64,000 nucleotides of DNA, from positions 1 through 64,000 of the forward strand of contig WHTA01000005.1 in the NCBI GenBank assembly GCA_009379825.1. The letters are read 5' to 3'. Within the stretch, counting starts at the first letter, position 1. Every line of letters begins with the position of its first letter. The translations under genes and the position numbers were made by a program. The notes below the pieces were generated by a model. That model was given only the letters and a program-made list of their open reading frames with translations. It did no database searches and had not been told where the DNA came from. This DNA comes from Streptosporangiales bacterium. Its GTDB lineage: Bacteria; Actinomycetota; Actinomycetes; Streptosporangiales; WHST01. This document shows positions 1 to 64,000 of the stretch, one piece after another.

Positions 1-1
1 A

Positions 2-362
2 GAGATCTGGGGACACCTGTGCTGCCACTACGCAATCCGCTCCCTGATGACCCAAGCGGCAGCTCATTCCGGTCACGACCCCGACCGGGTCAGCTTCGTC
101 GCCGCGCTGCGGATCACTCGCCAATCCCTCGCCCACCCGGGTGCCTTTCCCCCCTGACCAGCACGGCCACGCGCGCCGCGACGGTCCCGGCTGGCTCGCC
201 TTTATCCAGCGTCTGATCGGCCGGCTCAACCCCGTACGACGCCCTCGCTCGGCACCAAGGGTCATCAAACGCAAGATGCCCAAGTGGCACGTCAAACGCG
301 CCGTGCACGCCACCTGGCCCCAACCCCGGCATCCGCCGAAACCTTCCATCCTTCGACACTAA
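2..362 (+). pseudogene. IS4-type transposase C-terminal remnant, frameshifted
   Basis: Two adjoining frames together read like the last ~120 residues of an IS4/DDE transposase. The first runs from the window edge to a stop at 155-157 and contains EIWGHLCCHYAIRSLM followed by a DPDRVSF segment. The second carries RVIKRKMPKWHVKR, a typical C-terminal motif of actinobacterial IS4 transposases, and stops at 360-362. The switch from frame 2 to frame 3 lies at or before the six-C run at 149-154 and corresponds to one extra base. No inverted repeat could be assigned because the element continues off the left edge. Inference: a dead insertion sequence, or a homopolymer sequencing error in a live one. 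Confidence 0.6.
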
Positions 363-374
363 CTGAACGGTATT

Positions 375-662
375 GTGCCTAAGTCGTGCCCGTACGGCGC
401 GCTCGTCGCGGTGCCGCGGGCGAGCATGCTGATCGTGCATCCGGTGATGTCGAACCGCGTGCTGCACTTTCTCCCCGAGTTCGCCGACATCGTCGTCGAG
501 ATGCACGACACTGCCACCGACGCGTGCTCGCACCGCACCTACTGGTGGGCCGACGACCAACTGCTCGACGTCCCCGTCTGCCCCGCCTCGGAGCACTCGC
601 ACACCCGCATCGAGATCCCACCTGAGTACGACGATCTCGTCCGTCGCCTCCCGCGCAAGTGA
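375..662 (+). pseudogene. Hypothetical protein fragment, probably truncated by the IS
   Basis: A 95-residue open frame beginning with GTG 13 bases after the transposase stop. It has no convincing ribosome site. The protein looks like the C-terminal half of a larger cytosolic protein: it begins abruptly (MPKSCPYGALVAVPRAS), has a central HPVMSNRVLHFLPEFAD stretch, a YWWADD motif and an acidic C-terminal helix. I do not recognise the family with certainty. Codon use fits the organism, so it is likely a real coding remnant whose 5' part was displaced by the neighbouring transposase. Function unknown. Confidence 0.4.
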
Positions 663-672
663 AGCACGTGGG

Positions 673-1482
673 TCAGGCGTCCCGGCGGCGTTCGCGGGCG
701 CGTCGCTTGCCTTCGTGCATGGCCTGCACCCGCGCCACGGGGATGGCGTGGCCCTCCTCGGTCAGGTCGCTGCCCAACCGCTGCGGGGCTGGCATCAAGT
801 CCAGCCACGGGTCGGCCGCGGCTACCAGCTCGGCCGCCGTGTGCACGGTGAAGTCGCCGGGTGCGACGGCGTCGAGGTCGTCCCACGCCACCGGGAACGA
901 CACCGGCGCACCTGGTCGCACCCGCGGGCTGTAGGCCGCGACGACGGTCGCGCCTCCGGCCCGCGTGGAGTCGAGGAACACCTTGTCGCCGCGGTCCTCC
1001 CGGATGAACGCGGTCGTCGCAAGGTCCGGGTCGAGCCGTTCCGCACGCGCGGCCAACGCCCGGGTCACCGCGGCGATGTCCTCGACCGGCGCGTCCGTGT
1101 CCACCGGCACGAAGATGTGCAAACCCTTCGCCCCGCTGGTCTTCACCACGCCCGCCAGGCCGGCGTCGCGCAACGCCTGCCGCACCAGCGAGGCGGCGCG
1201 CACGGCGAGGTGGAAAGAGTCACCGGCAGGCGGATCGATGTCGAGGACGAGGTGCGTCGGATGCTGCCACGCAGCGGCGCGAACCAACGTCGGATGATAC
1301 TCGACGGCGCGCTGGTTCGCGAACCACAACAGGGTGCGCCTGTCGTCGCAGAGGGCGTAGTGCACGTCGCGCTTCGAGCTCTCCGCCCACAGCGACATCG
1401 TCCGCACCCAAGACGGGGTGTACTTCGGGACGTTCTTCTGCATGAACGGGTAACTCTCCTCTGACAGGGATTTGACCTGCAT
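673..1482 (-). pseudogene. LigD-type DNA polymerase/primase domain, C-terminal part of a split gene
   Basis: The 269 residues from ATG 1482 match the LigD polymerase (PolDom) family used in bacterial non-homologous end joining. PFMQKN lies at 12-17, the metal-binding DIDPP at 81-85, the nucleotide-site KTSGAKGLHIF at 114-124, DSTRAGGATVVAAYSPR at 171-187 and a DD pair near 201. Family members have about 45 more residues before PFMQKN. Those are absent here but are found in the same orientation at 8540-8713. The frame stays open upstream to 1704 but that extension is not PolDom-like. Inference: the gene was cut in two by an insertion. The catalytic core is intact but the N-terminal fold is missing, so activity is doubtful. 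Confidence 0.8.
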
Positions 1483-1575
1483 TGACACCGCATCGCAGGT
1501 GGCGGTGGTGAGCCCGTTGGTGAGCCAGTAGGCCGCGTGGTGAGCCACAGCACCAGACGCCGGTCCCGGGGCGGA

Positions 1576-1609
1576 GGGTCCTCTCCCCGGGGCCGGTCCA
1601 AGAGGACCC
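1576..1609. terminator. Hairpin near the left border of the inserted element
   Basis: Perfect 9-base inverted repeat GGGTCCTCT (1576-1584) and AGAGGACCC (1601-1609), with a 16-base GC-rich loop that can pair further. It lies just before the DUF4190-like gene, and no T-run follows on either strand. It could stop read-through into or out of the element. The rest of 1483-1634 shows no gene I can support. Confidence 0.4.
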
Positions 1610-1634
1610 GAGGACCCCTGATCGGAGAACACCC

Positions 1635-2495
1635 ATGTCTCATCAGTACCCGCACCACATGCCGCCCGAACCGCCGATGCACCACCAGGTCGCCCGGCCG
1701 GCACCCGAACCGAAGAACGGGCTCGGCGTCGTCGCGCTCGTCCTCGGCAGCACCGGCATCGTCTTCGGCCTCATTCCGCTGGCCTGGATGCCGGCACTCG
1801 CGCTCGCGGTCGCCGCCGGCATCCTCGTCATCTTCGCGTGGCTGCGGATCGGCCGCCGCCGCGCCACCAACAAGGTCGTCACCAGCATCGCGTCCGGCGT
1901 CACCGCCGTCGCGATGGCGCTGAGCCTCTACGGCATGTACGTGTTCATCGACGCGTTCGGCCAGCTCGGCGAAGACCTCGACAACATCGGGAAAGGCAAG
2001 CAGGCGACCGCCGCGCCGGCGAAGGACAAGCCGAGCGACAAGCCCAGCGAGGACGAGCCGTCCGGCCCGCCGACCGACGAGCCGGAGGCCTACGAGATGG
2101 GCGACACCGTGTTCATCTCGGCCGACGATCTCGACGACACCGAGGCATCGATCAAGGTCGGCGGGCCCCGGGTCCGCACCACCCCGATCGACTCGTGGTC
2201 CAGCGCGCCAGCGAACGGCCAGTTCGTGATCTTCACGGTCAAGGTCAAGTGCGAGACGGGCCGGTTCGATCTCGCCTCCGACGACTTCTACGTCCGCACC
2301 AAGGCCGGCGACCGGTACGACAGCGAGGACGGCAACGCGTGGGAGGCCACGTCCAAGGAGCAGATCTCGTACGAGGAGGTCAACGCCGGGGAGCGGAAGA
2401 AGGGCCCGCTCGCGTTTGACCTGCCGGTCGAGCACGGCGAGCTCGTGTACGACCCGAACTTCGAGGGCAAGCCAGTCGCGGTGTGGAGCTTCTGA
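1635..2495 (+). CDS. Membrane protein with DUF4190-like helices and DUF4352-like exported domain
   Basis: 286 residues. A Pro-rich cytoplasmic head (1-27) is followed by membrane segments around 29-50, 52-73 and 82-107, a low-complexity Lys/Pro/Asp/Ser linker (about 118-150) and a C-terminal beta-rich domain (about 155-286) resembling the DUF4352/telokin-like exported domains of Gram-positive lipoproteins. Start ATG 1635 follows GGAG with good spacing. It is two bases from the following lipoprotein gene, so the pair is probably one transcript acting at the cell envelope. Function unknown. The domain assignment rests on layout and spacing, not on a search. Confidence 0.75.
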   Translation: MSHQYPHHMPPEPPMHHQVARPAPEPKNGLGVVALVLGSTGIVFGLIPLAWMPALALAVAAGILVIFAWLRIGRRRATNKVVTSIASGVTAVAMALSLYGMYVFIDAFGQLGEDLDNIGKGKQATAAPAKDKPSDKPSEDEPSGPPTDEPEAYEMGDTVFISADDLDDTEASIKVGGPRVRTTPIDSWSSAPANGQFVIFTVKVKCETGRFDLASDDFYVRTKAGDRYDSEDGNAWEATSKEQISYEEVNAGERKKGPLAFDLPVEHGELVYDPNFEGKPVAVWSF

Positions 2496-2496
2496 C

Positions 2497-3039
2497 ATGC
2501 GCGCGCCCCTCCTCCTCGCGGCAGCAGCGCTCGCTGCGATCCTGACCGGGTGTGCCGGGCAGGCACCGGCCGACGAGCCGACCACACCGCCGGCCACGTC
2601 CCGGCCAGCGACCACCGTCACGGAGACCGCGGAACCTACCCACACGCAGCGGCCGCCGCTGGATCCGACGGAGACCCGCGACGTCAACCACCCGAAGTCC
2701 GAGATCCGCGCCGACGCGGAGGTCGAGCTGGGCCACTTCCAGGCCGATCGATGGGGCAAGGCGTGGGACGGGCTGACCTGGCAGTCGCGGCAGGTGATCT
2801 CCCGCGACGCCTGGGTGGCATGGATGTCCGCGTGCGACTTCGACTACAGCGGCATCAGTGTCGGCCGCGTCCAGACCGGCAACGACCTCGCCGTCGTTCG
2901 GTGGGTCAAGCCGGACGGGTACACCGACATGCTGATGCGCTACCAGCGCGACGCCTGGCGGCTCGAGCTGAACCGCGGCACCGTCGAGTACATCGAGTCC
3001 GGTGTCGACCTCGCCGCGGCGTGCGACACGGCGGAGTGA
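2497..3039 (+). CDS. Small secreted lipoprotein, function unknown
   Basis: 180 residues. The N-terminus MRAPLLLAAAALAAILTGC is a lipoprotein signal peptide with lipobox LTGC at 16-19 (Cys19 lipidated). A Thr/Pro-rich spacer (about 25-60) leads to a compact domain from ~65 that contains WGKAWDGLTWQSRQVISRDAW and a Cys pair (CDFDY, AACDT). ATG 2497 is chosen because it begins the signal peptide exactly; the open frame extends to 2416 but overlaps the previous gene. It begins one base after the DUF4190-like gene stops, so translation is probably coupled and both products may work at the membrane. Family not recognised. Confidence 0.75.
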   Translation: MRAPLLLAAAALAAILTGCAGQAPADEPTTPPATSRPATTVTETAEPTHTQRPPLDPTETRDVNHPKSEIRADAEVELGHFQADRWGKAWDGLTWQSRQVISRDAWVAWMSACDFDYSGISVGRVQTGNDLAVVRWVKPDGYTDMLMRYQRDAWRLELNRGTVEYIESGVDLAAACDTAE

Positions 3040-3078
3040 TGGACGTGTCCTGGCGCACGGCTGGTCGTTAGCCAGGGC

Positions 3079-3118
3079 ACTGAGAGCCCCTTGCCAACCC
3101 GGCCCGGTGGGGGGCTCT
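3079..3118. terminator. Intrinsic-type hairpin after the lipoprotein gene
   Basis: Perfect 10-base inverted repeat TGAGAGCCCC (3079-3088) and GGGGCTCTCA (3109-3118) around a 20-base loop, about 40 bases after the lipoprotein stop. There is no T-run, as is common in actinomycetes. Confidence 0.6.
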
Positions 3119-3219
3119 CAACTACTCCATGGTCCTTCGCTTGACGCGGCGCGGTCCGTCGTCGGACTATCACGGGACGCGCACAACCCACCGGCGCGTA
3201 CTCGGGTGAGGAGATGACC

Positions 3220-3456
3220 ATGGCGATCCGCTTCTACGGCCAGGACCCGGACACTGATGGCGGCCACTGTGCGTCCGTGTCGGTCGACGACAACGGCGAC
3301 TTCCTGTTCGTCGCGCCGCGCGTGACCGACGAGGCGAAGCTGCGGGAGATTATCGCGCACAGCCCGATCGCTGATCACGAGGCGGCCGTGCGGATGCCGG
3401 CACGGATGGCACACATCATCGCGGAGGCAATGCGTGGCGGTACCCCCGTTCAGTGA
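3220..3456 (+). CDS. Small hypothetical protein next to DUF6879 gene
   Basis: 78 residues from ATG 3220 (MAIRFYGQDPD). An earlier in-frame ATG at 3214 abuts the GAGGAG ribosome site at 3208-3213, so the second ATG with 6-base spacing is the better start. The protein has an acidic beta-rich N-terminal half and a C-terminal segment with HSPIADHEAAVRMPARM. Proteins of this size and pattern commonly precede DUF6879/XRE genes in actinomycetes. It overlaps the next gene by 23 bases, so the two are probably co-translated. No catalytic motif is visible and function is unknown. Confidence 0.65.
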   Translation: MAIRFYGQDPDTDGGHCASVSVDDNGDFLFVAPRVTDEAKLREIIAHSPIADHEAAVRMPARMAHIIAEAMRGGTPVQ

Positions 3457-3943
3457 GCTGCTCGCCAGCGCGACCCGCTCGGCGATCCACCTGGAGATGC
3501 GCGACGCGTACGTCCCGTCGGATCCGTCGTTCATCGCCTGGCAGGGCGGCCCGCCGTACGACCGGACCGAGCGTGAGCGGGAGTGGCATGCGCTGATCGG
3601 CGGTGCCGTGGCCCGCGGCGTCGAGGTGCGGCGGGCCCGGGTCGTCTCCGAGCCGCTGGCACCGTACATCCGGTTCGAGCACTCAGTCACCGACAGCATG
3701 AACATCGCCGCCGGCGAGCAGGTCCGCTGGCTGCCCCGCAGCCGCACGCTCGACCTGTGTCTGCCGGGGCTGGACTTCTGGCTGTTCGACGACCACACGA
3801 TGCGTGCGCACCACTTCTCTGGGGAGGGGGAGCTCGTCGAGGACGAGCTCGTCACCGACCCGCAGGTGATCAAGCACTGCGCCGCCGCGTTCGAGGCGGT
3901 ATGGGATCGGGCGATCCCGCATGAGGACTACCGCCCCGCCTAA
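3434..3943 (+). CDS. DUF6879-family protein
   Basis: 169 residues from GTG 3434, with GGAGG ahead. The N-terminus has a helical FSELLASATRSAIHLEMRDAY segment, then WHALIGGAVARGVEVRRARVVSEPLAPYIR split around residue 60, and a C-terminal half with DFWLFDDHTMRAHHF. This is the DUF6879 layout, a family found beside WhiJ-like XRE regulators and DUF397 proteins in actinobacteria and thought to belong to their regulatory module. It overlaps the small gene before it and lies 28 bases before the XRE gene. No enzymatic motif is seen. The role is known only by association. Confidence 0.75.
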   Translation: MAVPPFSELLASATRSAIHLEMRDAYVPSDPSFIAWQGGPPYDRTEREREWHALIGGAVARGVEVRRARVVSEPLAPYIRFEHSVTDSMNIAAGEQVRWLPRSRTLDLCLPGLDFWLFDDHTMRAHHFSGEGELVEDELVTDPQVIKHCAAAFEAVWDRAIPHEDYRPA

Positions 3944-3959
3944 CCGCGCGCCGGCGCGG

Positions 3960-3971
3960 CACACTGGGGCG
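3960..3971 (+). promoter_or_regulatory. Possible leaderless promoter -10 for the XRE gene
   Basis: CACACT at 3960-3965 lies six bases before ATG 3972. That is the position and rough consensus (TANNNT) of -10 elements that start leaderless transcripts in actinobacteria. No ribosome site precedes this ATG. Weak single-site evidence. Confidence 0.35.
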
Positions 3972-4829
3972 ATGTCCTCGCCGTCCTCGTCAGCGCAGGC
4001 CGCGCTGCGGGCGCTCGCCACCCAGCTACGCGAGATGCGAAGCGACGCCGGCCTGACCGGGCAGGGACTGGCGACCCAGCTGGGCTGGCACCGCACCAAG
4101 ATCAGCCGGATCGAGCACGCGGCCCGGCCGCCATCGGCGCAGGATGTGCGCGCCTGGTGCCGGGCGTGTGATGCCGAGGACCGCGCCGACGATCTGGTCG
4201 AGGCACTGCGCAGCTACGGGGACGCCTACGTCGAGTGGCGGCGGCTACAGCGCACCGGGCTCCGGCGGCTGCAGGACTCCTACGTGCCGCTGTACGAGCG
4301 CACCCGCCTCCTGCGGGTGTACAGCTCCATGGTGGTGCCCGGCCTTGTGCAGACCCCGGAGTACATCGCCGCCGTGTTCGATGTGGTCGGCCGGCGCCGC
4401 GGCACCCGTAACGACGTCGACCAAGCGGTCGAGGCGCGGATGGCGCGCCGCCGAGTCCTGTACGAGGGTGACCACCGGTTCGGGTTCGTGCTTGAGGAGT
4501 CCGTGCTGCGTTCCGGGCTCGGCGGCCGCGACGTGATGGCCGGCCAACTGCAGAACCTGCTCGAGGCGATGGCGCTGCCGTCGGTGTCGCTGGGCATCAT
4601 CCCGGCCAGAGCGGACAGGCCACAGTGGCAGCTCGAGCAGTTCACGCTCTACGACCACGAGCAGGTCGAGGTCGAGCTGCTGTCCGCGCGGGTGACGATT
4701 ACCACGCCGAGCGAGATCAGGCTCTACGCCGACGCGTTCGAAGACCTCGCGGCAACGGCTGCCTACGGTGCGGCCGCTCGTGAGCTGATCACGGCGGCGA
4801 TCGTTGAGCTTGACCAGTCAGATGCCTAG
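3972..4829 (+). CDS. XRE-family regulator with DUF5753 domain (WhiJ-like)
   Basis: 285 residues. An N-terminal helix-turn-helix (about 12-65) includes GLATQLGWHRTKISRIE. The C-terminal DUF5753 region (about 95-275) has the family signatures YVPLYERTRLLRVYSSMVVPGLVQTPEY and, later, LGIIPARADRP. Such proteins are DNA-binding regulators that pair with small DUF397 proteins (WhiJ/AbaA-type systems in Streptomyces), where the small partner modulates DNA binding. A DUF397 gene lies 1.1 kb downstream. ATG 3972 is chosen because the reading frame before it is not family-like. The 3' end overlaps the convergent Doc toxin gene by 12 bases. Likely a local transcriptional repressor; target genes unknown. 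Confidence 0.85.
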   Translation: MSSPSSSAQAALRALATQLREMRSDAGLTGQGLATQLGWHRTKISRIEHAARPPSAQDVRAWCRACDAEDRADDLVEALRSYGDAYVEWRRLQRTGLRRLQDSYVPLYERTRLLRVYSSMVVPGLVQTPEYIAAVFDVVGRRRGTRNDVDQAVEARMARRRVLYEGDHRFGFVLEESVLRSGLGGRDVMAGQLQNLLEAMALPSVSLGIIPARADRPQWQLEQFTLYDHEQVEVELLSARVTITTPSEIRLYADAFEDLAATAAYGAAARELITAAIVELDQSDA

Positions 4830-5234
4830 CGCAGGGTCGTCGGGGTATTTGATCGGTTGCGCCCATCCTTCCAGGCGAGCGGTGACCTCCCCGTCTTCCT
4901 CGTCTGTGTACCCCTGCGCTACGGCGAGAGCTAGGGCGATGATGTCCTCAGGTTCAACTGCCAGGAAGTAGCCGTTGAACAGGTAAAAGGTGTGCGTCGC
5001 AAGGACGGCAGTGCGCTTGTTCCCGTCAGCGAACGCGTGGTACCTGATCAAGGCGGTGAAGAGCGCAGCGGCTTTGCTGTGGATGTTCGGGAACGCATCC
5101 TGCCCACCCGCCGAGGTCTGGCAGCGCATCACCGCTGCCTCAAGCAAATCTTCCCTGACACCCGCAAGGTCCGACGCCGTGACCTCTCGGTCGTGAAGGC
5201 GCCGGACCTCATCCGGGGTCAGGTAGACGGTCAC
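4818..5234 (-). CDS. doc: Doc-type (Fic-fold) toxin
   Basis: 138 residues. The Fic/Doc active-site motif reads HAFADGNKR at 66-74 (consensus HxFxDGNKR/HxFxDANKR), with the catalytic His and the phosphate-binding Lys and Arg present. Doc proteins inactivate elongation factor Tu by phosphorylation, and the short length and motif fit Doc rather than a full Fic AMP-transferase. GTG 5234 overlaps the antitoxin stop codon in GTGA, so translation is coupled. It is convergent with the XRE gene. Together with the upstream gene it forms a type II toxin-antitoxin pair, likely a stabiliser of the inserted element. The motif appears intact, so the toxin should be active. Confidence 0.88.
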   Translation of the reverse strand: MTVYLTPDEVRRLHDREVTASDLAGVREDLLEAAVMRCQTSAGGQDAFPNIHSKAAALFTALIRYHAFADGNKRTAVLATHTFYLFNGYFLAVEPEDIIALALAVAQGYTDEEDGEVTARLEGWAQPIKYPDDPALGI

Positions 5235-5461
5235 AGGTCACGCAGCTTGTCGAGCGCGATCCGGTGAGTCTGCTGTCCATGCTCGGCGGCGGCGTCGAGC
5301 ATGGCCGTCCTGCCCTGCTCCTTCAGCCATTCAGCGACCACACCGGTCACCGTCTCGTTGATCGACTGGCTGGTGAGGAAGGCGTACAGCCGGAGTTGCT
5401 CGTGCAGCTCCGGGGGAAGGCGCAGGGTCAGCGCTTGTCGTTCGCTGGTCTGCAGTGCCAT
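5231..5461 (-). CDS. Ribbon-helix-helix antitoxin paired with Doc
   Basis: 76 residues from ATG 5461 (MALQTSERQ). An open frame extends to 5494 but would cover the palindromic operator, so the shorter start is preferred. The N-terminal ALTLRLPPELHEQLRLYAF followed by SINETV is a ribbon-helix-helix DNA-binding fold. The C-terminal ~35 residues (EHGQQTHRIALDKLRDL) should neutralise the toxin. The stop overlaps the doc start by 4 bases. A perfect 14-base palindrome 26 bases upstream is the expected site for autorepression by the antitoxin or toxin-antitoxin complex. Confidence 0.82.
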   Translation of the reverse strand: MALQTSERQALTLRLPPELHEQLRLYAFLTSQSINETVTGVVAEWLKEQGRTAMLDAAAEHGQQTHRIALDKLRDL

Positions 5462-5486
5462 AGCTACCACTCCTCTCAGATGCCAT

Positions 5487-5500
5487 GGTGTCATGACACC
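5487..5500. promoter_or_regulatory. Palindromic operator of the toxin-antitoxin operon
   Basis: GGTGTCATGACACC is a perfect 14-base palindrome 26 bases before the antitoxin start. An isolated half-site GGTGTC recurs at about 5513-5518, which would allow cooperative binding of ribbon-helix-helix dimers. Confidence 0.65.
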
Positions 5501-5594
5501 AAGATTACGTAAAGGTGTCCGTGGTCACCCTGACCTCACGCCTACGTGGGGTGACCTGTCGCCAGCAATTCGGCTGGCACACTTTGGCACACTC

Positions 5595-5875
5595 ATGGAT
5601 CCGCGCTGCTCAGCGGCCATAGCGTCCTGGGCCATGAGGGGTCACGACGGGATAGAGCCCGCGCGCCGGATCGCGGCGGTCGAGCAGGCGCAGGCGTGGC
5701 GGGCGGAGCTGACACCCGCGCAGACCGCGGTCATGCAGACGCTCGACGACGCGGTGCGCGTCGGGGACGTCACCCCGAGGACGCGGCCGAGATCGAGGCC
5801 GTGATCCGTCGCGGCCACGTACACGGCGCCAGGAAGCGGCTCACCAAGGCTCGGCGACGCCACGCGTCGTCGTGA
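5595..5875 (+). pseudogene. Small hypothetical gene with a one-base frameshift
   Basis: Two frames join into one plausible ~94-residue helical basic protein. The first (MDPRCSAAIASWAMRG onward, from ATG 5595) runs to DAVRVGDVTP, and the second continues EDAAEIEAVIRRGH to a stop at 5873-5875. The switch is at the CCCC run at 5773-5776, which would need one more C. The N-terminal half has helices rich in Ala/Gln (EQAQAWRAELTPAQTAVMQTLDDA). No family is recognised. It is either decayed or the victim of a homopolymer miscall, and its place just before the DUF397 gene suggests it is part of the same regulatory cassette. Confidence 0.45.
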
Positions 5876-5954
5876 CGGGCGGGGCCGGGCGTGCCGGAAC
5901 CCCGAGCCGGCCCCGGTCCCGCCCTATCGCCCCCAACCGAGAAAGGGACCCACC

Positions 5955-6167
5955 ATGAAGGATCAGCTCTACGCCCTGCCGGTCGACGACCTGGAGTGGC
6001 GGAAGTCGAGCTTCAGCAACCCGGACAACTGCGTCGAGGTCGCGCACCTGGCCGGCGGCGCCGTGGCGCTGCGGGACTCGAAGAACCCCGGCCGCGACCC
6101 GCTGCGATTCACCACCGGCGAGTGGGACGCCTTCGTCAGGGGCGCCCAAGCCGGCGAGTTCAGCTGA
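5955..6167 (+). CDS. DUF397 family protein
   Basis: 70 residues with every DUF397 hallmark in order: LEWRKSSFSNPDNCVEVA, then VALRDSKNP, then FTTGEWDAFVRGAQAGEF at the C-terminus. These small proteins accompany WhiJ-like XRE-DUF5753 regulators in actinobacteria and act as their partners. A GAAAGGGA ribosome site precedes ATG 5955. It is separated from the XRE gene at 3972-4829 by the toxin-antitoxin pair, an unusual interruption that suggests the pair was inserted into the regulatory cassette. A strong hairpin follows. Confidence 0.92.
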   Translation: MKDQLYALPVDDLEWRKSSFSNPDNCVEVAHLAGGAVALRDSKNPGRDPLRFTTGEWDAFVRGAQAGEFS

Positions 6168-6174
6168 CACAGAC

Positions 6175-6217
6175 CCTCGGCAGGGGTGATCGGGACCCCT
6201 CGGAGCCCCTGCCGAGG
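6175..6217 (+). terminator. Terminator hairpin after DUF397 gene
   Basis: Perfect 12-base inverted repeat CCTCGGCAGGGG (6175-6186) and CCCCTGCCGAGG (6206-6217) with a 19-base loop, starting seven bases after the DUF397 stop. No T-run follows. Confidence 0.7.
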
Positions 6218-6349
6218 CCGCCGCCGGCGGCGTTTCGCAGCACTGACTATGCGTAGACGTAGCGGCGGCCTGTGATCGCGGTTCAGCCGCTATGTGCGCA
6301 GCGGAGTGCCTCGGGCGCGCACGGTCCGTGCTTGACAGGTTACGAGCGC

Positions 6350-6369
6350 AGCCCGATCAGATTCGGGCT
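6350..6369. promoter_or_regulatory. Short hairpin or operator before the kinase-like gene
   Basis: Perfect inverted repeat AGCCCGA (6350-6356) and TCGGGCT (6363-6369) with a 6-base spacer, followed by an AT-richer stretch up to the start at 6443. It may be an operator or a weak terminator. The rest of 6218-6442 shows no gene I can support. Confidence 0.35.
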
Positions 6370-6442
6370 ATTAGTTGAAAGCGAACATTCAAGGCGATCT
6401 GGACCCCTGTCGTCGGCCTCAGATGTAAGCAGGGATTGCGGC

Positions 6443-6745
6443 ATGGACCTTGTCACGACTTCCCCCGCTAGACTTCCAGAAGATGACGCCGTGGAGCCGG
6501 CGGTGATGCTGGAGCGCGACCGGATCGCGTCGGAGCTGACTGCTCGGTTGGTGCACCGAATGTATGCGGTGGGCCTGACGCTGCAGCGAGCCTCTCAGCG
6601 CGTCGAGGATCCGGAGGTCCGTGCCATGTTCGCGACAGCGGTGGCCGAACTCGATCAGGCGATCGCCGAGATCCGCAAGATCGTGTTCGACGTCCCGACC
6701 GCGACGGCCAACTGGGCCGAAGAAGGTCGCAGCCGGGGAGCTTGA
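6443..6745 (+). CDS. Stand-alone HisKA_3-like dimerisation protein lacking the phospho-acceptor His
   Basis: 100 residues. Residues 24-48 (ERDRIASELTARLVHRMYAV...) match the HisKA_3 dimerisation helix of NarL-type sensor kinases such as DevS/DosT, where the consensus is RDRIARDLHDxVIQRLFAxGL. The phospho-accepting His is replaced by Thr33, and no ATPase domain follows. The second helix (VRAMFATAVAELDQAIAEIRKIVFDV) is also kept. It therefore cannot be a kinase. It could form dimers with a true kinase or act as a structural adaptor. ATG 6443 is the first start consistent with the domain. It overlaps the next gene by 4 bases (TTGA). Confidence 0.65.
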   Translation: MDLVTTSPARLPEDDAVEPAVMLERDRIASELTARLVHRMYAVGLTLQRASQRVEDPEVRAMFATAVAELDQAIAEIRKIVFDVPTATANWAEEGRSRGA

Positions 6746-7035
6746 CCGGAGTCGAGTTTCGAATTTATGTTCGAATTGTGAAGTTGGCTGACCACCCTCC
6801 TCGATCATGGCCGGTTCCGCAGACCTATCAGGAGTCCAGGCGACCGTCCCGCAGTGCTGTGTACGTGAGCTTGCCCGAGGGGCGAGTCGAGGGGCAGCTG
6901 CTGCGGTGGCTGCGCAGCGACCGGCACGGCTGGTACGGCTATCTCCATTGGGAGCGCCAGGGGATGTTGTACACCGAACCGGTTCCCGCCACCCGGCTGG
7001 AGCCGTGGCCGATGCGGTCCGGACAGTTGGCCTGA
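6742..7035 (+). CDS. Small basic hypothetical protein of actinomycete accessory elements
   Basis: 97 residues from TTG 6742, overlapping the previous stop, so the two are probably co-translated. The protein is beta-rich with SAVYVSLPEGRVEGQLLRW and GWYGYLHWERQGMLYTEPVPATRLEPWP, resembling short conserved proteins seen in actinomycete plasmids and integrated elements. I cannot assign a function. An internal GTG start at VEFRIYV (6751) is possible. The link to a kinase-like dimerisation protein is its only functional clue. Confidence 0.5.
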   Translation: MTGVEFRIYVRIVKLADHPPRSWPVPQTYQESRRPSRSAVYVSLPEGRVEGQLLRWLRSDRHGWYGYLHWERQGMLYTEPVPATRLEPWPMRSGQLA

Positions 7036-7149
7036 CCGGTGGTGCCCGCCGCCGACGTATGCGGCACGTACGGCGACGGGGCAGGGGCGAGTGTACGTGG
7101 CCTTTCGCGGTCCGCGTCGCCGGTTATCCACAGACGTTGCCCACGTGCG

Positions 7150-7939
7150 TCAGGCCGTGGCGGTCAGTCCCTTCCGACGCTGCTGCCACAGTTCAACCAC
7201 GAGGTCGACGCCCTTCGGCGTGGCGTACGCGACAGGAAACGCCCGGCCGTTCCGCTGCTCGGTCTTCACCTCGAAGTGGCCCGAGTTCTGGTGGGGGTGT
7301 CCGCGGCATGTTCCGGCGGCCGCCGGAACTAGAGACCTGCTTGCGGAAGAGGTTGATCTCCACGAGCCAGTTGGTGAGTGTCTGCACGTTGCTGTCGAGG
7401 ATGTCTGCGAGTTCGGTCATTCCGATCAGCCCGTCGGCATTGCAGTAGGCGTCCCACTTGGTTGCCTTCGGCTTGGCGACTTCGAGCTCAGCCGTGACGG
7501 CGCGCTCCCGCTCGAGCGCTGCGACGTAGCGCCGAGCCATCTCGAGCTCATCGATGGGCTTCACGGTGGCAACTTCGGCTTCACGCGTCTTGATCGCGAA
7601 GTAGGTCTGGGCCGCCGCAACCGGTGGCTTGTTCGGGTCGCCGTTGAGCGCAACCAGGTAGGCTCCGTAGCGACTCAGGCGACAGTCACGGCGCGACGCG
7701 CCGCCGGTACCTTCTTCCTGGAACCAGGAAGAAGGTTGGTCAGAGTAGGTTCCACTGTTCTCCGAGGCGCGGATGGCCCGGCCAATCGCAACCTCAAAAT
7801 TCTCCCACTTCGTGTAGCCCATCAGGGGCTGCATCTCGCGGGCAGACCACCACTCACCCTGCTCGTCCTCGTGGTGGATGGCGTCGAACTGAGAGCCTGG
7901 GGTTTCGTCGCCCCCGGTAAGATCGATAGTGTTACTCAC
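7150..7939 (-). pseudogene. DinD-like / phage antirepressor-type protein with a frameshift
   Basis: Start GTG 7939 ([10 protein letters not shown]) has a strong GGAGAAAGG site. Residues ~28-125 resemble DNA-damage-inducible protein D and BRO-type domains: [19 protein letters not shown], then [20 protein letters not shown], then [15 protein letters not shown]. The C-terminal part (~190-230) resembles the KilA-C/antirepressor domain ([15 protein letters not shown]). At about 7295-7300, a G-run on the plus strand, the frame breaks. The natural continuation ([17 protein letters not shown]) lies in the next frame and ends with a stop at 7150-7152. In the unshifted frame a different C-terminus runs to 7193. 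Role: probably phage-type gene switching. Frameshift real or a miscall. Confidence 0.65.
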
Positions 7940-8086
7940 GTCAAGCCTTTCTCCGCAAGGTCTTGGCCAGGCCCCCGGACGCTGGTACGTCGCGGGGGTC
8001 ATCTCGTCTGTCGAACGACTGTTCGACCCGTGACCCAGCAAGAGTACCCGGCCTCCAGGACAGCGCGGACCCTGGCACGGCGAAAG

Positions 8087-8118
8087 CGCCCCCGCCACCG
8101 GTGAAGGTGACGGGGGCG
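8087..8118. terminator. Hairpin upstream of the antirepressor-like gene
   Basis: 13-base stem CGCCCCCGCCACC (8087-8099) pairing with GGTGACGGGGGCG (8106-8118), with one G-T wobble and a 6-base loop. It is the only feature I see in the gene-free stretch 7940-8263. Confidence 0.55.
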
Positions 8119-8263
8119 ATTCAAGCTGGTTCGGTCCGCGCGGCAGCGCTTCCGCGGAGCGCCTTCGGTTCCCGACTCCCGGGGGATACCTGGGCGCCGC
8201 TTACAGACCGGCGGTTACCACGATCCGGGGATGAGCTGGTGAGATAACCACGGAGTCAGCGTA

Positions 8264-8713
8264 CTATCCGAGGTCGGCGACGACCGTGATCGTGAAGTTG
8301 CCGTCCTCGGGATGGGTGAGGGGGCCCGGCTGGGTCTCGACCTCCCCGAGGTACGTCTCACCGGCCACGAACTTTCCGGCGCTGTAGTCGCTGGTGGCGA
8401 GTGTGAACGCGACGATCCGGCGCGTGGGCGTGGTCCCGTCGGTGAAATCCTCGATCGTCCCGGCCTGGTCGATGATCAGGGGGTCGCCCACTCGGTGCGC
8501 GATGAGCACACGTGCGGACGTGACAGCCGACAGGTCACGACGCAGCACCCGCACAACGGACAACGGCCGGTCGCGCAGCTCGCCGAGGATGCGGTCGGCG
8601 ACGGCATCCAGGTAGTCGACCAGGTCGCGCTTGGTCGCGCCCGCGTCCTTGAACAGCGGTTGGTCGAGGTTGGTCAGGGATACGCCGTCCCGCGTCTCCT
8701 CGGTACCGATGGC
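8264..8713 (-). pseudogene. LigD-type polymerase N-terminus fused in frame to an unrelated tail
   Basis: The frame opens before 8713 with TEETRDGVSLTNLDQ and GATKRDLVDYLDAVADRIL, ending LRDRPLSVVRVLR at 8540. This is the N-terminal part of LigD polymerase domains and is exactly the part missing from the piece at 673-1482. It then continues in frame for ~90 residues (RDLSAVTSARVLIAHRVGDP ... to a stop at 8264) that are not polymerase-like. The tail may be an element-borne small gene; an ATG inside the fusion at 8563 and a GTG near RVLIAHR are available starts. No normal start is visible for the polymerase part: a GGGGAGG site precedes an ATC where ATG/GTG is expected. Together these mark an insertion junction. 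Confidence 0.65.
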
Positions 8714-8753
8714 CGCCGCCTCCCCTCTCGATGCCCCTGGGTGGCCGCCGTGG

Positions 8754-9158
8754 TCAGGTCAGCCCGGGCGCGTGGCCGCCGGCCCTGGAGCCGTCGCCGC
8801 GGTCGCGGTCACGCAGCTGCGCCTGGGCACGATCGGGATGCCTGTCGCTGCCGCGCCGGGTCGCCGCATCGTCGCGTGCGGCGACGGCCGGTTCCTCGGT
8901 CACCATCCGGTAGAAGGCCTGGGACGCGGCGTCCTGGCTCGCCGTGCGGTGCTTGACGTCCTCTCGACCGCCCTTCACCTCGCCCATGACGTAGTTGCCG
9001 GACTCCAGATCCCACCGCAGGAACAGCGTGCCGTCGGCGTCGGGACGCGGGCCCCAGTGCTCACCCTCGATCCAGTAGCGGCTGCCGGGGCCGTGGCCCG
9101 CCTCCTCGCGTTCCTTCTCCCACGCCAACAGATCGGCGTGCATCTGAGCCACGTTCAT
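8754..9158 (-). CDS. Hypothetical protein upstream of the polymerase gene
   Basis: 134 residues from ATG 9158 (MNVAQMHADLLAWEKEREEAGHG). The N-terminal part has helices, then WIEGEHWGPRPDADGTLFLRW and SGNYVMGEVKGGREDVKHRTASQ. The last ~35 residues are basic and disordered (RDRDRGDGSRAGGHAPG). I do not recognise it. It lies 48 bases after the ArsA-like gene and about 40 bases before the polymerase N-terminus on the same strand, so all may have been one operon before the insertion. ATG 9158 is preferred over the earlier GTG at 9185 because of its purine-rich upstream. Confidence 0.6.
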   Translation of the reverse strand: MNVAQMHADLLAWEKEREEAGHGPGSRYWIEGEHWGPRPDADGTLFLRWDLESGNYVMGEVKGGREDVKHRTASQDAASQAFYRMVTEEPAVAARDDAATRRGSDRHPDRAQAQLRDRDRGDGSRAGGHAPGLT

Positions 9159-9205
9159 GGTGCACAGCCCCTCTCGTGTGCTCACAGTACCGCGACCGGC
9201 CGACG

Positions 9206-10129
9206 TCAGAGGTCCAACAGCTCACCGAGTTCGGCCAGCTCACTCCGGTCGGTCAGGGCGCCGGGGAGCAACGGGATCTCGACGGTCCCCAGCTCATGGA
9301 AGCTGGCGCTGATGCGGCTGCGCATCTCGTCCTCGTGGCCACGCCTGGCCGCGAGCAACCCGTGTTCGCCGGCCGGCAGCACCCGGTTGACGAGCACCGC
9401 ACCGAGCGGGATACCCGCGTCGGCGAGCGCCTGTGCCGTCCGCTCGGTCTCCATGATCGGCAGCCGTTCCAAGGCCGTCACCAGATGTACCAAGGAGTCG
9501 TCGGTCAACCGCTTCGCCAGCCGGGCCATCCGCCCACGGCGTTCCTGCAGGCGTTCCAACAGCGGGTCGGTTGCCTGCTGCGTCTCGCCCTCCATACCGG
9601 CGACCATCTGGTCCGCCGAACGCGCTCGTTTGCGTTGCGAGGCAAGTCCTTCGATCCACGGGGTGAGCAACGCCGGCAGGCTGAGCAACCGCAGCATGTG
9701 TCCGGTGGGCGCACTGTCCACAACGAGCCTGTCCCAGCGCGACGGCACCTGCTCGGCCAGGTCGTTCACCCGGTCGAGGAGAGCCGCTTCGACGGTGCCA
9801 GGGCTGGCCGCCGCGCGCTCCAGATGGCGGCGTACGGCCGGCATGATCTCGCGCGGCAGCGCCTGCTCGGCGTCGGCGACGATCTGCTCGATGCGCTCCC
9901 CCGCCTTCGCCTCACCGCTGATCTCCGCCGCCCACAGGCCGGCCGCCACCTCCTGCGGCGCGTCGCCGAGCGCCACCTGCAGCGCGTCGCCTAGGGAGTG
10001 CGCCGGGTCGGTGGAGACGACGAGGGTGCGGTGTCCCTGCTGCGCCCAGCGCAGGCCAAGGGCAGCCGACAGCGTCGTCTTACCGACGCCGCCCTTGCCG
10101 CCGATGAACCGCACCGCGGGTCGGCTCAA
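9206..10129 (-). CDS. ArsA/GET3-family ATPase without metal-binding cysteines
   Basis: 307 residues. The deviant Walker A GGKGGVGKTT (10-19), STDPAHSLGDAL (39-50) and DSAPTGH (138-144) define the ArsA/GET3 family of dimeric P-loop ATPases. Unlike arsenite ArsA or eukaryotic GET3, the protein contains no cysteine, so it cannot hold arsenite or the GET3 zinc by itself. Its start overlaps the cory-CC-star stop by 4 bases (ATGA), and cstA is just upstream. Inference: a chaperone-like or partner-loading ATPase for the adjacent small Cys-tailed protein or for CstA, not an arsenical pump. Confidence 0.88.
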   Translation of the reverse strand: MSRPAVRFIGGKGGVGKTTLSAALGLRWAQQGHRTLVVSTDPAHSLGDALQVALGDAPQEVAAGLWAAEISGEAKAGERIEQIVADAEQALPREIMPAVRRHLERAAASPGTVEAALLDRVNDLAEQVPSRWDRLVVDSAPTGHMLRLLSLPALLTPWIEGLASQRKRARSADQMVAGMEGETQQATDPLLERLQERRGRMARLAKRLTDDSLVHLVTALERLPIMETERTAQALADAGIPLGAVLVNRVLPAGEHGLLAARRGHEDEMRSRISASFHELGTVEIPLLPGALTDRSELAELGELLDL

Positions 10130-10386
10130 CAGCAGACCCCGGGATCACCGAAACTCTCCTGCCCCATCCGCTGGTGCCACGCGTGCAGATCAGCGACGAG
10201 GTACGGCACCAGGTCGAGCGTCTCGTACGCGACCGGGTTCTCCACGCCGAGCGAGTCGAGCAGCACGAGCGCGCGGAACGTGTCGTGCTGCCGGCGCGCC
10301 TCCCTGCGTACGCCCTGCCGCCACCTGGCGACGAACACCGCATCGTGCCACGCCTCCAGCCGACGCCACGCGGACCGTACGTCCAT
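10126..10386 (-). CDS. Cory-CC-star protein
   Basis: 86 residues. The conserved pattern is complete: a basic helix with HDAVFVARWRQGVRREARRQ, then PVAYETLDLVPYLVADLHAWHQRMG and a protein end in two adjacent cysteines (DPGVCC). This is the cory-CC-star family, named for its corynebacterial occurrence and terminal CC, and found beside cstA and an ArsA-like ATPase. ATG 10386 lies 3 bases after the cstA stop, and the stop overlaps the ATPase start, so the three genes are translated as a unit. The C-terminal Cys pair could bind metal or be acylated. Function is unproven. Confidence 0.88.
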   Translation of the reverse strand: MDVRSAWRRLEAWHDAVFVARWRQGVRREARRQHDTFRALVLLDSLGVENPVAYETLDLVPYLVADLHAWHQRMGQESFGDPGVCC

Positions 10387-10389
10387 CGG

Positions 10390-12126
10390 CTACTCGCTGC
10401 TCGCGCCGGTGTCCTCGACCACGTCCTCGGCCTCCTCCTCGGCACCGCGAGACTTCGCCGCCGCGACGAGCGCGATCGCCGCCTCGATGATCAGCCACAC
10501 GGCCAGCACGAAGATGATCGCGTCCAGCGGCGCGAGCACCCACTGCTGCTCCGCGATGAAGTTGCGCAGGTTGAGGACCAGCGCCCACGTCGTCATGACG
10601 AGCAGGAACACCAGCGGCACGAGCACGGCGATCGGGTTGCGCCGCCGCCTCGTCACCCACACTGCGATCACCGAGAGCGCCAACCCGGCGGTCAGCTGGT
10701 TCGTGGTGCCGAACAGCTGCCACAGCACGCCGAACGTGTAGCCGGCGTCGCCACCACCTGGCAGCAGCGCCATCACCAACGGGAGCACCACGGCGATCAC
10801 CGTGGCGAGGGTGAGGTTGCGCGCGAGCGGCCGGAGGCCGATGATGTCCGCGATCTCCTGGATGACGTACCGCTGCAACCGCACACCGGTGTCCATGGTG
10901 GTGGCGGCGAAGCTGACGACCACCACCGCGGCGAAGATCACGCCCATCGTCTCTGGCACACCGAGGTTGCCGGCGAAGGAGCCCACCCCGTTCACGAAGT
11001 TCCCCACCGCGCCTCCGGACGCCGTGGTGAAGTCCGCGTACAGCTTCTCCCAGTCCGCCGTCACGGCGGCGACACCGGCGGTGCAGGCCAGGATCGAGCC
11101 GAGCGCGAGCGAGCCTTCGCCGACGGCACCGAAGTAGCCGACGAACCGCGCGTCGGTCTCCTTGTCCAGCTGCTTGGACGTCGTGCCCGACGACACCAGG
11201 CTGTGGAACCCGGAGATCGCCCCGCAAGCGATCGTGATGAACAAGAACGGGAACCAGCTCGGCGACCCCTCGGGGACGTCGTTCACGGCCGGTGCCACGA
11301 TCCGGTTCATGCCGACGATGATGCCGAGCAGGATGATGCCCAGCGCGATGAACAACTGGTGCGAGTTGATGTAGTCGCGCGGCTGGAGCAGCACCCACAC
11401 CGGCAGCCTGGACGCGATGAACGTGTAGATGAAGAGCAGTACCACCCAGATGTTGCGGGCCTGTTCGATGCCCATCGCCTCGGCCAGCGGCTCGACCGAG
11501 ATCGGGAGCATCTGGCCGAGCGGGATGGTCAGGTAGAGCACCACCACGCCGACGATGGACGGCACCAGGGCGGCAGTGCGCCTGCGGTAGATGTACTGGC
11601 CGATCCCGATCGCCAGCGGGATCTCCAGCAGGATCGGCAGCACGGCACCGGGGAACGCGACGAACAGGTTGCCGATCACGACGGCGAAGACCGCGTTCAC
11701 CAGAGTCAGCAGGAAGAAGATGATCAGCAGGAAGAGGGTGCGCGCCCTGGCGTTGATGACGTCCTTCGCGAGCGTGCCGATGCTCTTCGCCCGGTGCCTG
11801 ACCGACACGGCGATCGAACCGAAGTCGTGGACGCCGGCCGCGAAGATCGTGCCGAGGACGACCCAGATCAACGCCGGCAGCCACCCCCAGAAGACCGCGG
11901 CAGCGGGACCGACGATGGGCGCGGCCCCGGCGACCGACGTGAAGTGGTGGCCGAAGAGCACGTGCCTGTTCGTCGGCAGGAAGTCGACGCCGTCGCGCAT
12001 GGCGTGCGCGGGGGTGACGAACGCCGGGTCGAGACCGTAGACCCGCTTGGCCAAGTAAGCCGAATAGAACCGATACCCCAGGAAGTAGACAACTGCGACG
12101 ATCAGCGCCACTACGAATGCGGGCAT
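10390..12126 (-). CDS. cstA: Carbon starvation protein CstA family transporter
   Basis: 578 residues, many membrane helices throughout. The CstA signatures are clear: FLPTNRHVLFGHHFTSVAGAAPIVGPA near the N-terminus, GVHDFGSIAVSVRHRAKSI, then FHSLVSSGTTSKQLDKETDA, and a C-terminal CstA_5TM-like part with WQLFGTTNQLTAGLAL. CstA proteins take up pyruvate or peptides when carbon is short. Start ATG 12126 follows GGAGAGAG. It is shorter than E. coli CstA (~700), as is usual for actinobacterial members, and ends in an acidic tail. It leads the operon with the cory-CC-star and ArsA-like genes and diverges from the gene at 12228. Confidence 0.93.
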   Translation of the reverse strand: MPAFVVALIVAVVYFLGYRFYSAYLAKRVYGLDPAFVTPAHAMRDGVDFLPTNRHVLFGHHFTSVAGAAPIVGPAAAVFWGWLPALIWVVLGTIFAAGVHDFGSIAVSVRHRAKSIGTLAKDVINARARTLFLLIIFFLLTLVNAVFAVVIGNLFVAFPGAVLPILLEIPLAIGIGQYIYRRRTAALVPSIVGVVVLYLTIPLGQMLPISVEPLAEAMGIEQARNIWVVLLFIYTFIASRLPVWVLLQPRDYINSHQLFIALGIILLGIIVGMNRIVAPAVNDVPEGSPSWFPFLFITIACGAISGFHSLVSSGTTSKQLDKETDARFVGYFGAVGEGSLALGSILACTAGVAAVTADWEKLYADFTTASGGAVGNFVNGVGSFAGNLGVPETMGVIFAAVVVVSFAATTMDTGVRLQRYVIQEIADIIGLRPLARNLTLATVIAVVLPLVMALLPGGGDAGYTFGVLWQLFGTTNQLTAGLALSVIAVWVTRRRRNPIAVLVPLVFLLVMTTWALVLNLRNFIAEQQWVLAPLDAIIFVLAVWLIIEAAIALVAAAKSRGAEEEAEDVVEDTGASSE

Positions 12127-12227
12127 GACACACTCTCTCCACAGGCAAGGAGCGGGGAACCTGCCGCCTGGACGAGGTCTTTTGTTTCGCGCAGATTAAC
12201 TCAGAACCGCACTCCCGGAGAAGGATT

Positions 12228-13028
12228 TTGGCCGATGTGATCACCGCCTGGCGCCGCAGCCTGGTCGGCGAGATCTGCTGGACCACGGAGCGGGAGCGTC
12301 CCGGGGTGCTCGCCGCGGTGCCGTTGCTGCACGAGGGGCTGCCCTGCGTCGCGCTCCCGTACGCGCTCGCGGAGCGCGTCGATCGGCTACGCGCCGCGAC
12401 CTCGGCCGCCTTCGTCATCACCGATGCCACCACCTCGACACAGCCCGCAGCCGCCGCAGTCGGCCCGGTCGAGGTGGTCGACGACTTGGACGGCGACTGG
12501 TTCACCGAGGTCCTCCTGCCACAGGAACTGGTGAAGCACCCGCCGTCGCGCACCTACGGCGACAGCCCACTGCTGCGCCGGGAGAACTGGTGGTGGTTGC
12601 CGCGGATCGTGGTGCGGCTGCGCAGCATCGAGCGGGTGGTCGAGCTCGCCGGCCGCGACGACCCCGCCAGGGATGCCCTGCTGGTCCGCGACGACGGCAG
12701 CGGGCTACGGCTGGACGTCGTCGCTCCGGCGAGCTCGGCGGACTGGTCGCGCCCGCGGTTGCCGCTGTCCTCACGGACCGGCGCGCTGCGCGGCGACGGC
12801 GCCCACGTGCTGGCCTTCGGACACGCGTACACCGTCGACCTGGAGCGATGGGAGACCTGGTCGGTGCGGGGCACCCTGCGCGGCGACGAGCTCGTCGTCA
12901 CCGACAGGGACGGAACCCCCGACGGCGATCTGCAGCCGCTGCGCCTTGGTGAGCGGCTCAGGCGGCAGCGTGCGCTGGAACGTGCCTGCCGCCGCGGCAT
13001 CAGCGCGGCCGAGCGGCGGCGACGATGA
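12228..13028 (+). CDS. Conserved hypothetical protein divergent from cstA
   Basis: 266 residues from TTG 12228, with GGAG 7 bases upstream; GTG 12237 is an alternative. The N-terminal half (ITAWRRSLVGEICWTTERERPGV, ALPYALAERVDRLRAA) reads like a flavin-reductase or split-barrel type fold. It has LPQELVKHPPSRTYGDSPLLRRENWWWLPR in the middle and an Arg-rich tail (about 245-266). There is no clear catalytic motif and I do not assign a function. It shares its promoter region with the cstA operon, so it may respond to the same carbon signal. Confidence 0.7.
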   Translation: MADVITAWRRSLVGEICWTTERERPGVLAAVPLLHEGLPCVALPYALAERVDRLRAATSAAFVITDATTSTQPAAAAVGPVEVVDDLDGDWFTEVLLPQELVKHPPSRTYGDSPLLRRENWWWLPRIVVRLRSIERVVELAGRDDPARDALLVRDDGSGLRLDVVAPASSADWSRPRLPLSSRTGALRGDGAHVLAFGHAYTVDLERWETWSVRGTLRGDELVVTDRDGTPDGDLQPLRLGERLRRQRALERACRRGISAAERRRR

Positions 13029-13116
13029 CCCAACCATATCTCGCCATGTGAGACACCTGGGTCGCCTCCGACTCGACCAACCCGGGCATTCGGGGTAGAG
13101 GTTGAAGGAGGGGGTC

Positions 13117-13269
13117 ATGATGAGCAGCTCGGATTTCGACCGCGAACACCGCACCCAACACCCGCACGTCGAGCCCAGCGTCAAACCGATCGTGGCGACG
13201 GTCGTCGTGATCGTCGGCGCGTTCCTGCTGATGATCACGATCTATCTGCTGGCTACCAACTTCGGCTGA
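13117..13269 (+). CDS. Small single-pass membrane protein
   Basis: 50 residues beginning with two ATGs (13117 and 13120) after a strong GAAGGAGG site. The N-terminal ~26 residues are hydrophilic (SSSDFDREHRTQHPHVEPS). One membrane helix follows (IVATVVVIVGAFLLMITIYL) and the protein ends ATNFG. Codon use and the ribosome site support a real gene. It resembles small membrane proteins seen in actinomycetes; function unknown. It has 79 bases to the glutamine synthetase homologue, with a hairpin between them. Confidence 0.7.
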   Translation: MMSSSDFDREHRTQHPHVEPSVKPIVATVVVIVGAFLLMITIYLLATNFG

Positions 13270-13314
13270 GCCGTACGTCACTCGTCGTTTTCGCGCCGCC
13301 GCACCTCCGCATAC

Positions 13315-13335
13315 GCTGAGCGCTGCACACTCAGC
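13315..13335. promoter_or_regulatory. Inverted repeat upstream of the puuA-like operon
   Basis: GCTGAG (13315-13320) and CTCAGC (13330-13335) with a 9-base spacer, ending 13 bases before the start codon and just before the GGAGG ribosome site. It could be an operator or a weak terminator of the small membrane protein gene. Confidence 0.4.
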
Positions 13336-13348
13336 CACGGAGGTGTCG

Positions 13349-14713
13349 ATGAAGCGGACTGACGCGCCGATCACGGTCGACGAGCTACGCGAGCTCGTGG
13401 ACGCCGGCAAGGTCGACACCGTACTTGCGACCATCACGGACATGCAGGGACGGCTGCAGGGTAAGCGCTGCTCGGCGCGCTACTTCCTCGACGTGGTGCT
13501 CGCCGAGAGCGCGGAGGCGTGCAACTACCTACTCGCCGTCGACGTCGACATGAACACGGTGGCCGGGTACGCGATGTCGTCCTGGGAACGCGGCTACGGC
13601 GACTTCGCGCTCAAGCCGGACCTGTCGACGCTGCGGATCGTGCCGTGGCACGAAGCCACCGCGATGGTGCAGTGCGACCTCACGTGGGAGGACGGCAGCC
13701 CGGTGGTGGCTTCGCCCCGCCAGGTCCTGCAGCGACAGCTGGCGCGGCTGGCCGAACGCGACCTGGTCGCGTACGCGGGCACGGAGCTGGAGTTCATGGT
13801 CTTCCGCGACACGTACGAGGAGGCATGGCGCAACGGCTACCGCGAGCTGGAGCCGGCGAACCTCTACAACGTCGACTACTCGATCCTCGGCACCGGCAGG
13901 ATCGAGCCGCTGCTGCGCGACATCAGGCTGGGCATGGAAGGCGCCGGCATGTACGTCGAGTCGGCGAAGGGTGAGTGCAACCTCGGCCAGCACGAGATCG
14001 CCTTCAGGTACGACGAGGCCATGCGCACCTGCGACAACCACAGCGTCTACAAGACCGGCGCCAAGGAGATCGCGGACGCCGCCGGCACGAGCCTCACGTT
14101 CATGGCGAAGTACGACGAGCGGGAGGGCAACTCCTGCCACATCCACGTCAGCCTCCGCTCCACCGCGGGCGAGCCGGTGCTCGCTGGCGACGGCGAGCAC
14201 GGCCACGCGAAGCTGATGCAGCACTTCATCGCCGGCCAGCTGGCCTGCCTCGCCGAGTTCACGTACTTCCTCGCGCCGAACATCAACTCGTACAAGCGGT
14301 TCGTGCCTGGCAGCTTCGCGCCGACAGCGATCGCCTGGGGGCTGGACAACCGCACCTGCGCGTTGCGGGTCATCGGCCACGGACACTCGCTGCGGGTGGA
14401 GAACCGGGTGCCTGGCGGCGACGTCAACCCGTACCTGGCCGTAGCGGCCATCGTGGCGGCCGGCCTGCACGGCATCGAGAACGAGCTGCCGCTCGAACCC
14501 GCGCTGACCGCCAACGCGTACGAGTCGGACAAGCCGCACGTGCCGAGCACGCTAAGGGAGGCGGCCGGACTGCTCGACGACAGCAAGGTGGCGCGCGCGG
14601 CGTTCGGCGACGAGGTCGTCGACCACTACCTCAACGCGGCCCGCGTGGAGCTCGCGGCGTTCGACGCCGCGGTGACCGACTGGGAAAGGTTCCGTGGCTT
14701 CGAACGGCTCTGA
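13349..14713 (+). CDS. puuA: Glutamine synthetase family protein, probable gamma-glutamylpolyamine synthetase
   Basis: 454 residues. Glutamine synthetase hallmarks occur in order: an N-terminal beta-grasp with TDMQGRLQGKR, TELEFMVFRDTY for the metal-binding Glu, ESAKGECNLGQHEIAF, the HIHVSL metal His region, NSYKRFVPGSFAPTAIAWG for ATP and Arg binding, and ENRVPGGDVNPYLAVAA. It lacks the length and adenylylation-loop features of housekeeping GlnA. The family (PuuA, GlnA3/GlnA4) ligates glutamate to polyamines or ethanolamine. The adjoining gamma-glutamyl-GABA hydrolase and SDR genes support polyamine breakdown. ATG 13349 is used because GTG 13343 sits inside the GGAGG site. Confidence 0.88.
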   Translation: MKRTDAPITVDELRELVDAGKVDTVLATITDMQGRLQGKRCSARYFLDVVLAESAEACNYLLAVDVDMNTVAGYAMSSWERGYGDFALKPDLSTLRIVPWHEATAMVQCDLTWEDGSPVVASPRQVLQRQLARLAERDLVAYAGTELEFMVFRDTYEEAWRNGYRELEPANLYNVDYSILGTGRIEPLLRDIRLGMEGAGMYVESAKGECNLGQHEIAFRYDEAMRTCDNHSVYKTGAKEIADAAGTSLTFMAKYDEREGNSCHIHVSLRSTAGEPVLAGDGEHGHAKLMQHFIAGQLACLAEFTYFLAPNINSYKRFVPGSFAPTAIAWGLDNRTCALRVIGHGHSLRVENRVPGGDVNPYLAVAAIVAAGLHGIENELPLEPALTANAYESDKPHVPSTLREAAGLLDDSKVARAAFGDEVVDHYLNAARVELAAFDAAVTDWERFRGFERL

Positions 14714-15437
14714 ACCCCGCGCGGCACGGCGGCCGCTGATCGGACTCCCCACGTACGGCGAACGCGCCAGGATGCTGGCCTGGGAGACCGAGTTCGCCAT
14801 GCTGCAGCGCACGTACGTCGACGCGGTGGCGGCCGCGGGCGGCGTGCCGGTGCTCCTGCCACCGGTCGAGCACGGCGCCACCGAGGCGCTCGACGCGCTC
14901 GCCGGGCTGGTGCTCACCGGCGGCGCCGACGTCGACCCTGCCAGGTACGGCGAGGAGCAGCACGCAGAGACCGCCGGCTTGCGGCCGGACCGCGACAGCT
15001 GGGAGCTCGACCTCTGCACCGAGGCCCTCGCACGCGACCTGCCGGTGCTCGGTGTCTGCCGCGGGCTGCAGGTGATGAACGTCGCCCTCGGTGGCACGTT
15101 GACGCAGCACCTGCCCGACGCCGTCGGCAACGACCACCACCGCCCGCAGGTAGGGGTCTTCGGTGGTGTGCGGGTACGGCTGGCACCTGGCACTGGGCTC
15201 GCCGAGCTGCTCGGCGGCGAGCTTGCCGTGCGGTGTCACCACCACCAGGCGATCGACCGGCTCGCGGCCGACCTGACGCCGGTGGGCTGGGCGCCTGACG
15301 GCACCGTCGAGGCCGTCGAGCTGCCGACCCGCAGGTTCGCGCTCGGTGTGCAGTGGCACCCGGAAGAGGACCGCGACGACGTCAGGTTGTTCACCGCGTT
15401 GGTGACCGCAGCCGCCGAGGTGCAGAAGTGTCCCTGA
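14694..15437 (+). CDS. puuD: Gamma-glutamyl-gamma-aminobutyrate hydrolase, class I GATase fold
   Basis: 247 residues. The nucleophile elbow is LGVCRGLQ with Cys122, and the His-Glu pair is QWHPEE (His222, Glu224), completing the triad of class I glutamine amidotransferase-like hydrolases. GLPTYGERA at the N-terminus and LTGGADVDP (~74-82) are typical of PuuD, which frees GABA from gamma-glutamyl-GABA. GTG 14694 overlaps the end of the puuA-like gene by 20 bases, with GGAAAGG ahead, so the genes are co-translated. Cytosolic. Confidence 0.92.
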   Translation: MASNGSEPRAARRPLIGLPTYGERARMLAWETEFAMLQRTYVDAVAAAGGVPVLLPPVEHGATEALDALAGLVLTGGADVDPARYGEEQHAETAGLRPDRDSWELDLCTEALARDLPVLGVCRGLQVMNVALGGTLTQHLPDAVGNDHHRPQVGVFGGVRVRLAPGTGLAELLGGELAVRCHHHQAIDRLAADLTPVGWAPDGTVEAVELPTRRFALGVQWHPEEDRDDVRLFTALVTAAAEVQKCP

Positions 15438-15450
15438 GTACGGAGGATCG

Positions 15451-16215
15451 ATGAATCGGTTGGAGAATCAGGTCGCCGTCGTCACCGGTGGCGGCAGCGG
15501 CATCGGCCTGGCGACGGTCAAGCGGCTGGCCGCCGAGGGCGCGCGCGTGGTGGTCGGTGACGTCGACGACGCCGCCGGCCAGGCGGCCGCGGACGAGGTC
15601 AAGGGGACGTACGTCCACGCGGACGTGACGGACGCGACCGACGTCGAGCGGTTGTTCCGCACCGCGCACGAGACCTACGGCTCGGTCGACGTCGCGTTCA
15701 ACAACGCGGGCATCTCACCGCCGGACGACGACTCCATCCTGACCACTGGCCCGGACGTCTGGGCGAAGGTGCAGCAGGTGAACCTCACTTCGGTGTACCT
15801 CTGCTGCCAGGCGGTGCTCCCTTACATGCGGGAGCAGGGCAAGGGCTCGATCATCAACACCGCCTCGTTCGTCGCCGTGCTCGGCGCGGCCACCTCGCAG
15901 ATCGCCTACACCGCGTCCAAGGGCGGGGTGCTGGCGATGTCACGGGAGCTCGGCGTGCAGTTCGCCCGGGAGGGGATCAGGGTGAACGCGCTGTGCCCCG
16001 GCCCGGTGAACACCCCGCTGCTGCAGGAGCTGTTCGCCAAGGACCCGGAACGGGCACAGCGCCGGCTCGTGCACGTGCCGATGGGCAGGTTCGCCGAAGC
16101 GGACGAGATCGCGGCCGCGGTCGCGTTCCTGGCCAGTGACGACGCTTCGTTCGTCACTGCGTCCACGTTCCTCGTCGACGGCGGCATCTCCAGCGCGTAC
16201 GTCACACCGGAGTAG
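15451..16215 (+). CDS. Short-chain dehydrogenase/reductase in the polyamine operon
   Basis: 254 residues, classical SDR. The cofactor motif is TGGGSGIG (12-19), Asp37 follows beta-strand 2 and suggests NAD use, NNAG lies near 84-87, and the catalytic Ser139-Tyr153-Lys157 triad (YTASK) is followed by the PGPVNTPL loop. A perfect GGAGG precedes ATG 15451, 13 bases after the puuD stop. In this operon it may oxidise or reduce an aldehyde or hydroxy intermediate of polyamine breakdown; substrate unknown. Its 3' end overlaps the convergent LLM oxidoreductase gene by 14 bases. Confidence 0.9.
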   Translation: MNRLENQVAVVTGGGSGIGLATVKRLAAEGARVVVGDVDDAAGQAAADEVKGTYVHADVTDATDVERLFRTAHETYGSVDVAFNNAGISPPDDDSILTTGPDVWAKVQQVNLTSVYLCCQAVLPYMREQGKGSIINTASFVAVLGAATSQIAYTASKGGVLAMSRELGVQFAREGIRVNALCPGPVNTPLLQELFAKDPERAQRRLVHVPMGRFAEADEIAAAVAFLASDDASFVTASTFLVDGGISSAYVTPE

Positions 16216-17068
16216 GTGGCCCGTGCTCGACCCTGCGCAGCATCGGCGCCAGCCGGTCGAGGTCGTCGCCGAACGGGATGCGCTCGTCCCACCAGGTGGC
16301 GCCCGCCTCGGCGAGCGCCGCGACCTGCTCACCGCCGCTCGGGTCGGTCGGCGTGGTGCCGCCGACCACGACGTCGAACGGTAGGTCCGTACGCCCGGAC
16401 GCCGCACGCTGGTCGTCGACGTAGCCGACCAGGTCGCGCACCTCGGCCACCGGTGGCACGACGCCCTCCTCGGTGTCGGTGAGCAGCGGGATCACACCGT
16501 CCCACCGGGCGGCCCGCCGCATCGGCGGCTTGTTCGGCCACTTGCCCGCCACCCAGACGGGGACCCGCGGGCGCTGCACGGGCGTCGGCACGCACAGCAC
16601 GTCGTCGAGAGTCACGTGCTTGCCTCGGTAGCTGGCCGGCTCCCCTGACCACAGCAGTGCCAGTGCGTCGAGCCCCTCGTCGAGGTGTGCGGCGAGCACT
16701 CTCGCGTCGGTGGGCTCACCGAACCGGCCGAACTCGTCCTCGATCGGCGCACCGAGGCCGGCACCGAAGACCATCCGGCCGCCGGTAAGCCGGTCGAGGG
16801 TGATCACCTCACGCGCCAGCTTTATCGGCCGCCTGCGGGCGAGCGGGGTGACCATGGCGCCGAGCTTGATCCGTTCGGTCGCCAGCGCCGCCGCGGTGAG
16901 CAGCACCCAGGGATCGGCGAGCTCGCGCGCCTGCGAGCGCTCGTGCAGCACGTGGTCCCACACCCACAGGCCGTCCCAGCCGGCCTCCTCAGCCCGCCGG
17001 GCGAGGTCGGCGACGGCACGCGGGTCCTGGAAGTCCCCGAAGTTCGGGATGTTAACCGAGTAGCGCAT
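16202..17068 (-). CDS. LLM-class (luciferase-like) flavin-dependent oxidoreductase
   Basis: 288 residues. The N-terminus MRYSVNIPNFGDFQDP, then LARRAEEAGWDGLWVWDHV and RPIKLAREVITLDRLTGGRMVFGAGLG (broken by short variable residues) are signatures of the bacterial luciferase-like superfamily. Many actinobacterial members use F420 rather than FMN. VWVAGKWPNKPPMRRAARWDG is the typical second flavin-binding region. A single gene on the minus strand, convergent with and overlapping the SDR gene. Substrate unknown and no neighbour suggests one. Confidence 0.88.
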   Translation of the reverse strand: MRYSVNIPNFGDFQDPRAVADLARRAEEAGWDGLWVWDHVLHERSQARELADPWVLLTAAALATERIKLGAMVTPLARRRPIKLAREVITLDRLTGGRMVFGAGLGAPIEDEFGRFGEPTDARVLAAHLDEGLDALALLWSGEPASYRGKHVTLDDVLCVPTPVQRPRVPVWVAGKWPNKPPMRRAARWDGVIPLLTDTEEGVVPPVAEVRDLVGYVDDQRAASGRTDLPFDVVVGGTTPTDPSGGEQVAALAEAGATWWDERIPFGDDLDRLAPMLRRVEHGPPTPV

Positions 17069-17325
17069 GCGAGCATCCTGTCAGCCCGCTGCGACACCGC
17101 TACGGGGACTGCTCGCCCGGCGTGGCCGCCGGCCGCGACTCCACCCGGGTCCAACGGGTTGTTGACACCCGTGACGAACCCGCGTTGGAGAACGAGCTTG
17201 GCCTTGCCACCCAACCCAGTCACCAGTCGTGGCCGGAGAGTGACGCTCAACTACCACTCCCTCTAGTGGTCGACGGCCGGTCATGTGAGCGGTCGAGCAC
17301 CGAGAAATCACCCCGGACATGACAC

Positions 17326-17362
17326 TGCCCCACCAGGAGACGGGGGAACACCTGGCGGGGCA
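17326..17362. terminator. Hairpin in the gap between LLM oxidoreductase and helicase
   Basis: TGCCCCACCAGG (17326-17337) and CCTGGCGGGGCA (17351-17362) form a 12-base stem with one mismatch and a 13-base loop. The gap 17069-17610 otherwise holds only this, a second hairpin, and an unconvincing minus-strand frame ending at 17376. Confidence 0.5.
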
Positions 17363-17565
17363 ATGCAGCTAAAGCTTATGCCGAAGGTCCCGAGGTTGTG
17401 CACCAGTGGTCCCACAACTCGTCCGCGGATGACGACAGCCAGTCACCAAGCTCGGGGAACGTAGCAGAAGATTGCACGATGAAAGCTTTAACCAATCGGT
17501 CGATCGAAACGCAAGCGATTCGCATCAAGGCACGGGCGGCTTTTCGCCTCTCGTAACCGGCGAGC

Positions 17566-17588
17566 AACCAACATACGGCATGTTGGTT
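17566..17588 (-). terminator. Terminator hairpin after the helicase gene
   Basis: Perfect 9-base inverted repeat AACCAACAT (17566-17574) and ATGTTGGTT (17580-17588) with a 5-base loop, 22 bases past the helicase stop on the minus strand. Unusually AT-rich for the region, no T-run. Confidence 0.6.
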
Positions 17589-17610
17589 TATAGCCGGCCG
17601 GGCGGCGCGG

Positions 17611-19305
17611 CTAGAGCTGGCCGAGGAGATGGTCCCTACGGGCCACCAGCACGTCCAGCGAGGCGCTCGCCGACGGCGGGCCAGGCACCGCCTTGCGCAC
17701 CTCGACGTGCAGCACCGCGTGCGACTGTCCCGTACGAGCCGCCACCTGAGCCACCAGTGAGTTGATCTCCCTGCGCACCACCTGTGCCTGCTCCCACGCC
17801 GGCGGCGCCTCCGTCTCCGCGGGCGCATCGGCCGCACCCGTGCGCTTCCTGATCTCCTGGTCGCGCTGGGAGAGCAGCATAGCCGTCTGTTCCGGGGAGA
17901 GCAGGCCGGGCAGCCCCAGGAACTCCTCGTCCTCCTCCGACAGCTCCTCCGGTGCCCAGGTCACCGCGCGACCGCGGTGCAGTACGTGCGCGAACTCGGC
18001 CTCGGCGTCGAGCGCCTCGTGCTCGGTCTGGTCCGGCTCCCGCTCGGCCGGCGGCAGCGGGTCGAGGTCGTCGCCGCTCGGCTCAGGTGGCGGGATGACG
18101 TGGTTGCGTTCGTCCTCCAGCTCGGCGGCGAGTGCGAGCAACGGCCGCACGGCGGGCAGGAACACCGTAGCGCTCTCCCCCGGCCGCCTGGCCCGCACCA
18201 CCCGGCCGACCGCCTGGGCGAAGAACAACGGTGTGCGGTACGACGTCAGCCAGGCGAGGCAGGCGGCACGCGGCACGTCGACGCCCTCGCTGATCATCCG
18301 CACGCAGACGGCGATCCGTTGCCGGCTTTGGGTGAAGTCGCGGATCTTCTGGTTGGCCTTCGCGTCGTCGGACAGGATCAGCTCAGGCTTCTCGCCTGTC
18401 ACCCGTTCGACGATCTTCGCGTACTCCCTGGCCGCGTCCTGGTCGGAAGCGAGCACCAGGCCCGCGGCGTCCGGCATGCCGTGGGTGCGCAGGTGGGTGA
18501 TCCGCTCGTCCATCGCGGCGAGCACGTGCGGCACCCACCGGCCCCGCGGGTCCAGCGCGGTCCGCCAGGCCTGCTCCTCCGTGCGCTTGGTACCGGACTC
18601 CGACAGCGACGCGGAGATCACCTCGCCGGCACTGTTCCGCCATCTGGACACACCGGTGTACGCGGCGAACACCACCGGGCGGACGACGCCGTCGGCGAGT
18701 GCCTCGCGGTAGCCGTAGGTGAAGTCGGCCGCACTGGTCAGCCCGCCTTCACCCTCCTCCTCGTACCTGACGAACGGGATCCGTTCGTCCGGCCTGGTGC
18801 GGAACGGGGTGCCGGTGAGGGCGAGCCTGCGGGTCGCCGGGTCGAACGCCTCCGCGACCGCATCGCCCCAGGACAGACCGTCACCCGCATGGTGGATCTC
18901 GTCGAGCACGACCAGGGTGCGCTTGTTGTCCGTGCGGGCCCTGTGCAGCATCGGAGCCGACGCGACCTGGGCGTACGTCGTGACGTACCCCTGCACGTCG
19001 GAACGCACCGGACCCACCGAGTTGCTCAGCGCGGGGTCGAGCACGATGCCGTCGTGTGCCGCGGCGTCCGCCCACTGGGTGCGCAGGTGGTCGGTCGGGC
19101 ACACCACGATCACGCGTTCGACCCGCCGGGAGCCGAGCAGGTAGCTGGCGAGCGTCAGCGCAAAGGTGGTCTTGCCCGCACCAGGCGTGGCGGTGACCAG
19201 AAAGTCTTTCCCCTCGTGCGCCTCGTAGGCAGCCATCGCCGCTGCCTGCCACTGTCGAAGCGGTCGCACATCGGTACGGTCACGAGCAGTGGTGGTGTCG
19301 AGCAC
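17611..19305 (-). CDS. DEAD/DEAH-type superfamily II helicase
   Basis: 564 residues. Motif I TPGAGKTT (40-47), motif II DEIHH (133-137), motif III LTGTPFR (161-167) and, in the second RecA domain, MISEGVDVPRAACLAWL and AQAVGRVVRARR (motifs V and VI) are all present. The arrangement is XPB/UvrB-like rather than RNA-helicase-like. The last ~180 residues are acidic, with QTEHEALDAEAEF and coiled segments, as in a conserved actinobacterial helicase family. GTG/ATG choice: ATG 19305 begins MLDTTTARD before the Q-motif-like RPLRQWQ. Probably DNA repair or nucleic-acid remodelling in the cytosol. Monocistronic, with its own terminator. Confidence 0.9.
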   Translation of the reverse strand: MLDTTTARDRTDVRPLRQWQAAAMAAYEAHEGKDFLVTATPGAGKTTFALTLASYLLGSRRVERVIVVCPTDHLRTQWADAAAHDGIVLDPALSNSVGPVRSDVQGYVTTYAQVASAPMLHRARTDNKRTLVVLDEIHHAGDGLSWGDAVAEAFDPATRRLALTGTPFRTRPDERIPFVRYEEEGEGGLTSAADFTYGYREALADGVVRPVVFAAYTGVSRWRNSAGEVISASLSESGTKRTEEQAWRTALDPRGRWVPHVLAAMDERITHLRTHGMPDAAGLVLASDQDAAREYAKIVERVTGEKPELILSDDAKANQKIRDFTQSRQRIAVCVRMISEGVDVPRAACLAWLTSYRTPLFFAQAVGRVVRARRPGESATVFLPAVRPLLALAAELEDERNHVIPPPEPSGDDLDPLPPAEREPDQTEHEALDAEAEFAHVLHRGRAVTWAPEELSEEDEEFLGLPGLLSPEQTAMLLSQRDQEIRKRTGAADAPAETEAPPAWEQAQVVRREINSLVAQVAARTGQSHAVLHVEVRKAVPGPPSASASLDVLVARRDHLLGQL

Positions 19306-19424
19306 GGTTCCCTGTTCACTTCACGGCGGACATCGAGCGCGAGGACGAGCCTACGACGTCGCACCGACGGCACCGAACGGTGGCCGCGGCGCGTCGACGA
19401 CACCCGGTGTGAGGATTCCGACGC

Positions 19425-20542
19425 TCAGCTCGCCAGCGTCAGCGAGTCCTCCACCCGCCACTCCACGACGACCTCGTCGTCGACCGCGAAGTCGGCCCAC
19501 GACTCGCCCGGGTGACAGAGCACCGTCACCTCCCCGCCGTTGGGCAGGAGCACGATGTACTTGCGGAACGACCCGAGGTAGAGGGCGTTACCCACCCTGC
19601 CGGTCAGCTCCACCACCCCGGGACGCCCGCGGTCCGGGTCGTCGAGGGCACGCAGCCGCACGCGCTCCGGACGCACCACGACACCGGCCTCGTCCACAGA
19701 TGCGGAACCGGCGATCTCCCGCACCGGGATGTCGAGGTCGTCGCCGGTCAGCCTGGTGGAGCCGTTGGCGCCACTCAACCGCCCGGTGAAGATGTTCGAC
19801 TCGCCGACGAAGTCGGCGACGAACAGCGTCGCCGACGTCTCGTAGAGGGTCTCGGCGTCACCGATCTGCTCGATCAGGCCCTCGTTGTAGATGGCGATGC
19901 GGTCGCTCATCAGCAGGGCTTCCTCCTGGTCGTGCGTCACGTAGATGACCGTGATGCCGGTCTCCGCTGCAGCCGCATGACCTCCACCTGCAGCCGTTCG
20001 CGCAGCTTCTTGTCGAGCGCGCCGAGGGGCTCGTCCATCAGCAGCAGGTCGGGACGGAACACCATGGCCCGGGCGAGCGCCACCCGCTGTTGCTGACCAC
20101 CGGAGAGCTGGCGGGGCTGCCGCTTCTCGTACCCGGTCAGGTGCACCATCTCCAGCGCCTCGCCGACCCGCTTGCGCACCTCGTCGCGCGGGGTCTTGCG
20201 CATCACGAGCGGGAAGGCGACGTTCTGTTCCACGGTCATGTGCGGGAACAGCGCATAGTGCTGGAACACCATGCCGAGGTTCCTGTCCTGCGGCGGGTCA
20301 TAGGTGATGTCGTTGCCTTGCAGGCGCACCACGCCCGTGTCGGGTGTCTCGAAGCCGGCGACCATCTTCAGCGTGGTCGTCTTCCCCGAACCTGACGGCC
20401 CGAGCAGGGTGAGGAACTCGCTCTTGCGCAGGCTGATCGACACGTCCTCTACGGCAACCGTGTCGCCGTACTTCTTCGAGACGCCATCGATCTCGAGCGC
20501 AGCCGCACCGTCGCTGTCAACGGTTGGCATCGATGTGTTCAC
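19425..20542 (-). pseudogene. potA: PotA-like polyamine ABC transporter ATPase, frameshifted
   Basis: The N-terminal frame (20542 to the break) has the Walker A GPSGSGKTT (48-56), the Q-loop FQHYALFP, signature LSGGQQQR and Walker B LLLMDEPLGALDKKLR. After LQVEVMRLQR the frame breaks at about 19965. The expected ETGITVIYVTHDQEEALL resumes in another frame that runs through the TOBE domain to a stop at 19425. Exactly one base is missing between the CAG and GAG codons. As written, the protein ends before the H-loop and the regulatory domain and should be inactive. It follows potC by 9 bases as the last gene of potDBCA. Either a real loss of polyamine import or a sequence error. Confidence 0.85.
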
Positions 20543-20551
20543 TTCGGCTCC

Positions 20552-21340
20552 CTACAACGATCGGTTCACCCGACGACCGAGCACAGCGACCAGCACGAAG
20601 AGGACCACGGTGACGACCGTGAGCATCGTGGCGACCGCAGCGATGGCCGGATCGACGTAACTGCGTACCTGTTCCCACATCACGACGGGCAGGGTCTTGG
20701 CGACCGGACTGGTCAGGAAGATCGCGATGACCAGCTCGTCCCACGAGGTCATGAACGCGAACAGCGCACCCGTGACGATGCTCGGGCGCACCAACGGCAC
20801 GATCACCCTGAAGAAGGTCTGCGCCGGTGTCGCGCCGAGGCTGCGCGCCGCGAGTGCGAGATCCCAGTCGATGGTGCACAGGCCCGCGACCACGTTGATG
20901 ACCACCAGCGGCAGCGCCAGGGTCGTGTGCGCGATCACCAACCCGGCGATGTTGCCGGTGATGTGCACCCTGCCGTAGGTGAGGTACATGCCGAGCGCGA
21001 TGACGACCAACGGCACGATCATCGGGCTGAACAGGAAGGCGTTCACCGCTTTGGCGAACGGGAACTTGCCGCGTACCAGTGCGATCGCCGCCATGGTGCC
21101 GAGCACCGTCGCGAGGATCATCGTCAGCACCGCGACCTGGAGGCTGGTAGCAAGTCCGTTCAGCCACGTGGCCGAGCCGAGGAAGCTCTCGTACCAGCGG
21201 AGGCTGAAACCCTTCGGCGGGAACGCGAGCAGGCCACCACTGGTGAACGAGATCCCCACGACCACGAGGGTCGGCAGCACCAAGAGCACGCCGAGCACCG
21301 CCGCGAACAGCCGGACGTACCAACGGGGGCTGATCTTCAT
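20552..21340 (-). CDS. potC: PotC-like ABC transporter permease
   Basis: 262 residues from ATG 21340 (MKISPRWYVRLFAAVLG). Six predicted membrane helices, the first at ~9-32. The EAA-type cytoplasmic loop AARSLGATPAQTFFRVIVPLVRP contacts the ATPase. Sequence and position match PotC/spermidine-putrescine permeases. The long open frame that continues upstream to 22147 is not coding. Start overlaps the potB stop by 4 bases. Intact. Confidence 0.9.
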   Translation of the reverse strand: MKISPRWYVRLFAAVLGVLLVLPTLVVVGISFTSGGLLAFPPKGFSLRWYESFLGSATWLNGLATSLQVAVLTMILATVLGTMAAIALVRGKFPFAKAVNAFLFSPMIVPLVVIALGMYLTYGRVHITGNIAGLVIAHTTLALPLVVINVVAGLCTIDWDLALAARSLGATPAQTFFRVIVPLVRPSIVTGALFAFMTSWDELVIAIFLTSPVAKTLPVVMWEQVRSYVDPAIAAVATMLTVVTVVLFVLVAVLGRRVNRSL

Positions 21341-22206
21341 CGGTCCCCCTCGTATCCGACGATGCGACCGACGGGGACGAACCTCCCGATGATGCCGAGC
21401 ACGACGAGCGTCACCACGAGCAACAACACACCGATCGCGCTCGCCAACCCGAACTGCAGCAGCGGGCTCACCTGGCGCACGATCAGCTGACCGAGCATCT
21501 GGTCCTTGGGACCGCCGAGCAGCTCGGGCGTGATGTAGAACCCGATGCTGAGCACGAACACCAGGAAGCAACCCGCGACGACGCCGGGCAGCGACAGCGG
21601 CAGGTACACCCGGAAGAACGCCTTCAACCGCGACGCCCCCAACCCGAGTGCTGCGGGCATCAGGGTCTCGTCGATCCGCCGCATGGTCGCGTAGGCGGGC
21701 AGCACCATGTACGGCAGCAGCACGTGGCTCATGCCGATCACCGTGCCGAGCGTGTTCTTCACCAGCTGCACCGGCGAGTCGATGATGCCGAGCGCCAGCA
21801 GCGCGTTGTTGATCACGCCCTCGTTGCCGAGAATCGTGGTCCACGCGAACGTACGGACCAACAGGCTGGACATGAACGGCAACAGCACAAGGACCGTGAG
21901 CACGCCGAACCACCGGCGTCCACCCAGGTGCATCACGTACGCGTACGGGTAGCCGAGGACCAGGCACACCAGCATGATGATGAGCGAGATCTTCAGCGTC
22001 ACCCACAGCGACCGCAGGTACAGCGGAGTCTGGGTGAGGGTCACGTAGTTCTGCGGTCCCGGCTCGGTGACGCTCATCACAACCATCTGGATGAGCGGTA
22101 CCAGATACGCCAGCACCAGGAAGACCAGCGGTACGACGAGCAACCACTCCGCGCCGAACCGGAACTTGCGCCTTCCAGGCTTCGCTGTCGCGACCGCAGT
22201 GCTCAC
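21337..22206 (-). CDS. potB: PotB-like ABC transporter permease
   Basis: 289 residues from GTG 22206 (VSTAVATAKPGRRKFRF), which overlaps the binding-protein stop in GTGA. Membrane helices begin at ~19-42. The EAA loop LGLGASRLKAFFRVYLPLSLPGV is present, and SVTEPGPQNYVTL and TFAWTTILGNEGVINNAL are typical of PotB. The frame is open further upstream to 22497 but that part is a shadow of the binding-protein gene. Intact; partner of PotC. Confidence 0.9.
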   Translation of the reverse strand: MSTAVATAKPGRRKFRFGAEWLLVVPLVFLVLAYLVPLIQMVVMSVTEPGPQNYVTLTQTPLYLRSLWVTLKISLIIMLVCLVLGYPYAYVMHLGGRRWFGVLTVLVLLPFMSSLLVRTFAWTTILGNEGVINNALLALGIIDSPVQLVKNTLGTVIGMSHVLLPYMVLPAYATMRRIDETLMPAALGLGASRLKAFFRVYLPLSLPGVVAGCFLVFVLSIGFYITPELLGGPKDQMLGQLIVRQVSPLLQFGLASAIGVLLLVVTLVVLGIIGRFVPVGRIVGYEGDR

Positions 22207-23269
22207 GCCGACCGCCAGGACTGGAACTTCTCCTCCACCTTGTTGAGGTTCTTCGCCCACCACTCGTCGTCCAGCGCCAGCGCGGTGTCGGCGTGACTGG
22301 TCGGCAGGAACGGTTCGGTCTTCTTGTTGACCTTGTCGACCGCGTTCACGTTCGGCGGCCCGTAGGCGATGAAGTCGGAGATGCGCGCGCTGTTCTTCTC
22401 GTCGACCATGTACGCGGCCAGCTTCATGGCCGCCTCCACGTTCGGCGCGTCCTTCGGGATCACCAGGTAGTCGGCGGTCAGGAAGTGCTGCTCCCACATG
22501 ATGTCGACGGGCGCGTCCTCCTGCGCGTACGTGTACACGCGGCCGTTCCAGCTTGTGCCCATCACGGCCTGACCGTTGGCCAGCATCTGCGCCGACTGCT
22601 CACCGGTCTCCCAGTACGTCAGCTGCGACTTGATGGTGTCGAGCTTCTTCAGCGCGCGGTCGACGTCCAGCGGGTAGAGCTCGTCCGGCTTGACACCGTC
22701 GGCAAGCAGTGCGACCTCCAGCGTGCTGCCGTTGTTCGCCTGGCTGGCGACCGAGCGCTTGCCGGGGAACTTGTCCAGGTCGAAGAAGTCCTCGTACTTC
22801 GTCGGCTTCGCGCCGTCGAACTTGTCGGTGCGGTAGCCGATCACGTTCGAGTAGGTGATGACGGGCACCCGGAAGCCGGTCGTCGTCAGCTTCTCCGGTT
22901 GCAGGTCCGAGCAACCGAGCTGCTTGCAGTCGAGCTTGGCGAGCTGCTTGGTCGTCGGCCCGAGCCCGTAGTCGGCTCCGGTGTCTAGAGGTCCCAGGTG
23001 ACGTTGCCCGACCGCATCATCGCTTCGAGCTTCGCGTAGTCGGTCGGCGAGTCCTGGATCACCTCGATGTCCGGGTTCGCCTTCATGAACGGCTTGATCC
23101 AGGCCTTCTCCTGGGCCTTCTGATACGAGCCGCCGTAGCTGGTGAACGTCACCTGACCACCGCCGCCACCGGATCCACACGCGCTCAACAAGCTGCCGCC
23201 GAACGCGAGACCGCCCGAGGCGAGCATGGCCCGTTGGAGAATCTGTCGCCTGCTGTACGTACTTGCCAT
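22203..23269 (-). pseudogene. potD: PotD-like polyamine-binding lipoprotein, frameshifted
   Basis: From ATG 23269, MASTYSRRQILQRAMLASGG is a Tat-type signal with twin Arg followed by lipobox LLSAC. The mature start VTFTSYGGSYQKAQEKAW is typical of periplasmic polyamine-binding proteins. The frame ends at a TAG after NVTWDL. The continuation (DTGADYGLGPTTKQL onward) lies in the next frame and reads normally to 22203, with VITYSNVIGYRTDKF and WNGRVYTYAQEDAPVD. One base is missing at about 22987. As written, only the first ~95 residues would be made. It heads the potDBCA operon, so import would fail if the frameshift is real. Confidence 0.85.
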
Positions 23270-23369
23270 GTGTGTCACTTCCCTTCGTAGCGACCTGCAG
23301 CCCCCGTCGAAGTGATCGGCACCGGCGACCATGGAACGGTTCGGCCGCGTGCCCGGTGCCGGGATAGCT

Positions 23370-24800
23370 TCAATGCCGTCCGGTGATGCGATCCGCGATG
23401 CGCGCGGGTAACGCAGTGCCTGCGCTGCCACGGTCCTCGAGGCGGTCGGCAAGGTGGTAGAGACCGTAGACGGCGTGCACGCCGGCCCAGCGCAACGGCT
23501 CCGGCTCCCACCGCCTGACTTGACGCCCGACCCACGGCAGCCGGGTCAGCTCGGTGTCGCGGCCGAGCGCGAGGTCTACGAGCGTGCGTGCGGCGAGGTT
23601 CGTCGTCGTCACGCCGTGCCCGACGTAGCCGCCGGCATAGCCGACGCCGGTGGCCTGGTCGTAGCCGACCGTCGTGCACCAGTCGCGGGGAACGCCGAGC
23701 ACACCGCACCAGGTGTGCTCTATCGCCCTCGCCGGCACGGCAGGGAAGTGTTTCCGTAGTGCCTGCACCAGCTGTTGCACCGTGCGCGGTTGGGTGCGAC
23801 CGTCCTGGTCGGTCCGCGAACCGAACCGGTACGGCACGCCGCGTCCACCGATCGCCACCCGGCCGTCCGCGGTGTGTTGTGCGTACGTGTACCCGTGTGC
23901 CACGTCGCCGAGCAGCTCGTGGCCGGACCACCCGATGGTCGACCACGCCGCGGCATCGAGCGGTTCAGTGATCACCATGGCGCTGTTCATCGGCAACCAG
24001 ACCCGACGCTGCCCCTTGATGCTCGCGGTGAACCCCTCTGTGCAACGGAGCACGACGTCCGCGTGGACCACACCGCGCGTCGTTACCGCGGTGCGAGGCA
24101 GGATCTCCGTCACCGGCGTGTTCTCGAAGATGCGCACACCGAGCCGTTCGACGACCTCCGCGAGGCCGCGCACGAGCTTCGCCGGGTGGATCCTGGCCGC
24201 GTGCGGGCTGAACATCGAGCCCACGGCGTTCGGTATCCGCATCCGTTCGGCCGTCTCCTTGGCGTCGAGCAGCCGGACGTCCTTCTCACCCTTGCCCCAC
24301 TCGCGATCCGCGGCGACGCCCTCCTGTAGCCGGGCGAACTGCGCGCGGTTGGTGGCCACGTGCATCAGCCCGCTCTTCACGATGTCGGCGTCGATCCCCT
24401 CGGCACAGGTGACGCCGATGATCTCGTCCACCGCCTCGATCATCAGCCGCTCCATGCGGGTCACCGCGGAGCGGCCGTGGGTCTTCGCGTACCGCTGCCT
24501 GGAACCGGCCAGCTTCGCCGACATCCAGCCACCGTTGCGTCCGGACGCGCCGAAGCCGGCGAACTCCTTCTCCAGTACGACGACGTCGAGATCGGGTTGC
24601 GCCTGCTTCAGGTAGTAGGCACACCACAGCCCGGTGAAGCCGCCACCGACGATGGCGACGTCGGCACGCAACGGCGCGTCGGTCAGTGCCGCACGCGCAT
24701 CCGGCCGGCCACCGAGTGCCTCGTGCCAGAACGAGACCGCACCGTTGACCGGTGGGTCCCCGACCGCGCTCGTCGGCCCCGAGACGACATCGCTTCGCAC
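23370..24800 (-). CDS. puuB: FAD-dependent oxidoreductase, PuuB-like gamma-glutamylputrescine oxidase
   Basis: 476 residues. A dinucleotide-binding motif VAIVGGGFTGLWCAYYL (~49-65) is followed by EKEFAGFGASGRNGGW, a flavin contact of the DAO/PuuB family. The C-terminal GVGYAGGYVGHGVTTTNLA is the second FAD segment. The family oxidatively deaminates gamma-glutamyl-putrescine or similar amines. It lies just upstream of potDBCA on the same strand, 100 bases before potD, and downstream of the XRE-cupin regulator, so the set mirrors puuB-puuR-pot neighbourhoods. ATG or GTG near 24800 is kept because the N-terminal extension contains the family SFWHEALG motif. Intact. Confidence 0.88.
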   Translation of the reverse strand: MRSDVVSGPTSAVGDPPVNGAVSFWHEALGGRPDARAALTDAPLRADVAIVGGGFTGLWCAYYLKQAQPDLDVVVLEKEFAGFGASGRNGGWMSAKLAGSRQRYAKTHGRSAVTRMERLMIEAVDEIIGVTCAEGIDADIVKSGLMHVATNRAQFARLQEGVAADREWGKGEKDVRLLDAKETAERMRIPNAVGSMFSPHAARIHPAKLVRGLAEVVERLGVRIFENTPVTEILPRTAVTTRGVVHADVVLRCTEGFTASIKGQRRVWLPMNSAMVITEPLDAAAWSTIGWSGHELLGDVAHGYTYAQHTADGRVAIGGRGVPYRFGSRTDQDGRTQPRTVQQLVQALRKHFPAVPARAIEHTWCGVLGVPRDWCTTVGYDQATGVGYAGGYVGHGVTTTNLAARTLVDLALGRDTELTRLPWVGRQVRRWEPEPLRWAGVHAVYGLYHLADRLEDRGSAGTALPARIADRITGRH

Positions 24801-24859
24801 CTGGCTGCTCCCTCCGTATCACAACAAACGGTCGGTCGGGTGGTTGCCGCTCGACCTCC

Positions 24860-25432
24860 TCACTCGAACGTCGGTGGCGCGACCAGCCACAGCACCTCGG
24901 CCACGGTGTCACCGTTGTTCGCCGCGCGGTGCGGGGTCGCCGTCGAGTACTCGATGCTGTCGCCCGCCGACATCTCGAAGACCTGGTCACCGAGCCACAC
25001 CGTCACGTCGCCGCATACCACGACGAACAGCTCCTGGGCGTCGCCGTGCGTGTACTGCTCGCTGCCGGTGGAGCCACCGGGGTCGAACTCCGCGGCGTAG
25101 GCCTCGAGGTACTTCAACGGACGTTGCGACAACAGGTACTTGCGTGCCGACGGCTCCGTCGACAACAGTGGACGCTCGCTACGGCGCAGCAGGCGGGGTC
25201 GGTCCGCCCCGTCCTCCACGAACAGGTCGGCCATGGTGAGGCGCAGGCTCGAGGCAACCCGCCGCAACGCGCTGATGCTGATGTTCACCCGTCCCCGCTC
25301 CACCTGGCTGAGGAAGCCGGCGCTCACCCCGGACTCCTGGGCGAGCTGGCGCAGCGAGAGGTCACGGGCCCTGCGGTAGGTGCGGATCCGCGCACCCAGG
25401 GCCTGTGCGTCCGTCGATTGGGCAACCGTCAT
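24860..25432 (-). CDS. XRE-family regulator with cupin domain (PuuR-like)
   Basis: 190 residues. The helix-turn-helix (about 12-66) has LSLRQLAQESGVSAGFLSQVE. A C-terminal cupin (about 110-185) includes EQYTHGDAQELFVVV and GDSIEYSTATPHRAAN, where His residues could bind metal or a small amine. PuuR and relatives repress polyamine genes and release DNA on binding putrescine. Located directly before puuB-like and pot genes on the same strand. An inverted repeat 15-31 bases before its start is a likely self-operator. Confidence 0.9.
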   Translation of the reverse strand: MTVAQSTDAQALGARIRTYRRARDLSLRQLAQESGVSAGFLSQVERGRVNISISALRRVASSLRLTMADLFVEDGADRPRLLRRSERPLLSTEPSARKYLLSQRPLKYLEAYAAEFDPGGSTGSEQYTHGDAQELFVVVCGDVTVWLGDQVFEMSAGDSIEYSTATPHRAANNGDTVAEVLWLVAPPTFE

Positions 25433-25446
25433 CCGCTCGCACCTTG

Positions 25447-25463
25447 GTAAACATTTGTTTTAC
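25447..25463. promoter_or_regulatory. Candidate operator of the XRE-cupin regulator
   Basis: GTAAA (25447-25451) and TTTAC (25459-25463) with a 7-base AT-rich spacer, 15 bases before the regulator's start. The AT-rich block stands out from its GC-rich surroundings. Confidence 0.5.
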
Positions 25464-25557
25464 ACGAAGAATCAGGCGTTTCGTTCGGATGAGGGTAAGC
25501 GCTCACCCAGACCCTGACAACCCCTGCTACGTCCGGGTCCTGATGCAGGCCAGAGCG

Positions 25558-26220
25558 TCAGGCGGTGCTCGACTCGATGTTCGCGATCATCGTCTCCTCG
25601 ACGTACGTCAAGCGCTCCACCATCGACGCCCTTGCGGCGTCCCACTCGCCGCGGCGCATCAGCCGGACGAACTTGCGGTGGTTCTTCAGCTCCCTCGGCC
25701 AGTCGGACGGCTGCTCCACCACGGCCAGCAGCGGCCGTAGGTCCCGCAGCAGCTCCGCGTACATCCCCACCAGGCGCTCCGACCCGGTCATCCGCACCAG
25801 CTCCAGGTGGCACTGGAGGTCGGCCGCCAGGATGCTCGGCTTGTCCTCGGTGCGCATGGCGTCGGCCAGTGCGGCCACCCGCTTCTCCACCGGGCCGAGC
25901 GGGTCGCCCGTGGACTCCTCGGCGGCGCTCACGGCGGCGAACTCGATCCACCTGCGGGCGCGGAAGATGTCGGTGATCTCGTCCGGGCGGAGCCTGCGGA
26001 CCTCCCAGCCACGACCGTTGTCACGGCGCACCACCAGCCGGTCCTTGCGCAGTACGAGCAGCGCCTCACGTACGGTGCTGCGGGCCACCTGCAGGCTGTC
26101 GGCGAGGTCCAGCTCGCGCAGTCGCGTGCCCGGCGGCAGGGTGCCGTCGAACATCCGGTCCCGCAGACCGTCGGCCACCTGCTCGACCGCCGAACGCCGG
26201 TCGAGGCGGAGCGACTCCAC
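25558..26220 (-). CDS. GntR-family regulator with FCD domain
   Basis: 220 residues. The winged helix (about 8-75) includes GTLPPGTRLRELDLADSLQVARSTVREALLVL (split here by variable residues), and the FCD all-helical ligand domain spans ~85-212, with the metal-binding pattern around HLELVRMTGSERLVG and NHRKFVRLMRRGEW. FadR/FCD proteins sense carboxylate metabolites and repress nearby catabolic genes. It lies upstream of no gene on its own strand; the next gene downstream on the other side of the gap is the MFS carrier on the same strand. Likely regulates the 26-30 kb catabolic block. Confidence 0.9.
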   Translation of the reverse strand: MESLRLDRRSAVEQVADGLRDRMFDGTLPPGTRLRELDLADSLQVARSTVREALLVLRKDRLVVRRDNGRGWEVRRLRPDEITDIFRARRWIEFAAVSAAEESTGDPLGPVEKRVAALADAMRTEDKPSILAADLQCHLELVRMTGSERLVGMYAELLRDLRPLLAVVEQPSDWPRELKNHRKFVRLMRRGEWDAARASMVERLTYVEETMIANIESSTA

Positions 26221-26283
26221 CGCTACCCCCTTCTGCCCGTCCTGGTGCCCTTCGCCGCCAGCTTAGGGCGTGGGGCGGCAGCG

Positions 26284-27651
26284 TCAGGTGCTCCGGTCGC
26301 TCGCGGTACCCGCAGCGGCGCCGCGGGTGGCGGACGCCTCGGCGAGCTTCAGGTGCCGGGTCTCCGGTGCCATGAACCACGACACGACGGTGCCCACGAC
26401 GCCGATGCCCGCCGCGATGAGCAGGGCACCGCGCACACCGAGTGCCTCCGTCGTGCTCGGCAGCAGGAACGTACCTGCCGCGGAGCCGAGCCGGCTCATC
26501 CCGGTCGCCACCCCCATGCCGGTGGCGCGCAGCTCCGTCGGGAACAGCTCGTTGGGGTAGACGACTGCAGACTGCTGCCGGCGGCCTCGGAGACGTGGTA
26601 CAGGATGAACAGCGCGATGGTGATGGCGGCGATGCTCGGCGGGACGATGCTCAGCGCAGCGAACGCCGCCGTGAAGATGACGAACGTGCTGAGCAGCAGC
26701 AACCGGCGGCCGATGGCGTTGACCGCCCACACGCCGAACGCGATACCGAGGATCGGGAACAGCATGATGAGCACACTTCCGCCGAGCTCGTTGGTCACAC
26801 CGAACGACTCGAGCAGCTTGGGCTGGTAGGTACGTACGGCGAACGACGGTGCCACCTGGCAGATCCAGAAGACTGAGCAGAACACCAGCGGGCCACCGTA
26901 GCCGCGGCGGAAGATGGTGACGATGTTCGCCAGGCCACTGCCCCGGGTGCTGGTGCGGTGCTGTGCTTCCGCCACCATCGCATCGAAGTCGACGTCCGGC
27001 CCGAGGCACTTGCGTACCACCTCGCGCGCCTTGTCCACCCGGCCGGCGGAGACGAGCCAGCGCGGCGACTCGGGTACGCCGATCCGCAACAACAGGAAGA
27101 CCAACGCGGGCACCCGTCGCCAGCATCCACCGCCAGGCGTCGTCGCCGAGCGCCGACATCGAGTAGCCGATGACGAAGCTGAGCGCGTAGCCGACCCACC
27201 AGGCGAACACCAGCCCGGAGAGCACCGGCCCACGCATCCGGCGAGGGATGTACTCGGTGGCGATGGCCGTGGCGATCGGGTAGTCGGCGCCGATGGCGAG
27301 GCCGATCACCAGTCGGATGAGGAACAGCTGCCATCCCTCGGTCACGACGAACTGCAGCAGTGAGCCGACAACGAACACGACCAGGTTCATCACGTACATG
27401 CCCTGGCGACCGAACCGGTCGGTCATCGGCCCGAGGATGAGTCCGCCGGCGAAGAGCCCGATGAGCGCGGAGCTGGCGATCAGGCCTTCCCACAGCGAGC
27501 TGAGCTCGAGGCCGGTGGACAGGGTCGGCAGTGCCACGGCGATGATGCCGAGCAGGTAGCCGTCACAGAACGGACAGCCACCGGTGACGAACGCGACCTT
27601 CTTGTGGAATCGACTGATCGGCAGCTCGTCGGCCGGGATCAGGTTGGACAT
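26284..27651 (-). pseudogene. MFS metabolite transporter with two frame breaks
   Basis: From ATG 27651 (MSNLIPADELPISRFHKK) the protein is a 12-helix major facilitator of the sugar/metabolite-proton symporter group: LILGPMTDRFGRQGMYVMNL is the loop 2-3 motif and ATEYIPRRMRGPV the later conserved loop. An extra base at about 27113-27115 shifts the frame after WRWMLATG. The carrier continues in the next frame (LRIGVPESPRWLVSAGR) to about 26570, where one base is missing and the original frame resumes (YPNELFPTELRATGMG) to a stop at 26284. As written it ends early. The substrate is unknown but probably the compound used by the adjacent flavin oxidoreductase. Confidence 0.8.
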
Positions 27652-27677
27652 GGGGACTTCTATCGACTGCCGTTCCT

Positions 27678-29641
27678 CTAAACGGCGGCACCTGCCAGCG
27701 CCCCCTCGCGCACGGCGTCGCGCAACGTACGTGGCGCGACGCAGTCGCCGACCGCGCGTACTTCGAACTCGGTGTCCGCCCCGTCGAGCTCGCGCAACAG
27801 GCCGGTTCGTGACGCGGCGATGCCTGCGAACACGACGAGCGACCCGTCGACCGTCACCTCGCGCTTGGACCAGACGTTGCGGAACCGCAAGCCGTCGCCG
27901 GAGTCGGGCAGCAGCTCGGTGTCGTTGACCGCCTCGACGCCCAACGCCGTCAGCGTGCGCCGCAGGAACGGCAGCTGGGTGGGGTTGACGTCCTGGCACG
28001 GTGCCTGCAGTGGCGTCACCAGGCGGACGCGCGCGCCGCGTTCCGCCAGCTCGACCGCGACCAGGCCGCCGCGGATGCCGGCGTCGCGGTCGTAGACGAC
28101 CACCGACTCGCCCTCGGGTACGTCGACGGCTCCGTCGAACACCGCGACGTCGGTGACGCATCGCTGACCGCCGGCCGGGTCGCGCGGTGCCGTCGCCTCC
28201 GCGCCCGTCGCCATGATCACGACGTCCGCCTCGGCCGCCCGCAGGGTCGCGGCATCGGCGGGGGTGCCGAGCGACACCCGTACGCCGAGGTGGTCGAGCT
28301 CACTGGCCAACCAGTCCACGTGCCTGCCGAGATGCGGCCGGTGCGGTGACTTGCGCGCGGTGGTGATCTGCCCGCCGAGGGCCGGTACCGGCTTCGAGCA
28401 GCGAGACCTGGTGGCCGCGGGACGCCGCCACCCGCGCGGCCTCCATGCCGGCCGGGCCACCGCCGACCACGACGACCCGCCGCGGCGTGGTCGCACGCTC
28501 CGGCCGGTCCAGCTCGTCGTGACCGAGCACCGGGTTCACCGCGCACTTGACGGTGAGGCGCTGGTAGCTGCGCCCGATGCAACCGTCGTTGATGGCTATG
28601 CAGGGCCGCACCCGGTCGAGCTCGCCCGCGGTGAGCTTCGTGACGATGTCCGGGTCGGCCATGTGCGCCCTGGTCATCGCGACGAGGTCGCAGTCACCGG
28701 CGGCGAGCGCCTGCTCGGCCTGCTCCGCGTCGAGGATCCTGCCGGCACACAGCACGGGCACCGACACGACGTCCTTCACCGCACGGGCCAACGGCAGGTA
28801 GCAGCCGCGGTCGAAGGTGTCCGGCGGCACGGTCCCCGCCTGTGTCTCCAGCGTGGCGCCGGTGCCGCCGCTGATGTCGAACAGGTCGATCGCGCCGAGC
28901 CCGTCCAGGTACCGGGCGATCTCGAGCATGTCGTCGGGCCCGAGACCGATGTCGTCGGTCAACGGGTCGCCGGTCATCCGTAAGCCGACGAGGAAGTCGG
29001 ACGGCACGGCGGCGCGCACCGCACGCACCACCTCGGTGCCGAACCGCATCCGGCCGGCGAAGTCACTGCCGTACACGTCGTCGCGCCGGTTGACCACCGG
29101 GGCTCCAGAACTGCTCGATCAGCTGGCCGCCGAACGACGTGATCTCCACGCCGTCCCAGCCACAGCGGTGCAGCCTGACCGCGGCGTCGGCGAACGACGC
29201 GACGATCCCGTCGATCTCCGCGACGGTCAGCTCGTGCGGCACCTCGCGGCGGGCCGGCTCCGGCACCTGCGAAGGCGCGAGCAACGGCTGCTCCGTCGTC
29301 ACCGAGCTGCCGCGCCTGCCGACGTGGTTGGCCTGCGACATGATGACGGCGCCGTGCCTGTGCGTGGCCGCCGCGAGCTGGGTCAGCAGCGGCTCGTTCT
29401 CCGGGTCCCACAGGCTCACCCGACCGTGGATGGCGCCGGCCTGCGCGTGCACGCTCGCGGCACCGAAACAGATCAGCAGACCCACGCCGCCCTCCGCCCT
29501 GCGGGCGAGGTAGTCGACGTACTCCTTGGTGAGCCGACCGTCGTGGTCCCAGTTCAGGTTGTGCGCCGTCACCGTCACCCGGTTGCGGAGCTGCTTGCTG
29601 CCGACCTGGAACGGGCTGGTCAGCTGGGGGAAAAGAGCCAC
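27678..29641 (-). pseudogene. Old-yellow-enzyme/2,4-dienoyl-CoA reductase-type flavoprotein, two frame breaks
   Basis: GTG 29641 follows GGAAGGAG. The N-terminal TIM barrel (LRNRVTVTAHNLNWDHDGRL, SQANHVGRRGS, GVEITSFGGQLIEQFWSP) belongs to the NADH:flavin oxidoreductase family with a C-terminal NAD(P)/FAD domain (VVVVGGGPAGMEAARVAA). An extra G in a GGGG run near 29101 and an extra base near 28386 split it into three frames. The Fe-S region reads RPCIAINDGC...VKCAVNP, so one of the usual four Cys (CxxC) is Ile. Homologues demethylate N-methyl amino acids or reduce enoyl-CoA. About 645 residues if restored. Substrate unknown. Confidence 0.8.
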
Positions 29642-29767
29642 GGCGGGACACTCCTTCCAATTGAGTCCGACAGACTGACAGTCGGACTCAATCGGGTCCA
29701 GGCCCGTCTCAGCCAATGGACAGCACGGACTGTCAGGAGAAGGGCGAAGAAGAGTGCCAGGATCGAC

Positions 29768-30619
29768 TCAGTCGGGGAGGTCGAACAGGCCCATCCGGGC
29801 CCACACGGCTTCGGTGCGTTCCACGCCCTGCCTGGCGTCCTCGCCACCGAGCCTGGTCAGCTCGGCGAGGATGCCGTGCACGACGGCCATCGCCGGGGTC
29901 AACGAAGGGAACGAGCTGACGCCCTCACTGGGCACCACGACGACGTGGTCGGCCAGCTCGGACAGCGGTGACATCCGCCTGTCGGTGACGACGCACGTGC
30001 TCACCCCCCGCTCGTTGGCGATCTCCGTCGCCTCGAGCACCTGCCTGGGCAGCCACCACAGGCTGAAGGTGACCAGACAGTCCTCCGGCCGCATGCGTGC
30101 CACGGTGTTCGCGAGATGGGTGCCGAAGTGGCGCTCGAGCTGCATCTCGCGCCCCATGGTGGTGCCGATGTGCACGAGCTGCAGCCCGGGTGCGGCGAAC
30201 GTGCCTGACCCGACGACCACCGTCTTGCTGGCCGCGTCGATGGTCGCGGCGACGGCCTGCAGCGCCTCCACGTCGATGGTGGCGGCCAGCGTCTCCAGGT
30301 TCTCGATGTCGCGGCGGATCGCGTCGATCGCGGGCGTCGCTACGGCGGCGTCGTGCTCCGCGTACACCTGCCGGGCCGACAGCGAGGCGAGGTAGCGGCT
30401 GCGTACCTCGAGCCGCAGCGCCGGCCAACCGCTGAACCCCAGCTGCCTCGCCGTCCGCACGACCGTCGCGACGTTGACGCCCGCCCGGCTAGCGAGCTCC
30501 GCGGTGGACGCGTACGACGCGAGATGCGGCTGGGTGGCGAGGACGTCGACCACCCGGGTGGCCGCAGGACCGGTCGTCGTCGCGGCCGCCAGGTCCGCTA
30601 TCCAGCGTTGGACCGACAC
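29768..30619 (-). CDS. MurR/RpiR-family transcriptional regulator
   Basis: 283 residues. An N-terminal RpiR helix-turn-helix (~1-75) includes STAELASRAGVNVATVVRTARQLGFSGWPAL (with variable residues), and a SIS sugar-isomerase-like domain (~125-250) has KTVVVGSGTFAAPGLQL and CVVTDRRMSPLSELADHVVVV. SIS domains bind phosphosugars or other small ligands. Transcribed away from the SSS symporter; an inverted repeat between them overlaps a likely symporter promoter. Probably controls the symporter-amidohydrolase operon. Confidence 0.9.
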   Translation of the reverse strand: MSVQRWIADLAAATTTGPAATRVVDVLATQPHLASYASTAELASRAGVNVATVVRTARQLGFSGWPALRLEVRSRYLASLSARQVYAEHDAAVATPAIDAIRRDIENLETLAATIDVEALQAVAATIDAASKTVVVGSGTFAAPGLQLVHIGTTMGREMQLERHFGTHLANTVARMRPEDCLVTFSLWWLPRQVLEATEIANERGVSTCVVTDRRMSPLSELADHVVVVPSEGVSSFPSLTPAMAVVHGILAELTRLGGEDARQGVERTEAVWARMGLFDLPD

Positions 30620-30647
30620 CGAACCCCTCCGATCGATACAACGACTA

Positions 30648-30676
30648 TTGCACAGCGAGGGTTAGTGATGTAACCA
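30648..30676 (+). promoter_or_regulatory. Promoter and overlapping operator of the symporter operon
   Basis: TTGCAC (30648-30653) and TAACCA (30671-30676) are separated by 17 bases. An inverted repeat GGTTA (30660-30664) / TAACC (30671-30675) covers the spacer and -10, as expected for repression by the divergent RpiR protein. ATG 30715 lies 38 bases downstream. Confidence 0.45.
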
Positions 30677-30714
30677 TTGCGGCGCGGGGAGGCCGGGCAC
30701 AGCGGAGGCAGGCC

Positions 30715-32166
30715 ATGCAGACCGTCCACATCATCGTTCTCGTGCTGTACCTCGCCGTCATGGTTGCGATCGGCGTCTACTTCACCCGAGGGAGCAAGGT
30801 CGCAACCGGCGACGACTTCATGTTCGCCGGACGCCGGCTACCCAACATCGTCATGATCGGCACCCTGCTCGCCACCTGGGTGGGCTCAGGCACGATCATC
30901 GGCGGCGCGAACTTCGCCTACACGTACGGGCCGTTCGCCGGGCTCATCTTCTTCGCCGGCACACCGATCGGCATCCTGGTGCTCTTCTTCGCCGCGGCGA
31001 AGGTACGTGCACTCGCCAAGTACACGGTGCCCGAGCTGCTCGAGGCGCGCTTCGGCCCGACCACCCGGATGGTCGGCGCATTGGTGATCCTGCTCGCGTA
31101 CGTCGGGATCATCGCGTACCAGCTCATCGGCGGTGGGTACGTGATCAGCTTGGTCACGCCGCTGTCCACCGGGCAGGCGACCGTCGCGCTCGCGGTCCTC
31201 GTGACCTTCCTGGCGATCGGTGGCGGGCTGTTCAGCGTCGCGTGGACCGACTTCCTCTCCGCGATGGTGATCGTCTTCTCGCTCGTCGTCAGCGTGCCGA
31301 TCGTGCTCGCGGCGATCGGTTCCCCTGCGGACTACCTGGCCGAGCTGCCGGAGACGTCGCAACAGCTCACCGGCGGCCTCAGCGGGCTGCAGCTGCTCGG
31401 CTTCTTCCTCCCGTTGCTGCTGCTGATCCTCGCCGACCAGAACATGTACCAACGCCTCGCCGCGGCACGGGACGCGGGAACGGCGCGCAGCTCGACCGTC
31501 GGGTTCTTCCTCGGCAGCTTCCTCATCATCATCCCGGTCGCCCTGCTGGCCGCTGCGGCGTCGGTGGTGCTGCCGAACCTGGAGGACGCGGACACCGCGG
31601 TGCTGTCACTGGCGTCCGAGGGCATCGTGCCCGCGGTCATCGGCGGCCTGCTCCTCGCCGGCGCGCTGGCGTTCATCGTGACCACCGCGACGTCGTTCAT
31701 GCTGTCCGTCGGCGGCAACCTGCTCTACGACTTCTACCTGCGGTTTACGAAGCGCGAGGTGTCGGACCACTCCAGGCTGCGCCTGCACCGGCTCGCGGTG
31801 CTGCTCGTGGCCCTGTGCGCGTACATCCTCGGGCAGTTCTTCCCCACGGTCCTCGAGCTGCAGATCCACTCGTACACCATCTACGGCGTGGGCATCACCC
31901 CTGCGGTGATCGGGATGCTGTTCTGGCGGCGGGTGACCACGGCGGGCGCACTCGCCAGCATGATCTCCGGCGCCGCGGCCGTACTCATCTGGGAGTTCCC
32001 GCTCGGCAAGCCGATGGAGCTGAACTCCGTGCTCATCGCGCTGCCGATCTCCGTGCTCGCCCTGGTGGTCGGCAGCCTGCTCACCAAGCCCGACGAGCAG
32101 CGCCAACGCGCTGTCGAAGAAGCAATCAACGAGCACACCCAGCCAACGGGAGGAAGCACGCGATGA
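30715..32166 (+). CDS. Sodium:solute symporter (SSS family)
   Basis: 483 residues with about 13 membrane helices, the first at ~5-24. GDDFMFAGRRLPN after helix 1, ATWVGSGTIIGGANFAY in helix 2 and the ADQNMYQRLAAARDAGTARS loop are SSS hallmarks. The hydrophilic tail ends in TQPTGGSTR. Couples sodium entry to uptake of a small organic solute. Its TGA overlaps the ATG of the first amidohydrolase, so the imported compound is very likely the amidohydrolase substrate (an N-acyl or cyclic amide, or a Xaa-Pro-like dipeptide). Intact. Confidence 0.92.
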   Translation: MQTVHIIVLVLYLAVMVAIGVYFTRGSKVATGDDFMFAGRRLPNIVMIGTLLATWVGSGTIIGGANFAYTYGPFAGLIFFAGTPIGILVLFFAAAKVRALAKYTVPELLEARFGPTTRMVGALVILLAYVGIIAYQLIGGGYVISLVTPLSTGQATVALAVLVTFLAIGGGLFSVAWTDFLSAMVIVFSLVVSVPIVLAAIGSPADYLAELPETSQQLTGGLSGLQLLGFFLPLLLLILADQNMYQRLAAARDAGTARSSTVGFFLGSFLIIIPVALLAAAASVVLPNLEDADTAVLSLASEGIVPAVIGGLLLAGALAFIVTTATSFMLSVGGNLLYDFYLRFTKREVSDHSRLRLHRLAVLLVALCAYILGQFFPTVLELQIHSYTIYGVGITPAVIGMLFWRRVTTAGALASMISGAAAVLIWEFPLGKPMELNSVLIALPISVLALVVGSLLTKPDEQRQRAVEEAINEHTQPTGGSTR

Positions 32167-33404
32167 CGACGGACGACCTCGTACTCTTCGACAACGCATC
32201 GGTGCTCGACACGGTGGCCGCCGAGCTGCTGCCGGATCGCCGGGTGCTGGTACGTGGCTCGGACATCGTCGAGGTCGGCGGTCGCGACGTCACCGCACCC
32301 GAGCAGGCACGCACGTACGACCTGCGCGGCAAGACCCTCATGCCCGGCCTGGTCGACGCGCACGTACACCTGATCGCCGTTACCGCCGACCTGGCCGCGC
32401 AGGCGGAGTGGTCGCCGGCGTACGTCACCGCCAGGTCGGCGGTGAAGCTGCGCGAGACGCTGCTGCGTGGCTTCACCACCGTCCGCGACGTCGGCGGCGC
32501 CGACTACGGGCTCGCCGACGCGGTGGCCGAGGACCTGATCGCCGGCCCCCGGGTGCTGTTCGGCGGGAAGGCGCTCTCGCAGACCGGCGGGCACGCCGAT
32601 CTGCGGCACCGCGGGAAGGTCGAGTTCGACCAGCACCGGTGCTGCCCGCACATGGGCGTCGTCGTGGACGGCGTGGACGAGGTGCGCCGGGCGGCCCGCC
32701 ACCAGCTGCGCACCGGCGCCGACCACATAAAGATCATGCTCTCCGGCGGCGTCGCGTCGCCGACCGACCGGGTGGACTCCACCCAGTTCTCCGTGGACGA
32801 GATCCGCGCCGCGGTGGAGGAGGCGGAGGCGGCCAACCGCTACGTCACCGGACACGCATACACCGCGCGGGCGATCAACCGCGGGCTCGCGGCCGGGGTG
32901 CGCTGCATCGAGCACGGCAACCTGATGGACGAGAGCAGCATCGAGCTGTTCCTCGAGCACGACGCCTTCTACGTGCCGACGTTGGTCACGTACCACCAGC
33001 TCGCCGCGCAGGGCCGCGAGTACGGGCTGCCTGAGGAGAGCTTCCGCAAGGTCAGCGACGTGCTCGAACGCGGGCTCGGCGCCCTCGAGCTCGCGGACAA
33101 GCGCGGGGTGAACGTCGTGTTCGGCACCGACCTGCTCGGCGGCATGGACGTACACCAGCTGGACGAGTTCCGCATCCGCGCCGACGTGCAGCGGCCCGCG
33201 GACATCGTCCGTTCTGCGACCGTCACCGCCGCCCGGCTGCTGCAGCTGGAGGACCGCATCGGTCAGGTAAAGCCGGGCGCCTGGGCCGACCTGCTGGTCG
33301 TCGACGGCGACCCGTTGACCGACCTCAGGGTGCTCACCGCACCCGAGGACCGGCTGCAGCTGGTGATGAAGGCCGGCCGCGTCTACGCCGACCGGATCGG
33401 CTGA
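32163..33404 (+). CDS. Amidohydrolase, Xaa-Pro dipeptidase/imidazolonepropionase-like
   Basis: 413 residues. Metal ligands of the amidohydrolase superfamily are visible in order: DAHVHL after the N-terminal beta domain, the carboxylated Lys in DHIKIMLSGGVASP, the His of VTGHAYTARAINRGL, the His of CIEHGNLMDE, and the Asp of FGTDLLGG. The sequence GHAYTxxAI..EHGN is typical of the Cc2672/Sgx-type Xaa-Pro or Xaa-Lys/Arg dipeptidases. ATG 32163 overlaps the symporter stop (ATGA). Probably hydrolyses the solute brought in by the symporter. Cytosolic, binuclear zinc expected. Confidence 0.88.
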   Translation: MTTDDLVLFDNASVLDTVAAELLPDRRVLVRGSDIVEVGGRDVTAPEQARTYDLRGKTLMPGLVDAHVHLIAVTADLAAQAEWSPAYVTARSAVKLRETLLRGFTTVRDVGGADYGLADAVAEDLIAGPRVLFGGKALSQTGGHADLRHRGKVEFDQHRCCPHMGVVVDGVDEVRRAARHQLRTGADHIKIMLSGGVASPTDRVDSTQFSVDEIRAAVEEAEAANRYVTGHAYTARAINRGLAAGVRCIEHGNLMDESSIELFLEHDAFYVPTLVTYHQLAAQGREYGLPEESFRKVSDVLERGLGALELADKRGVNVVFGTDLLGGMDVHQLDEFRIRADVQRPADIVRSATVTAARLLQLEDRIGQVKPGAWADLLVVDGDPLTDLRVLTAPEDRLQLVMKAGRVYADRIG

Positions 33405-34591
33405 TGGCTCTCGTACTCCGCGGCGGCCTGGTCTGGGACGGCCTCGCCGGCGAGCCTTCCGCACTCGACGTCGTGCTGCACGACGACGGCACCATCGGCG
33501 AGGTGTGCCCCGCCGGGGGCGCATCAGTCACCGACGACGACGTCACGGTCGAGCTCGACGGCGCCTACGTGCTACCCGGACTGGTCGACAGTCACGTGCA
33601 CCTGGTCTGGTCAGGCGACCCCGACCCGGCACGCGTCGTCGACGAGGAAGGCGAGCAGCTCACCGTCGTGCGTGCGGTCACCCACGCGCAGCGGCAACTG
33701 GCCGCCGGCATCACGACCGTGCGCGACCTGGGCAGCAACTGGGACGTCGCCGTGACGGTCGCGAAGGCAATCGACCGCGGGATCTGCGCCGGGCCGACGG
33801 TCATCGCGTCCGGCCGCACGGTCATCATGACCGGCGGCCACGACCCGTTCTGGGGGATCTTCAGCGACGGCGTCGACGCCGTCACCCGCGCCGTACGCAA
33901 CCAGGTCAGCATCGGCGCCGGGGTGATCAAGACGGCGGCGACCGGCGGTGCGTACGGACAGTCCGAGGGCGAGGAGATCGGCCAGAGCGAGCTCAGCTAC
34001 GAGGAGCTCGCGGCGCTCGCCGCGGAGGCGCATCGCTTCGGTCGGAAGGTGGCCGCGCACGCCCTCGGCACCGAAGGCATCCGCAACGCGGTACGGGCCG
34101 GCGTGGACACCGTCGAACACGGCGTCTGTCTCACCGAGGACATCGTCGACACCATGCGCGCGCAGGGCACGGTGCTGTGCCCGACGCTCGCCACCTACCG
34201 CACGCTCGCCGCCGGCGACGGCATCCCCGATTACGCAGCGGCGAAGGCGCGCAGTGTCGTCGACACACACAGGGAGAGCTTCGCCATGGCGCTCGACGCG
34301 GGCATCCCGATCATCGCGGGCACCGACGCCGGCGCGCCGAACCTCCCCCATCCGTGCCTGGTCGACGAGCTAGAGGTGCTGCACGAGTACGGCATGCCGG
34401 TGCTCGACGTGCTGCGCTCGGCCACCTCGACCGCGGCGAGCGCGCTCGACCGGGAGGACCGTGCGGGCGTCGTACGCACGGGCGCGCCTGCCGACCTCGT
34501 CATCGTCACCGCCGACCCGTTCGCCGACCCGGCCAACCTCCGCCGGGTCTGGGGGGTCGTACGCGGAGGCGGCTTCACCCGTCACCCCTGA
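33404..34591 (+). CDS. Second amidohydrolase of the symporter operon
   Basis: 395 residues. DSHVHLVWSGD, the carboxy-Lys region VIKTAATGGAYGQSEG, the AAHALGTEGIRNAV and VEHGVCLTED His residues and the GTDAGAPN Asp are conserved, again a binuclear amidohydrolase of the imidazolonepropionase-like branch. ATG 33404 shares one base with the preceding TGA. Identity to its neighbour looks limited, so this is an old duplication or two distinct specificities, such as the two steps of one pathway or two side-chain classes. The 3' end overlaps the convergent TetR gene by 10 bases. Confidence 0.88.
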   Translation: MALVLRGGLVWDGLAGEPSALDVVLHDDGTIGEVCPAGGASVTDDDVTVELDGAYVLPGLVDSHVHLVWSGDPDPARVVDEEGEQLTVVRAVTHAQRQLAAGITTVRDLGSNWDVAVTVAKAIDRGICAGPTVIASGRTVIMTGGHDPFWGIFSDGVDAVTRAVRNQVSIGAGVIKTAATGGAYGQSEGEEIGQSELSYEELAALAAEAHRFGRKVAAHALGTEGIRNAVRAGVDTVEHGVCLTEDIVDTMRAQGTVLCPTLATYRTLAAGDGIPDYAAAKARSVVDTHRESFAMALDAGIPIIAGTDAGAPNLPHPCLVDELEVLHEYGMPVLDVLRSATSTAASALDREDRAGVVRTGAPADLVIVTADPFADPANLRRVWGVVRGGGFTRHP

Positions 34592-35339
34592 TCCTCGATC
34601 TGGACGGCGAAGCCGTCCAGGAGGCGGTCGAGGCCGTACCTGAAGTCCTGCATGCCGTCCTCGTCCGGGATCTCGAACACGCCCGCGGCCAACACCTCGG
34701 CGAGCAACGGGAACCGCTGCTCGGTCACCACGGCAGCGAGCGCCCGCCCATAGGCGGCGCCGAACTCCTGCTCGTCGATGCCCTCCGCACGCGCCGCCGT
34801 CGCGGCACCGAGGAAGATCTGCGCGGAGCCGTGCACGTAGCCGGTGAGGGTGAGCAACAGCCCCATCATGTCCGCGTACGACAGGCCGGTACGTGCCAGC
34901 GCGCGCAGACCGCGCTCGGTGAACGCGACCCGGTGCGGCCCCAGGACGCGCCTACCAGCTCGGCCTGCAGCAGCCAGGGGTGCTCCCGCAGCCCGGCGAA
35001 GTAGTCCATCGCCCACTCCGCCAGCGGCGTGCGCCAGCCGTCCGTCGAGCGGTCCTCGGCGCGGCCCGCGATCGTCGCGTCGATCATCAGCTCGGCGAGC
35101 ACGTGCTTGCCAGGCACGTGCCGGTACAGCGCCATGGTGGTGAAGCCGAGCTCGGTGGCCACCCGCCGCATGGTCACCGCGGCCAGGCCCTCGGCGTCGG
35201 CCACCTCGATCGCCACCCGTACGATCTCGTCCACGCCGAGCGTCGGCTTCGGCCCGCGGGTGCGCCGGCCGCCGTCCCCCCAGAGCAGCTCCAACGCCTT
35301 CGTCGGGTACGTATCGCCGCCGTCGCGGTCCGCCGTCAT
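34582..35339 (-). pseudogene. TetR-family regulator, frameshifted
   Basis: ATG 35339 or GTG 35342 starts MTADRDGGDTYP. The helix-turn-helix reads EIVRVAIEVADAEGLAAVTMRRVA then FTTMALYRHVPGKHVLAELM, with a C-terminal TetR_C-type domain. After LLQAELVG the frame breaks at about 34951 (one base missing). RVLGPHRVAFTERGLRALA and the rest (to a stop at 34582) lie in another frame. As written, the DNA-binding part remains but most of the ligand domain is replaced. Divergent from an ABC exporter with only 15 bases between start codons, so it probably represses that exporter. Confidence 0.82.
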
Positions 35340-35354
35340 CACCGATCCCCGCAG

Positions 35355-36326
35355 TTGACACACACCGTACTGGCGGAACAGCTGCGCAAGAGCTACGGCT
35401 CCACGACTGCGCTCGACGGGCTCGATCTCGCCGTCCCCGCCGGGCAGGTCTACGGCCTGCTCGGTCCCAACGGGGCCGGCAAGACCACGGCGGTGCGCAT
35501 CCTCGCCACCCTGTTGCGCTTCGACGGCGGGCGCGCACGCGTGGCGGGGTTCGACGTAGCGCGCCGGGCGGACGAGGTACGCAGCCGGATCGGCTTCACC
35601 GGGCAGCAGACCGCGGTCGACGAGACGTTGACCGGCCGGAAGAACCTCGACCTGGTCGGCCGGCTGCACCATCTCGGCGGCCGCGCCGCCCGCCGCCGCG
35701 CCGCCGACCTGCTCGACCAGTTCCGGCTGACGGACGCGGCGGGCAAGCAGCTGAGGAACTACTCCGGTGGCATGCGGCGGCGGCTCGACCTCGCCGCCAG
35801 CCTCGTCCGCCCGCCCGAGGTGCTCTTCCTCGACGAACCGACGACCGGGCTCGACCCGCGGAGCAGGAACGAGGTGTGGCAGGCGGTGCGCGACCTGGTC
35901 GCCGGCGGCACCACCGTCCTGCTCACCACCCAGTACCTCGACGAGGCCGACCAGCTCGCCGGCCAGATCGCCGTCATCGACCACGACCGGGTGATCGCCG
36001 AAGGCACACCGGACCAGCTGAAGACGAAGATCGGCGGCGACCAGGTCGAGCTCGTCGTCGCGGACGCGGCCGACCTACCCATTGCCGCGGCGATCGTCGA
36101 GCGGGTGTGCGGTGACCCGCTCGAGCTGCAGCCCGCGGTCCGCAGGATCACCGCACCCGCGGCCGACCGGGTCGGCACGCTCGTCCGGCTCGTGCGGGCG
36201 CTGGACGGCAGCACCATCGGAATCGAGGACGTCGGGCTGCGCCGCCCGACCCTGGACGAGGTGTTCCTCGCCCTGATCGGCCAGCGCGCACACCACGACG
36301 ACGAGCAGGGGGCGGCGGCCCGATGA
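35355..36326 (+). CDS. DrrA-type ABC exporter ATPase
   Basis: 323 residues from TTG 35355 (LTHTVLAEQLRKSYGS). Walker A GPNGAGKTT (37-45), signature YSGGMRRRLDLA, Walker B VLFLDEPTTGLDP and the DrrA-type C-terminal domain (about 225-323) are complete. DrrA proteins pair with one six-helix permease to export drugs or lipids. The stop overlaps the permease start (ATGA). No ribosome site fits between the divergent starts, so a leaderless message is likely. Intact, but the permease and the regulator are frameshifted. Confidence 0.9.
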   Translation: MTHTVLAEQLRKSYGSTTALDGLDLAVPAGQVYGLLGPNGAGKTTAVRILATLLRFDGGRARVAGFDVARRADEVRSRIGFTGQQTAVDETLTGRKNLDLVGRLHHLGGRAARRRAADLLDQFRLTDAAGKQLRNYSGGMRRRLDLAASLVRPPEVLFLDEPTTGLDPRSRNEVWQAVRDLVAGGTTVLLTTQYLDEADQLAGQIAVIDHDRVIAEGTPDQLKTKIGGDQVELVVADAADLPIAAAIVERVCGDPLELQPAVRRITAPAADRVGTLVRLVRALDGSTIGIEDVGLRRPTLDEVFLALIGQRAHHDDEQGAAAR

Positions 36327-37149
36327 CGACCACAGCACCCGCGTTCCCCCGCACCGTCGCCGGACGGGCCCGCTGGGCGGTCTCGGACAGCCTGGCCATG
36401 GCACACCGCAACCCGCTGCGCCTGGTGTACGAACCCGAGGAGGTCGTCCTCGCGCTGCTCGTACCGGTGATGATGGCGCTGGTGTTCGGCTACGTCTTCG
36501 ACGACGCGATGTCCGGCGACCCGGCCACGTACCGCGAGTTCCTGCTACCGGGGATCTTCGCGCAGACCATGCTGTACGGCATCGCAGGCACCGCTACGGG
36601 CGTCGCCACCGACGTCCAGCGCGGCGTCGTCGACAGGTTCCGCTCGATGCCGACGGCACGGTCGGCCGTGGTCACCGGCCGCAGCATCGCCGACATGCTC
36701 AGGGGCATGGCCGACGTCGCGCTGATCATCGGCTGCGGGCTCCTCATCGGCTGGCGCTGGCACGACGGGCTGCTCTCGGCCGCCGCGGCGATCGGGCTCA
36801 TCCTGTTGCTGCGGCTCGCGTTCACCTGGGTCGGCATCTACCTCGGCCTGGTCGTCCACACTCCGGACGCCGCGTCGCTCGCGGTCTACCCGGCCGCGTT
36901 CCCGCTCACCGTGCTGTCGAACGTGTTCGTGGCACCGGAGCAGATGCCGCCCTGGCTCGGCGCGATCGCGGAGTGGACCCACTGACGGCGACGGTCGCCG
37001 CGGCGCGCGACCTCTTCGGCAACCCAGGCTTCGCGACCGACTCCTGGGTGGCCGAGCACTCGCTGCTACTCGCCGTCGGCTGGCCGGCCGCCCTGCTCGC
37101 GGTGTTCGTCCCGCTGTCGGTACGCAGGTACCGCAAGCTCAGCCGCTGA
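36323..37149 (+). pseudogene. DrrB-type ABC exporter permease, frameshifted near the end
   Basis: From ATG 36323, an ABC-2 permease with membrane segments at about 42-60, 75-95, 130-152, 158-178 and 185-200, and the typical FPLTVLSNVFVAPEQMPPWLGA loop. The frame ends at TGA after AEWTH. One base is missing at about 36977. The expected NPLTATVAAARDLFGNP and a last helix LLAVGWPAALLAVF follow in the next frame to a stop at 37147-37149. As written the final helix is lost. The ORF tail overlaps the convergent Nudix gene by 11 bases. Confidence 0.82.
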
Positions 37150-38119
37150 GATCGGCAGCGGCCGCCCAGGTCGCGCGGTCGATGACGTAACGGACGAACG
37201 GCGCGTCGTCGTGCTCGCCTTCGCGCCCTTCGACCAGGCCGCGCCGGCGGAGCTCGCCGGCGTAGCGCATGCCGAGGCGGTCCATCACCGCCTGCGACCG
37301 GTGGTTGTGCCGTTCGGTGAACGCGATGACCTCGTCCGCCCTGAGGTCGTCGAACGCGAACCGTAGGCCGGCCCGGCCGATCTCCTGCGCGTAGCCCTGT
37401 CCCCACAGCCGCGGCTGCACCACCCAGCCGACCTCCAGCTGGCGGCGACCGTCGAGCTCGACGTACGACAGCCCGCCGCGGCCGACCAGGTCGCCGGTGC
37501 CGCAGTCGTACGCGATCCACTTCTGCACGCCGTCGCGCGCCCACTCGCGACCGAAGGTCGCCGCCCGCTCCTCGGCCTCCGCGGCCGTCCACGGGTGCCC
37601 GTACCACTCGGCGACCTCAGGGTGCTCGTGCAGGCGGTAAAGGTCGCCGGCGTGCTCCGGCCCGATCGGGTCCAGCCGCAGCCGGTCGGTGAGCCGCAGC
37701 CGTACGGCCTTCGCGACGATGTCGCGCAGCCGGCGGTCGCCGTCGGTCCTGCCGACCATCAGCAGCTCGAGGTCGTCGGCACCCACCCACGCGCTCGCGT
37801 CGTGCTTGCCCTGTTCCAACCGCGGTGCGGCCAGGTCACCGGTCACCTCGACCAGGTAGTCGACCTCACGCCTGCTGACGTCGCCGTCGAGCTGCCACTC
37901 CCAGTCGGCGACCACCGCCTCGACCCGCCGCAGCCGCCAGCCGGTCTCCTCCTCCACCTCCCTGGCCAGCGCCTCCCGCGGCGACTCGCCAGCCTCGACG
38001 TGCCCGCCGACGATGTCCCAGGTGTCCGGCAACAGCCGTCGCGTCGCTGTTCGGTGGTGGACGAACACCTGGTTGCGCGCGTTGCGGATGAGGGCACCAA
38101 CACACCGGACGTCGGCCAT
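37139..38119 (-). CDS. Nudix hydrolase fused to a GNAT acetyltransferase
   Basis: 326 residues. Residues 1-145 form a Nudix fold with the box GHVEAGESPREALAREVEEE (GX5EX7REUXEE), catalytic Glu residues present. Residues ~150-318 form a GNAT domain of the RimJ/RimL type: RLRLDPIGPEHAGDLYRLHE, VGRGGLSYVEL and the acetyl-CoA loop QPRLWGQGYAQEIGRA. The fusion suggests sequential clean-up of a modified nucleotide or metabolite, but no substrate can be named. ATG 38119 begins directly with the Nudix strand. The 3' end overlaps the exporter permease end. Confidence 0.9.
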   Translation of the reverse strand: MADVRCVGALIRNARNQVFVHHRTATRRLLPDTWDIVGGHVEAGESPREALAREVEEETGWRLRRVEAVVADWEWQLDGDVSRREVDYLVEVTGDLAAPRLEQGKHDASAWVGADDLELLMVGRTDGDRRLRDIVAKAVRLRLTDRLRLDPIGPEHAGDLYRLHEHPEVAEWYGHPWTAAEAEERAATFGREWARDGVQKWIAYDCGTGDLVGRGGLSYVELDGRRQLEVGWVVQPRLWGQGYAQEIGRAGLRFAFDDLRADEVIAFTERHNHRSQAVMDRLGMRYAGELRRRGLVEGREGEHDDAPFVRYVIDRATWAAAADLSG

Positions 38120-38137
38120 GCAGGCACGGTAGCGGAC

Positions 38138-38515
38138 CTAGCGCACGGTCATGGTGAGGAACCGGTCGACGTCGATCAACCGGAGCAGCTGACGCTCGAC
38201 CGGCCGGACGCCGCGGCGTTCCTCGTCCCGGTAGAGCCGCGGCTCGGCGAGCCGGACGGTACGACCACGCTCCTGCAGCTTGCACTGCCCTGCGGCCAGC
38301 ACGTTCTTCACCCAGTCGGTGTCCTGGCCGTAGACGAGGGCGAACAGGTAGCCGTCCGCGGTCCGGAACACCCACACCGGGGTACGGAAGGTGCGGCCGC
38401 TCCTCCTGCCCCGGTGCACGATCACGCCGAACCCCGGTACCCACAGCAGGACGTGCCGGTTGAGCCGGTTGAACGCGACCCGGTTCAGCTGCGCGACCAC
38501 CTTCGGGATCGGCAT
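38138..38515 (-). CDS. Deazaflavin (F420)-dependent nitroreductase-family protein
   Basis: 125 residues from ATG 38515 (MPIPKVVAQLNRVAFNRLN). The split beta-barrel of the Ddn/DUF385 family is recognised by GFGVIVHRGRRSGRTFRTPVWVF, the phosphate-binding GRRSGR loop for F420, and YGQDTDWVKNVLAAGQCKL. These enzymes reduce quinones or nitro compounds with F420H2. Lies 18 bases after the Nudix-GNAT gene start on the same strand, so the two are probably one transcript. Confidence 0.88.
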   Translation of the reverse strand: MPIPKVVAQLNRVAFNRLNRHVLLWVPGFGVIVHRGRRSGRTFRTPVWVFRTADGYLFALVYGQDTDWVKNVLAAGQCKLQERGRTVRLAEPRLYRDEERRGVRPVERQLLRLIDVDRFLTMTVR

Positions 38516-38542
38516 GCTCGCCACTGTACGCCGCCTGCATGG

Positions 38543-38583
38543 CGAAGGCCCCTCACCGGCTGGTGCCTGGTGAAGGGCCTTCG
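38543..38583. terminator. Strong hairpin between divergent genes
   Basis: 15-base arms CGAAGGCCCCTCACC (38543-38557) and GGTGAAGGGCCTTCG (38569-38583), 14 of 15 pairs, 11-base loop. It lies upstream of both neighbouring starts, so it may end an unannotated short transcript or act as a leader. A second small inverted repeat GTTCCAC...GTGGAAC follows at about 38634-38654. Confidence 0.55.
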
Positions 38584-38698
38584 TAAGCAGTGATCTGCCG
38601 TGCACCAGGTCTGATGCCGACGCCCGCCGGTTGGTTCCACAGCGACCGTGGAACGTCTGCCGGCGGACACGCGTCAAGTCCGCGGAGGTGCAACGACG

Positions 38699-39109
38699 TT
38701 GCCGATTCATCAGCCAGTCGCCAGGGAGACCCTCGTACGCCGCGTGCAGCTCGCCGCCGCCGGCACCCCGCACCGGATCAACCCGACCGCCTCGGGGTTC
38801 GACCTCACCGTCTACGCGCCGGACGGCGCATCAGCGGCCGCGCCCGGCACCGGCCGGGCCAAGGTCGTCCACCACGTGCACGTCGACGAGCTGGCCGGCA
38901 CTGTCTCGGTCACCGACGAGGTCGGCCGAGCAGGCCGTCGGGAACCGCTCGGGTTCGGGGTTTCATGGAGCGCCAAGCGGGGACGCAGGAAATCGCTGCG
39001 GCTCACCCTCGGACCGTCCGGCGCGCGGGCGCGGTCGTTCGACCGGCAGGCCGGTCGCCGCATCGTCCTCGAAACGGCCACCGCACTCGGCTGGCACACC
39101 AGCTACTGA
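38699..39109 (+). CDS. Hypothetical basic protein
   Basis: 136 residues from TTG 38699, with GGAGG at 38684-38688; an upstream GTG at 38648 is possible but overlaps the inverted repeat. The protein begins HQPVARETLVRRVQLAAAGTPHRI, has a beta-rich middle (SGFDLTVYAPD, VHHVHVDELAGTVSVTDEVG) and ends in a basic region (RGRRKSLRLTLGPSG). I do not recognise a family. It converges with a damaged DivIVA-like gene. Confidence 0.5.
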   Translation: MPIHQPVARETLVRRVQLAAAGTPHRINPTASGFDLTVYAPDGASAAAPGTGRAKVVHHVHVDELAGTVSVTDEVGRAGRREPLGFGVSWSAKRGRRKSLRLTLGPSGARARSFDRQAGRRIVLETATALGWHTSY

Positions 39110-39650
39110 CCCGAGGTCGGTGTCGGAACGCCGGGCTGCCAGGGTGCCGGCACGGCGGGCTGCTGCCACGGGACCATCGCCTGGGCCTGCGGCATCGGCT
39201 GCGCGGGCGGGTCGGGCCGTGGGATGCGGTCGAGCTTGTCGACTTCCGCGGTGCGGGCGTCCAGGACGGATCGGAGCTGGACCTGGGCGACCCGGGCGTA
39301 CGTCCTGACGTACTCGACCTCGGGGGTCGGCTCGGTGTAGCCGCCGGGTTCGGCGTGCGGGAGGTCGCGCGTGGACTGGACGGCCGTCTCGTGGGCCCGG
39401 TGCAGGATCTCCCTGTACTGCTCCCGCGCGGTGGTCACCAGGTCGCGCGCGTACGCCTCCGCTTCTGCGACGGCGTTGTCGGCGGACTGCTGCGCCCGGC
39501 TGAGTAGCGCGACCGCGCGGAGGCTGACCTGCATGCGGATGTCGTCGTCCGTGGTGTCGCTGCTCTGGTAGAGGCGCTCGTTGTCCGCCCTGAGCCGAGC
39601 GACCGTGTCGCGCAGCGAGTCGCATTCGGCTTGGGTCGCAGCGAGCCCGT
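39103..39650 (-). pseudogene. DivIVA-like coiled-coil protein, N-terminus missing
   Basis: The last ~180 residues of a coiled-coil protein: ECDSLRDTVARLRADNERLYQ, then RAVALLSRAQQSADNAVAEAEAYARDLV (variable inside), then QYREILHRAHETAVQSTRDL, and a Pro/Gln-rich tail ending TSGQ. This resembles the C-terminal part of actinobacterial DivIVA/Wag31-like cell-pole proteins, but the conserved N-terminal membrane-binding domain is absent. At about 39640-39650 the sequence runs directly into the flavohemoglobin remnant, in a different frame. The joint looks like a deletion that removed the ends of both genes. Confidence 0.6.
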
Positions 39651-40619
39651 GGACCCGCACACCAGCACGGTGCGCTCCGGCGAGGCCGCGCGGGTGGCGG
39701 CAACCGAACCCACCAGACCGCGGCTGCCCGGATACGACGCATCGTCGGAGACGACCGGGGTGTAGTCGAACCAGGGCCGGGCCGCCAGCTGGCTCAACAG
39801 CCGGTGCTCGTACAGGTTCCACGGCAGCCTGGCACCGTGGAACAGCTGCACGCGCGGCAGGGCTCCGGTGGCCGCCCAGCTCTGGTCCAGTTGCTCGACC
39901 ACTGCGCGCAGGGGTGCCAGTCCGGTGCCGCCGGCCACCATCAGCACCTCAGAACCGGCGTCCAGGTCGGCAGGGGTGAGCCGGGCACCGATCGGCGCCC
40001 CCATCCGCACCTGGTCGCCGGGGTTGAGCCACCGGGCGATCGACGTGCTGACCTGGCCACCAGGGATCAGCTGGACGTGCAGCTCGACCGTGCCGTCGTC
40101 GCGCGGGGCGTTGGCCGGGCTGTAGTAGCGCCACAACCTGTTGGGGATCTCCATCGCGAACGACTGGCCGGGCTGGTAGTCGAACCGCTGCTCGGGGCGC
40201 AGCTGCAGCACGCTGACGTCCAGGGTCCGGCGCTCCACCGAGACCACCTCGGCCCGCCACCACGGCGGCTCGCTCTCCTCCGCGCGCTCGGCGGCCGTCG
40301 GCATGACCTTGGCGATCAGGCCGTACGCCTCCGCCCACTCGGTGGCCAGCTCCTCCGTCCACGCCGGCCGAGGAAGTGCTCCAGCGTGGCCAGCAGCGAC
40401 GCACCGACCGCGGGATAGTGCTCGGCGACGACGTCGAACCGCCGGTGGTCGCGGCCGAGCTGCTCGATCAGCGGAGACACCTCGCCGAGCCGGTCGACGT
40501 TGCTGACGACCTGCCCGAGCGCACGCACGAGCTTGTCTCGCGTCGCCGGATTTCGCCACCAACGCCCAGCTGTCCTGCAGGGCACGGGCGCCATGCCGCC
40601 AGCCCTCGGCGACGGTCAC
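39640..40619 (-). pseudogene. Flavohemoglobin-type (globin-FAD-NAD) protein with several lesions
   Basis: The reductase part is clear: RPEQRFDYQPGQSFAMEIP, LWRYYSPANAPRDDG for FAD, LMVAGGTGLAPLRAVVEQ for NAD, then PERTVLVCG. The globin part is incomplete. ARALQDSWALVAKSGD is followed directly by RDKLVRALGQVVSNVDRL, so about 30 residues, including the distal haem region, are missing near 40545. A further missing base lies near 40366 (HFLG to AWTEEL). The C-terminal strand is lost at the DivIVA-like joint. Members detoxify nitric oxide. This copy should be inactive unless the assembly is wrong. Confidence 0.7.
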
Positions 40620-40842
40620 GATGTCCTGTTCGGTGCCCGCCAGCGCCTGGATCACGCGGTCCACGACATCCGGCGGCACGTCCGCCTCGCGTAACACCGC
40701 GACCAGGTGGTCCACGACGGCGGCGAAGTCGCTCGGCCTGATCGACAGGCCGGCATGCGCATCACGACGCCGCCCATGTCGACGCCGGTGAACACGCCCG
40801 CCAGCCGCTCGTCGGTCCGCTGTGATCCCCCGGACGCGATCC
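40620..40842 (-). pseudogene. Truncated hemoglobin (group I-like) remnant
   Basis: Fragments in two frames match the truncated-hemoglobin family: TDERLAGVFTGVDM in one frame, and HAGLSIRPSDFAAVVDHLVAVL followed by VPPDVVDRVIQALAGTEQDIV in another. The helix that normally lies between (containing RRHQxxFL and the distal residues) is absent, so about 18 residues and the frame are lost near 40755-40775. The N-terminus is also missing. It runs straight into the flavohemoglobin remnant. Read together, two oxygen/NO-binding genes have collapsed here. Confidence 0.6.
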
Positions 40843-40899
40843 CTCAGTGCCAGTTCGCCCCGAACGCCCGCAATGAGATCAGCGCACCGTCACGGACCG

Positions 40900-42363
40900 C
40901 TACCCCCTGGCCGGCGGCCGGATGAAGAACGCCGCGCCGATGGCGAGCAGCGAGAGCACTGCGGCGACCAGGAAGGCCGCGTGCACACCACCCGCGGTCT
41001 GCGCCACCTTGGACACGCCGTCGGCGCCGAGGCTGGCCGCCCGCACGCTCATCACCGTCACGAGCAACGCGACACCCGCCGCACCCGCGAGCTGCTGGGT
41101 GGTGGCGAAGATGGCGCTGCCGTACGAGTAGAACCGCGGCTCGACCGCGCCGAGGCCGGCCGTGAACAGCGGCGTGAACAGCAGGGCGAGCCCGGCACAG
41201 AGCAGCAGGTAGAACAGCAGCACGAACCAGAACGAGCTGTCCGCGGAGAGCAGCGTCGCCGACCAGAGGGCCGCACTGGTAGCGGTCGCGCCGGGGACGA
41301 GCAGCGGCCGTGCACCGAACCGGTCGTACAACCGCCCCACCACCGGGCCGAGCAACCCCATCAGCAGCCCGCCCGGCAGCAGCACCAGGCCGGTGACCAA
41401 CGGCTCCAGCGACAGCACGTCCTGCATGTAGATCGGCAGCAGGACGATGACGCCGAGCAGGGTCATCATCATCAGGCACATCAACCCGGACGCCGTGGTG
41501 AACGTGCGCGAGCGGAAGGTACGCAGGTCGAGCAGTGCCCGGTCGTGGCGCTGCAGCGCGAGCTGGCGCGCGACGAACGCGACCAGCCCGAGCCCGCCGA
41601 CCACGAACGGCACCCACAGCGGGATGCTCGACTTCGCGTCCGCCGCGTGCCCGATGCTGCTCAGCCCGTACACCAGCCCACCGAAGCCGAAGACGGACAG
41701 GATGACAGAAAGCACGTCGATCGGCTCCCTGGTCCGTTCGCCGACGTCGACCATCCGGCTGACGCCGAGCACCGTGGTGAGCAGGGCGATGGGCAGCACC
41801 AGCCAGAACACCCACCGCCAGCTCAGCGCGGCGAGCACTATGCCGGAGATGGTCGGGCCGATGGCCGGGGCGACGGCGATGACGATGGAGATGTTGCCCA
41901 TGAGCGCACCGCGGCGCGCCGGCGGCACCAGCGTAATGACGGTGGTCATCAGCAACGGCATCATGACCGCCGTGCCGCTGGCTTGCAGGATCCGTCCGCC
42001 GAGCAGCACCGCGAAGCTCGGCGAGATCGCCGCGACCAGCGTGCCGATGGAGAACAGGGTCATGGCCGCGAGGTAGAGCGTCCGGGTCGGCACCTTCCGG
42101 ATGAGGAACCCGGTGATGGGGATGATGACCGCCATGGTCAGCAGGAACCCCGCAGTGAGCCACTGCCCCACGCTGGCGGTCACGTTGAGGTCCTTCATGA
42201 TGACCGGCAACGCGACGCTCATGATGGTCTCGTTGAGCACCACGACGAAGGTGGAGACGAGCAGCACGCCGATGACTGTGCGATCACGCGCGCTCAGCTT
42301 GGTTGACTGCGCGCCTTCGCTGGGAGCCGGTTCGGGTACGCGCAGGTCGGTCTGTTCGGTCAC
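40900..42363 (-). CDS. DHA2-family (EmrB/QacA-type) multidrug exporter
   Basis: 487 residues with about 14 membrane helices from residue ~28. Motifs of the 14-TM drug:proton antiporters are present: VLNETIMSVALPVIMKDLNV in helix 1, WLTAGFLLTMAVIIPITGF in helix 2, LGGRILQASGTAVMMPL and the motif C-like region IVIAVAPAIGPTISGIVL. Divergent start near ATG/GTG 42363. The MarR gene lies upstream on the same strand with its own terminator between, so regulation by MarR is possible but not shown. Intact, the first of a long run of intact genes. Confidence 0.92.
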   Translation of the reverse strand: MTEQTDLRVPEPAPSEGAQSTKLSARDRTVIGVLLVSTFVVVLNETIMSVALPVIMKDLNVTASVGQWLTAGFLLTMAVIIPITGFLIRKVPTRTLYLAAMTLFSIGTLVAAISPSFAVLLGGRILQASGTAVMMPLLMTTVITLVPPARRGALMGNISIVIAVAPAIGPTISGIVLAALSWRWVFWLVLPIALLTTVLGVSRMVDVGERTREPIDVLSVILSVFGFGGLVYGLSSIGHAADAKSSIPLWVPFVVGGLGLVAFVARQLALQRHDRALLDLRTFRSRTFTTASGLMCLMMMTLLGVIVLLPIYMQDVLSLEPLVTGLVLLPGGLLMGLLGPVVGRLYDRFGARPLLVPGATATSAALWSATLLSADSSFWFVLLFYLLLCAGLALLFTPLFTAGLGAVEPRFYSYGSAIFATTQQLAGAAGVALLVTVMSVRAASLGADGVSKVAQTAGGVHAAFLVAAVLSLLAIGAAFFIRPPARG

Positions 42364-42645
42364 TCGGCTCCCATACTCGGCACGTGGCGGACAAGGTGGC
42401 GAAGCTTCAGCGTACGGGGAGGCAACGACAAAAGCCGCCGAATTGATCCCTGCGCACCGGCCGCGAGCGCCGGGCCGCGACGCTCCCCCGCGGCGACGGC
42501 ACGACCTGGCCGCTACCGCGAAGAAGCCTTCCTGACCTGCACGGATCCCCGTCCGGGCGGCGCCTCGACCGCTGCCGGCTATGCCGGACAGCCGCGGCGG
42601 GCGGTGCCGGCGGCCGTAGCGGGCCGGCGCTACGCGGACAGCGAA

Positions 42646-42678
42646 ACCTGCCGGTGGGTCGACGCGTAGCCGGCAGGT
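42646..42678 (-). terminator. Terminator hairpin after the marR gene
   Basis: Perfect 9-base inverted repeat ACCTGCCGG (42646-42654) and CCGGCAGGT (42670-42678) with a 15-base loop, 9 bases past the MarR stop on the minus strand. Confidence 0.65.
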
Positions 42679-42687
42679 ACCGCACAG

Positions 42688-43173
42688 CTACCCGACCGGG
42701 TCGTCGGCCGCCATCCCGCGCTCGTAGGCAAGCAGCGTGTCGACGAACATCCGCCGCTGCGCAGCCGTCAGCGGCGCGAGCGCGGCGCGCCAGGCATCGG
42801 CGCCGCGCGCCAGCCAGCCCTCGATGGCCGGCAGCCGGTCGTCGGCGATGCTCACGATCTTGCGCCGCCGGTCGGCGTCGTCCTCGCGGCGCTCGACGAC
42901 GCCCTTACGGCTGAGGTCGCCGACCATCAGGCTCACCGTCGTGGGCGCAACCTCCAGCCTGGCCGCCAGCTCGTTGACCGTCATCGGGCCGTCGAACAAC
43001 AGGTACGACAGCAGGGAGAGGTGCCGCGGCGCCAGCGCGAGCGACTGCAGCTCGTCGGGAACGGGGGTTCGCTTCAGCCGCCCGATGACCCGCGGCATCA
43101 GCAGCAGCAGCCCGCGGATTGCGTCGTCGACGCTCAGCCCTGCTCCCTTGTCCCGCTTGCCGTCTGTTGACAC
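42688..43173 (-). CDS. MarR-family transcriptional regulator
   Basis: 161 residues. Winged helix: MTVNELAARLEVAPTTVSLMVGDLSRKGVVERREDDADRRRKIVSI (with variable residues between), where DDADRR(R)K is the classic MarR wing. The flanking helices make the dimer. MarR proteins repress efflux or catabolic genes and respond to phenolic ligands. Transcribed away from the tautomerase gene. The 87-base intergenic region is very AT-rich and holds an inverted repeat. The DHA2 exporter downstream on the same strand is another likely target. Confidence 0.92.
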   Translation of the reverse strand: MSTDGKRDKGAGLSVDDAIRGLLLLMPRVIGRLKRTPVPDELQSLALAPRHLSLLSYLLFDGPMTVNELAARLEVAPTTVSLMVGDLSRKGVVERREDDADRRRKIVSIADDRLPAIEGWLARGADAWRAALAPLTAAQRRMFVDTLLAYERGMAADDPVG

Positions 43174-43210
43174 CGCACCACTCCAGATATACGTTTACTA
43201 TCAAAACTAT

Positions 43211-43227
43211 TTTGCTTTACGTGCAAA
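43211..43227. promoter_or_regulatory. Candidate MarR operator
   Basis: TTTGC (43211-43215) and GCAAA (43223-43227) with a 7-base spacer, in an AT-rich island between the divergent marR and tautomerase genes, 38 bases from the marR start and 34 from the tautomerase start. Confidence 0.45.
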
Positions 43228-43260
43228 TCACCTTGGTCATCCACACTAGTAGGGGTCGCC

Positions 43261-43677
43261 ATGCCGCACGTCACCGTCCACCTGTGCGAGGACCTGCTCG
43301 ACGACGACTCGTCCCGCGCGATCATCCACCACCTGACCGAGGCCGTCGCCGGCGTGGCAGGCGGCTGGGCACGTCCGCTCGTCGTCGTCGAGCTGTTCGG
43401 TGTGCCCCGCGCCCACTGGGGGCTCGGCGGCACCCCGGCCGTCGAGCACGTCGCCAACGTGACGCTGGCCGTGCGCGACCGGGCGTTCGACGACTCCGTC
43501 ATCCCCGACGCGGCCGCCAGGTTCATCGCCGCGATCACCGACGGCATGCTGGCCGCACTGGGCGAGGGGATCCGCAAGAACCTGAACGTACTGACCCTCG
43601 GCGTACCGAGCGGCAGGTCCGGCGTCGGCGGCGAGGTCGCCACTTGGGACAGCACCACCCCAAGCCCCGTGCCGTGA
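43261..43677 (+). CDS. Tautomerase-superfamily protein
   Basis: 138 residues. Starts MPHVTVHL, so after Met removal Pro1 is the N-terminal base used by 4-oxalocrotonate tautomerase-like enzymes. The single chain of ~130 residues carries two beta-alpha-beta units, as in cis-CaaD/MSAD-type members rather than the ~62-residue 4-OT. VNVTLAVRD-like and IRKNLNVLTLGVPSG segments follow. Divergent from marR and likely controlled by it, fitting breakdown or detoxification of an aromatic or halogenated compound. Confidence 0.8.
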   Translation: MPHVTVHLCEDLLDDDSSRAIIHHLTEAVAGVAGGWARPLVVVELFGVPRAHWGLGGTPAVEHVANVTLAVRDRAFDDSVIPDAAARFIAAITDGMLAALGEGIRKNLNVLTLGVPSGRSGVGGEVATWDSTTPSPVP

Positions 43678-44332
43678 GTGGAAGCACGCAAGTGCGGATG
43701 ACTTCGGGCAACCGGCCCATCGTGCGTTACTGGTTGGTACTCGGAGCATCAATCACCGACGGTGACGGGAAATACCGGCTCTTCCGGCACCGGCGTTTCC
43801 ACCTGACGTCGCACACACGTCTCCCCTTCGCGGCAGTGCGGCGAGGCATCGCGTGACGATTACCGGTGTGGCGACAACGTGCGCTACGCCCTTTACGCAG
43901 GTGATCGCGTAACCCGTTGCGCGATCACTGTGCCGGCGCGCCGAGCGTCGCCCGATCGCCGAAACCTGCTTGTAAACACTGACCTTCGACGCCTCGGTCG
44001 GGGCACTCGTCTACCCATCGACGGAGTCTCGGGTCGACCCTTGACACGGCAGCTATTAGATCCAATCCTTGACGAATTGCTCGGTCCAGAGGGAACCGAA
44101 GTCGGTCCCCTCACCGCACTTGCGTATCGCCGACGGAGCTGGTTCGCGCTCCTGAAGGGATTCCGCATGCTCGATTCCCGCTCTCCCGCCCTCCTGCAGC
44201 GCTGATCCTTCGATAGCCAGCTACCAGAACTGAACCCCCCAAGTAGGCGCAACGAGAATTCACGGCCGCAACAATGCCGGATCCTGAACATTCGATCGTT
44301 CGGGCAGCAGCCGTGAGGGAAGGACCCCCTAC
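43678..44332. other. Gene-free stretch before the peptide-uptake operon
   Basis: About 650 bases of lower GC content than its surroundings. Open frames here (for example 43879-44205) lack family features and ribosome sites. TTGACA at about 44041 resembles a -35 box but no good -10 is spaced from it. GAAC...GTTC with an 8-base spacer at about 44287-44302 could be a regulator site for the operon. No RNA gene recognised. Confidence 0.5.
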
Positions 44333-45976
44333 ATGCGTCGCGACAGCCTCCCCTACCCTCTTCCGGACCAGCCGCAACCCGGTCACCATCCATCTCGCCG
44401 GTTCTTCCTGCAAGGCACGGCCGGCGCGGTCGCCCTCGCGTTCGGCACCGGCACGCTGACGGCGTGCGGTGGACAGTCGACCAGCCAGGACGATGGCGGC
44501 GGCGCACCAGGCAAAGGCGGCGTCATCGACCTCGCCATCAATACCGACGTACCGACGGTCGACTGGACCAGCTCGACGGCCACGATCACCCGAGCTATCG
44601 CCTGGCACATCTTCGAGCAGCTCTTCGCCTTCGACAAGGACTACAAGCTCAGGCCGATGCTCGCCGAGGGCTACGAGGTCAGCGACGACGAGCTCACCTA
44701 CACCATCAACCTGCGCAAGGGCATCAAGTTCCATGACGGGGCGCCGCTCACCGCAGAGGACGCCGCGGCATCCATCAAACGCTGGGGAAAGATCTCCGGC
44801 GGCGGCATCCTGACGCTGGAGTACATCGACGAGATCAAGCCGGCCGGCGAAACCACGCTCGAGATCGTGCTCAAGAAGCCGTTCGCCCCGCTCATCCCGA
44901 ACCTCGCCGACGTCAAGCAGTCGCTCATCGTCATACCCGCCAAGGCCGCCGAGGATGCGGGCACGGAGCCGCTGGGAGACAAGCACCTGATCGGCACCGG
45001 CCCGTACAAGTTCGTCAGTTGGTCCCGCGGCCAACGGATCACCCTGAAGCGCTACGAGGGATACAGCGCAAGGAAGGAAGACTGGGGCGGACTCACCGGC
45101 AAGAAGACCGCCTACCTCGACGAGATCAAGGCCAGCGTGGTCAAGGACGCACAGGTGCGCCTCAACCAGCTGCAGACCGACCAGTCCCAGTACTCCATGG
45201 AGATCAGCCTCGACGTCTACAAGTCGATGCAGTCGACCGAGAACGTCGAGCCCGTCATCATCGACTCCAACGCATGGCTGGCAGTGATCTTCAACAAGGC
45301 ACGGCCACCGTTCGACAACGTCAAGATGCGGCAGGCCGCGAACTTCGCGGTGAACAAGAAGGACGTCGGCAAGGCCGCCTACGGCAGCGAGAAGTTCTGG
45401 AAGATGGACGGCTCGATCTTCTTCCCCGAGCAGGAGGACCTGTACACCACCGAGGGCACCGACAACTACGACGCCCACGACACGGCGAAGGCCAAGCAGC
45501 TCCTCTCCGAGGCCGGCTACAAGAACGAGAAGCTACGCCTCCTCGTCACGAACCTCTACCCGGACCACTACAACGCCGCCCAGGTCGTCGTGAAGCAGCT
45601 GAAGGAGGCCGGCTTCAACATCGACATGCAGGTACTGGAGTGGCCGACGCTCTTGACCAAGCGCGAGGAGAAGGACGCCTGGGAGATGTTCATCACCTCG
45701 TTCTCGCCGTCGTTCGACCCGACCGGCGTCATCTGGATGCTGCCGGACTGGCCGGGTTGGTACGAGAGCCCGAAGATGAAGAGCACGCTGGACAAGTGGA
45801 GTCGTGCCTCGTCGGACTCCGAGAAGCAAGACCTCCTCGTCGAGATGAACGAGATCACCTACTCCGAGGTGCCGCTCGTCAAGCTCGTGAACAGCGCGAC
45901 CCTGCACGGGCGCAGTTCGAAGCTCAAGAACTACGAGGCCTGGATCGACGTCCGGCTGTGGAACACCGGGCTCTGA
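44333..45976 (+). CDS. Dipeptide/oligopeptide ABC transporter binding protein (SBP family 5), Tat lipoprotein
   Basis: 547 residues. An unusually long N-terminal head precedes a Tat motif SRRFFLQG (21-28) and lipobox LTAC with Cys45, so the protein is exported folded and lipid-anchored. The mature part is a family-5 solute-binding protein: DWTSSTATITRAIAWHIFE, then INLRKGIKFHDGAPLTAEDA, then LIGTGPYKFVSW. These bind di- or oligopeptides. GGGAAGGA precedes ATG 44333. First gene of an operon with an M20 peptidase and DppBCDF. Intact. Confidence 0.93.
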   Translation: MRRDSLPYPLPDQPQPGHHPSRRFFLQGTAGAVALAFGTGTLTACGGQSTSQDDGGGAPGKGGVIDLAINTDVPTVDWTSSTATITRAIAWHIFEQLFAFDKDYKLRPMLAEGYEVSDDELTYTINLRKGIKFHDGAPLTAEDAAASIKRWGKISGGGILTLEYIDEIKPAGETTLEIVLKKPFAPLIPNLADVKQSLIVIPAKAAEDAGTEPLGDKHLIGTGPYKFVSWSRGQRITLKRYEGYSARKEDWGGLTGKKTAYLDEIKASVVKDAQVRLNQLQTDQSQYSMEISLDVYKSMQSTENVEPVIIDSNAWLAVIFNKARPPFDNVKMRQAANFAVNKKDVGKAAYGSEKFWKMDGSIFFPEQEDLYTTEGTDNYDAHDTAKAKQLLSEAGYKNEKLRLLVTNLYPDHYNAAQVVVKQLKEAGFNIDMQVLEWPTLLTKREEKDAWEMFITSFSPSFDPTGVIWMLPDWPGWYESPKMKSTLDKWSRASSDSEKQDLLVEMNEITYSEVPLVKLVNSATLHGRSSKLKNYEAWIDVRLWNTGL

Positions 45977-45990
45977 GAGGAGAGGCCTAG

Positions 45991-47226
45991 ATGGCGTCAG
46001 AAAGCGCGGCACCGGCAACCACCTTCAGCGTCGACGAGGCGAAGACGTATCTCGAGCTGTTGCGTGGCCATGCCACGGAGATCGAGACCGAACTGGTCGA
46101 CGTGAGCCATCGGATACACGAGCACCCCGAGGTCCGGTTCCAGGAGAACTTCGCCAGCCAGCTGCTGACGGAGAAGCTGCAGGAGCACGGCTTCGCGGTG
46201 GAGAACGGTGCCGGCGACCTGCCGACCGCGTTCCTCGGCAAGTACACCAACGCCGAACACACCGAAGGCGCACCGACCATCGCGATCTTCTGCGAGTACG
46301 ACGCATTGGAGGGCATCGGGCACGGCTGCGGGCACAACATCATCGCCTCGTCGGGGCTCGGCGCCGCGATCATCGTGAAGCGCTGGCTCGAGGCCAACCC
46401 CGACGTGCCCGGCAACCTCCTCGTCGTCGGCAGCCCGGGCGAAGAGGGCGGCGGCGGCAAGGTGTTCCTCATCGAGGCAGGATGCCTGGAGGGGGTGGAC
46501 GCCGCGATGATGATCCACCCCGGCGGCAACAACAACGCGCGTCGCACCGGCCTGGCGAGGATGCTGCTCGAGATCGAGTTCACCGGGAAAGCCGCACATG
46601 CAGCGGGTTCACCCCACCTGGGTGTCAACGCGCTCGATGCCGTAAACCTGACCATGGTGGCCATCGGTCTGCTGCGTCAGCAGGTCAGGGACGACTCGCG
46701 GATCCACGCCATCGTCGCCGACGGCGGTCAGGCGGTGAACATCATCCCGGAGCACGCGGCCATCCGCGCGTACGCGCGCTCGCCGCAGAGCGACTACCTG
46801 AACGAGCGGCTGTTGCCTGCAGTGGAGAACTGCGCGAAGGGTGCGGCCCTCGCCACCGGCACGACCGTCGACATCAAGTACCCGCTGCCCGCCTACCAGG
46901 AGATGCGCAGCAACGACACACTGGTCGCTCTCTCCGAAGCGAACCTGGCAGCACTCGGGCGGCAGTGCGAGTACGAGGACAACACGCATTCGGGTTCGAC
47001 CGACATGGGCAACGTCAGCCACGTCGTACCCTCGATCCACCCGCACATCGAGCTGCGGCCCGAGCTCACCATGCACAGCCGCGAGTCTGCGGCTGCGGCT
47101 GCGTCGCCCGAGGGCGACAAGGCGGTGATCGACGGAGCACTCGAGCTCGCCATGACGGCAGTCGAGCTCTACGCGCAGCCGGACCTCCTCAAGGCGGTCA
47201 CGGTGGCCTTCAAGGAAGGTCGCTGA
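45991..47226 (+). CDS. M20-family metallopeptidase/amidohydrolase (AbgA/AbgB-like)
   Basis: 411 residues. Metal-site motifs: CEYDAL (101-106), HGCGHN (111-116), GEEGGGGK (150-157) and HPGG (His176). The lid domain has AHAAGSPHLGVNALDAV. This is the aminobenzoyl-glutamate/aminoacylase branch of M20, which splits amide bonds of N-acyl amino acids or dipeptides. AGAGGAG precedes ATG 45991, 14 bases after the binding-protein stop, so import and cleavage of one substrate are coupled. Cytosolic (no signal peptide). Confidence 0.9.
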   Translation: MASESAAPATTFSVDEAKTYLELLRGHATEIETELVDVSHRIHEHPEVRFQENFASQLLTEKLQEHGFAVENGAGDLPTAFLGKYTNAEHTEGAPTIAIFCEYDALEGIGHGCGHNIIASSGLGAAIIVKRWLEANPDVPGNLLVVGSPGEEGGGGKVFLIEAGCLEGVDAAMMIHPGGNNNARRTGLARMLLEIEFTGKAAHAAGSPHLGVNALDAVNLTMVAIGLLRQQVRDDSRIHAIVADGGQAVNIIPEHAAIRAYARSPQSDYLNERLLPAVENCAKGAALATGTTVDIKYPLPAYQEMRSNDTLVALSEANLAALGRQCEYEDNTHSGSTDMGNVSHVVPSIHPHIELRPELTMHSRESAAAAASPEGDKAVIDGALELAMTAVELYAQPDLLKAVTVAFKEGR

Positions 47227-47273
47227 CGCATGGCTGGGCGGCGTAGCGCGCCGGGTGCGGCGTAGGAGCGGCC

Positions 47274-48218
47274 GTGACGGCGTACATCATCCGTCGGCTC
47301 TTCGCGATGATCCCCGTGCTCATCGTGGTGGGTGTGGTCATCTTCTTCCTGATCCACCTCACCCCGGGCGACCCGGCGGCGATCATCCTCGGTCCGTCCG
47401 CCGGGCCGGAACAGGTGGCGGCGCTGCGCCGCGAGCTCGGCCTGGACGCACCGCTGTTCGTGCAGTTCTTCACCTGGGCCGGCCAGGCGCTGACCGGGAA
47501 CCTCGGCGAGTCGATCTACGCGCACCAGCCGGTCACCGAGATCATCGCCCTGCACGTGCCGCCCACGATCAGCCTGACGGTGCTGTCGTTCATCTTCGGC
47601 ATCGTGATCGCCATCCCGACGGCGCTCCTGGCGGTCTGGAAACGGAACACGCTGCTCGACTCGGCGTTCATGTCGGTGTCGATCCTCGGCGTCTCGATCC
47701 CGAACTTCTGGCTCGCGCTCGTGTTGATCCTCGTGCTCGCCGTCCAGTTCAAGGTGCTCCCCGTCTCCGGGTATGTGCCACTGGAAGAGGGCGTGTGGCA
47801 GTGGTTCATCCACCTGCTGCTGCCTGCGCTCGTCCTGGCCGTACAACAGGCGGCGCTCATCGCGCGGATGCTCAGGGACGGAATGCTCGAGGTCATCCAC
47901 CAGGACTACATCAGGACGGCGCGCGCGAAAGGACTAGGCGAGCGGCCGGTCCTCACCAAGCACGCGTTCCCGAACGCGATGATCCCCACGGTGACCGTCA
48001 TCGGGGTCAGCCTGGCGAAGCTGCTCGGCGGCGCTGTCGTCACCGAGCAGATCTTCGTCATCCCCGGGCTCGGCAACCTCCTCGTCGACTCCATCGCCAG
48101 GCGCGACTTCCCCGTCATCCAGGGCGTGATCCTCTTCATCGCGCTGATCTACGTCGGAGTCAACCTGCTCGTCGACGTCGTCTACGGGGTCCTCGACCCC
48201 CGCATCAGGTACGACTGA
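47274..48218 (+). CDS. DppB-like peptide ABC transporter permease
   Basis: 314 residues from GTG 47274 (MTAYIIRRLFAMIPVLIVVG). Six membrane helices. The N-terminal helix and HLTPGDPAAIILGPSAGPEQ are DppB hallmarks. The EAA loop YIRTARAKGLGERPVLTKHAFPNA contacts the ATPases, and the C-terminal DPRIRYD box ends the protein. TAGGAG precedes the start. Overlaps nothing and is followed by dppC after 10 bases. Confidence 0.93.
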   Translation: MTAYIIRRLFAMIPVLIVVGVVIFFLIHLTPGDPAAIILGPSAGPEQVAALRRELGLDAPLFVQFFTWAGQALTGNLGESIYAHQPVTEIIALHVPPTISLTVLSFIFGIVIAIPTALLAVWKRNTLLDSAFMSVSILGVSIPNFWLALVLILVLAVQFKVLPVSGYVPLEEGVWQWFIHLLLPALVLAVQQAALIARMLRDGMLEVIHQDYIRTARAKGLGERPVLTKHAFPNAMIPTVTVIGVSLAKLLGGAVVTEQIFVIPGLGNLLVDSIARRDFPVIQGVILFIALIYVGVNLLVDVVYGVLDPRIRYD

Positions 48219-48228
48219 GGGCGGCCGC

Positions 48229-49062
48229 ATGTTGAGTGGGATCGCTACGTTCCGCCGCAACCGGCTGATCGGTCTGTCGGCCGCCGTCGTGCTGTGCCTG
48301 CTCGTGGTCGCGGCCGCGTCCGCGTCGCTGTGGGTGCCGCACGACCCCACCGCGATGGCGCCCGCGGACCGGCTCAGCGGGCCGTCGGGCGAGTACTGGT
48401 TCGGCACGGACAACTTCGGCAGGGACATCTTCAGTCGCGTCGTCTTCGGCGGTCGCGTCTCGCTGATCGTCGGCCTGTCCGTGGCCGCGCTTGCCACCGT
48501 CTTCGGCGCCGTCGCCGGGTTGCTCGCCGGCTACTTCCGTCGGGTCGACGACGTGCTGATGCGCGTCGTCGACGGGTTGATGGCCTTTCCGTCCATCATC
48601 CTGGCGCTCGCCCTGGTCGCCGCGCTCGGCGGCAGCCTGACGAACGTGATCATCGCGCTCGCGGCCACCACTTGGCCGATCATGACGAGGGTGGTCAGGT
48701 CCTCGACACTGCAGCTGCGCGAGCTGCAGTTCGTCGAGGCGGCCGTGGCGACGGGGACCAACAAAGTGGACATCCTCGTACGGCACATCCTGCCGAACGC
48801 GCTGACGCCGATCATCGTGCAGGCGACGTTCATCTTCGCCGAGGCGGTGCTCGCCGAGGCCGCCCTGAGCTTCCTCGGCCTCGGCATCAAACCACCGACG
48901 CCGACGTGGGGCAACATCCTCGGTGAGTCGAGGAGCTACCTCACCATCGCACCCTGGTACTCGATCTTCCCCGGGTTCGCGATCGTCCTCACCGTGCTCT
49001 CGCTGAACATCTTCGGCGACATGCTGCGCGACATCATGGACCCACACTCGGGCAGGCGGTGA
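48229..49062 (+). CDS. DppC-like peptide ABC transporter permease
   Basis: 277 residues. DppC features: an N-terminal helix (LIGLSAAVVLCLLVVAAAS), the periplasmic GTDNFGRDIFSRVVFGGRVSL motif before helix 2, the EAA-type loop FVEAAVATGTNKVDILVRHILPNA and the C-terminal [14 protein letters not shown]. Start ATG 48229. The stop overlaps the dppD GTG start (GTGA). Confidence 0.93.
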   Translation: MLSGIATFRRNRLIGLSAAVVLCLLVVAAASASLWVPHDPTAMAPADRLSGPSGEYWFGTDNFGRDIFSRVVFGGRVSLIVGLSVAALATVFGAVAGLLAGYFRRVDDVLMRVVDGLMAFPSIILALALVAALGGSLTNVIIALAATTWPIMTRVVRSSTLQLRELQFVEAAVATGTNKVDILVRHILPNALTPIIVQATFIFAEAVLAEAALSFLGLGIKPPTPTWGNILGESRSYLTIAPWYSIFPGFAIVLTVLSLNIFGDMLRDIMDPHSGRR

Positions 49063-50093
49063 CGAACATGGCGATGCTCGAGGTCGACAACCTGAAGACC
49101 TACTTCGACACTCCCGAAGGCGTCGTACGCGCCGTCGACGGCGTCAGCTTCTCCCTGGAACCCGGCCAGACCCTCGGCATCGTGGGCGAGTCGGGCAGCG
49201 GCAAGAGCGTCACCGCGCTCTCCGTGATGCGGCTCAACCCGTCGCCGCCCTGTTACCACCCGGAAGGCGAGATCCACTTCGAGGGCGAGAACCTGCTGAA
49301 AGCGTCCGAGCAGCGGATGCAACGGGTCAGGGGCAACGACATAGCCGCGATCTTCCAGGACCCGATGACCAGCCTGAACCCGGTGTTCACCGTCGGCGGC
49401 CAGATCGCCGAAGCCATCCGGGTGCACCAGGACGTCACGAAGACCGAGGCGCGGCAGCAGGCCGTGCAGGTGCTGCGCGACGTCGGCATCCCGAGCCCGG
49501 AGACGCGGGCGCGCGACTACCCGCACCAATTCTCCGGCGGCATGCGGCAGCGGGCGATGATCGCCATGGCGCTCGGCTGCAACCCCAAGGTGCTCATCGC
49601 GGACGAACCGACGACCGCGCTGGACGTCACCATCCAGGCCCAGATCCTCACGTTGATGGCGGACCTACAGGAACGCCACGGCACCGCGATCATCATGATC
49701 ACGCACGACCTGGGTGTGGTCGCGAAGCTCGCGGACAAGGTGATGGTGATGTACGCCGGCCGCGCCGTCGAGTACGGCCCCACCGACCCGGTCTTCTACG
49801 ACCCACTGATGCCGTACACCTGGTCGCTGCTCAAGTCGCTGCCGCGGCTGGGGGCGGGCAAGGCGCCCCTGCACCCGATCAAGGGCCAGCCGCCCAGCCT
49901 GATCAACCTGCCCACCGGCTGCAGCTTCAGCCCGCGCTGCCCCGCTGTGCGCGACCAGTGCCACGAGATCGACCCGCCGCTCGAGGAGAAGCGGCTCGGC
50001 CACTCGGCGGCCTGCATCCTGTCCGCGGACGAGACCGCGCGGAGCAGACGGGAAAGCACCGAACAGCAGGACGCGGAAGGACACGCGCTATGA
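49059..50093 (+). CDS. DppD-like peptide ABC transporter ATPase
   Basis: 344 residues from GTG 49059, or 341 from ATG 49068. Walker A GESGSGKS (43-50), Q-loop [12 protein letters not shown], signature [12 protein letters not shown], Walker [13 protein letters not shown] and the oligopeptide-type C-terminus with Cys-containing [16 protein letters not shown], which binds an Fe-S cluster in some homologues. One of the two ATPases of the importer. The stop overlaps the dppF start (ATGA). Confidence 0.93.
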
Positions 50094-51139
50094 CCGCCCC
50101 GGGGGTCGGCTCCGACCTGCTCCAGGTCAACGGCCTGAAGATGCACTTCCCCGTCAAGGCCGGCGTGCTGCGCAGGACGGTCGGCCAGGTGAAGGCCGTC
50201 GACGGCGTCGACCTGACCGTCCGCCGCGGCGAGACGCTCGGGCTGGTCGGCGAGTCGGGTTGCGGCAAGAGCACGTTGGCGCGCTGCCTGCTGCGGTTGC
50301 TGCAGCCAACGGACGGCGAGGTGCTCTTCGAGGGCGAGGACATCCTTCGCTACAACGCGAAGGAGATGATGCGTGTCCGGCGCGACATGCAGATCGTCTT
50401 CCAGGACCCGTACGCCTCGCTGAACCCGCGGATGTCCGTAGGACGGATCATCGGCGAACCGATGCGGGTGCACGGCACGGAACGCGACAGGAGGCGCAAG
50501 GTACAGGAACTGCTGGAGATCGTCGGGCTGAACCCTGAGCACTACGACAGGTACCCGCACGAGTTCTCCGGCGGCCAGCGCCAGCGGGTCGGCGTCGCAC
50601 GTGCCATCGCACTCAACCCGAAGCTCATCATCTGCGACGAGCCGGTCAGCGCCCTCGACGTGTCCATCCAGGCACAGGTGATCAGCCTGCTGAAGAAGCT
50701 GCAGGACGAGTTCGACCTCACCTACATCTTCATCGCCCACGACCTCGCGCTCGTCGAGCACATCTCGGACACCGTTGCCGTGATGTACCTCGGCAAGGTC
50801 GTCGAGCTGAGCAGCGGCAAGCAGCTGTACGCCGAGCCGCGGCACCCGTACACCAACGCGCTCATGTCGTCGATCCCGGTGCCTGACCCGGAACGGGAGC
50901 GGGAGCGCGTCCACATCGTGCTCAGCGGCGACGTGCCTTCGCCCATGAACCCACCGAACGGTTGCACCTTCCACACCCGGTGCCCCCGTGCCGAGGCCTA
51001 CTGCAGTGAGAACGTACCCGCGCTCGAACTGCAGGAGACCGGCGGCGCCGCACCGCATCTGGCGTCGTGCTTCTTCCCCGTGCTGCCCGGCCAGCGGGCG
51101 GACGAGGCGGCGCCAGTCACCACGGACGACGAACCCTAG
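50090..51139 (+). CDS. DppF-like peptide ABC transporter ATPase
   Basis: 349 residues. Walker A GESGCGKS (54-61), Q-loop [12 protein letters not shown], signature [12 protein letters not shown], Walker [13 protein letters not shown], and the C-terminal [16 protein letters not shown] motif. Partner of DppD. ATG 50090 overlaps the dppD stop. 34 bases separate it from the CapA-family gene, which probably belongs to the same transcript. Confidence 0.93.
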
Positions 51140-51173
51140 GAAAGGCCGACACGCGAACACGAAAGACGGCTCG

Positions 51174-52541
51174 ATGACCACGACACCAGAAGCGATCACC
51201 GTCGCACTCACCGGCGACAGCATCATCACCCGCCGGGTCCCGGCCGACCTGGACGAACCGACGAGACGACTCGTCGCGCTACTCCAGCAGGCGAACGTCT
51301 CGTTCACCAACCTCGAGGTCCTGCCGAACGACTTCCAGGGCTACCCGGCGGTGGAGAGCGGCGGTACGCATCTCGCGGCACCCTCGTGGGTGCTGGACGA
51401 GCTGGTGGCGATGGGCTTCGACCTGTTCGGCTGCGCCAACAACCACGCGCTCGACTACAGCATCGAGGGTCTGTTGGCCACGATGCACGAGCTGGAACGG
51501 CGTGGCCTGCCCTACGCGGGGGTCGGCCGGACACTCGCCGACGCGCGGATGCCCGCGTACGTGGACCATCCGAACGGCAGCGTGGCCATGCTTTCGTGCA
51601 CGTCGACGTTCGCCAAGAGCCAGGTCGCGGGCGAGCAACGTCCGGAGATGCAGGGCAGGCCGGGACTCAGCCCACTGCGTTACCAAGCCGTCTACGACGT
51701 GACCCCGGAGCAGCTCAGCCAACTGCGCAAGATCTCCGCCGACCTCGGACTCGACCGGCAACAACAGGAGCTCATCGACATGGGCTTCGCGTTCGCGCCC
51801 ACCGATCCGGAGATCTTCCAGTTCAAGGAGGCGAATCTCCGCACTGCCGGTCAGCTGGACGCGAGCTTCCGTGCCGCCGACCACACCGCGGTTTCTTCCA
51901 CGCCGCACGAGGGCGACACCGACGCCCTCACCACGTGGGTGCGCGAGGCACGAGCACGCGCGGACGTCGTCATCGTCAGCCTGCACAGCCACGAACAGGG
52001 CGACGACAAGGAGGAGCCGGCGAGCTTCGCCAGGGACTTCGCCCGCCGGATGATCGACGCCGGCGCGGACGTCGTCGTCGGGCACGGACCACACCTGCTG
52101 CGTGGCATGGAGCTCTACGACGGCAAGCCGATCTTCTACAGCCTAGGCAACTTCATCGGCCAGAACGAGCTCGTGCAGAAGCTGCCGGCGGACTCCTACG
52201 AACAGTTCCGGGTGGACCCCACGCAGACACCGAGCGCTGTCTTCCGTTCCCGCACCGACAACGACCGCAGGAGCTTCCCTGCGGACGCACGCTTCTGGGA
52301 GACGATCGTGCCCGTCTGCCGGTTCTCCGGCGGCGAGCTCGTCGGCATGGACCTGACGCCGGTCTCGCTGCGGCACGGCGAGCGGGCGTACCGTCGTGGG
52401 CGTCCCCGGTTGGCCATGGGGGCGGAGGCCGAGGCCATCATGTCGCGATTCCACCGACTGTCCGCAGCGCTCGGCACCGAGGTGTCACAGTTCCCGCCGC
52501 TCGCGCAGAAAGTCGTTGCGGGCGCCGGAGGAGATCCGTAG
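51174..52541 (+). CDS. CapA-family (poly-gamma-glutamate synthesis CapA-like) protein
   Basis: 455 residues. The CapA fold, a relative of metallophosphatases, is shown by GDSIITRR (14-21), TNLE (45-48), ANNHALDY (88-95), then SLHSHEQ and VVGHGPHLLRGMELYDGKPIFYSLGN (read in pieces). CapA/PgsA proteins help build or anchor poly-gamma-glutamate, but no signal peptide or membrane helix is present here, so this member is cytosolic and probably a hydrolase of gamma-linked or phosphorylated peptides. Weak ribosome site before ATG 51174. Placed at the end of a peptide-uptake operon. Confidence 0.85.
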   Translation: MTTTPEAITVALTGDSIITRRVPADLDEPTRRLVALLQQANVSFTNLEVLPNDFQGYPAVESGGTHLAAPSWVLDELVAMGFDLFGCANNHALDYSIEGLLATMHELERRGLPYAGVGRTLADARMPAYVDHPNGSVAMLSCTSTFAKSQVAGEQRPEMQGRPGLSPLRYQAVYDVTPEQLSQLRKISADLGLDRQQQELIDMGFAFAPTDPEIFQFKEANLRTAGQLDASFRAADHTAVSSTPHEGDTDALTTWVREARARADVVIVSLHSHEQGDDKEEPASFARDFARRMIDAGADVVVGHGPHLLRGMELYDGKPIFYSLGNFIGQNELVQKLPADSYEQFRVDPTQTPSAVFRSRTDNDRRSFPADARFWETIVPVCRFSGGELVGMDLTPVSLRHGERAYRRGRPRLAMGAEAEAIMSRFHRLSAALGTEVSQFPPLAQKVVAGAGGDP

Positions 52542-52558
52542 AACGAGGCGCACCTGTC

Positions 52559-53278
52559 ATGGTTGTCGACGAGTCGAACAGCAGAGCCGCTGCCGAACCG
52601 GCCCTGGCTCGCTCGACCGGACCCAGACAGACATCGCTGCGCGCGGCGTACGACTATGTAAGGGCGGCGGTGATCGACGGCACCCTCACACCGGGTTCGC
52701 GGATCACCGTACGCCCGCTCGCCGAGCACCTACGACTGAGCCCCACCCCGATCAAGGCCGCCCTCGCGACCCTGGAGCGTGAGGGGTTCGTCGTGTCCGT
52801 CCCGCACCGCGGGTACTTCGTACCCGAGGTACGCACAAAGGACCTGCTGGAGATCTACGAGCTCCGTGAGGCCGTGGACGGCATGGCCGCCCGCAGGGCG
52901 GCTGCGGCACCCGACCACGTCATCATCGCCGACGAGCTGGAGAAGCTCCTCGAGCGGCAACGCACGTTCGTGGCCGACGGCGACCTGCAGACGTACGGTG
53001 AGCTGGATCTGCAGTTCCACCAACTGATCTGGGAAGGCTCGGGCAACCTGCGGTTGCACGCCATCGCAGATAACCTCATCGCCCAGGTCCGCCTGGGCAA
53101 CCGGCTGTCCGCGCAGGTGCCCGGCCGCCTCCCGGTGGCTCTCGACGAGCACGAGGCGATCCTCACGGCCATCCGCCGCGGTGACATCCGTGCCGCCGAG
53201 CGGCACATCAGGCGGCATGTCCGCGAGTCGGGCGCGGCGCTACGGCGGTACGCCCGGTCCAGGCGCGGGCCCGGGTAG
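52559..53278 (+). CDS. GntR-family regulator with FCD domain
   Basis: 239 residues. The winged helix (~28-95) has DGTLTPGSRITVRPLAEHL and SPTPIKAALATLEREGFV; the FCD domain (~105-225) has ELREAVDGMAARRAA, LDLQFHQLIWEGSGN and LDEHEAILTAIRRGD, with the metal-binding Asp/His positions. ATG 52559 is 17 bases after the CapA gene. It likely controls the peptide-uptake operon it closes, sensing a peptide- or amino-acid-derived acid. A perfect hairpin overlaps its stop codon. Confidence 0.9.
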   Translation: MVVDESNSRAAAEPALARSTGPRQTSLRAAYDYVRAAVIDGTLTPGSRITVRPLAEHLRLSPTPIKAALATLEREGFVVSVPHRGYFVPEVRTKDLLEIYELREAVDGMAARRAAAAPDHVIIADELEKLLERQRTFVADGDLQTYGELDLQFHQLIWEGSGNLRLHAIADNLIAQVRLGNRLSAQVPGRLPVALDEHEAILTAIRRGDIRAAERHIRRHVRESGAALRRYARSRRGPG

Positions 53279-53290
53279 CCGGCACCCGGG
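53268..53290 (+). terminator. Terminator at the end of the peptide-uptake operon
   Basis: Perfect 8-base inverted repeat GCCCGGGT (53268-53275) and ACCCGGGC (53283-53290) with a 7-base loop that contains the GntR stop codon. Confidence 0.65.
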
Positions 53291-53333
53291 CGACGTCAGC
53301 AGATCCAGATGCGTGCCTTCGCGCGCGGTCTGC

Positions 53334-53564
53334 TCAGCCACCTTCCTCTTGCAGCCGTTGGCGGAGCATCTCCTTGCCCTGGGCGCCAGCCTTCCTGTTG
53401 TTGTGCTGGATCTTCCGGAACCACTCGGCGAGCTCGGCGTCGTTCTGTTGCTCCGCGTCGGCGATGTACGTCTCCATCCGCCACACGTTGTGCAGGGAAT
53501 CCTGGACAGCGGAGAACAGGTTGTAGTTCTTGTCCTTCACCGGGCTGCTCGGCTTGTCCGCCAT
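53334..53564 (-). CDS. Small helical protein of the stress island
   Basis: 76 residues from ATG 53564 (MADKPSSPVKDKNYNLF). Mostly helical: LFSAVQDSLHNVWRMETYIADAEQ, then NDAELAEWFRKIQHNNRKAG. This pattern matches a conserved ~75-residue actinobacterial family without known function, often near general-stress genes. GGAGGAGG precedes the start. A GGGTAG (-10 like) lies upstream on its strand at 53617-53612 but the matching -35 is weak. Divergent from the membrane-protein operon. Confidence 0.75.
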   Translation of the reverse strand: MADKPSSPVKDKNYNLFSAVQDSLHNVWRMETYIADAEQQNDAELAEWFRKIQHNNRKAGAQGKEMLRQRLQEEGG

Positions 53565-53629
53565 CGGTCGCCTCCTCCGATACGTAGTGGTGTCTGCCTT
53601 GCACACGTCCTGCTACCCGCGCCGAGGTC

Positions 53630-53655
53630 GTTTACCCATCACCCGGGCTGGGTAG
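53630..53655 (+). promoter_or_regulatory. SigB/SigF-type promoter of the membrane protein-hydrolase operon
   Basis: GTTTAC (53630-53635), 14-base spacer, GGGTAG (53650-53655), against the SigB-family consensus GTTTAA-N12-14-GGGTAT (5 of 6 in each box). The first gene starts at 53687, 32 bases downstream, after AAAGGAGG. Confidence 0.65.
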
Positions 53656-53686
53656 CCGTGCCCCACCGAGCAAAGGAGGTCACGTC

Positions 53687-54127
53687 GTGGAACCGGCCGC
53701 ATTGATCTTCCTCGCGACCGGCATCGTCGTGGTGGCCGTGGTCGGCTGGCTGATGATGTTGACCGGCCGCAGGTACGTCGGCGGCGCAGGGGGTGCGGGT
53801 AGCAACGTCGGTTCGGTCGCCGGGCTGTTGGCGGTGGTGTTCTTGTTGGTGACGCTCGGCATCACCGCGCTGATCACCGTGCTGCCTGTCGGCGACGGCG
53901 TGTCGGGATACCTGGTACGGCTCGGCATCCTGCTGGTCGTTCTCGGGTTGGTCTACGGCGTCTTCGTCGGTGCGCTCGCCCGGCGTCGCGAGGTCGCCAT
54001 CACCGAGGCCGCGCTGGCGGAGGCACAGGAGCAGGAGAAGCCACACGAGCCGCCCTCCAACCCCAGCGTGCCGACGCACTCACCGAGCTACCTCCCACCG
54101 AGCGGGCTGCCCGGCGACGGCACGTGA
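53687..54127 (+). CDS. Membrane protein, three-helix
   Basis: 146 residues from GTG 53687 with AAAGGAGG ahead. Membrane helices at about 5-24, 42-65 and 77-97, then a charged tail (LARRREVAITEAALAEAQEQ) and a Pro/Ser-rich end. A Gly-rich YVGGAGGAGSNVGS loop lies between helices 1 and 2. Family not recognised. First gene of a three-gene operon under a SigB-type promoter, so expected to be induced with the sigma factor encoded at 60486. Its stop overlaps the next start by 4 bases. Confidence 0.75.
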   Translation: MEPAALIFLATGIVVVAVVGWLMMLTGRRYVGGAGGAGSNVGSVAGLLAVVFLLVTLGITALITVLPVGDGVSGYLVRLGILLVVLGLVYGVFVGALARRREVAITEAALAEAQEQEKPHEPPSNPSVPTHSPSYLPPSGLPGDGT

Positions 54128-54948
54128 CCATGACCGGCACGCAGAGGGAGGCGACCGCCGAGGCAGCCGGTTCCCGCGGCCGGCGCTGGGCGACGGTCGC
54201 CACCCGGCGCTTCGGACGCCGCCTCGCGATCACGGACCTGACCGCCGCGGTCCACGCGAGGACCATGGGCGACGGCGCGGACGTCGTCATCGTCCCAGGG
54301 CTCGCGGTCTCCGCCTACCTGTACGAGACCCAGGAACGGCTGGCGGCCCTGGGCCGGGTGCACCTGTTGGAGCTACCGGGTGTCGCCGGCGGGCGCGACG
54401 TGCCCGGTACACCGACGCTGCGGGACGACGCGGCGGCCGTCACGGAGTGGTTGCGGACAAGACTTCGGCGGCCCGCCATCGTGGTCGGTCACTCGTACGG
54501 GACGCAAGTCGCCGTACGAACGGCGGCCGCCGACGACACGTTCGTCGCAGGTCTTGTCCTCGCCAGCCCCACCGTCGACCCGCGCTACCGGTCGCTGCGG
54601 CGGCTGTTGTGGGCCTGGCGTGCGGACGCCAGGACGCACCCCGAGGGGCTCGTCGAGGTCAACCGCCCCCAACAGCGACGGGCCGGTCTCGGCCGCGTCT
54701 GCGCGATGGGGGTATCGATGCTCGCCGACGCACCGGAGCGGTGGCTGGCGCAGGTCGCGGTGCCGCTGACGGTCATGGTGGGCAGCCGCGACGCGCTCGG
54801 CACCGAGGCCTGGGGACGGCGACTGACGGACCGACCGAACGGCAGGTACGTGCGCGTCGAAGGTGGTACGCACACGTTCCCGTTCGAGTGTCCCGAGGCG
54901 TTGGTGCGTACGGTTCGAGTCGACATGGGAAAGGACACAGAGCAATGA
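54124..54948 (+). CDS. Alpha/beta-fold hydrolase
   Basis: 274 residues. The nucleophile elbow GHSYGTQ (Ser ~126), the preceding DVVIVPGLAVSAYLYE oxyanion strand and the C-terminal GGTHTFPFE His complete the hydrolase triad; the acid is probably Asp in MVGSRDALG. ATG 54124 overlaps the membrane-protein stop. Serine hydrolase, cytosolic; substrate unknown. Co-transcribed with the unrecognised protein that follows (4-base overlap), which may modify the same compound. Confidence 0.87.
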   Translation: MTMTGTQREATAEAAGSRGRRWATVATRRFGRRLAITDLTAAVHARTMGDGADVVIVPGLAVSAYLYETQERLAALGRVHLLELPGVAGGRDVPGTPTLRDDAAAVTEWLRTRLRRPAIVVGHSYGTQVAVRTAAADDTFVAGLVLASPTVDPRYRSLRRLLWAWRADARTHPEGLVEVNRPQQRRAGLGRVCAMGVSMLADAPERWLAQVAVPLTVMVGSRDALGTEAWGRRLTDRPNGRYVRVEGGTHTFPFECPEALVRTVRVDMGKDTEQ

Positions 54949-56363
54949 GCACCCTGGCACCAGAACGCGCGGTGGCGAGTTTCGACTCGGCAAGCGCGTT
55001 CCTCCGAGTTACGGCGCACGCCCTGCGCGGCGAGAGCTTCCCCCACCTCGGGCGGGGCCGGCTGCGCGCGTTGCCGACGCGCTACTCCACGCTGCTTCCA
55101 CGTACCGTGCGCCGCACTGCGTACGGCGTGTTCGGCGGCGTGGACGGGATCCCCGCGCGCCGCCTCGGCGACGTCGACATGGAGACCGTTGCGCAGTGGG
55201 TGGTCGAGCACTACGGCGAGGACAGCTACCCCGGCGTGGTCATCGGCTCCCCGAACGGCGCTGCTGCGCATCTCTGCGCCGAGACCGGGATGCCGTTCCT
55301 CCCGCAGACGCTGCTGATCCCGGTGCGTTGGGAGGGCAACGACCCCGACCACGGGATCGAGGCGATGGAGCGCGGCAGGAGGATCGCCGGTCCGCTGCTC
55401 GAGAACAACCCGGGGATCGTGCTGCACCACATGCACGACGGCAACCAGGACCGGCTGATGATCCAGCACATGACGTACTTCCGGCTGAAGTGGCGCCAAC
55501 TGCCTGCGGCCTACGAGCGCTTCCTCGCGGAGCGCCTCGCACCTGAGGCGCCGATCATCTTCCTCGCCGACGACTCCACCTGGCCGACGACCAGGATCGA
55601 CGATCGCCACTTCTTCCAGGCAGGCGCGCGCGGCGGACTCAACGCCAGCGAGTACACCGAAGGCTCCCCGCGGGTCGCGAGCTACTTGCAGGAGCACGGT
55701 TCTGCGCACACCCAGTTCCAGTCACCGAAGCCGGATGGCGTGAGCGCGGAGGCCGAATGGGGGTTCGACGCCAGGATCGCGGACGACATCAGCTCACGGG
55801 CCAGCGAGCTGTCGCATCCGGTGGTCACCATGCACGTACCGGAACCGCAGGCACTGTCGGGACCCACCGCACGCCTGCTGCGGCAACGGTTCAGGGACGC
55901 AGGCGCCGACGGCGACCGGCTCGTCGTCGAGTCGTTCCTCATGGTCGACCCGGTAGAGGTACGCAGGAGCGGTTCTGTGCCGTTCTGGAGCTACTTCCCC
56001 GTCGAGGAGTCACTGACCCACTGCGCGGAGCACGTCGAGCGCGCTGCTCGCGCCGGCGACCCGTACCGGGACGTCGACGTCCTGCTGTTCCCCCACGGGG
56101 TCGCGTCGGTCGGCGCGACCAGCCCGAAGGACTGGGCGGAGCGGCTACGCGACCACATCAGCGGCAAGGTGCGGTTCGTCTCCGGCACTCCAGAACGTTG
56201 GCCTGCGCACTTCGACGCGCTGGCGAAGTACGGCACTGCGCTGGGCCAGCTCGCCGACCAACCACAACCCGGCGAGCGGCTGCCGGTGGAACAGATGCTG
56301 GAGCGGGTCGCCGGTGACGCCGTCCGCCTCGACTCCCTGCCGGAGCGCTTCGCGAGGCGGTGA
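54945..56363 (+). CDS. Unrecognised conserved-looking protein of the stress operon
   Basis: 472 residues. I do not recognise it. Visible are a Ser/Ala N-terminal helix, SYPGVVIGSPNGAAAHLCAE (an active-site-like Gly/Ser loop near 103-118), ETGMPFLPQTLLIPVRWEG, HHMHDGNQDRLMIQHMTYFR (His-rich, possible metal site), FLADDSTWPTTRIDDRHFFQ and a C-terminal half with VDVLLFPHGVASVGATSP. No signal peptide or membrane helix. Intact and codon-typical. Its start overlaps the hydrolase stop (ATGA) and it converges with the baeRF2 gene 9 bases away. The His and Asp clusters suggest an enzyme, but nothing more can be said. Confidence 0.75.
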   Translation: MSTLAPERAVASFDSASAFLRVTAHALRGESFPHLGRGRLRALPTRYSTLLPRTVRRTAYGVFGGVDGIPARRLGDVDMETVAQWVVEHYGEDSYPGVVIGSPNGAAAHLCAETGMPFLPQTLLIPVRWEGNDPDHGIEAMERGRRIAGPLLENNPGIVLHHMHDGNQDRLMIQHMTYFRLKWRQLPAAYERFLAERLAPEAPIIFLADDSTWPTTRIDDRHFFQAGARGGLNASEYTEGSPRVASYLQEHGSAHTQFQSPKPDGVSAEAEWGFDARIADDISSRASELSHPVVTMHVPEPQALSGPTARLLRQRFRDAGADGDRLVVESFLMVDPVEVRRSGSVPFWSYFPVEESLTHCAEHVERAARAGDPYRDVDVLLFPHGVASVGATSPKDWAERLRDHISGKVRFVSGTPERWPAHFDALAKYGTALGQLADQPQPGERLPVEQMLERVAGDAVRLDSLPERFARR

Positions 56364-56372
56364 CCCGCCCGG

Positions 56373-57500
56373 TTACCCGTGCGCCTGTGCCGGGTCGTGC
56401 GAGTAACGCAGCAGGGCCGCCACACCGTCGCGATGGCCGATGCTTCCCGGTTCCACGAACGCCAGGTCGGCATCGGTCGTCGCCGCGGCACCGACGAGCG
56501 CGGCGGTAGCCGGCACCTCGACCTGGTCGGTCGCTCCCATCTCGGCGAGCGCGGCGGCGTCGCGGGCGAGCAGGTGGATATCGTCGCCCATCCACAGTGC
56601 CGGCAACCGCTCGACGGCGCCGTCGTCCTCCAGGAGCACCGTGTCGACCTGGGCCTTGCGCAGACAGCCGACCGTCGCGTCCAGGCCGGCGGCGGCGCGT
56701 TCGCCCTGTCCGAGCTGTTCGCGGAACGCCTCGAGCCGACCGGCATCGTCGGCGGCCGCCCGTGCGGCGAGCACCTCGTCCACCTCCTCGTCGACGGGGC
56801 GTGCGCCGCGGTGCCGGCTGCCGACGTCGAGCTCGACGAGCAGCTCCTGCACGCCGGGCGGTGCCACGGCATGGAAGTTCGCCTTCGCCTGCGGGTCGCC
56901 GGCGAGCACGACCACCTCGGCGGCGACGGTCTTGACCAGCTCGGCGACGCGGTCGACGACGACCTTCGCGTTGTGCTGTGTCACGTTCTCGACCCGCTGG
57001 TGGATCCTGCGGTGTGACCAGCCGCCGCCCCGCACCTTGTGCAGCGGATGCGTGTCTCCTTCGACCGCGGTGTCCACCACGTCCGACCGGCCGCGGATCT
57101 GGATGTCGGCGCCCGCCGCATCGACGTTGACGACGAGACACGGCAGCTGCGTTCGCATGGAACGCAGGAGCGGCAACACCTCCGGCAGCTTGCCCCAGGT
57201 CGCCGTACTGGTACCGGGATGCGCGTGGAAGTACTCGTCGAGCAGCAGCTCGCCACCGGCTGCGACGGCGACCTGGCCTTGCGCACCCCCCTCCGCCGGC
57301 GGGGTCGCCACGGCGCAGTCCAGTGCGCGCAGCGTGTCCTCGTCCGCGCCCGCGGCACGCAGCTCCGACCGGACGCCCCGCCAGCGCAGGCGCACCGCAT
57401 GCTCAGCGTCGCCGGCCTCGCGGCCCGCTTCCAGCGTGACGCTGGCGAACGGCCCGCGAACCGAGTACAGCGGCTTGAGGAAGTCGAGATCCAACGTCAC
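56373..57500 (-). CDS. baeRF2-domain protein (Rv2629-like, eRF1-related)
   Basis: 375 residues from GTG 57500 (MTLDLDFLKPLYSVRGPFAS). The bacterial/archaeal eRF1-related family 2 is recognised by FASVTLEAGREAGDAEHAVRLRWR, LPCLVVNVDAAGADI, KVRGGGWSHRRIHQRVENVTQHNA and VVVLAGDPQAKANF, then LRKAQVDTVLLEDD. Mycobacterial Rv2629 is a dormancy-regulon member; ribosome rescue or peptide release is proposed for the family but not proven. Last gene of the minus-strand stress operon, overlapping the small gene before it by 4 bases. Confidence 0.88.
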   Translation of the reverse strand: MTLDLDFLKPLYSVRGPFASVTLEAGREAGDAEHAVRLRWRGVRSELRAAGADEDTLRALDCAVATPPAEGGAQGQVAVAAGGELLLDEYFHAHPGTSTATWGKLPEVLPLLRSMRTQLPCLVVNVDAAGADIQIRGRSDVVDTAVEGDTHPLHKVRGGGWSHRRIHQRVENVTQHNAKVVVDRVAELVKTVAAEVVVLAGDPQAKANFHAVAPPGVQELLVELDVGSRHRGARPVDEEVDEVLAARAAADDAGRLEAFREQLGQGERAAAGLDATVGCLRKAQVDTVLLEDDGAVERLPALWMGDDIHLLARDAAALAEMGATDQVEVPATAALVGAAATTDADLAFVEPGSIGHRDGVAALLRYSHDPAQAHG

Positions 57501-57751
57501 GGCCGCACCTCCGGTTTCTTGCGGGCCAGCTGGTCGGGTTCGGCCGGATCCTCCCCTGCGATCCGGCCGACGAACGTGCCGCTGCCGCCGGTGCTCGTCG
57601 TGGTGCCGGCGGCACGCGGGCGGTCGCCGGTGACCCGGCTCAGCGCTTGGTGCCGGTCGGCTGCCACGTCGGCCTCGGTGCCGCGCCGTACAACCAGGCG
57701 GTCGCGCAGCGCCGCGAGACGGCGCGCCAACCTCGTCAGGAGTCCACTCAT
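57497..57751 (-). CDS. Small hypothetical protein in the stress operon
   Basis: 84 residues from ATG 57751. Basic N-terminal helix (GLLTRLARRLAALRDRLVVRRG), then a disordered Thr/Gly/Pro segment (AGTTTSTGGSGTFVGRI) and a charged end (LARKKPEVRP). No family recognised. Lies 9 bases after the DUF3140 gene and overlaps the baeRF2 start (GTGA), so it is translated with them. May be a partner peptide of baeRF2. Confidence 0.6.
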   Translation of the reverse strand: MSGLLTRLARRLAALRDRLVVRRGTEADVAADRHQALSRVTGDRPRAAGTTTSTGGSGTFVGRIAGEDPAEPDQLARKKPEVRP

Positions 57752-57760
57752 GCCGCTGCC

Positions 57761-58096
57761 CTACCCCGCCTTGATCGGGTCGTGTCCGACGTTCATCAAG
57801 CGGTACTTGCGGCGCTCGTCGGAGATCAGCTCGCCGATCGACTGGCCCTCGGTCTCGTCCTCGACGATGGCGATGACCCGCCACATGGTGTCGACGTCGT
57901 CAGTGGTGAGATCCATCCGCCGCTTGCGCAGGATCTCGAGCACCGCCTCGCCTAGCGGTGGTGCCTTGCCGGCCGGGTCGGCGACGAGCTCCTTGCGCTC
58001 ACCCAACCAGTCCGTCAGTTCCCGCGAGGTCATGTTGACGACCTCGTGGAAGCGTTCCCATACCTCGTCGACGGGTACTTCCGTGTCGCGCTTCAC
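57761..58096 (-). CDS. DUF3140 family protein
   Basis: 111 residues from GTG 58096 (VKRDTEVPVDEVWERFHEVVNM) with GGAGGG upstream. VNMTSRELTDWLG and the C-terminal SDERRKYRLMNVGHDPIKAG are DUF3140 features; the middle has GEAVLEILRKRRMDLTTDDV. All-helical and probably DNA- or protein-binding; function unknown. Fifteen or fewer bases separate it from its neighbours on both sides. Confidence 0.85.
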   Translation of the reverse strand: MKRDTEVPVDEVWERFHEVVNMTSRELTDWLGERKELVADPAGKAPPLGEAVLEILRKRRMDLTTDDVDTMWRVIAIVEDETEGQSIGELISDERRKYRLMNVGHDPIKAG

Positions 58097-58107
58097 GATC
58101 CCTCCAG

Positions 58108-58515
58108 CTACGGCCGTTGCTCCTGCCCGCCACCGAGCGCCGACCAGACGTCCTGCATCGTCCTGAACACCACGCCGGCCGGCAGCTCGTACAGCTGCGC
58201 GACGATCTCGTCGGGCGCGTTGTTGGCCGTCGCGCTCTGCAGCACGCCGGCCCGGTCCGTCGGGAAGACCGACGGCTCGAGGTGCCTGGCCATCTCCGTG
58301 CGCGGCTCCACCTCGTCCGGGTCGAGGCCCGGCGGTGTGGCACCCCGGTACGTACCGCCGGGAGCGCCGGGCGGTTCCGGCTCGTCGTCGGCGGGAGCTT
58401 CCGGCTGCCGCCACTCCTCGCTGTGCGGCTGCACGCCGGAGCGCTCCAACGGCTCGGTCTCGTGCTTGAGCTCCTCGTCGAGCCGTTGGCCGTGCCTGTC
58501 GCTGCCACGTTGCAC
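58108..58515 (-). CDS. DUF2795-like protein
   Basis: 135 residues from GTG 58515 with GAGGAGG ahead. The N-terminal ~70 residues are charged and disordered (EELKHETEPLERSGVQPH, DEPEPPGAPGG). The C-terminal ~55 residues (ARHLEPSVFPTDRAGVLQSA and APDEIVAQLYELPAGVVFRT) match DUF2795, a small helical domain common in actinobacterial stress loci. Second gene of the operon, 21 bases after the poxB-like gene. Confidence 0.78.
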   Translation of the reverse strand: MQRGSDRHGQRLDEELKHETEPLERSGVQPHSEEWRQPEAPADDEPEPPGAPGGTYRGATPPGLDPDEVEPRTEMARHLEPSVFPTDRAGVLQSATANNAPDEIVAQLYELPAGVVFRTMQDVWSALGGGQEQRP

Positions 58516-58536
58516 GTCGCCACCTCCTCTGGACGG

Positions 58537-60333
58537 CTACGAGCGGGACCTCGGCCCGGCGAGGACCTCTTGCAGCTTTGCCTTCACGCCTTCCTTCAGC
58601 ACGCCCCATCGGTCGCTGTCGCCGCGGACGATGGACTCCAGTGCGTTCTCCATCTGCTCCCAGGTGGCGTGCGGCGGGATCGGCGGCACCGCTGGGTCGG
58701 TCACGAACTCGAGCAGACACGGCCGGTCGGCGGCCAACGCCTGCTCCCAAGCGGTCTGCACACCGCCGGGTTCCTCGACCTTTATGCCGCGCAGGCCGAG
58801 CACCCGGGCGTACTCGGCGTACGGGAAGTCGGGAATCTGTTGCGACGGCAGAAACTGCGGCGCACCGCCCATCGCCCGCAGCTCCCAGGTGACCTGGTTG
58901 AGATCCTGGTTGTTCAGCACGCAGACGACGAGCCTCGGGTCGTCCCATTCGGTCCAGAACTTGCCGACACTGATCAGTTCGCTGATGCCGTTCATCTGCA
59001 TGGCGCCGTCGCCCACCAACGCGACGGCAGGCCGGTCCGGGTGCACGAACTTGGCACCCACGGCGTACGGCAGCCCCGGGCACATGGTGGCGAGGTTGCC
59101 GGACAGCGACCCGCGCATCTGGCCCCCGAACTTCAGGTGACGCGCGTACCAGTTCGCGACCGAACCCGAGTCGGCCGTGACGATCGCGTCGGACGGCAGC
59201 ATCGGGGACAGCTCGTGGAACACGAGCTCGGGGTTGATCGGGTCGGCGGAGACGCCTGCGCGGCGTTCCATCACCTCCCACCAGCGGGCGACGTCCCTCT
59301 CGATCCGTTCCCGCCACGACCTGTCCTGCTTCTTCTCGAGCAGCGGCAGCAGGCCGGCGAGCGTCGAACGCGCGTCGCCGACGAGGTTCACCTCGTACGG
59401 GTACCGCATGCCGACGAGCGTGGGATCGCGCTCGATCTGCACGCCGCGCGCTCCGTCGAGATCCGGCAGGAACTGGGTGTAGGGGAAACTCGAGCCGACG
59501 GTCAGCAAGGTGTCGCAGTCGCGCATCATCTCGTAGCTCGGCCGGGTGCCGAGCAGGCCGATGGCACCCGTGACGTACGGCAGGTCGTCGGACAGCACGT
59601 CCTTGCCGAGTAGTGCCTTGGCGACCCCGGCGCCGAGCACGTCGGCCACCCGTTCGACCTCACGCGCGGCGTCCGCGGCGCCCTGCCCGATGAGCATTGC
59701 GACCCGCTCGCCGGCGTTGAGGATGTCCGCAGCTCGCTGCAGGTCGTCGTCCGCCGGCCTGGCGGCCGGCTGCGACATGCCAAGGCTCGACGGCACCATC
59801 ATGAACTCGTGCGTCGGCGGCGAGTAGTCGAGTTCCTGCACGTCTTCAGGAATGATGACGGCCGTCACCGTCTGCCGGGCGAGCGACGTCCGGATCGCGC
59901 GATCCACGACGTTGGGCAGCTGTTCCGGCACGGTGACCATCTGCACGTAGTCGCTGGCGACGTCCTTGTACAACGACAGCAGGTCGACCTCCTGCTGATA
60001 GCTGCCGCCGATCGCGCTGCGGTGGGTCTGGCCGACGATCGCCAGCACGGGAGTGTGGTCCAGCTTCGCGTCGTAGAGGCCGTTGAGCAGATGGATCGCG
60101 CCGGGACCGGACGTCGCGGCGCACACCCCGAGACGCCGGGAGAACTTCGCGTAACCCGTTGCCTCGAAGGCCGACAGCTCTTCGTGCCTGGACTGCACGA
60201 AGCGTGGCGAGTCACCCGCGCGTCCCCAGGCGGCGAGCAACGCGTTGATCCCGTCACCCGGGTACCCGAAGACGTGTTCGACTCCCCACTCCCGGAGTCG
60301 TTCGAGCAGGTAGTCGGCGACGGTATGCGGCAT
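58537..60333 (-). CDS. Thiamine-pyrophosphate enzyme, PoxB-like pyruvate oxidase/dehydrogenase
   Basis: 598 residues from ATG 60333 (MPHTVADYLLERLREWGVEH). TPP N-terminal domain with the catalytic Glu in SRHEELSAFEATGYA, the FAD-type middle domain (LIGQGAADAAREVERVAD), and the TPP C-domain with VGDGAMQMNGISEL and NNQDLN (the GDG-N25-30-NN Mg/TPP motif). PoxB proteins decarboxylate pyruvate to acetate and CO2 at the membrane in stationary or stressed cells. First gene of a five-gene operon under a SigB-type promoter (60377-60401) divergent from the sigma gene. Confidence 0.9.
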   Translation of the reverse strand: MPHTVADYLLERLREWGVEHVFGYPGDGINALLAAWGRAGDSPRFVQSRHEELSAFEATGYAKFSRRLGVCAATSGPGAIHLLNGLYDAKLDHTPVLAIVGQTHRSAIGGSYQQEVDLLSLYKDVASDYVQMVTVPEQLPNVVDRAIRTSLARQTVTAVIIPEDVQELDYSPPTHEFMMVPSSLGMSQPAARPADDDLQRAADILNAGERVAMLIGQGAADAAREVERVADVLGAGVAKALLGKDVLSDDLPYVTGAIGLLGTRPSYEMMRDCDTLLTVGSSFPYTQFLPDLDGARGVQIERDPTLVGMRYPYEVNLVGDARSTLAGLLPLLEKKQDRSWRERIERDVARWWEVMERRAGVSADPINPELVFHELSPMLPSDAIVTADSGSVANWYARHLKFGGQMRGSLSGNLATMCPGLPYAVGAKFVHPDRPAVALVGDGAMQMNGISELISVGKFWTEWDDPRLVVCVLNNQDLNQVTWELRAMGGAPQFLPSQQIPDFPYAEYARVLGLRGIKVEEPGGVQTAWEQALAADRPCLLEFVTDPAVPPIPPHATWEQMENALESIVRGDSDRWGVLKEGVKAKLQEVLAGPRSRS

Positions 60334-60376
60334 CTTCGCTCCCGCGATACGTATGGCGGCAGGGTCGCTAGCTGAG

Positions 60377-60401
60377 CTACCCACGCGATCCGGGACGAAA
60401 C
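60377..60401 (-). promoter_or_regulatory. SigB/SigF-type promoter of the poxB-like operon
   Basis: On the minus strand GTTTCG (60401-60396), 13-base spacer, GGGTAG (60382-60377), a good match to GTTTAA-N12-14-GGGTAT. The poxB-like start is 43 bases further along. Confidence 0.65.
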
Positions 60402-60417
60402 GGGGTCTCCAGTTCCG

Positions 60418-60441
60418 GTTGAACGATGTACGGTGGGGAAT
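60418..60441 (+). promoter_or_regulatory. SigB/SigF-type promoter of the sigma gene itself
   Basis: GTTGAA (60418-60423), 12-base spacer, GGGAAT (60436-60441): five of six in each box of the SigB consensus. It lies 44 bases before ATG 60486 and suggests positive autoregulation. Confidence 0.6.
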
Positions 60442-60485
60442 AAGACGTACGTCGATTACGCAGTCGTTGGTTTGGACTGATAGCG

Positions 60486-61247
60486 ATGACGACGTCAACC
60501 GACATGCAATGCACTGATGCGGAGCTCTTCGGACAGCTGGCTTCCGCCGCCGACGAAGGAGCCAAGGAACGCGCTCGCGAAGTAATGGTGGAGCGGTACA
60601 GCTGGCTGGTGCGCTGGGCGGTGAACAGATACACCGGCCGCGGCGAGCAGACCGAGGAGCTCGACCAGGTCGGCTATCTGGGCCTGATGGAAGCCATCCA
60701 AAGGTTCGACGCCGGACGCGGGGTCGACTTCGTCACCTTCGCCCGGCCGACCGTGCTCGGCGAGATCCGCCGCCACTTCAGGGACAGCCGCCGCTGGGTA
60801 CGGTTGCCGCGCCGGATCCAAGAGCTGAAGATGCAGATCAAGGAAGCCTCGGAGCAGCTCTGCCAGGAGAGGGGGCACCAGCCCTCCGCGGCGGAACTGG
60901 CCGCGCACCTGGAGACGAGCGAGCGGGCGGTCGAGGAGGCGCTGGCGACCGACGACACGTTCTCGCCGCTCTCCCTCGACGCGCCCGTCAGCGACGAGGA
61001 GGAGGCCGCGACCTATCTGGACACGCTCAGCGACGACGACCAGGACCTGGAGAGCGTCGTGGACACCGAGTCACTGTGGCCACTTGTCGAGCGGCTGCCG
61101 GAGCGCGAGCAGGAGATGGTGCTGCTGCGCTTCTACGGGAACAAGACCCAAAGCGACATCGCCGATCAGCTCGGCATCTCACAGATGCACGTGTCGCGCC
61201 TGCTCAACCAGACGCTCAGGTCGCTGCGCGAGGAGCTGGTCGCGTGA
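60486..61247 (+). CDS. SigB/SigF/SigG-family RNA polymerase sigma factor
   Basis: 253 residues with regions 2, 3 and 4. Region 2: LVRWAVNRYTGRGEQTEELDQVGYLG and FDAGRGVDFVTFARPTVLGEIRRHFR (2.3-2.4); region 3: ELKMQIKEASEQLCQERGHQPSAAEL; region 4.2: NKTQSDIADQLGISQMHVSRLL. Length and QVGYLGLMEAI place it with SigF-like stress factors. No anti-sigma or anti-anti-sigma gene is adjacent, unlike typical rsbW/rsbV-sigB loci, so its control must be encoded elsewhere. Likely drives the two flanking operons whose promoters match its expected consensus. Confidence 0.92.
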   Translation: MTTSTDMQCTDAELFGQLASAADEGAKERAREVMVERYSWLVRWAVNRYTGRGEQTEELDQVGYLGLMEAIQRFDAGRGVDFVTFARPTVLGEIRRHFRDSRRWVRLPRRIQELKMQIKEASEQLCQERGHQPSAAELAAHLETSERAVEEALATDDTFSPLSLDAPVSDEEEAATYLDTLSDDDQDLESVVDTESLWPLVERLPEREQEMVLLRFYGNKTQSDIADQLGISQMHVSRLLNQTLRSLREELVA

Positions 61248-61266
61248 GGCGCCTGCGCTGCACCGG

Positions 61267-61491
61267 TCAACAGCGTTTGAGCTCGGAGTTCTCGACCACG
61301 GCGGCCGCGGCGCTGATCAGGGCGCGCTGATCGTACCAATCCGTGTGATCGCTCTGCTCGATGGCGACCGACACCTCGTCACCATTCTTGATCTTCAGCA
61401 GGACAACGGCATCCGCTACCCGGTCATCGGCACCAAGGTCGGCGGAGACTCCCAGACTGTCGAGGATCTCGCCCAACGGCATGCGAGCCAT
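61267..61491 (-). CDS. Small hypothetical protein
   Basis: 74 residues from ATG 61491 (MARMPLGEILDSLGVSADLG) with GGAGGG ahead; ATG 61482 is possible. The middle (AVVLLKIKNGDEVSVAIEQSDHTDWYDQRALIS) is beta-rich and the protein ends SELKRC with a single C-terminal Cys. A family of similar small proteins occurs near actinobacterial sigma factors, but I do not assign a function. Convergent with the sigma gene, 19 bases apart, so antisense interference is possible. Confidence 0.65.
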   Translation of the reverse strand: MARMPLGEILDSLGVSADLGADDRVADAVVLLKIKNGDEVSVAIEQSDHTDWYDQRALISAAAAVVENSELKRC

Positions 61492-61583
61492 GACGGGCAC
61501 CCTCCTTTCGGTCCGCACGAGTGTCCCCTACCCTGCCAGGCCCACTCGATGCAGTCGCGACCCTTCCCACAGAGGAGGACGCC

Positions 61584-62225
61584 ATGTCGGCATCCAGGGA
61601 GAGGCAAATCCGTACGTTGCTCGACCGACACGGTCAAACCTACGCAAGCCAGGCCAAGATCGGCCTGGCGGACAAACCCGCACCGCTGTTCCAGCACCTG
61701 GTGCTGTCGCTGCTGCTCTCCGCGCGGATCAAGAACGACATCGCCGTCGCCGCGATGCGGGCACTACTCGACGCGAAGCTCACCACGCCGGCGAAGATGG
61801 CCGACGCGACGTGGGCGCACCGCACCAAGTTGCTGAACCGGTCGGGCTACGCGCGCTACGACGAGAGCACGTCCAGGATGCTCGGCGACACGGCCGAACG
61901 GGTGCGCACGCAGTACGGAGGCGACCTGCGCAGGCTCCGCGCCGCCGGCGACGGTGGCGTCACGGCGCTGCGGAACCTGGTGAAGGAGTTCAAGGGCATC
62001 GGCGACGTCGGCGCCGACATCTTCCTGCGCGAGGTGCAGGGCGTCTGGCCGGAGGTACACCCGTTCGTCGACGCCAAGGCGGCGCAGGGCGCGCAGCTGC
62101 TCGAGCTGCCCACGGAACCCGGCCGGCTGGCGAAGCTGGTCGACCGCGCGGACTTCCCACGGTTGGTCTGCGCGTGCGTACGGGTGACGTTCGCGAAGGA
62201 CGCGGCGGAGGTCAAGGCCGCGTGA
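61584..62225 (+). CDS. HhH-GPD-type DNA glycosylase/endonuclease III-like protein
   Basis: 213 residues from ATG 61584 with AGGAGG ahead. A helix-hairpin-helix KGIGDVGAD (137-145) followed by the segment ending HPFVD with Asp163 fits the GPD-loop catalytic Asp of base-excision DNA glycosylases. The N-terminal helices (FQHLVLSLLLSARIKNDIAVAAM) are EndoIII-like. No four-Cys Fe-S loop is present at the C-terminus (only one Cys, LVCACV has two). Repairs damaged bases; fits the stress island. Confidence 0.82.
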   Translation: MSASRERQIRTLLDRHGQTYASQAKIGLADKPAPLFQHLVLSLLLSARIKNDIAVAAMRALLDAKLTTPAKMADATWAHRTKLLNRSGYARYDESTSRMLGDTAERVRTQYGGDLRRLRAAGDGGVTALRNLVKEFKGIGDVGADIFLREVQGVWPEVHPFVDAKAAQGAQLLELPTEPGRLAKLVDRADFPRLVCACVRVTFAKDAAEVKAA

Positions 62226-62244
62226 GACGAAGGAAGGAGACCCG

Positions 62245-62478
62245 ATGACCAGCCCTGACGACCGTCGCGTCGAGGTTCCGCTCGAGGAGGAGACGGACGT
62301 ACCGCAGGACGAGTCCGACGCGCTCGTCACCGACGAGCTCCTCCCGGAGGAACGCTTGACCGAGTTCGAGCCCCCGGACGAGCCGTCCACCCCGACGGCG
62401 TCCGGCCACACCGGCGCCGACGAACGCACGGACGAACCCATCGACGAACGACTCGACCAGGAACAGCACAGCACCTAG
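62245..62478 (+). CDS. Small acidic disordered protein (DUF5709-like)
   Basis: 77 residues, very acidic (about one third Asp/Glu), no predicted fold. PIDERLDQEQ at the end resembles the DUF5709 tail found in actinobacterial stress proteins. GAAGGAGA precedes ATG 62245, 19 bases after the glycosylase gene. Overlaps the end of the convergent NrfD-like gene by 4 bases. Function unknown. Confidence 0.6.
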   Translation: MTSPDDRRVEVPLEEETDVPQDESDALVTDELLPEERLTEFEPPDEPSTPTASGHTGADERTDEPIDERLDQEQHST

Positions 62479-63356
62479 GTCGTTTGCGTCAGCCGGTCGC
62501 GTTGTGGGGTGACGACGTACTTCGGGTCCCGGGTCGACCGGATGCCGGCGTCGAAGACGCCGAAGCGGGTGCATAGGCCGGCCGCGAGGTACGCGGCGCC
62601 GGCCAGGCCGGTGGCGACCCGGCTCCGGCGGCCGGCGGCCGACAGGCCGGCGCCCGCGATGGTCAGGCCGGTGGCGGCGCGGAGCAGCCGCCGTGCCCGG
62701 CCGGTGCGGTACGGCTCACCGGCGAGGCCGTGCGCGCGCTCCAGTAGCCCCGAGGCGACCAGCTCTATCCCCGCCCCGAGCCAACCCATCCGACGGGCCG
62801 GCTCGTGCTCCGCCCGGCCGCCGCACAGCAGCCCCGCACCCGCGGCCGAGGTCAACGCGCTCCCGGCGAACACGAACGGCAGCTCGCGGTACGCCGAATG
62901 CCAGGCGGGCACGGCAGTGTCGGCCAGCAGCACGGCGGTGTACGTGCACATGGCCGGGCCGAGCACCCCCGCGCCGATCCCCGCTGGCCGAGCCCATCTC
63001 GCCCGGCCGGCGAACTCCGCGGCCGCAGCGGCGGTCGCCAGCCCGCCGAACGGGGCGAGGATCCACGAGCCGACGGACAGCGGCGAGGTCGGCTTGAACA
63101 CCCGCAGCATGTAGAGGAACCGCGCCGGCCGGCCGAGGTCGTGGATCAACGCGCCGACGCTCGACACGGCCGCGCCCGCGGCGACCGCCCGGTAGGTCCG
63201 GCACAGACCCGCGCGCCCGGTCAGGTCGCACAGCGCCGCCGCGCCCGCGCTGGCGCCGGCCAACCCACCGAGGAACAGGTACCCGGGCACGTCGGGCACC
63301 CGCCACGCCGGCTCCTTCAGTACGGGGCGCCCGTAGTACGACCGGTTCTCGCTCAT
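62475..63356 (-). CDS. NrfD/PsrC-like integral membrane subunit
   Basis: 293 residues from ATG 63356 (MSENRSYYGRPVLKEPAW). About 8 hydrophobic segments from residue ~27 on. YYGRPVLKEPAWRVPDVPGYLFLGGLAGASAG (read in pieces) matches the quinone-exchanging NrfD family, which anchors ferredoxin-type and catalytic subunits in the membrane. The gene's start overlaps the end of the four-cluster ferredoxin gene by 4 bases, so they form one complex, probably a membrane-bound formate dehydrogenase or related reductase. Confidence 0.85.
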   Translation of the reverse strand: MSENRSYYGRPVLKEPAWRVPDVPGYLFLGGLAGASAGAAALCDLTGRAGLCRTYRAVAAGAAVSSVGALIHDLGRPARFLYMLRVFKPTSPLSVGSWILAPFGGLATAAAAAEFAGRARWARPAGIGAGVLGPAMCTYTAVLLADTAVPAWHSAYRELPFVFAGSALTSAAGAGLLCGGRAEHEPARRMGWLGAGIELVASGLLERAHGLAGEPYRTGRARRLLRAATGLTIAGAGLSAAGRRSRVATGLAGAAYLAAGLCTRFGVFDAGIRSTRDPKYVVTPQRDRLTQTT

Positions 63357-64000
63357 CGCCGCCTCCTGGTGAACGCGAGCGCGATCCCCGCGGCGACGGA
63401 CACCGCGGCGGCGGCCGCGTGCTTCCACATCGCCGGGAGGTCGCGGGTGGTCACCACCGGGTCGGGCGGCAGGCCGTACACCTCGGGCTCGTCGAGCAGC
63501 AGGAAGAACGCGCCTGCACCACCCACCCCGTCGCCCGGGTCACGGCCGTAGAGCCTGGCGCCCGTTGCGCCCTCGCCCCGTACGGCGGCCAGCCGGCGGT
63601 CCGCGCGGTCACGGAGCTCGTCCAGCTCACCGAACTGGATCGAGTCGGTCGGGCAGGCCTTCGCACAGGCCGGTTCGAGGCCGTCGCCGAGCCGGTCGTA
63701 GCAGAGCGTGCACTTGAACGCCCGGCCGTCGGTCTCGCGGCGTTCGATGACGCCGTACGGGCAGGCGGGTACGCAGTAGCCGCAACCGTTGCAGATGTCC
63801 TCCTGCACGACCACCGTGCCGAACTCGGTACGGAACAGCGAACCGGTCGGGCAGACGTCCAGGCACGCGGCATGGGTGCAGTGCTTGCACACGTCACTGG
63901 ACATCAGCCAACGCACGGCCGTGTCACCGTCGCCGGCCGGCTGCTCCGGCATGCCCACGGACGGCATGCCGAGGTCCACGGTCGCCACCTCGTCGGCCAC
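63353..64000 (-). CDS. Four-cluster ferredoxin subunit (FdhB/HybA-like), partial at window edge
   Basis: The 215 visible residues end properly at 63353; the 5' end reaches the window edge, and a GTG at 63998-64000 may or may not be the true start. Cys motifs CKHCTHAACLDVCP, CNGCGYCVPACP, CTLCYDRL and PACAKACP give the ligands of four [4Fe-4S] clusters. A C-terminal membrane helix (AAAAAVSVAAGIALAF) anchors it. Such subunits pass electrons between a molybdopterin enzyme and an NrfD-type anchor, here the next gene. The catalytic subunit should lie just outside the window. Confidence 0.88.
   Translation of the reverse strand: MADEVATVDLGMPSVGMPEQPAGDGDTAVRWLMSSDVCKHCTHAACLDVCPTGSLFRTEFGTVVVQEDICNGCGYCVPACPYGVIERRETDGRAFKCTLCYDRLGDGLEPACAKACPTDSIQFGELDELRDRADRRLAAVRGEGATGARLYGRDPGDGVGGAGAFFLLLDEPEVYGLPPDPVVTTRDLPAMWKHAAAAAVSVAAGIALAFTRRRR

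Follow-up and report, generated by a model that had tools for sequence, protein, structure and literature searches.

The genes and predicted promoters of the locus

The window (the whole stretch of 64,000 nucleotides that was analysed, on contig C5) contains the eight genes and sigma factor gene which had been described from the sequence alone, with mem146, abh and u472 on the + strand and the poxB-like, DUF2795, DUF3140, u84 and baeRF2 genes on the - strand. The three promoter-like sites that had been reported with them were found at exactly the sequences and coordinates claimed. The features, in order along the window, are:

53630-53655, + strand: predicted promoter 1 (SigB-type), GTTTAC-N14-GGGTAG, 31 nt 5' of the mem146 GTG (53687), heading mem146-abh-u472
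53687-54127, + strand: mem146, small hydrophobic (membrane) protein with a 67% identical orthologue in locus L176
54124-54948, + strand: abh, alpha/beta hydrolase (Abhydrolase_6, Pfam E 7.9e-17)
54945-56363, + strand: u472, uncharacterised 472-aa family
56373-57503, - strand: baeRF2, release-factor-like protein of the Rv2629/Balon kind (PF18844, E 9.5e-38)
57497-57751, - strand: u84, short protein without a known family, which precedes baeRF2 in genomes G001 and G002 too
57761-58096, - strand: DUF3140 protein (Pfam E 5.5e-17)
58108-58515, - strand: DUF2795 protein (Pfam E 1.9e-10), found immediately before baeRF2 in four order-mates
58537-60333, - strand: poxB-like thiamine-pyrophosphate enzyme (PRK08273; NF006129, 991 bits, cut-off 724)
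60377-60401, - strand: predicted promoter 2 (SigB-type), GTTTCG-N13-GGGTAG, 43 nt 5' of the poxB-like ATG (60333), heading poxB-DUF2795-DUF3140-u84-baeRF2
60418-60441, + strand: candidate promoter 3 (SigB-type), GTTGAA-N12-GGGAAT, 44 nt 5' of the sigma factor ATG (60486)
60486-61247, + strand: sigma factor of the SigB/SigF/SigG family (TIGR02980, 256.9 bits, cut-off 234.35)
61267-61518, - strand: u83, short protein without a known family, convergent with the sigma factor gene

The + strand genes mem146, abh and u472 overlap end to end, and on the - strand the gaps from poxB to u84 are approximately 21, 11 and 9 nt, with u84 and baeRF2 overlapping. Pfam and NCBIfam searches gave no match for mem146, while Sigma70_r2, r3 and r4 were all above cut-off in the sigma factor. 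The nearest solved structure to the poxB-like enzyme is the E. coli pyruvate dehydrogenase [cytochrome] (3ey9, E 4.3e-89); it fell below the pyruvate oxidase/dehydrogenase equivalog cut-offs of PRK08611, PRK09124 and PRK06546 and passed that of PRK08273, ‘thiamine pyrophosphate-requiring protein’, and so a PoxB function is putative here. For baeRF2 the sole PDB match was Rv2629 (8v9k_z, E 1.3e-28, full length, residues 8-367), a protein that binds in the A site of the ribosome, inhibiting translation (PMC10901736), and as it scored 265.6 bits against the Rv2629 family NF052289, under the cut-off of 320, we call it related to Rv2629 and not an equivalog. A literature search on DUF2795 in connection with stress sigma factors gave nothing useful.

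Promoter motifs and chance expectation

All three sites follow the SigB-type pattern (a GTTTNN/GNNT -35, a GGGWAN -10 and a spacer of 12-15 nt), with site 3 deviating at the fourth base of the -35, which reads GTTG and not GNNT; sites 2 and 3 diverge from each other across 16 nt. No sigma-70 consensus promoters were found in the region. Scored with a matrix made from 24 mapped S. coelicolor SigB-family promoters (PMC8346170), and thus from no promoter of the present organism, sites 1, 2 and 3 ranked first (16.7 bits), third (13.5 bits) and fourth (12.2 bits) among the approximately 128,000 positions of the window. Matches of at least 12 bits numbered 4 in the window against 5.6 expected, which is no excess over chance, and GTTT-N16-19-GGGTA matched once against 0.15 expected. 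Because this window count is not above chance the motif alone proves nothing, and the evidence therefore rests on where the sites are placed and on whether they are conserved. The genome search for the motif that had been proposed in the sequence-only reading gave 19 occurrences of GTTT-N15-17-GGGTA against 6 of the reversed pattern, an approximately threefold excess (these are counts from pattern searches, relaxed -35 patterns having been set aside as too degenerate). A weaker SigB-like site, GGTAAA-N12-GGGTAG, lies at 53613-53636 on the - strand, divergent from site 1 and facing a small gene at 53334-53564.

Conservation of sites 1 and 2

Strict counterparts of site 2 were found 56 and 67 nt before the poxB orthologues of G001 and G002, which are both of the other genomes of the genus. 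Across the order, which includes Nocardiopsis and Nonomuraea, the relaxed motif GNNT-N14-17-GGGTA lay no more than 200 nt upstream of 20 of 30 poxB orthologues and never on the opposite strand (shuffle control for the 30: mean 0.45, maximum 2), and was absent within that distance from the remaining 10; kinship inflates these counts, as one genus (g4, Nocardiopsis) contributes many of the sequences. As both the distances to the start codon and the spacer sequences vary, the poxB site appears to have been kept beyond a mere lack of divergence. Site 1 has a counterpart, GTTTGG-N14-GGGTAG, at the corresponding position upstream of the mem146 orthologue in L176, a locus from the metagenome-assembled genome of a near relative. 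These comparisons support sites 1 and 2 as predicted SigB-type promoters that are maintained by selection.

At L176 (2383-3420) a Ku gene, preceded by a SigB-like site, separates mem146 from abh, and in G002 poxB has Ku and LigD primase-polymerase genes on its flanks (L121 4089-7824). DNA end-joining may thus belong to the same regulon.

Promoter motifs at baeRF2 and at the abh-u472 pair

Motifs were also found at baeRF2 itself, often where the gene does not follow poxB: GTTT..GGGTA stands directly before it in six g20 genomes, in four order-mates GTTTGT-N12-GGGTAT precedes the DUF2795-baeRF2 operon, and the operon heads in G001 and G002 carry weaker forms. In all, the motif was directly upstream in 8 of 30 baeRF2 loci against 1 on the other strand, suggesting that a motif of its own is a trait of baeRF2 in some genera and not in all.

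The u472 family is patchy, being present in 16 of the 395 genomes of the class, and abh lies immediately upstream of it in the same direction in 49 of 78 named loci (the contig search used a 5-member alignment, an 11-member version being too diverse). Of these 49 loci, 14 had the motif close to the start of abh, among them all seven Nocardiopsis loci counted, compared to 3 on the other strand. Pfam gave no match for u472 and no solved relative was found. An AlphaFold2 model of the protein was confident (pLDDT 91.7), and a Foldseek search with it returned no match at E ≤1e-3. A second comparison gave C. difficile SlpH/SlpL as the best matches, with Z scores of 8.2-9.2 and an rmsd above 4; such values come close to those reported for unrelated proteins, and no function is named from them.

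Site 3 and the sigma factor gene

The placing of site 3 before the sigma factor gene implied autoregulation, which was not supported and was rejected as a conserved trait: no counterpart of site 3 stands at the sigma gene of G001, of G002 or of a paralogue on contig C9. It seems about evenly balanced whether site 3 is a chance match, with only sites 1 and 2 acting as promoters and the sigma gene driven otherwise, for example from a SigA-type -10, TACGGT, at approximately 60430. The lack of a comparable site at the orthologues, and the equal number of matches of at least 12 bits expected at random, speak for chance, whereas the site ranks fourth in the window, is intergenic and has the correct strand and distance, and its N12 spacing also precedes DUF2795-baeRF2 in relatives.

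Extent of the regulon and the sigma factor that may read it

The claim that the neighbouring sigma factor defines a local regulon of these genes was not borne out, as the sigma gene is on different contigs from poxB in both G001 and G002, a second SigB-family sigma factor exists and sites occur elsewhere. The sole gene that all three members of the genus have next to the sigma gene is u83 (52-67% identity), and in G001 abh is divergent to poxB. That such varied arrangements share the same promoter type is the best evidence that the genes form one regulon. Next to the G001 sigma gene there are, as judged by eye, ergothioneine-biosynthesis-like genes (L055 6179-9132). On contig C16 of the present genome a gas-vesicle cluster (Gas_vesicle, GvpL/F and GvpO; L255 4501-10729) has a strict GTTT-N15-GGGTA approximately 63 nt before its first gene and is followed by a LigD-like gene and a hemerythrin. 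As this cluster carries a strict site, the regulon probably extends well beyond the window.

The second sigma factor, encoded on C9, and that on C5 are the two members in the genome which exceed the TIGR02980 cut-off, and their region 4.2 recognition helices (GISQMHVSRLL) are identical; furthermore, the nine S. coelicolor SigB homologues cross-recognise promoters (PMC8346170). The promoters could thus be of SigB type and yet be read mainly by the C9 paralogue, leaving the neighbouring sigma factor another or a secondary role, but we think this rather unlikely given that the clustering of sigma, poxB, baeRF2 and u472 is seen again in the distant family f39 (G240 and G332). There baeRF2, poxB and u472 follow one another together with a SigB-family sigma gene, within approximately 6-7 kb, and the clusters are headed by GTGACA-N13-GGGTA[AT].

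No anti-sigma gene is nearby, as had been noted from the sequence: HATPase_c_2 has no match anywhere on contig C5. Nine matches above cut-off were found in the whole genome, and the eight inspected (all but that on C50) are proteins of 327-614 aa carrying further domains (kinases, SpoIIE-type, MEDS-type), none of them a stand-alone RsbW. Of the weaker matches one was inspected, a 143-aa HATPase candidate on C11, and it was discarded as it is a two-component histidine kinase. Two of the three STAS genes of the genome were inspected and had no SigB-related neighbourhood. In G028, another member of the order, the start of the sigma gene overlaps with an RsbW-like gene, and by eye the reading frames upstream of the sigma gene in other f3 loci resemble this arrangement; an RsbW could be hidden by the draft state of the present genome. 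The f39 sigma factor (L158 11773-13014; L159 7849-9054) has a C-terminal STAS domain of the anti-anti-sigma type, and this fused STAS-sigma regulator might bear on control without RsbW. A SigB-type sigma factor with no visible RsbW partner would raise the question of how it is kept silent.

A predicted piece of a general stress regulon

Taken together, the arrangement and conservation of the sites make it likely, and we hold this with good confidence, that the island is one piece of a SigB-type general stress regulon, predicted to be transcribed from 53630 rightwards and from 60377 leftwards by a SigB-family holoenzyme. That chance alone produced all three motifs in this GC-rich genome is very improbable, for although the window total equals that expected by chance, sites 1 and 2 and the operon-head sites are conserved across the order. 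Because relatives keep the promoters even when the genes move, the genes of both operons very probably take part in the general stress response.

In the mechanism that we infer, from the transcription starts at the sites and their driver (the C5 sigma factor or its C9 paralogue) to the inducing stress and the roles of the proteins, stress would free or raise the SigB-family sigma factor, and the holoenzyme would read site 1, giving a rightward mem146-abh-u472 transcript, and site 2, giving a leftward poxB-DUF2795-DUF3140-u84-baeRF2 transcript. The baeRF2 product would then act as an Rv2629/Balon-type factor that parks ribosomes under stress, the pyruvate-oxidase-like enzyme may feed electrons to the membrane, and the first operon would supply the hydrolase/u472 pair. 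More tentatively, and with less confidence than doubt, we propose that SigB-type sigma factors of actinobacteria may directly control Balon-type hibernation across the Streptosporangiales and beyond, together with the hydrolase-u472 cassette, and that the sigma factor of this genus may work without RsbW. The reading of the island as part of a stress regulon would itself connect these ribosome-hibernation factors, a class discovered only recently, with one specific regulator that can be tested in a large bacterial order. It also marks the widespread, uncharacterised abh-u472 pair as a probable stress-response module.

Comparison with known systems

Actinobacteria are well known to have SigB/SigF regulons (PMC4694148; PMC8346170) and Balon genes are known from stress operons (PMC10901736); new, as far as the searches reached, are the abh-u472 cassette and the SigB-type promoters that footprinting places upstream of the Rv2629-like and the poxB-like genes of this order. 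With the M. smegmatis SigF regulon (GTTT-N14-19-GGGTA) the locus shares the promoter type and a sigma factor of the SigB/SigF family, the stress genes there including hemerythrin and catalase (PMC4694148). It differs in that sigF of M. smegmatis shares a transcript with the anti-sigma gene rsbW whereas the present sigma gene has no adjacent RsbW, and a poxB-baeRF2 operon is not apparent in the consulted passages of the M. smegmatis regulon table (PMC4694148). The SigB homologues of S. coelicolor (PMC8346170) share the GNNT/GTTT -35, the GGGTAN -10 and spacers of 12-15 nt, but number nine compared to the two above cut-off in the present genome. With the Balon/Rv2629 factors (PMC10901736) baeRF2, which aligns with Rv2629 along its own full length, shares a stress-operon context, although Rv2629 is described as hypoxia-induced while baeRF2 here stands behind a predicted SigB-type promoter. 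The B. subtilis SigB regulon, of a distant phylum and with different accompanying genes, has the same consensus (GTTTAA-N12-14-GGGWAW), and yocB, a Balon homologue of that bacterium (PMC10901736), is listed in a predicted SigB regulon (PMC7824861).

Follow-up and report, generated by a model that had tools for sequence, protein, structure and literature searches.

The closest described counterparts of the locus studied here are the operons of the actinobacterial SigB/SigF general stress regulons. The promoter consensus that we used for these regulons follows PMC8346170 and PMC4694148. We analyzed a 64,000-nucleotide stretch of a Streptosporangiales genome (contig WHTA01000005.1, positions 1 to 64,000; referred to as the window), in which a preliminary description had drawn attention to an unrecognized protein of 472 residues. 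Like operons of the SigB/SigF regulons, the operon encoding this protein has the promoter pattern GTTT-N-GGG[AT]A upstream, and it lies beside genes for a SigB/F/G-type sigma factor, a thiamine pyrophosphate (TPP) enzyme, and a ribosome-hibernation-type factor. The features of the region are as follows.

53630-53654, forward strand: SigB/SigF-type promoter-like site of the form GTTT-N16-GGGTA, 32 nt ahead of the operon's first gene
53687-54127, forward strand: small protein of 146 aa, first gene of the operon, with hydrophobic stretches by eye
54124-54948, forward strand: alpha/beta hydrolase of 274 aa, the partner gene (Pfam Abhydrolase_6, E = 7.9e-17), with an intact Ser-Asp-His triad
54945-56363, forward strand: unclassified protein of 472 aa, with its start within an ATGA shared with the hydrolase stop
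56373-57884, reverse strand: open reading frame (ORF) with a baeRF family 2 domain, convergent neighbor of the 472-aa gene; the start is probably later than the ORF start
57761-58051 (approximate), reverse strand: DUF3140 gene, with the domain lying C-terminally in a longer ORF
58537-60330, reverse strand: thiamine pyrophosphate-requiring (pyruvate oxidase-like) enzyme (NF006129, 991 bits, cut-off 724), with the start set at the ATG of ORF residue 57
60378-60401, reverse strand: promoter-like site of SigB/SigF type, preceding the TPP-enzyme gene by 47 nt
60417-60440, forward strand: SigB/SigF-type promoter-like site matching a looser pattern and preceding the sigma gene by 45 nt
60486-61247, forward strand: SigB/SigF/SigG-family sigma factor (TIGR02980, 256.9 bits, cut-off 234.35)

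The 472-aa gene is the last of three genes (53687-56363) that we regard as a tightly packed operon because both of their junctions overlap. The sequence AAAGGAGG lies just 5' of the start of the 146-aa protein, for which no Pfam family was found above the cut-off. The stop of this small gene overlaps the GTG taken as the hydrolase start by 4 nt, and a single ATGA holds both the hydrolase stop (54946-54948) and the start of the 472-aa ORF (54945-54947), which are read in different frames. The overlap with the hydrolase was therefore as the preliminary description had it, but the interval that it quoted for the protein (54124-56363), while containing the ORF, also spans the hydrolase. Its placement of the gene "in the stress operon" holds in part: the gene ends an operon of its own, and the sigma factor and TPP enzyme are separate units, yet SigB-type promoter-like sites precede all three. 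The ORF is coding, with 31 to 58% identity to relatives over most of its length (28% for one divergent sequence). Substitutions per codon position relative to the nearest relative were 0.295, 0.252, and 0.446, highest at the third position.

Among the neighbors, the baeRF ORF is akin to the Rv2629-family ribosome hibernation factor, with a score of 264 bits that is below the NCBIfam cut-off of 320. Farther out in the window, a PGA_cap-family protein (51174-52541) shows a resemblance, at 421 bits (cut-off 700), to MslH, a lasso peptide Trp epimerase. Next to it are what by eye look like a gene for a GntR-like regulator and an operon for a peptide ABC transporter. On the other side, a 234-aa protein (61521-62225) had no Pfam or NCBIfam match; a relative of it adjoins the broken copy of the 472-aa family gene at locus L053 (E = 1e-72).

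To characterize the promoter-like sites, we counted pattern matches in the window and in related loci. There were two exact matches to GTTT-N12-17-GGGTA in the 64 kb, compared with 0.25 expected, and 3 of 100 shuffled sequences reached two. The looser pattern occurred in five places, three of which are the sites before the operon, the TPP gene, and the sigma gene. For the relatives, we used 47 distinct stretches with an upstream hydrolase, after dropping one locus (L111) where the contig cuts the gene. Of these 47, 11 had the looser pattern in the 200 nt preceding the hydrolase, and the other 36 did not. In the controls, the pattern was found in 1 of 47 on the antisense strand and in at most 1 of 46 to 47 for each of 12 shifted windows on either strand. 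The operon in the window falls outside the 11 because there the promoter is ahead of the small gene that comes first. An EcfG-type promoter was considered for the Pseudomonadota and rejected, with 5 upstream versus 4 antisense matches over all loci; one EcfG-type match lies about 440 nt before a cytochrome P450 fragment in Rhizobium. Together, the promoter-like sites and controls support the assignment of the operon to a predicted SigB/SigF-type stress regulon.

The claim that the protein matches no known family was borne out by every library searched. We found no family for it in Pfam, NCBIfam, PHROGs, or PADLOC. Searches against the PDB returned no match by sequence and only noise by profile, the best being an acetylxylan esterase (E = 0.27, not significant) around the GSxNG loop. 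When 28 members of the family were scanned against Pfam, they likewise matched no family; the best hit was Esterase, with an E value of 0.011 in 2 of the 28. A degenerate alpha/beta hydrolase was rejected, because GxSxG is missing and hhalign gave a probability of at most 7% against the partner hydrolases; the loop reads mostly G-S-x-N/S-G, with P, T, S, A, G, or C at position 103 among relatives. Internal duplication of two domains found no support either (probability 0.4). No account of the family turned up in the literature searched. These results support a new protein family, unclassified in every library tried. Alignment A1 of the family leaves out L005, whose match contains a TGA, as well as L010, L012, L013, and the two-frame L009/L014, and alignment A2 further omits the near-duplicate L017. 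A 58-sequence table is without L053, L056, and L057, which are broken or partial, and 5 of the 71 conserved columns are gap columns.

Structure prediction was confident (AlphaFold; pLDDT 91.8 and pTM 0.92 for the whole protein, 93.5 and 0.90 for domain 1, residues 1 to 292), and neither it nor the profile searches led to a family: Foldseek against the PDB gave no match at E ≤ 0.001 for the whole model or for domain 1. With the whole model, ferrochelatases and metal-binding proteins led at E values of 5e-3 or worse, a probability of 0.16, and low TM-scores. With domain 1, an RNA methyltransferase led (E = 6.8e-3, probability 0.12), and methyltransferases were among the top matches, again insignificantly. 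With regard to class I methyltransferases and their SAM-binding motif, the family has no conserved acidic residue ahead of the Gly loop. VIA, in which unmatched models typically reach a best Z of 7 to 8 according to the tool, placed 7acy_B on top for the whole model (Z = 9.1, 204 residues, 3.9 Å), followed by a related entry at Z = 8.1 and the next at 5.2. Domain 1 alone had no VIA match at Z ≥ 5 among 998 chains (best Z = 3.4, 114 residues, 14.5 Å), and domain 2 (residues 295 to 439) had weak alpha/beta matches with Z of about 4 to 5, none of them prominent. BFVD returned one match for the whole model at an E value of 8e-4 with a TM-score of 0.16, as well as a 132-column match to an uncharacterized Marseillevirus fragment (probability 1.00, E = 2.7e-3). 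From the predicted models, we conclude only that no known fold can be assigned to the protein, which leaves room for distant relatives.

The family is real, patchily distributed in the Actinomycetota, and also present on plasmids of Pseudomonadota. The window's genome has a single copy. Relatives were found in 13 of 61 near genomes, in 12 of 396 genomes of the phylum, and, for the order, in 50 of 297 genomes from 17 of 62 genera; the order count includes broken copies and several genomes with fragments only. The family also occurs in Kutzneria, Halosaccharopolyspora, Kribbella, Streptoalloteichus, and Phytoactinopolyspora. Among 72,556 plasmid records, five have the gene, and three of the five come from Burkholderiales and Rhizobium, with 90 to 95% of the query covered; the Caballeronia, Paraburkholderia, and Rhizobium plasmid copies have 33 to 37% identity. 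Two of these plasmid copies sit among general-stress-type genes. A phage origin was rejected, with the family in none of 50,697 phage records. The many broken copies in the order show that the gene is dispensable. Broken or frameshifted copies were seen in genomes G003, G524, G646, G590, G671, G578, G493, G456, and G031; some such genomes are one- or few-contig assemblies, which reads as frequent loss of an accessory gene.

The preliminary description had coupled the protein to an alpha/beta hydrolase, and comparison across loci upheld this. Counting the window, a same-strand hydrolase of one subfamily lies directly upstream of the family gene in 49 of 61 loci, although some of these are near-duplicates and the count is uncorrected for ancestry. 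The spacing ranges from a 22-nt overlap to an 84-nt gap, often a 4-nt overlap, with distances taken to the start of the profile match rather than to the start codon. In six more loci (L020, L042, L052, L053, L055, and L056) the hydrolase is elsewhere in the fetched stretch, and the fetched stretches of the other six (L045, L047, L057, L060, L116, and L117) showed none. Both genes are present in 12 of 61 genomes, the family protein alone in 1 (a broken copy), the hydrolase alone in 7, and neither in 41. The hydrolase was therefore present in 12 of 13 genomes with the family protein versus 7 of 48 without it (Fisher P = 3.3e-7, a significance inflated by shared ancestry). One genome (G049) retains both genes even though 1.6 Mb separates them. 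Distances among hydrolases and among family proteins were also correlated (r = 0.88, 48 pairs, 0 of 2,000 permutations), again inflated by shared ancestry. Adjacency, genomic co-occurrence, and correlated divergence strongly support a tie, both physical and phyletic, between the family and one hydrolase subfamily.

The partner hydrolase has an intact triad: S124, D223, and H250 are invariant in 12 of 12 aligned sequences, and in a wider set one partner (L038) is without the triad His. Other genes accompany the pair. An SDR gene is directly upstream in several loci, and just 3' of SDR-hydrolase-family clusters there is a second protein of about 530 to 545 aa (L036:7431-9017, L037:4325-5941, and L041:4307-5941); no Pfam family was found for those of L037 and L041, the two scanned. 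On the Rhizobium plasmid, a P450 fragment rather than a hydrolase overlaps the family gene from upstream. That fragment (L060:9078-10001, plasmid pR132503) is a 308-aa protein whose match to the cytochrome P450 profile is confined to the C-terminal part of that profile.

Two of the motifs within the 472-aa protein are GSPNGA (101-106) and HHMHDGNQDR (161-170). The preliminary description had singled out this Gly/Ser loop and His-rich patch, and both are present and mostly conserved in 29 aligned sequences. In the loop, G101 is found in 29, S102 in 26, and G105 in 28; in the patch, H161 is found in 25, H162 in 22, H164 in 26, D165 in 28, Q168 in 28, and D169 in 28. Active sites of alpha/beta enzymes are placed in loops just past strand ends. 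In the predicted structure, residues 101, 164, and 209 of domain 1 and residues 330, 349, and 380 of domain 2 are strand ends, and several of the conserved motifs are in loops right after predicted strands.

A paralogue provides a second view of these residues. One genus carries this type, near full length and at 69 to 100% identity, in 32 of 37 genomes. The paralogue's loci share the window's neighbors: the gene order aeRF, TPP enzyme, paralogue, and sigma gene was found in 8 of 9 loci, the ninth being cut by the contig with the paralogue and sigma gene visible. A stress-type promoter site precedes the paralogue in 9 of 9. There is no hydrolase of the subfamily within the nine loci. Of 20 genomes of the genus that were searched, 7 have a related hydrolase elsewhere, so site loss does not exactly track hydrolase loss. 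One paralogue (L045) retains 44 of the 71 highly conserved columns. Residues replaced in 9 of 9 paralogues are D14, N104, Q121, T122, H161, D165, N167, Q168, D169, Y178, R180, K182, E269, W272, and H384. Those retained are W85, Y90, G101, S102, P117, P120, H164, W213, Q225, G227, G231, E271, R313, R325, P346, W348, G385, W397, and P420. In the 12 pairs compared, the rate of change at third codon positions of the paralogues is about double that at first and second positions, which argues that these are not decaying genes. FDS (13-15), N104, LPQT (119-122), HHMHDxNQD (161-169), YxRxK (178-182), E269/W272, and H384 would form one functional site. This is strongly suggested by co-loss on a single evolutionary branch, since most of these residues disappeared jointly in the paralogue clade and the fold residues stayed. 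The His/Asp patch falls within this set, and two of its three His, H162 and H161, vary among relatives. As a separate observation, the paralogue in these aeRF-TPP-paralogue-sigB clusters (L045 and L128 to L135) may regulate or report on the sigma factor.

We propose, with a probability of roughly 0.58, that the family consists of probably cytosolic two-domain alpha/beta proteins that act in a stress-sigma-controlled module with one subfamily of serine hydrolase. From residue conservation, we infer that the protein is probably an enzyme. A catalytic role through metal, with the His/Asp patch serving a metal-dependent hydrolase as earlier suggested, appears improbable from the sequences: H164, D165, and D169 are nearly invariant, as such a site would have them, but the variation at H161 and H162, the lack of any metal-hydrolase family in profile searches, and the retention of H164 in a paralogue that lost the rest of the patch all speak against it. 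It is also possible, although we lean against it, that the protein is a hidden, divergent member of a known superfamily, with a class I methyltransferase-like, alpha/beta hydrolase-like, or chelatase/binding-protein-like fold or that of the C. difficile S-layer chain. The Esterase and acetylxylan esterase hits, the Foldseek matches to an RNA methyltransferase and ferrochelatases, and the VIA match to 7acy_B are weak hints in this direction, but every match is below significance and they disagree with one another; hhalign against the partner hydrolases and the VIA search with domain 1 were similarly unrewarding. Such hidden membership is compatible with the proposed module, and both can hold.

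The remaining alternatives concern the pairing itself. The protein could be a non-catalytic partner that binds the hydrolase as a scaffold, chaperone, or regulatory subunit, with the conserved patch as the binding surface. Tight gene pairing and correlated divergence fit such a partner, as does the signature-less paralogue, whose persistence in 32 of 37 genomes under apparent purifying selection implies that the fold is useful without the site. We nevertheless consider it unlikely: the residues that were lost, in large part of catalytic type (D, H, Q, K, R, and E), lie in several separate loops, many just past predicted strands, as active-site residues would, the hydrolase is far from the family gene in G049, and the Rhizobium copy without an adjoining hydrolase keeps the signature, with 67 of the 71 columns conserved at ≥90%. 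Mere co-transfer of stress-island neighbors with no biochemical link would account for the patchy spread and for plasmid copies among general stress genes. It is very improbable, given that the subfamily and, usually, the order and short overlaps stay constant over two phyla while other neighbors change, and that G049 retains both genes at a distance.

If the stress-controlled module is as proposed, the active site of the 472-aa protein would be at strand ends, near the cleft between its two Rossmann-like domains. The protein might make or modify a small compound of acyl type for subsequent cleavage by the hydrolase, or the order might be reversed, and this step would be part of metabolite turnover under general stress. 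A two-step metabolic module acting on an acyl-type compound is the simplest reading of a dedicated serine hydrolase, an SDR gene in several loci, and stress control. A bolder version, which we regard as speculative and on balance doubtful, is that the family represents enzymes of a new kind, which have a two-domain fold of their own and a site made of FDS, LPQT, HHMHDxNQD, YxRxK, and ExEW. Such an enzyme would catalyze a stress-metabolic step with the dedicated hydrolase, and the site-less pseudoenzyme of one genus, having become fixed behind a stress promoter between the genes for the TPP enzyme and the sigma factor, may now be a sensor or regulator of the stress response. The new enzyme class that the preliminary description had raised as a possibility is, on the sequences, unproven. 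Were the protein an enzyme, it would represent a new family and perhaps lead to a new stress metabolite. An unclassified protein tied to one hydrolase subfamily across two phyla offers a testable way into a part of bacterial general stress regulons that lacks an explanation. The signature-less paralogue is a natural control, which predicts the site residues and can separate site-dependent from site-independent functions.

Compared with known systems, the protein shares individual traits with several. The C. difficile SLPH/SLPL chain 7acy_B is its top whole-model VIA match, but the identity is 12%, the chain is absent among the 50 Foldseek matches listed, and it is a surface protein. Domain 2 weakly matches Rossmann-like periplasmic-binding and SGNH-like alpha/beta folds, a likeness that shows a common arrangement only. 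The alpha/beta hydrolase superfamily is represented by the partner gene, with its intact triad and Abhydrolase_6 domain, whereas the 472-aa protein is without GxSxG and without a significant profile or fold match. The operon resembles those of the SigB/SigF regulons in promoter and neighborhood, but differs in having a 472-aa component that belongs to no described family. In its type, combining a stress sigma factor, a hydrolase, and a small operon, the module is already known; what sets it apart is a protein family that stands unclassified.
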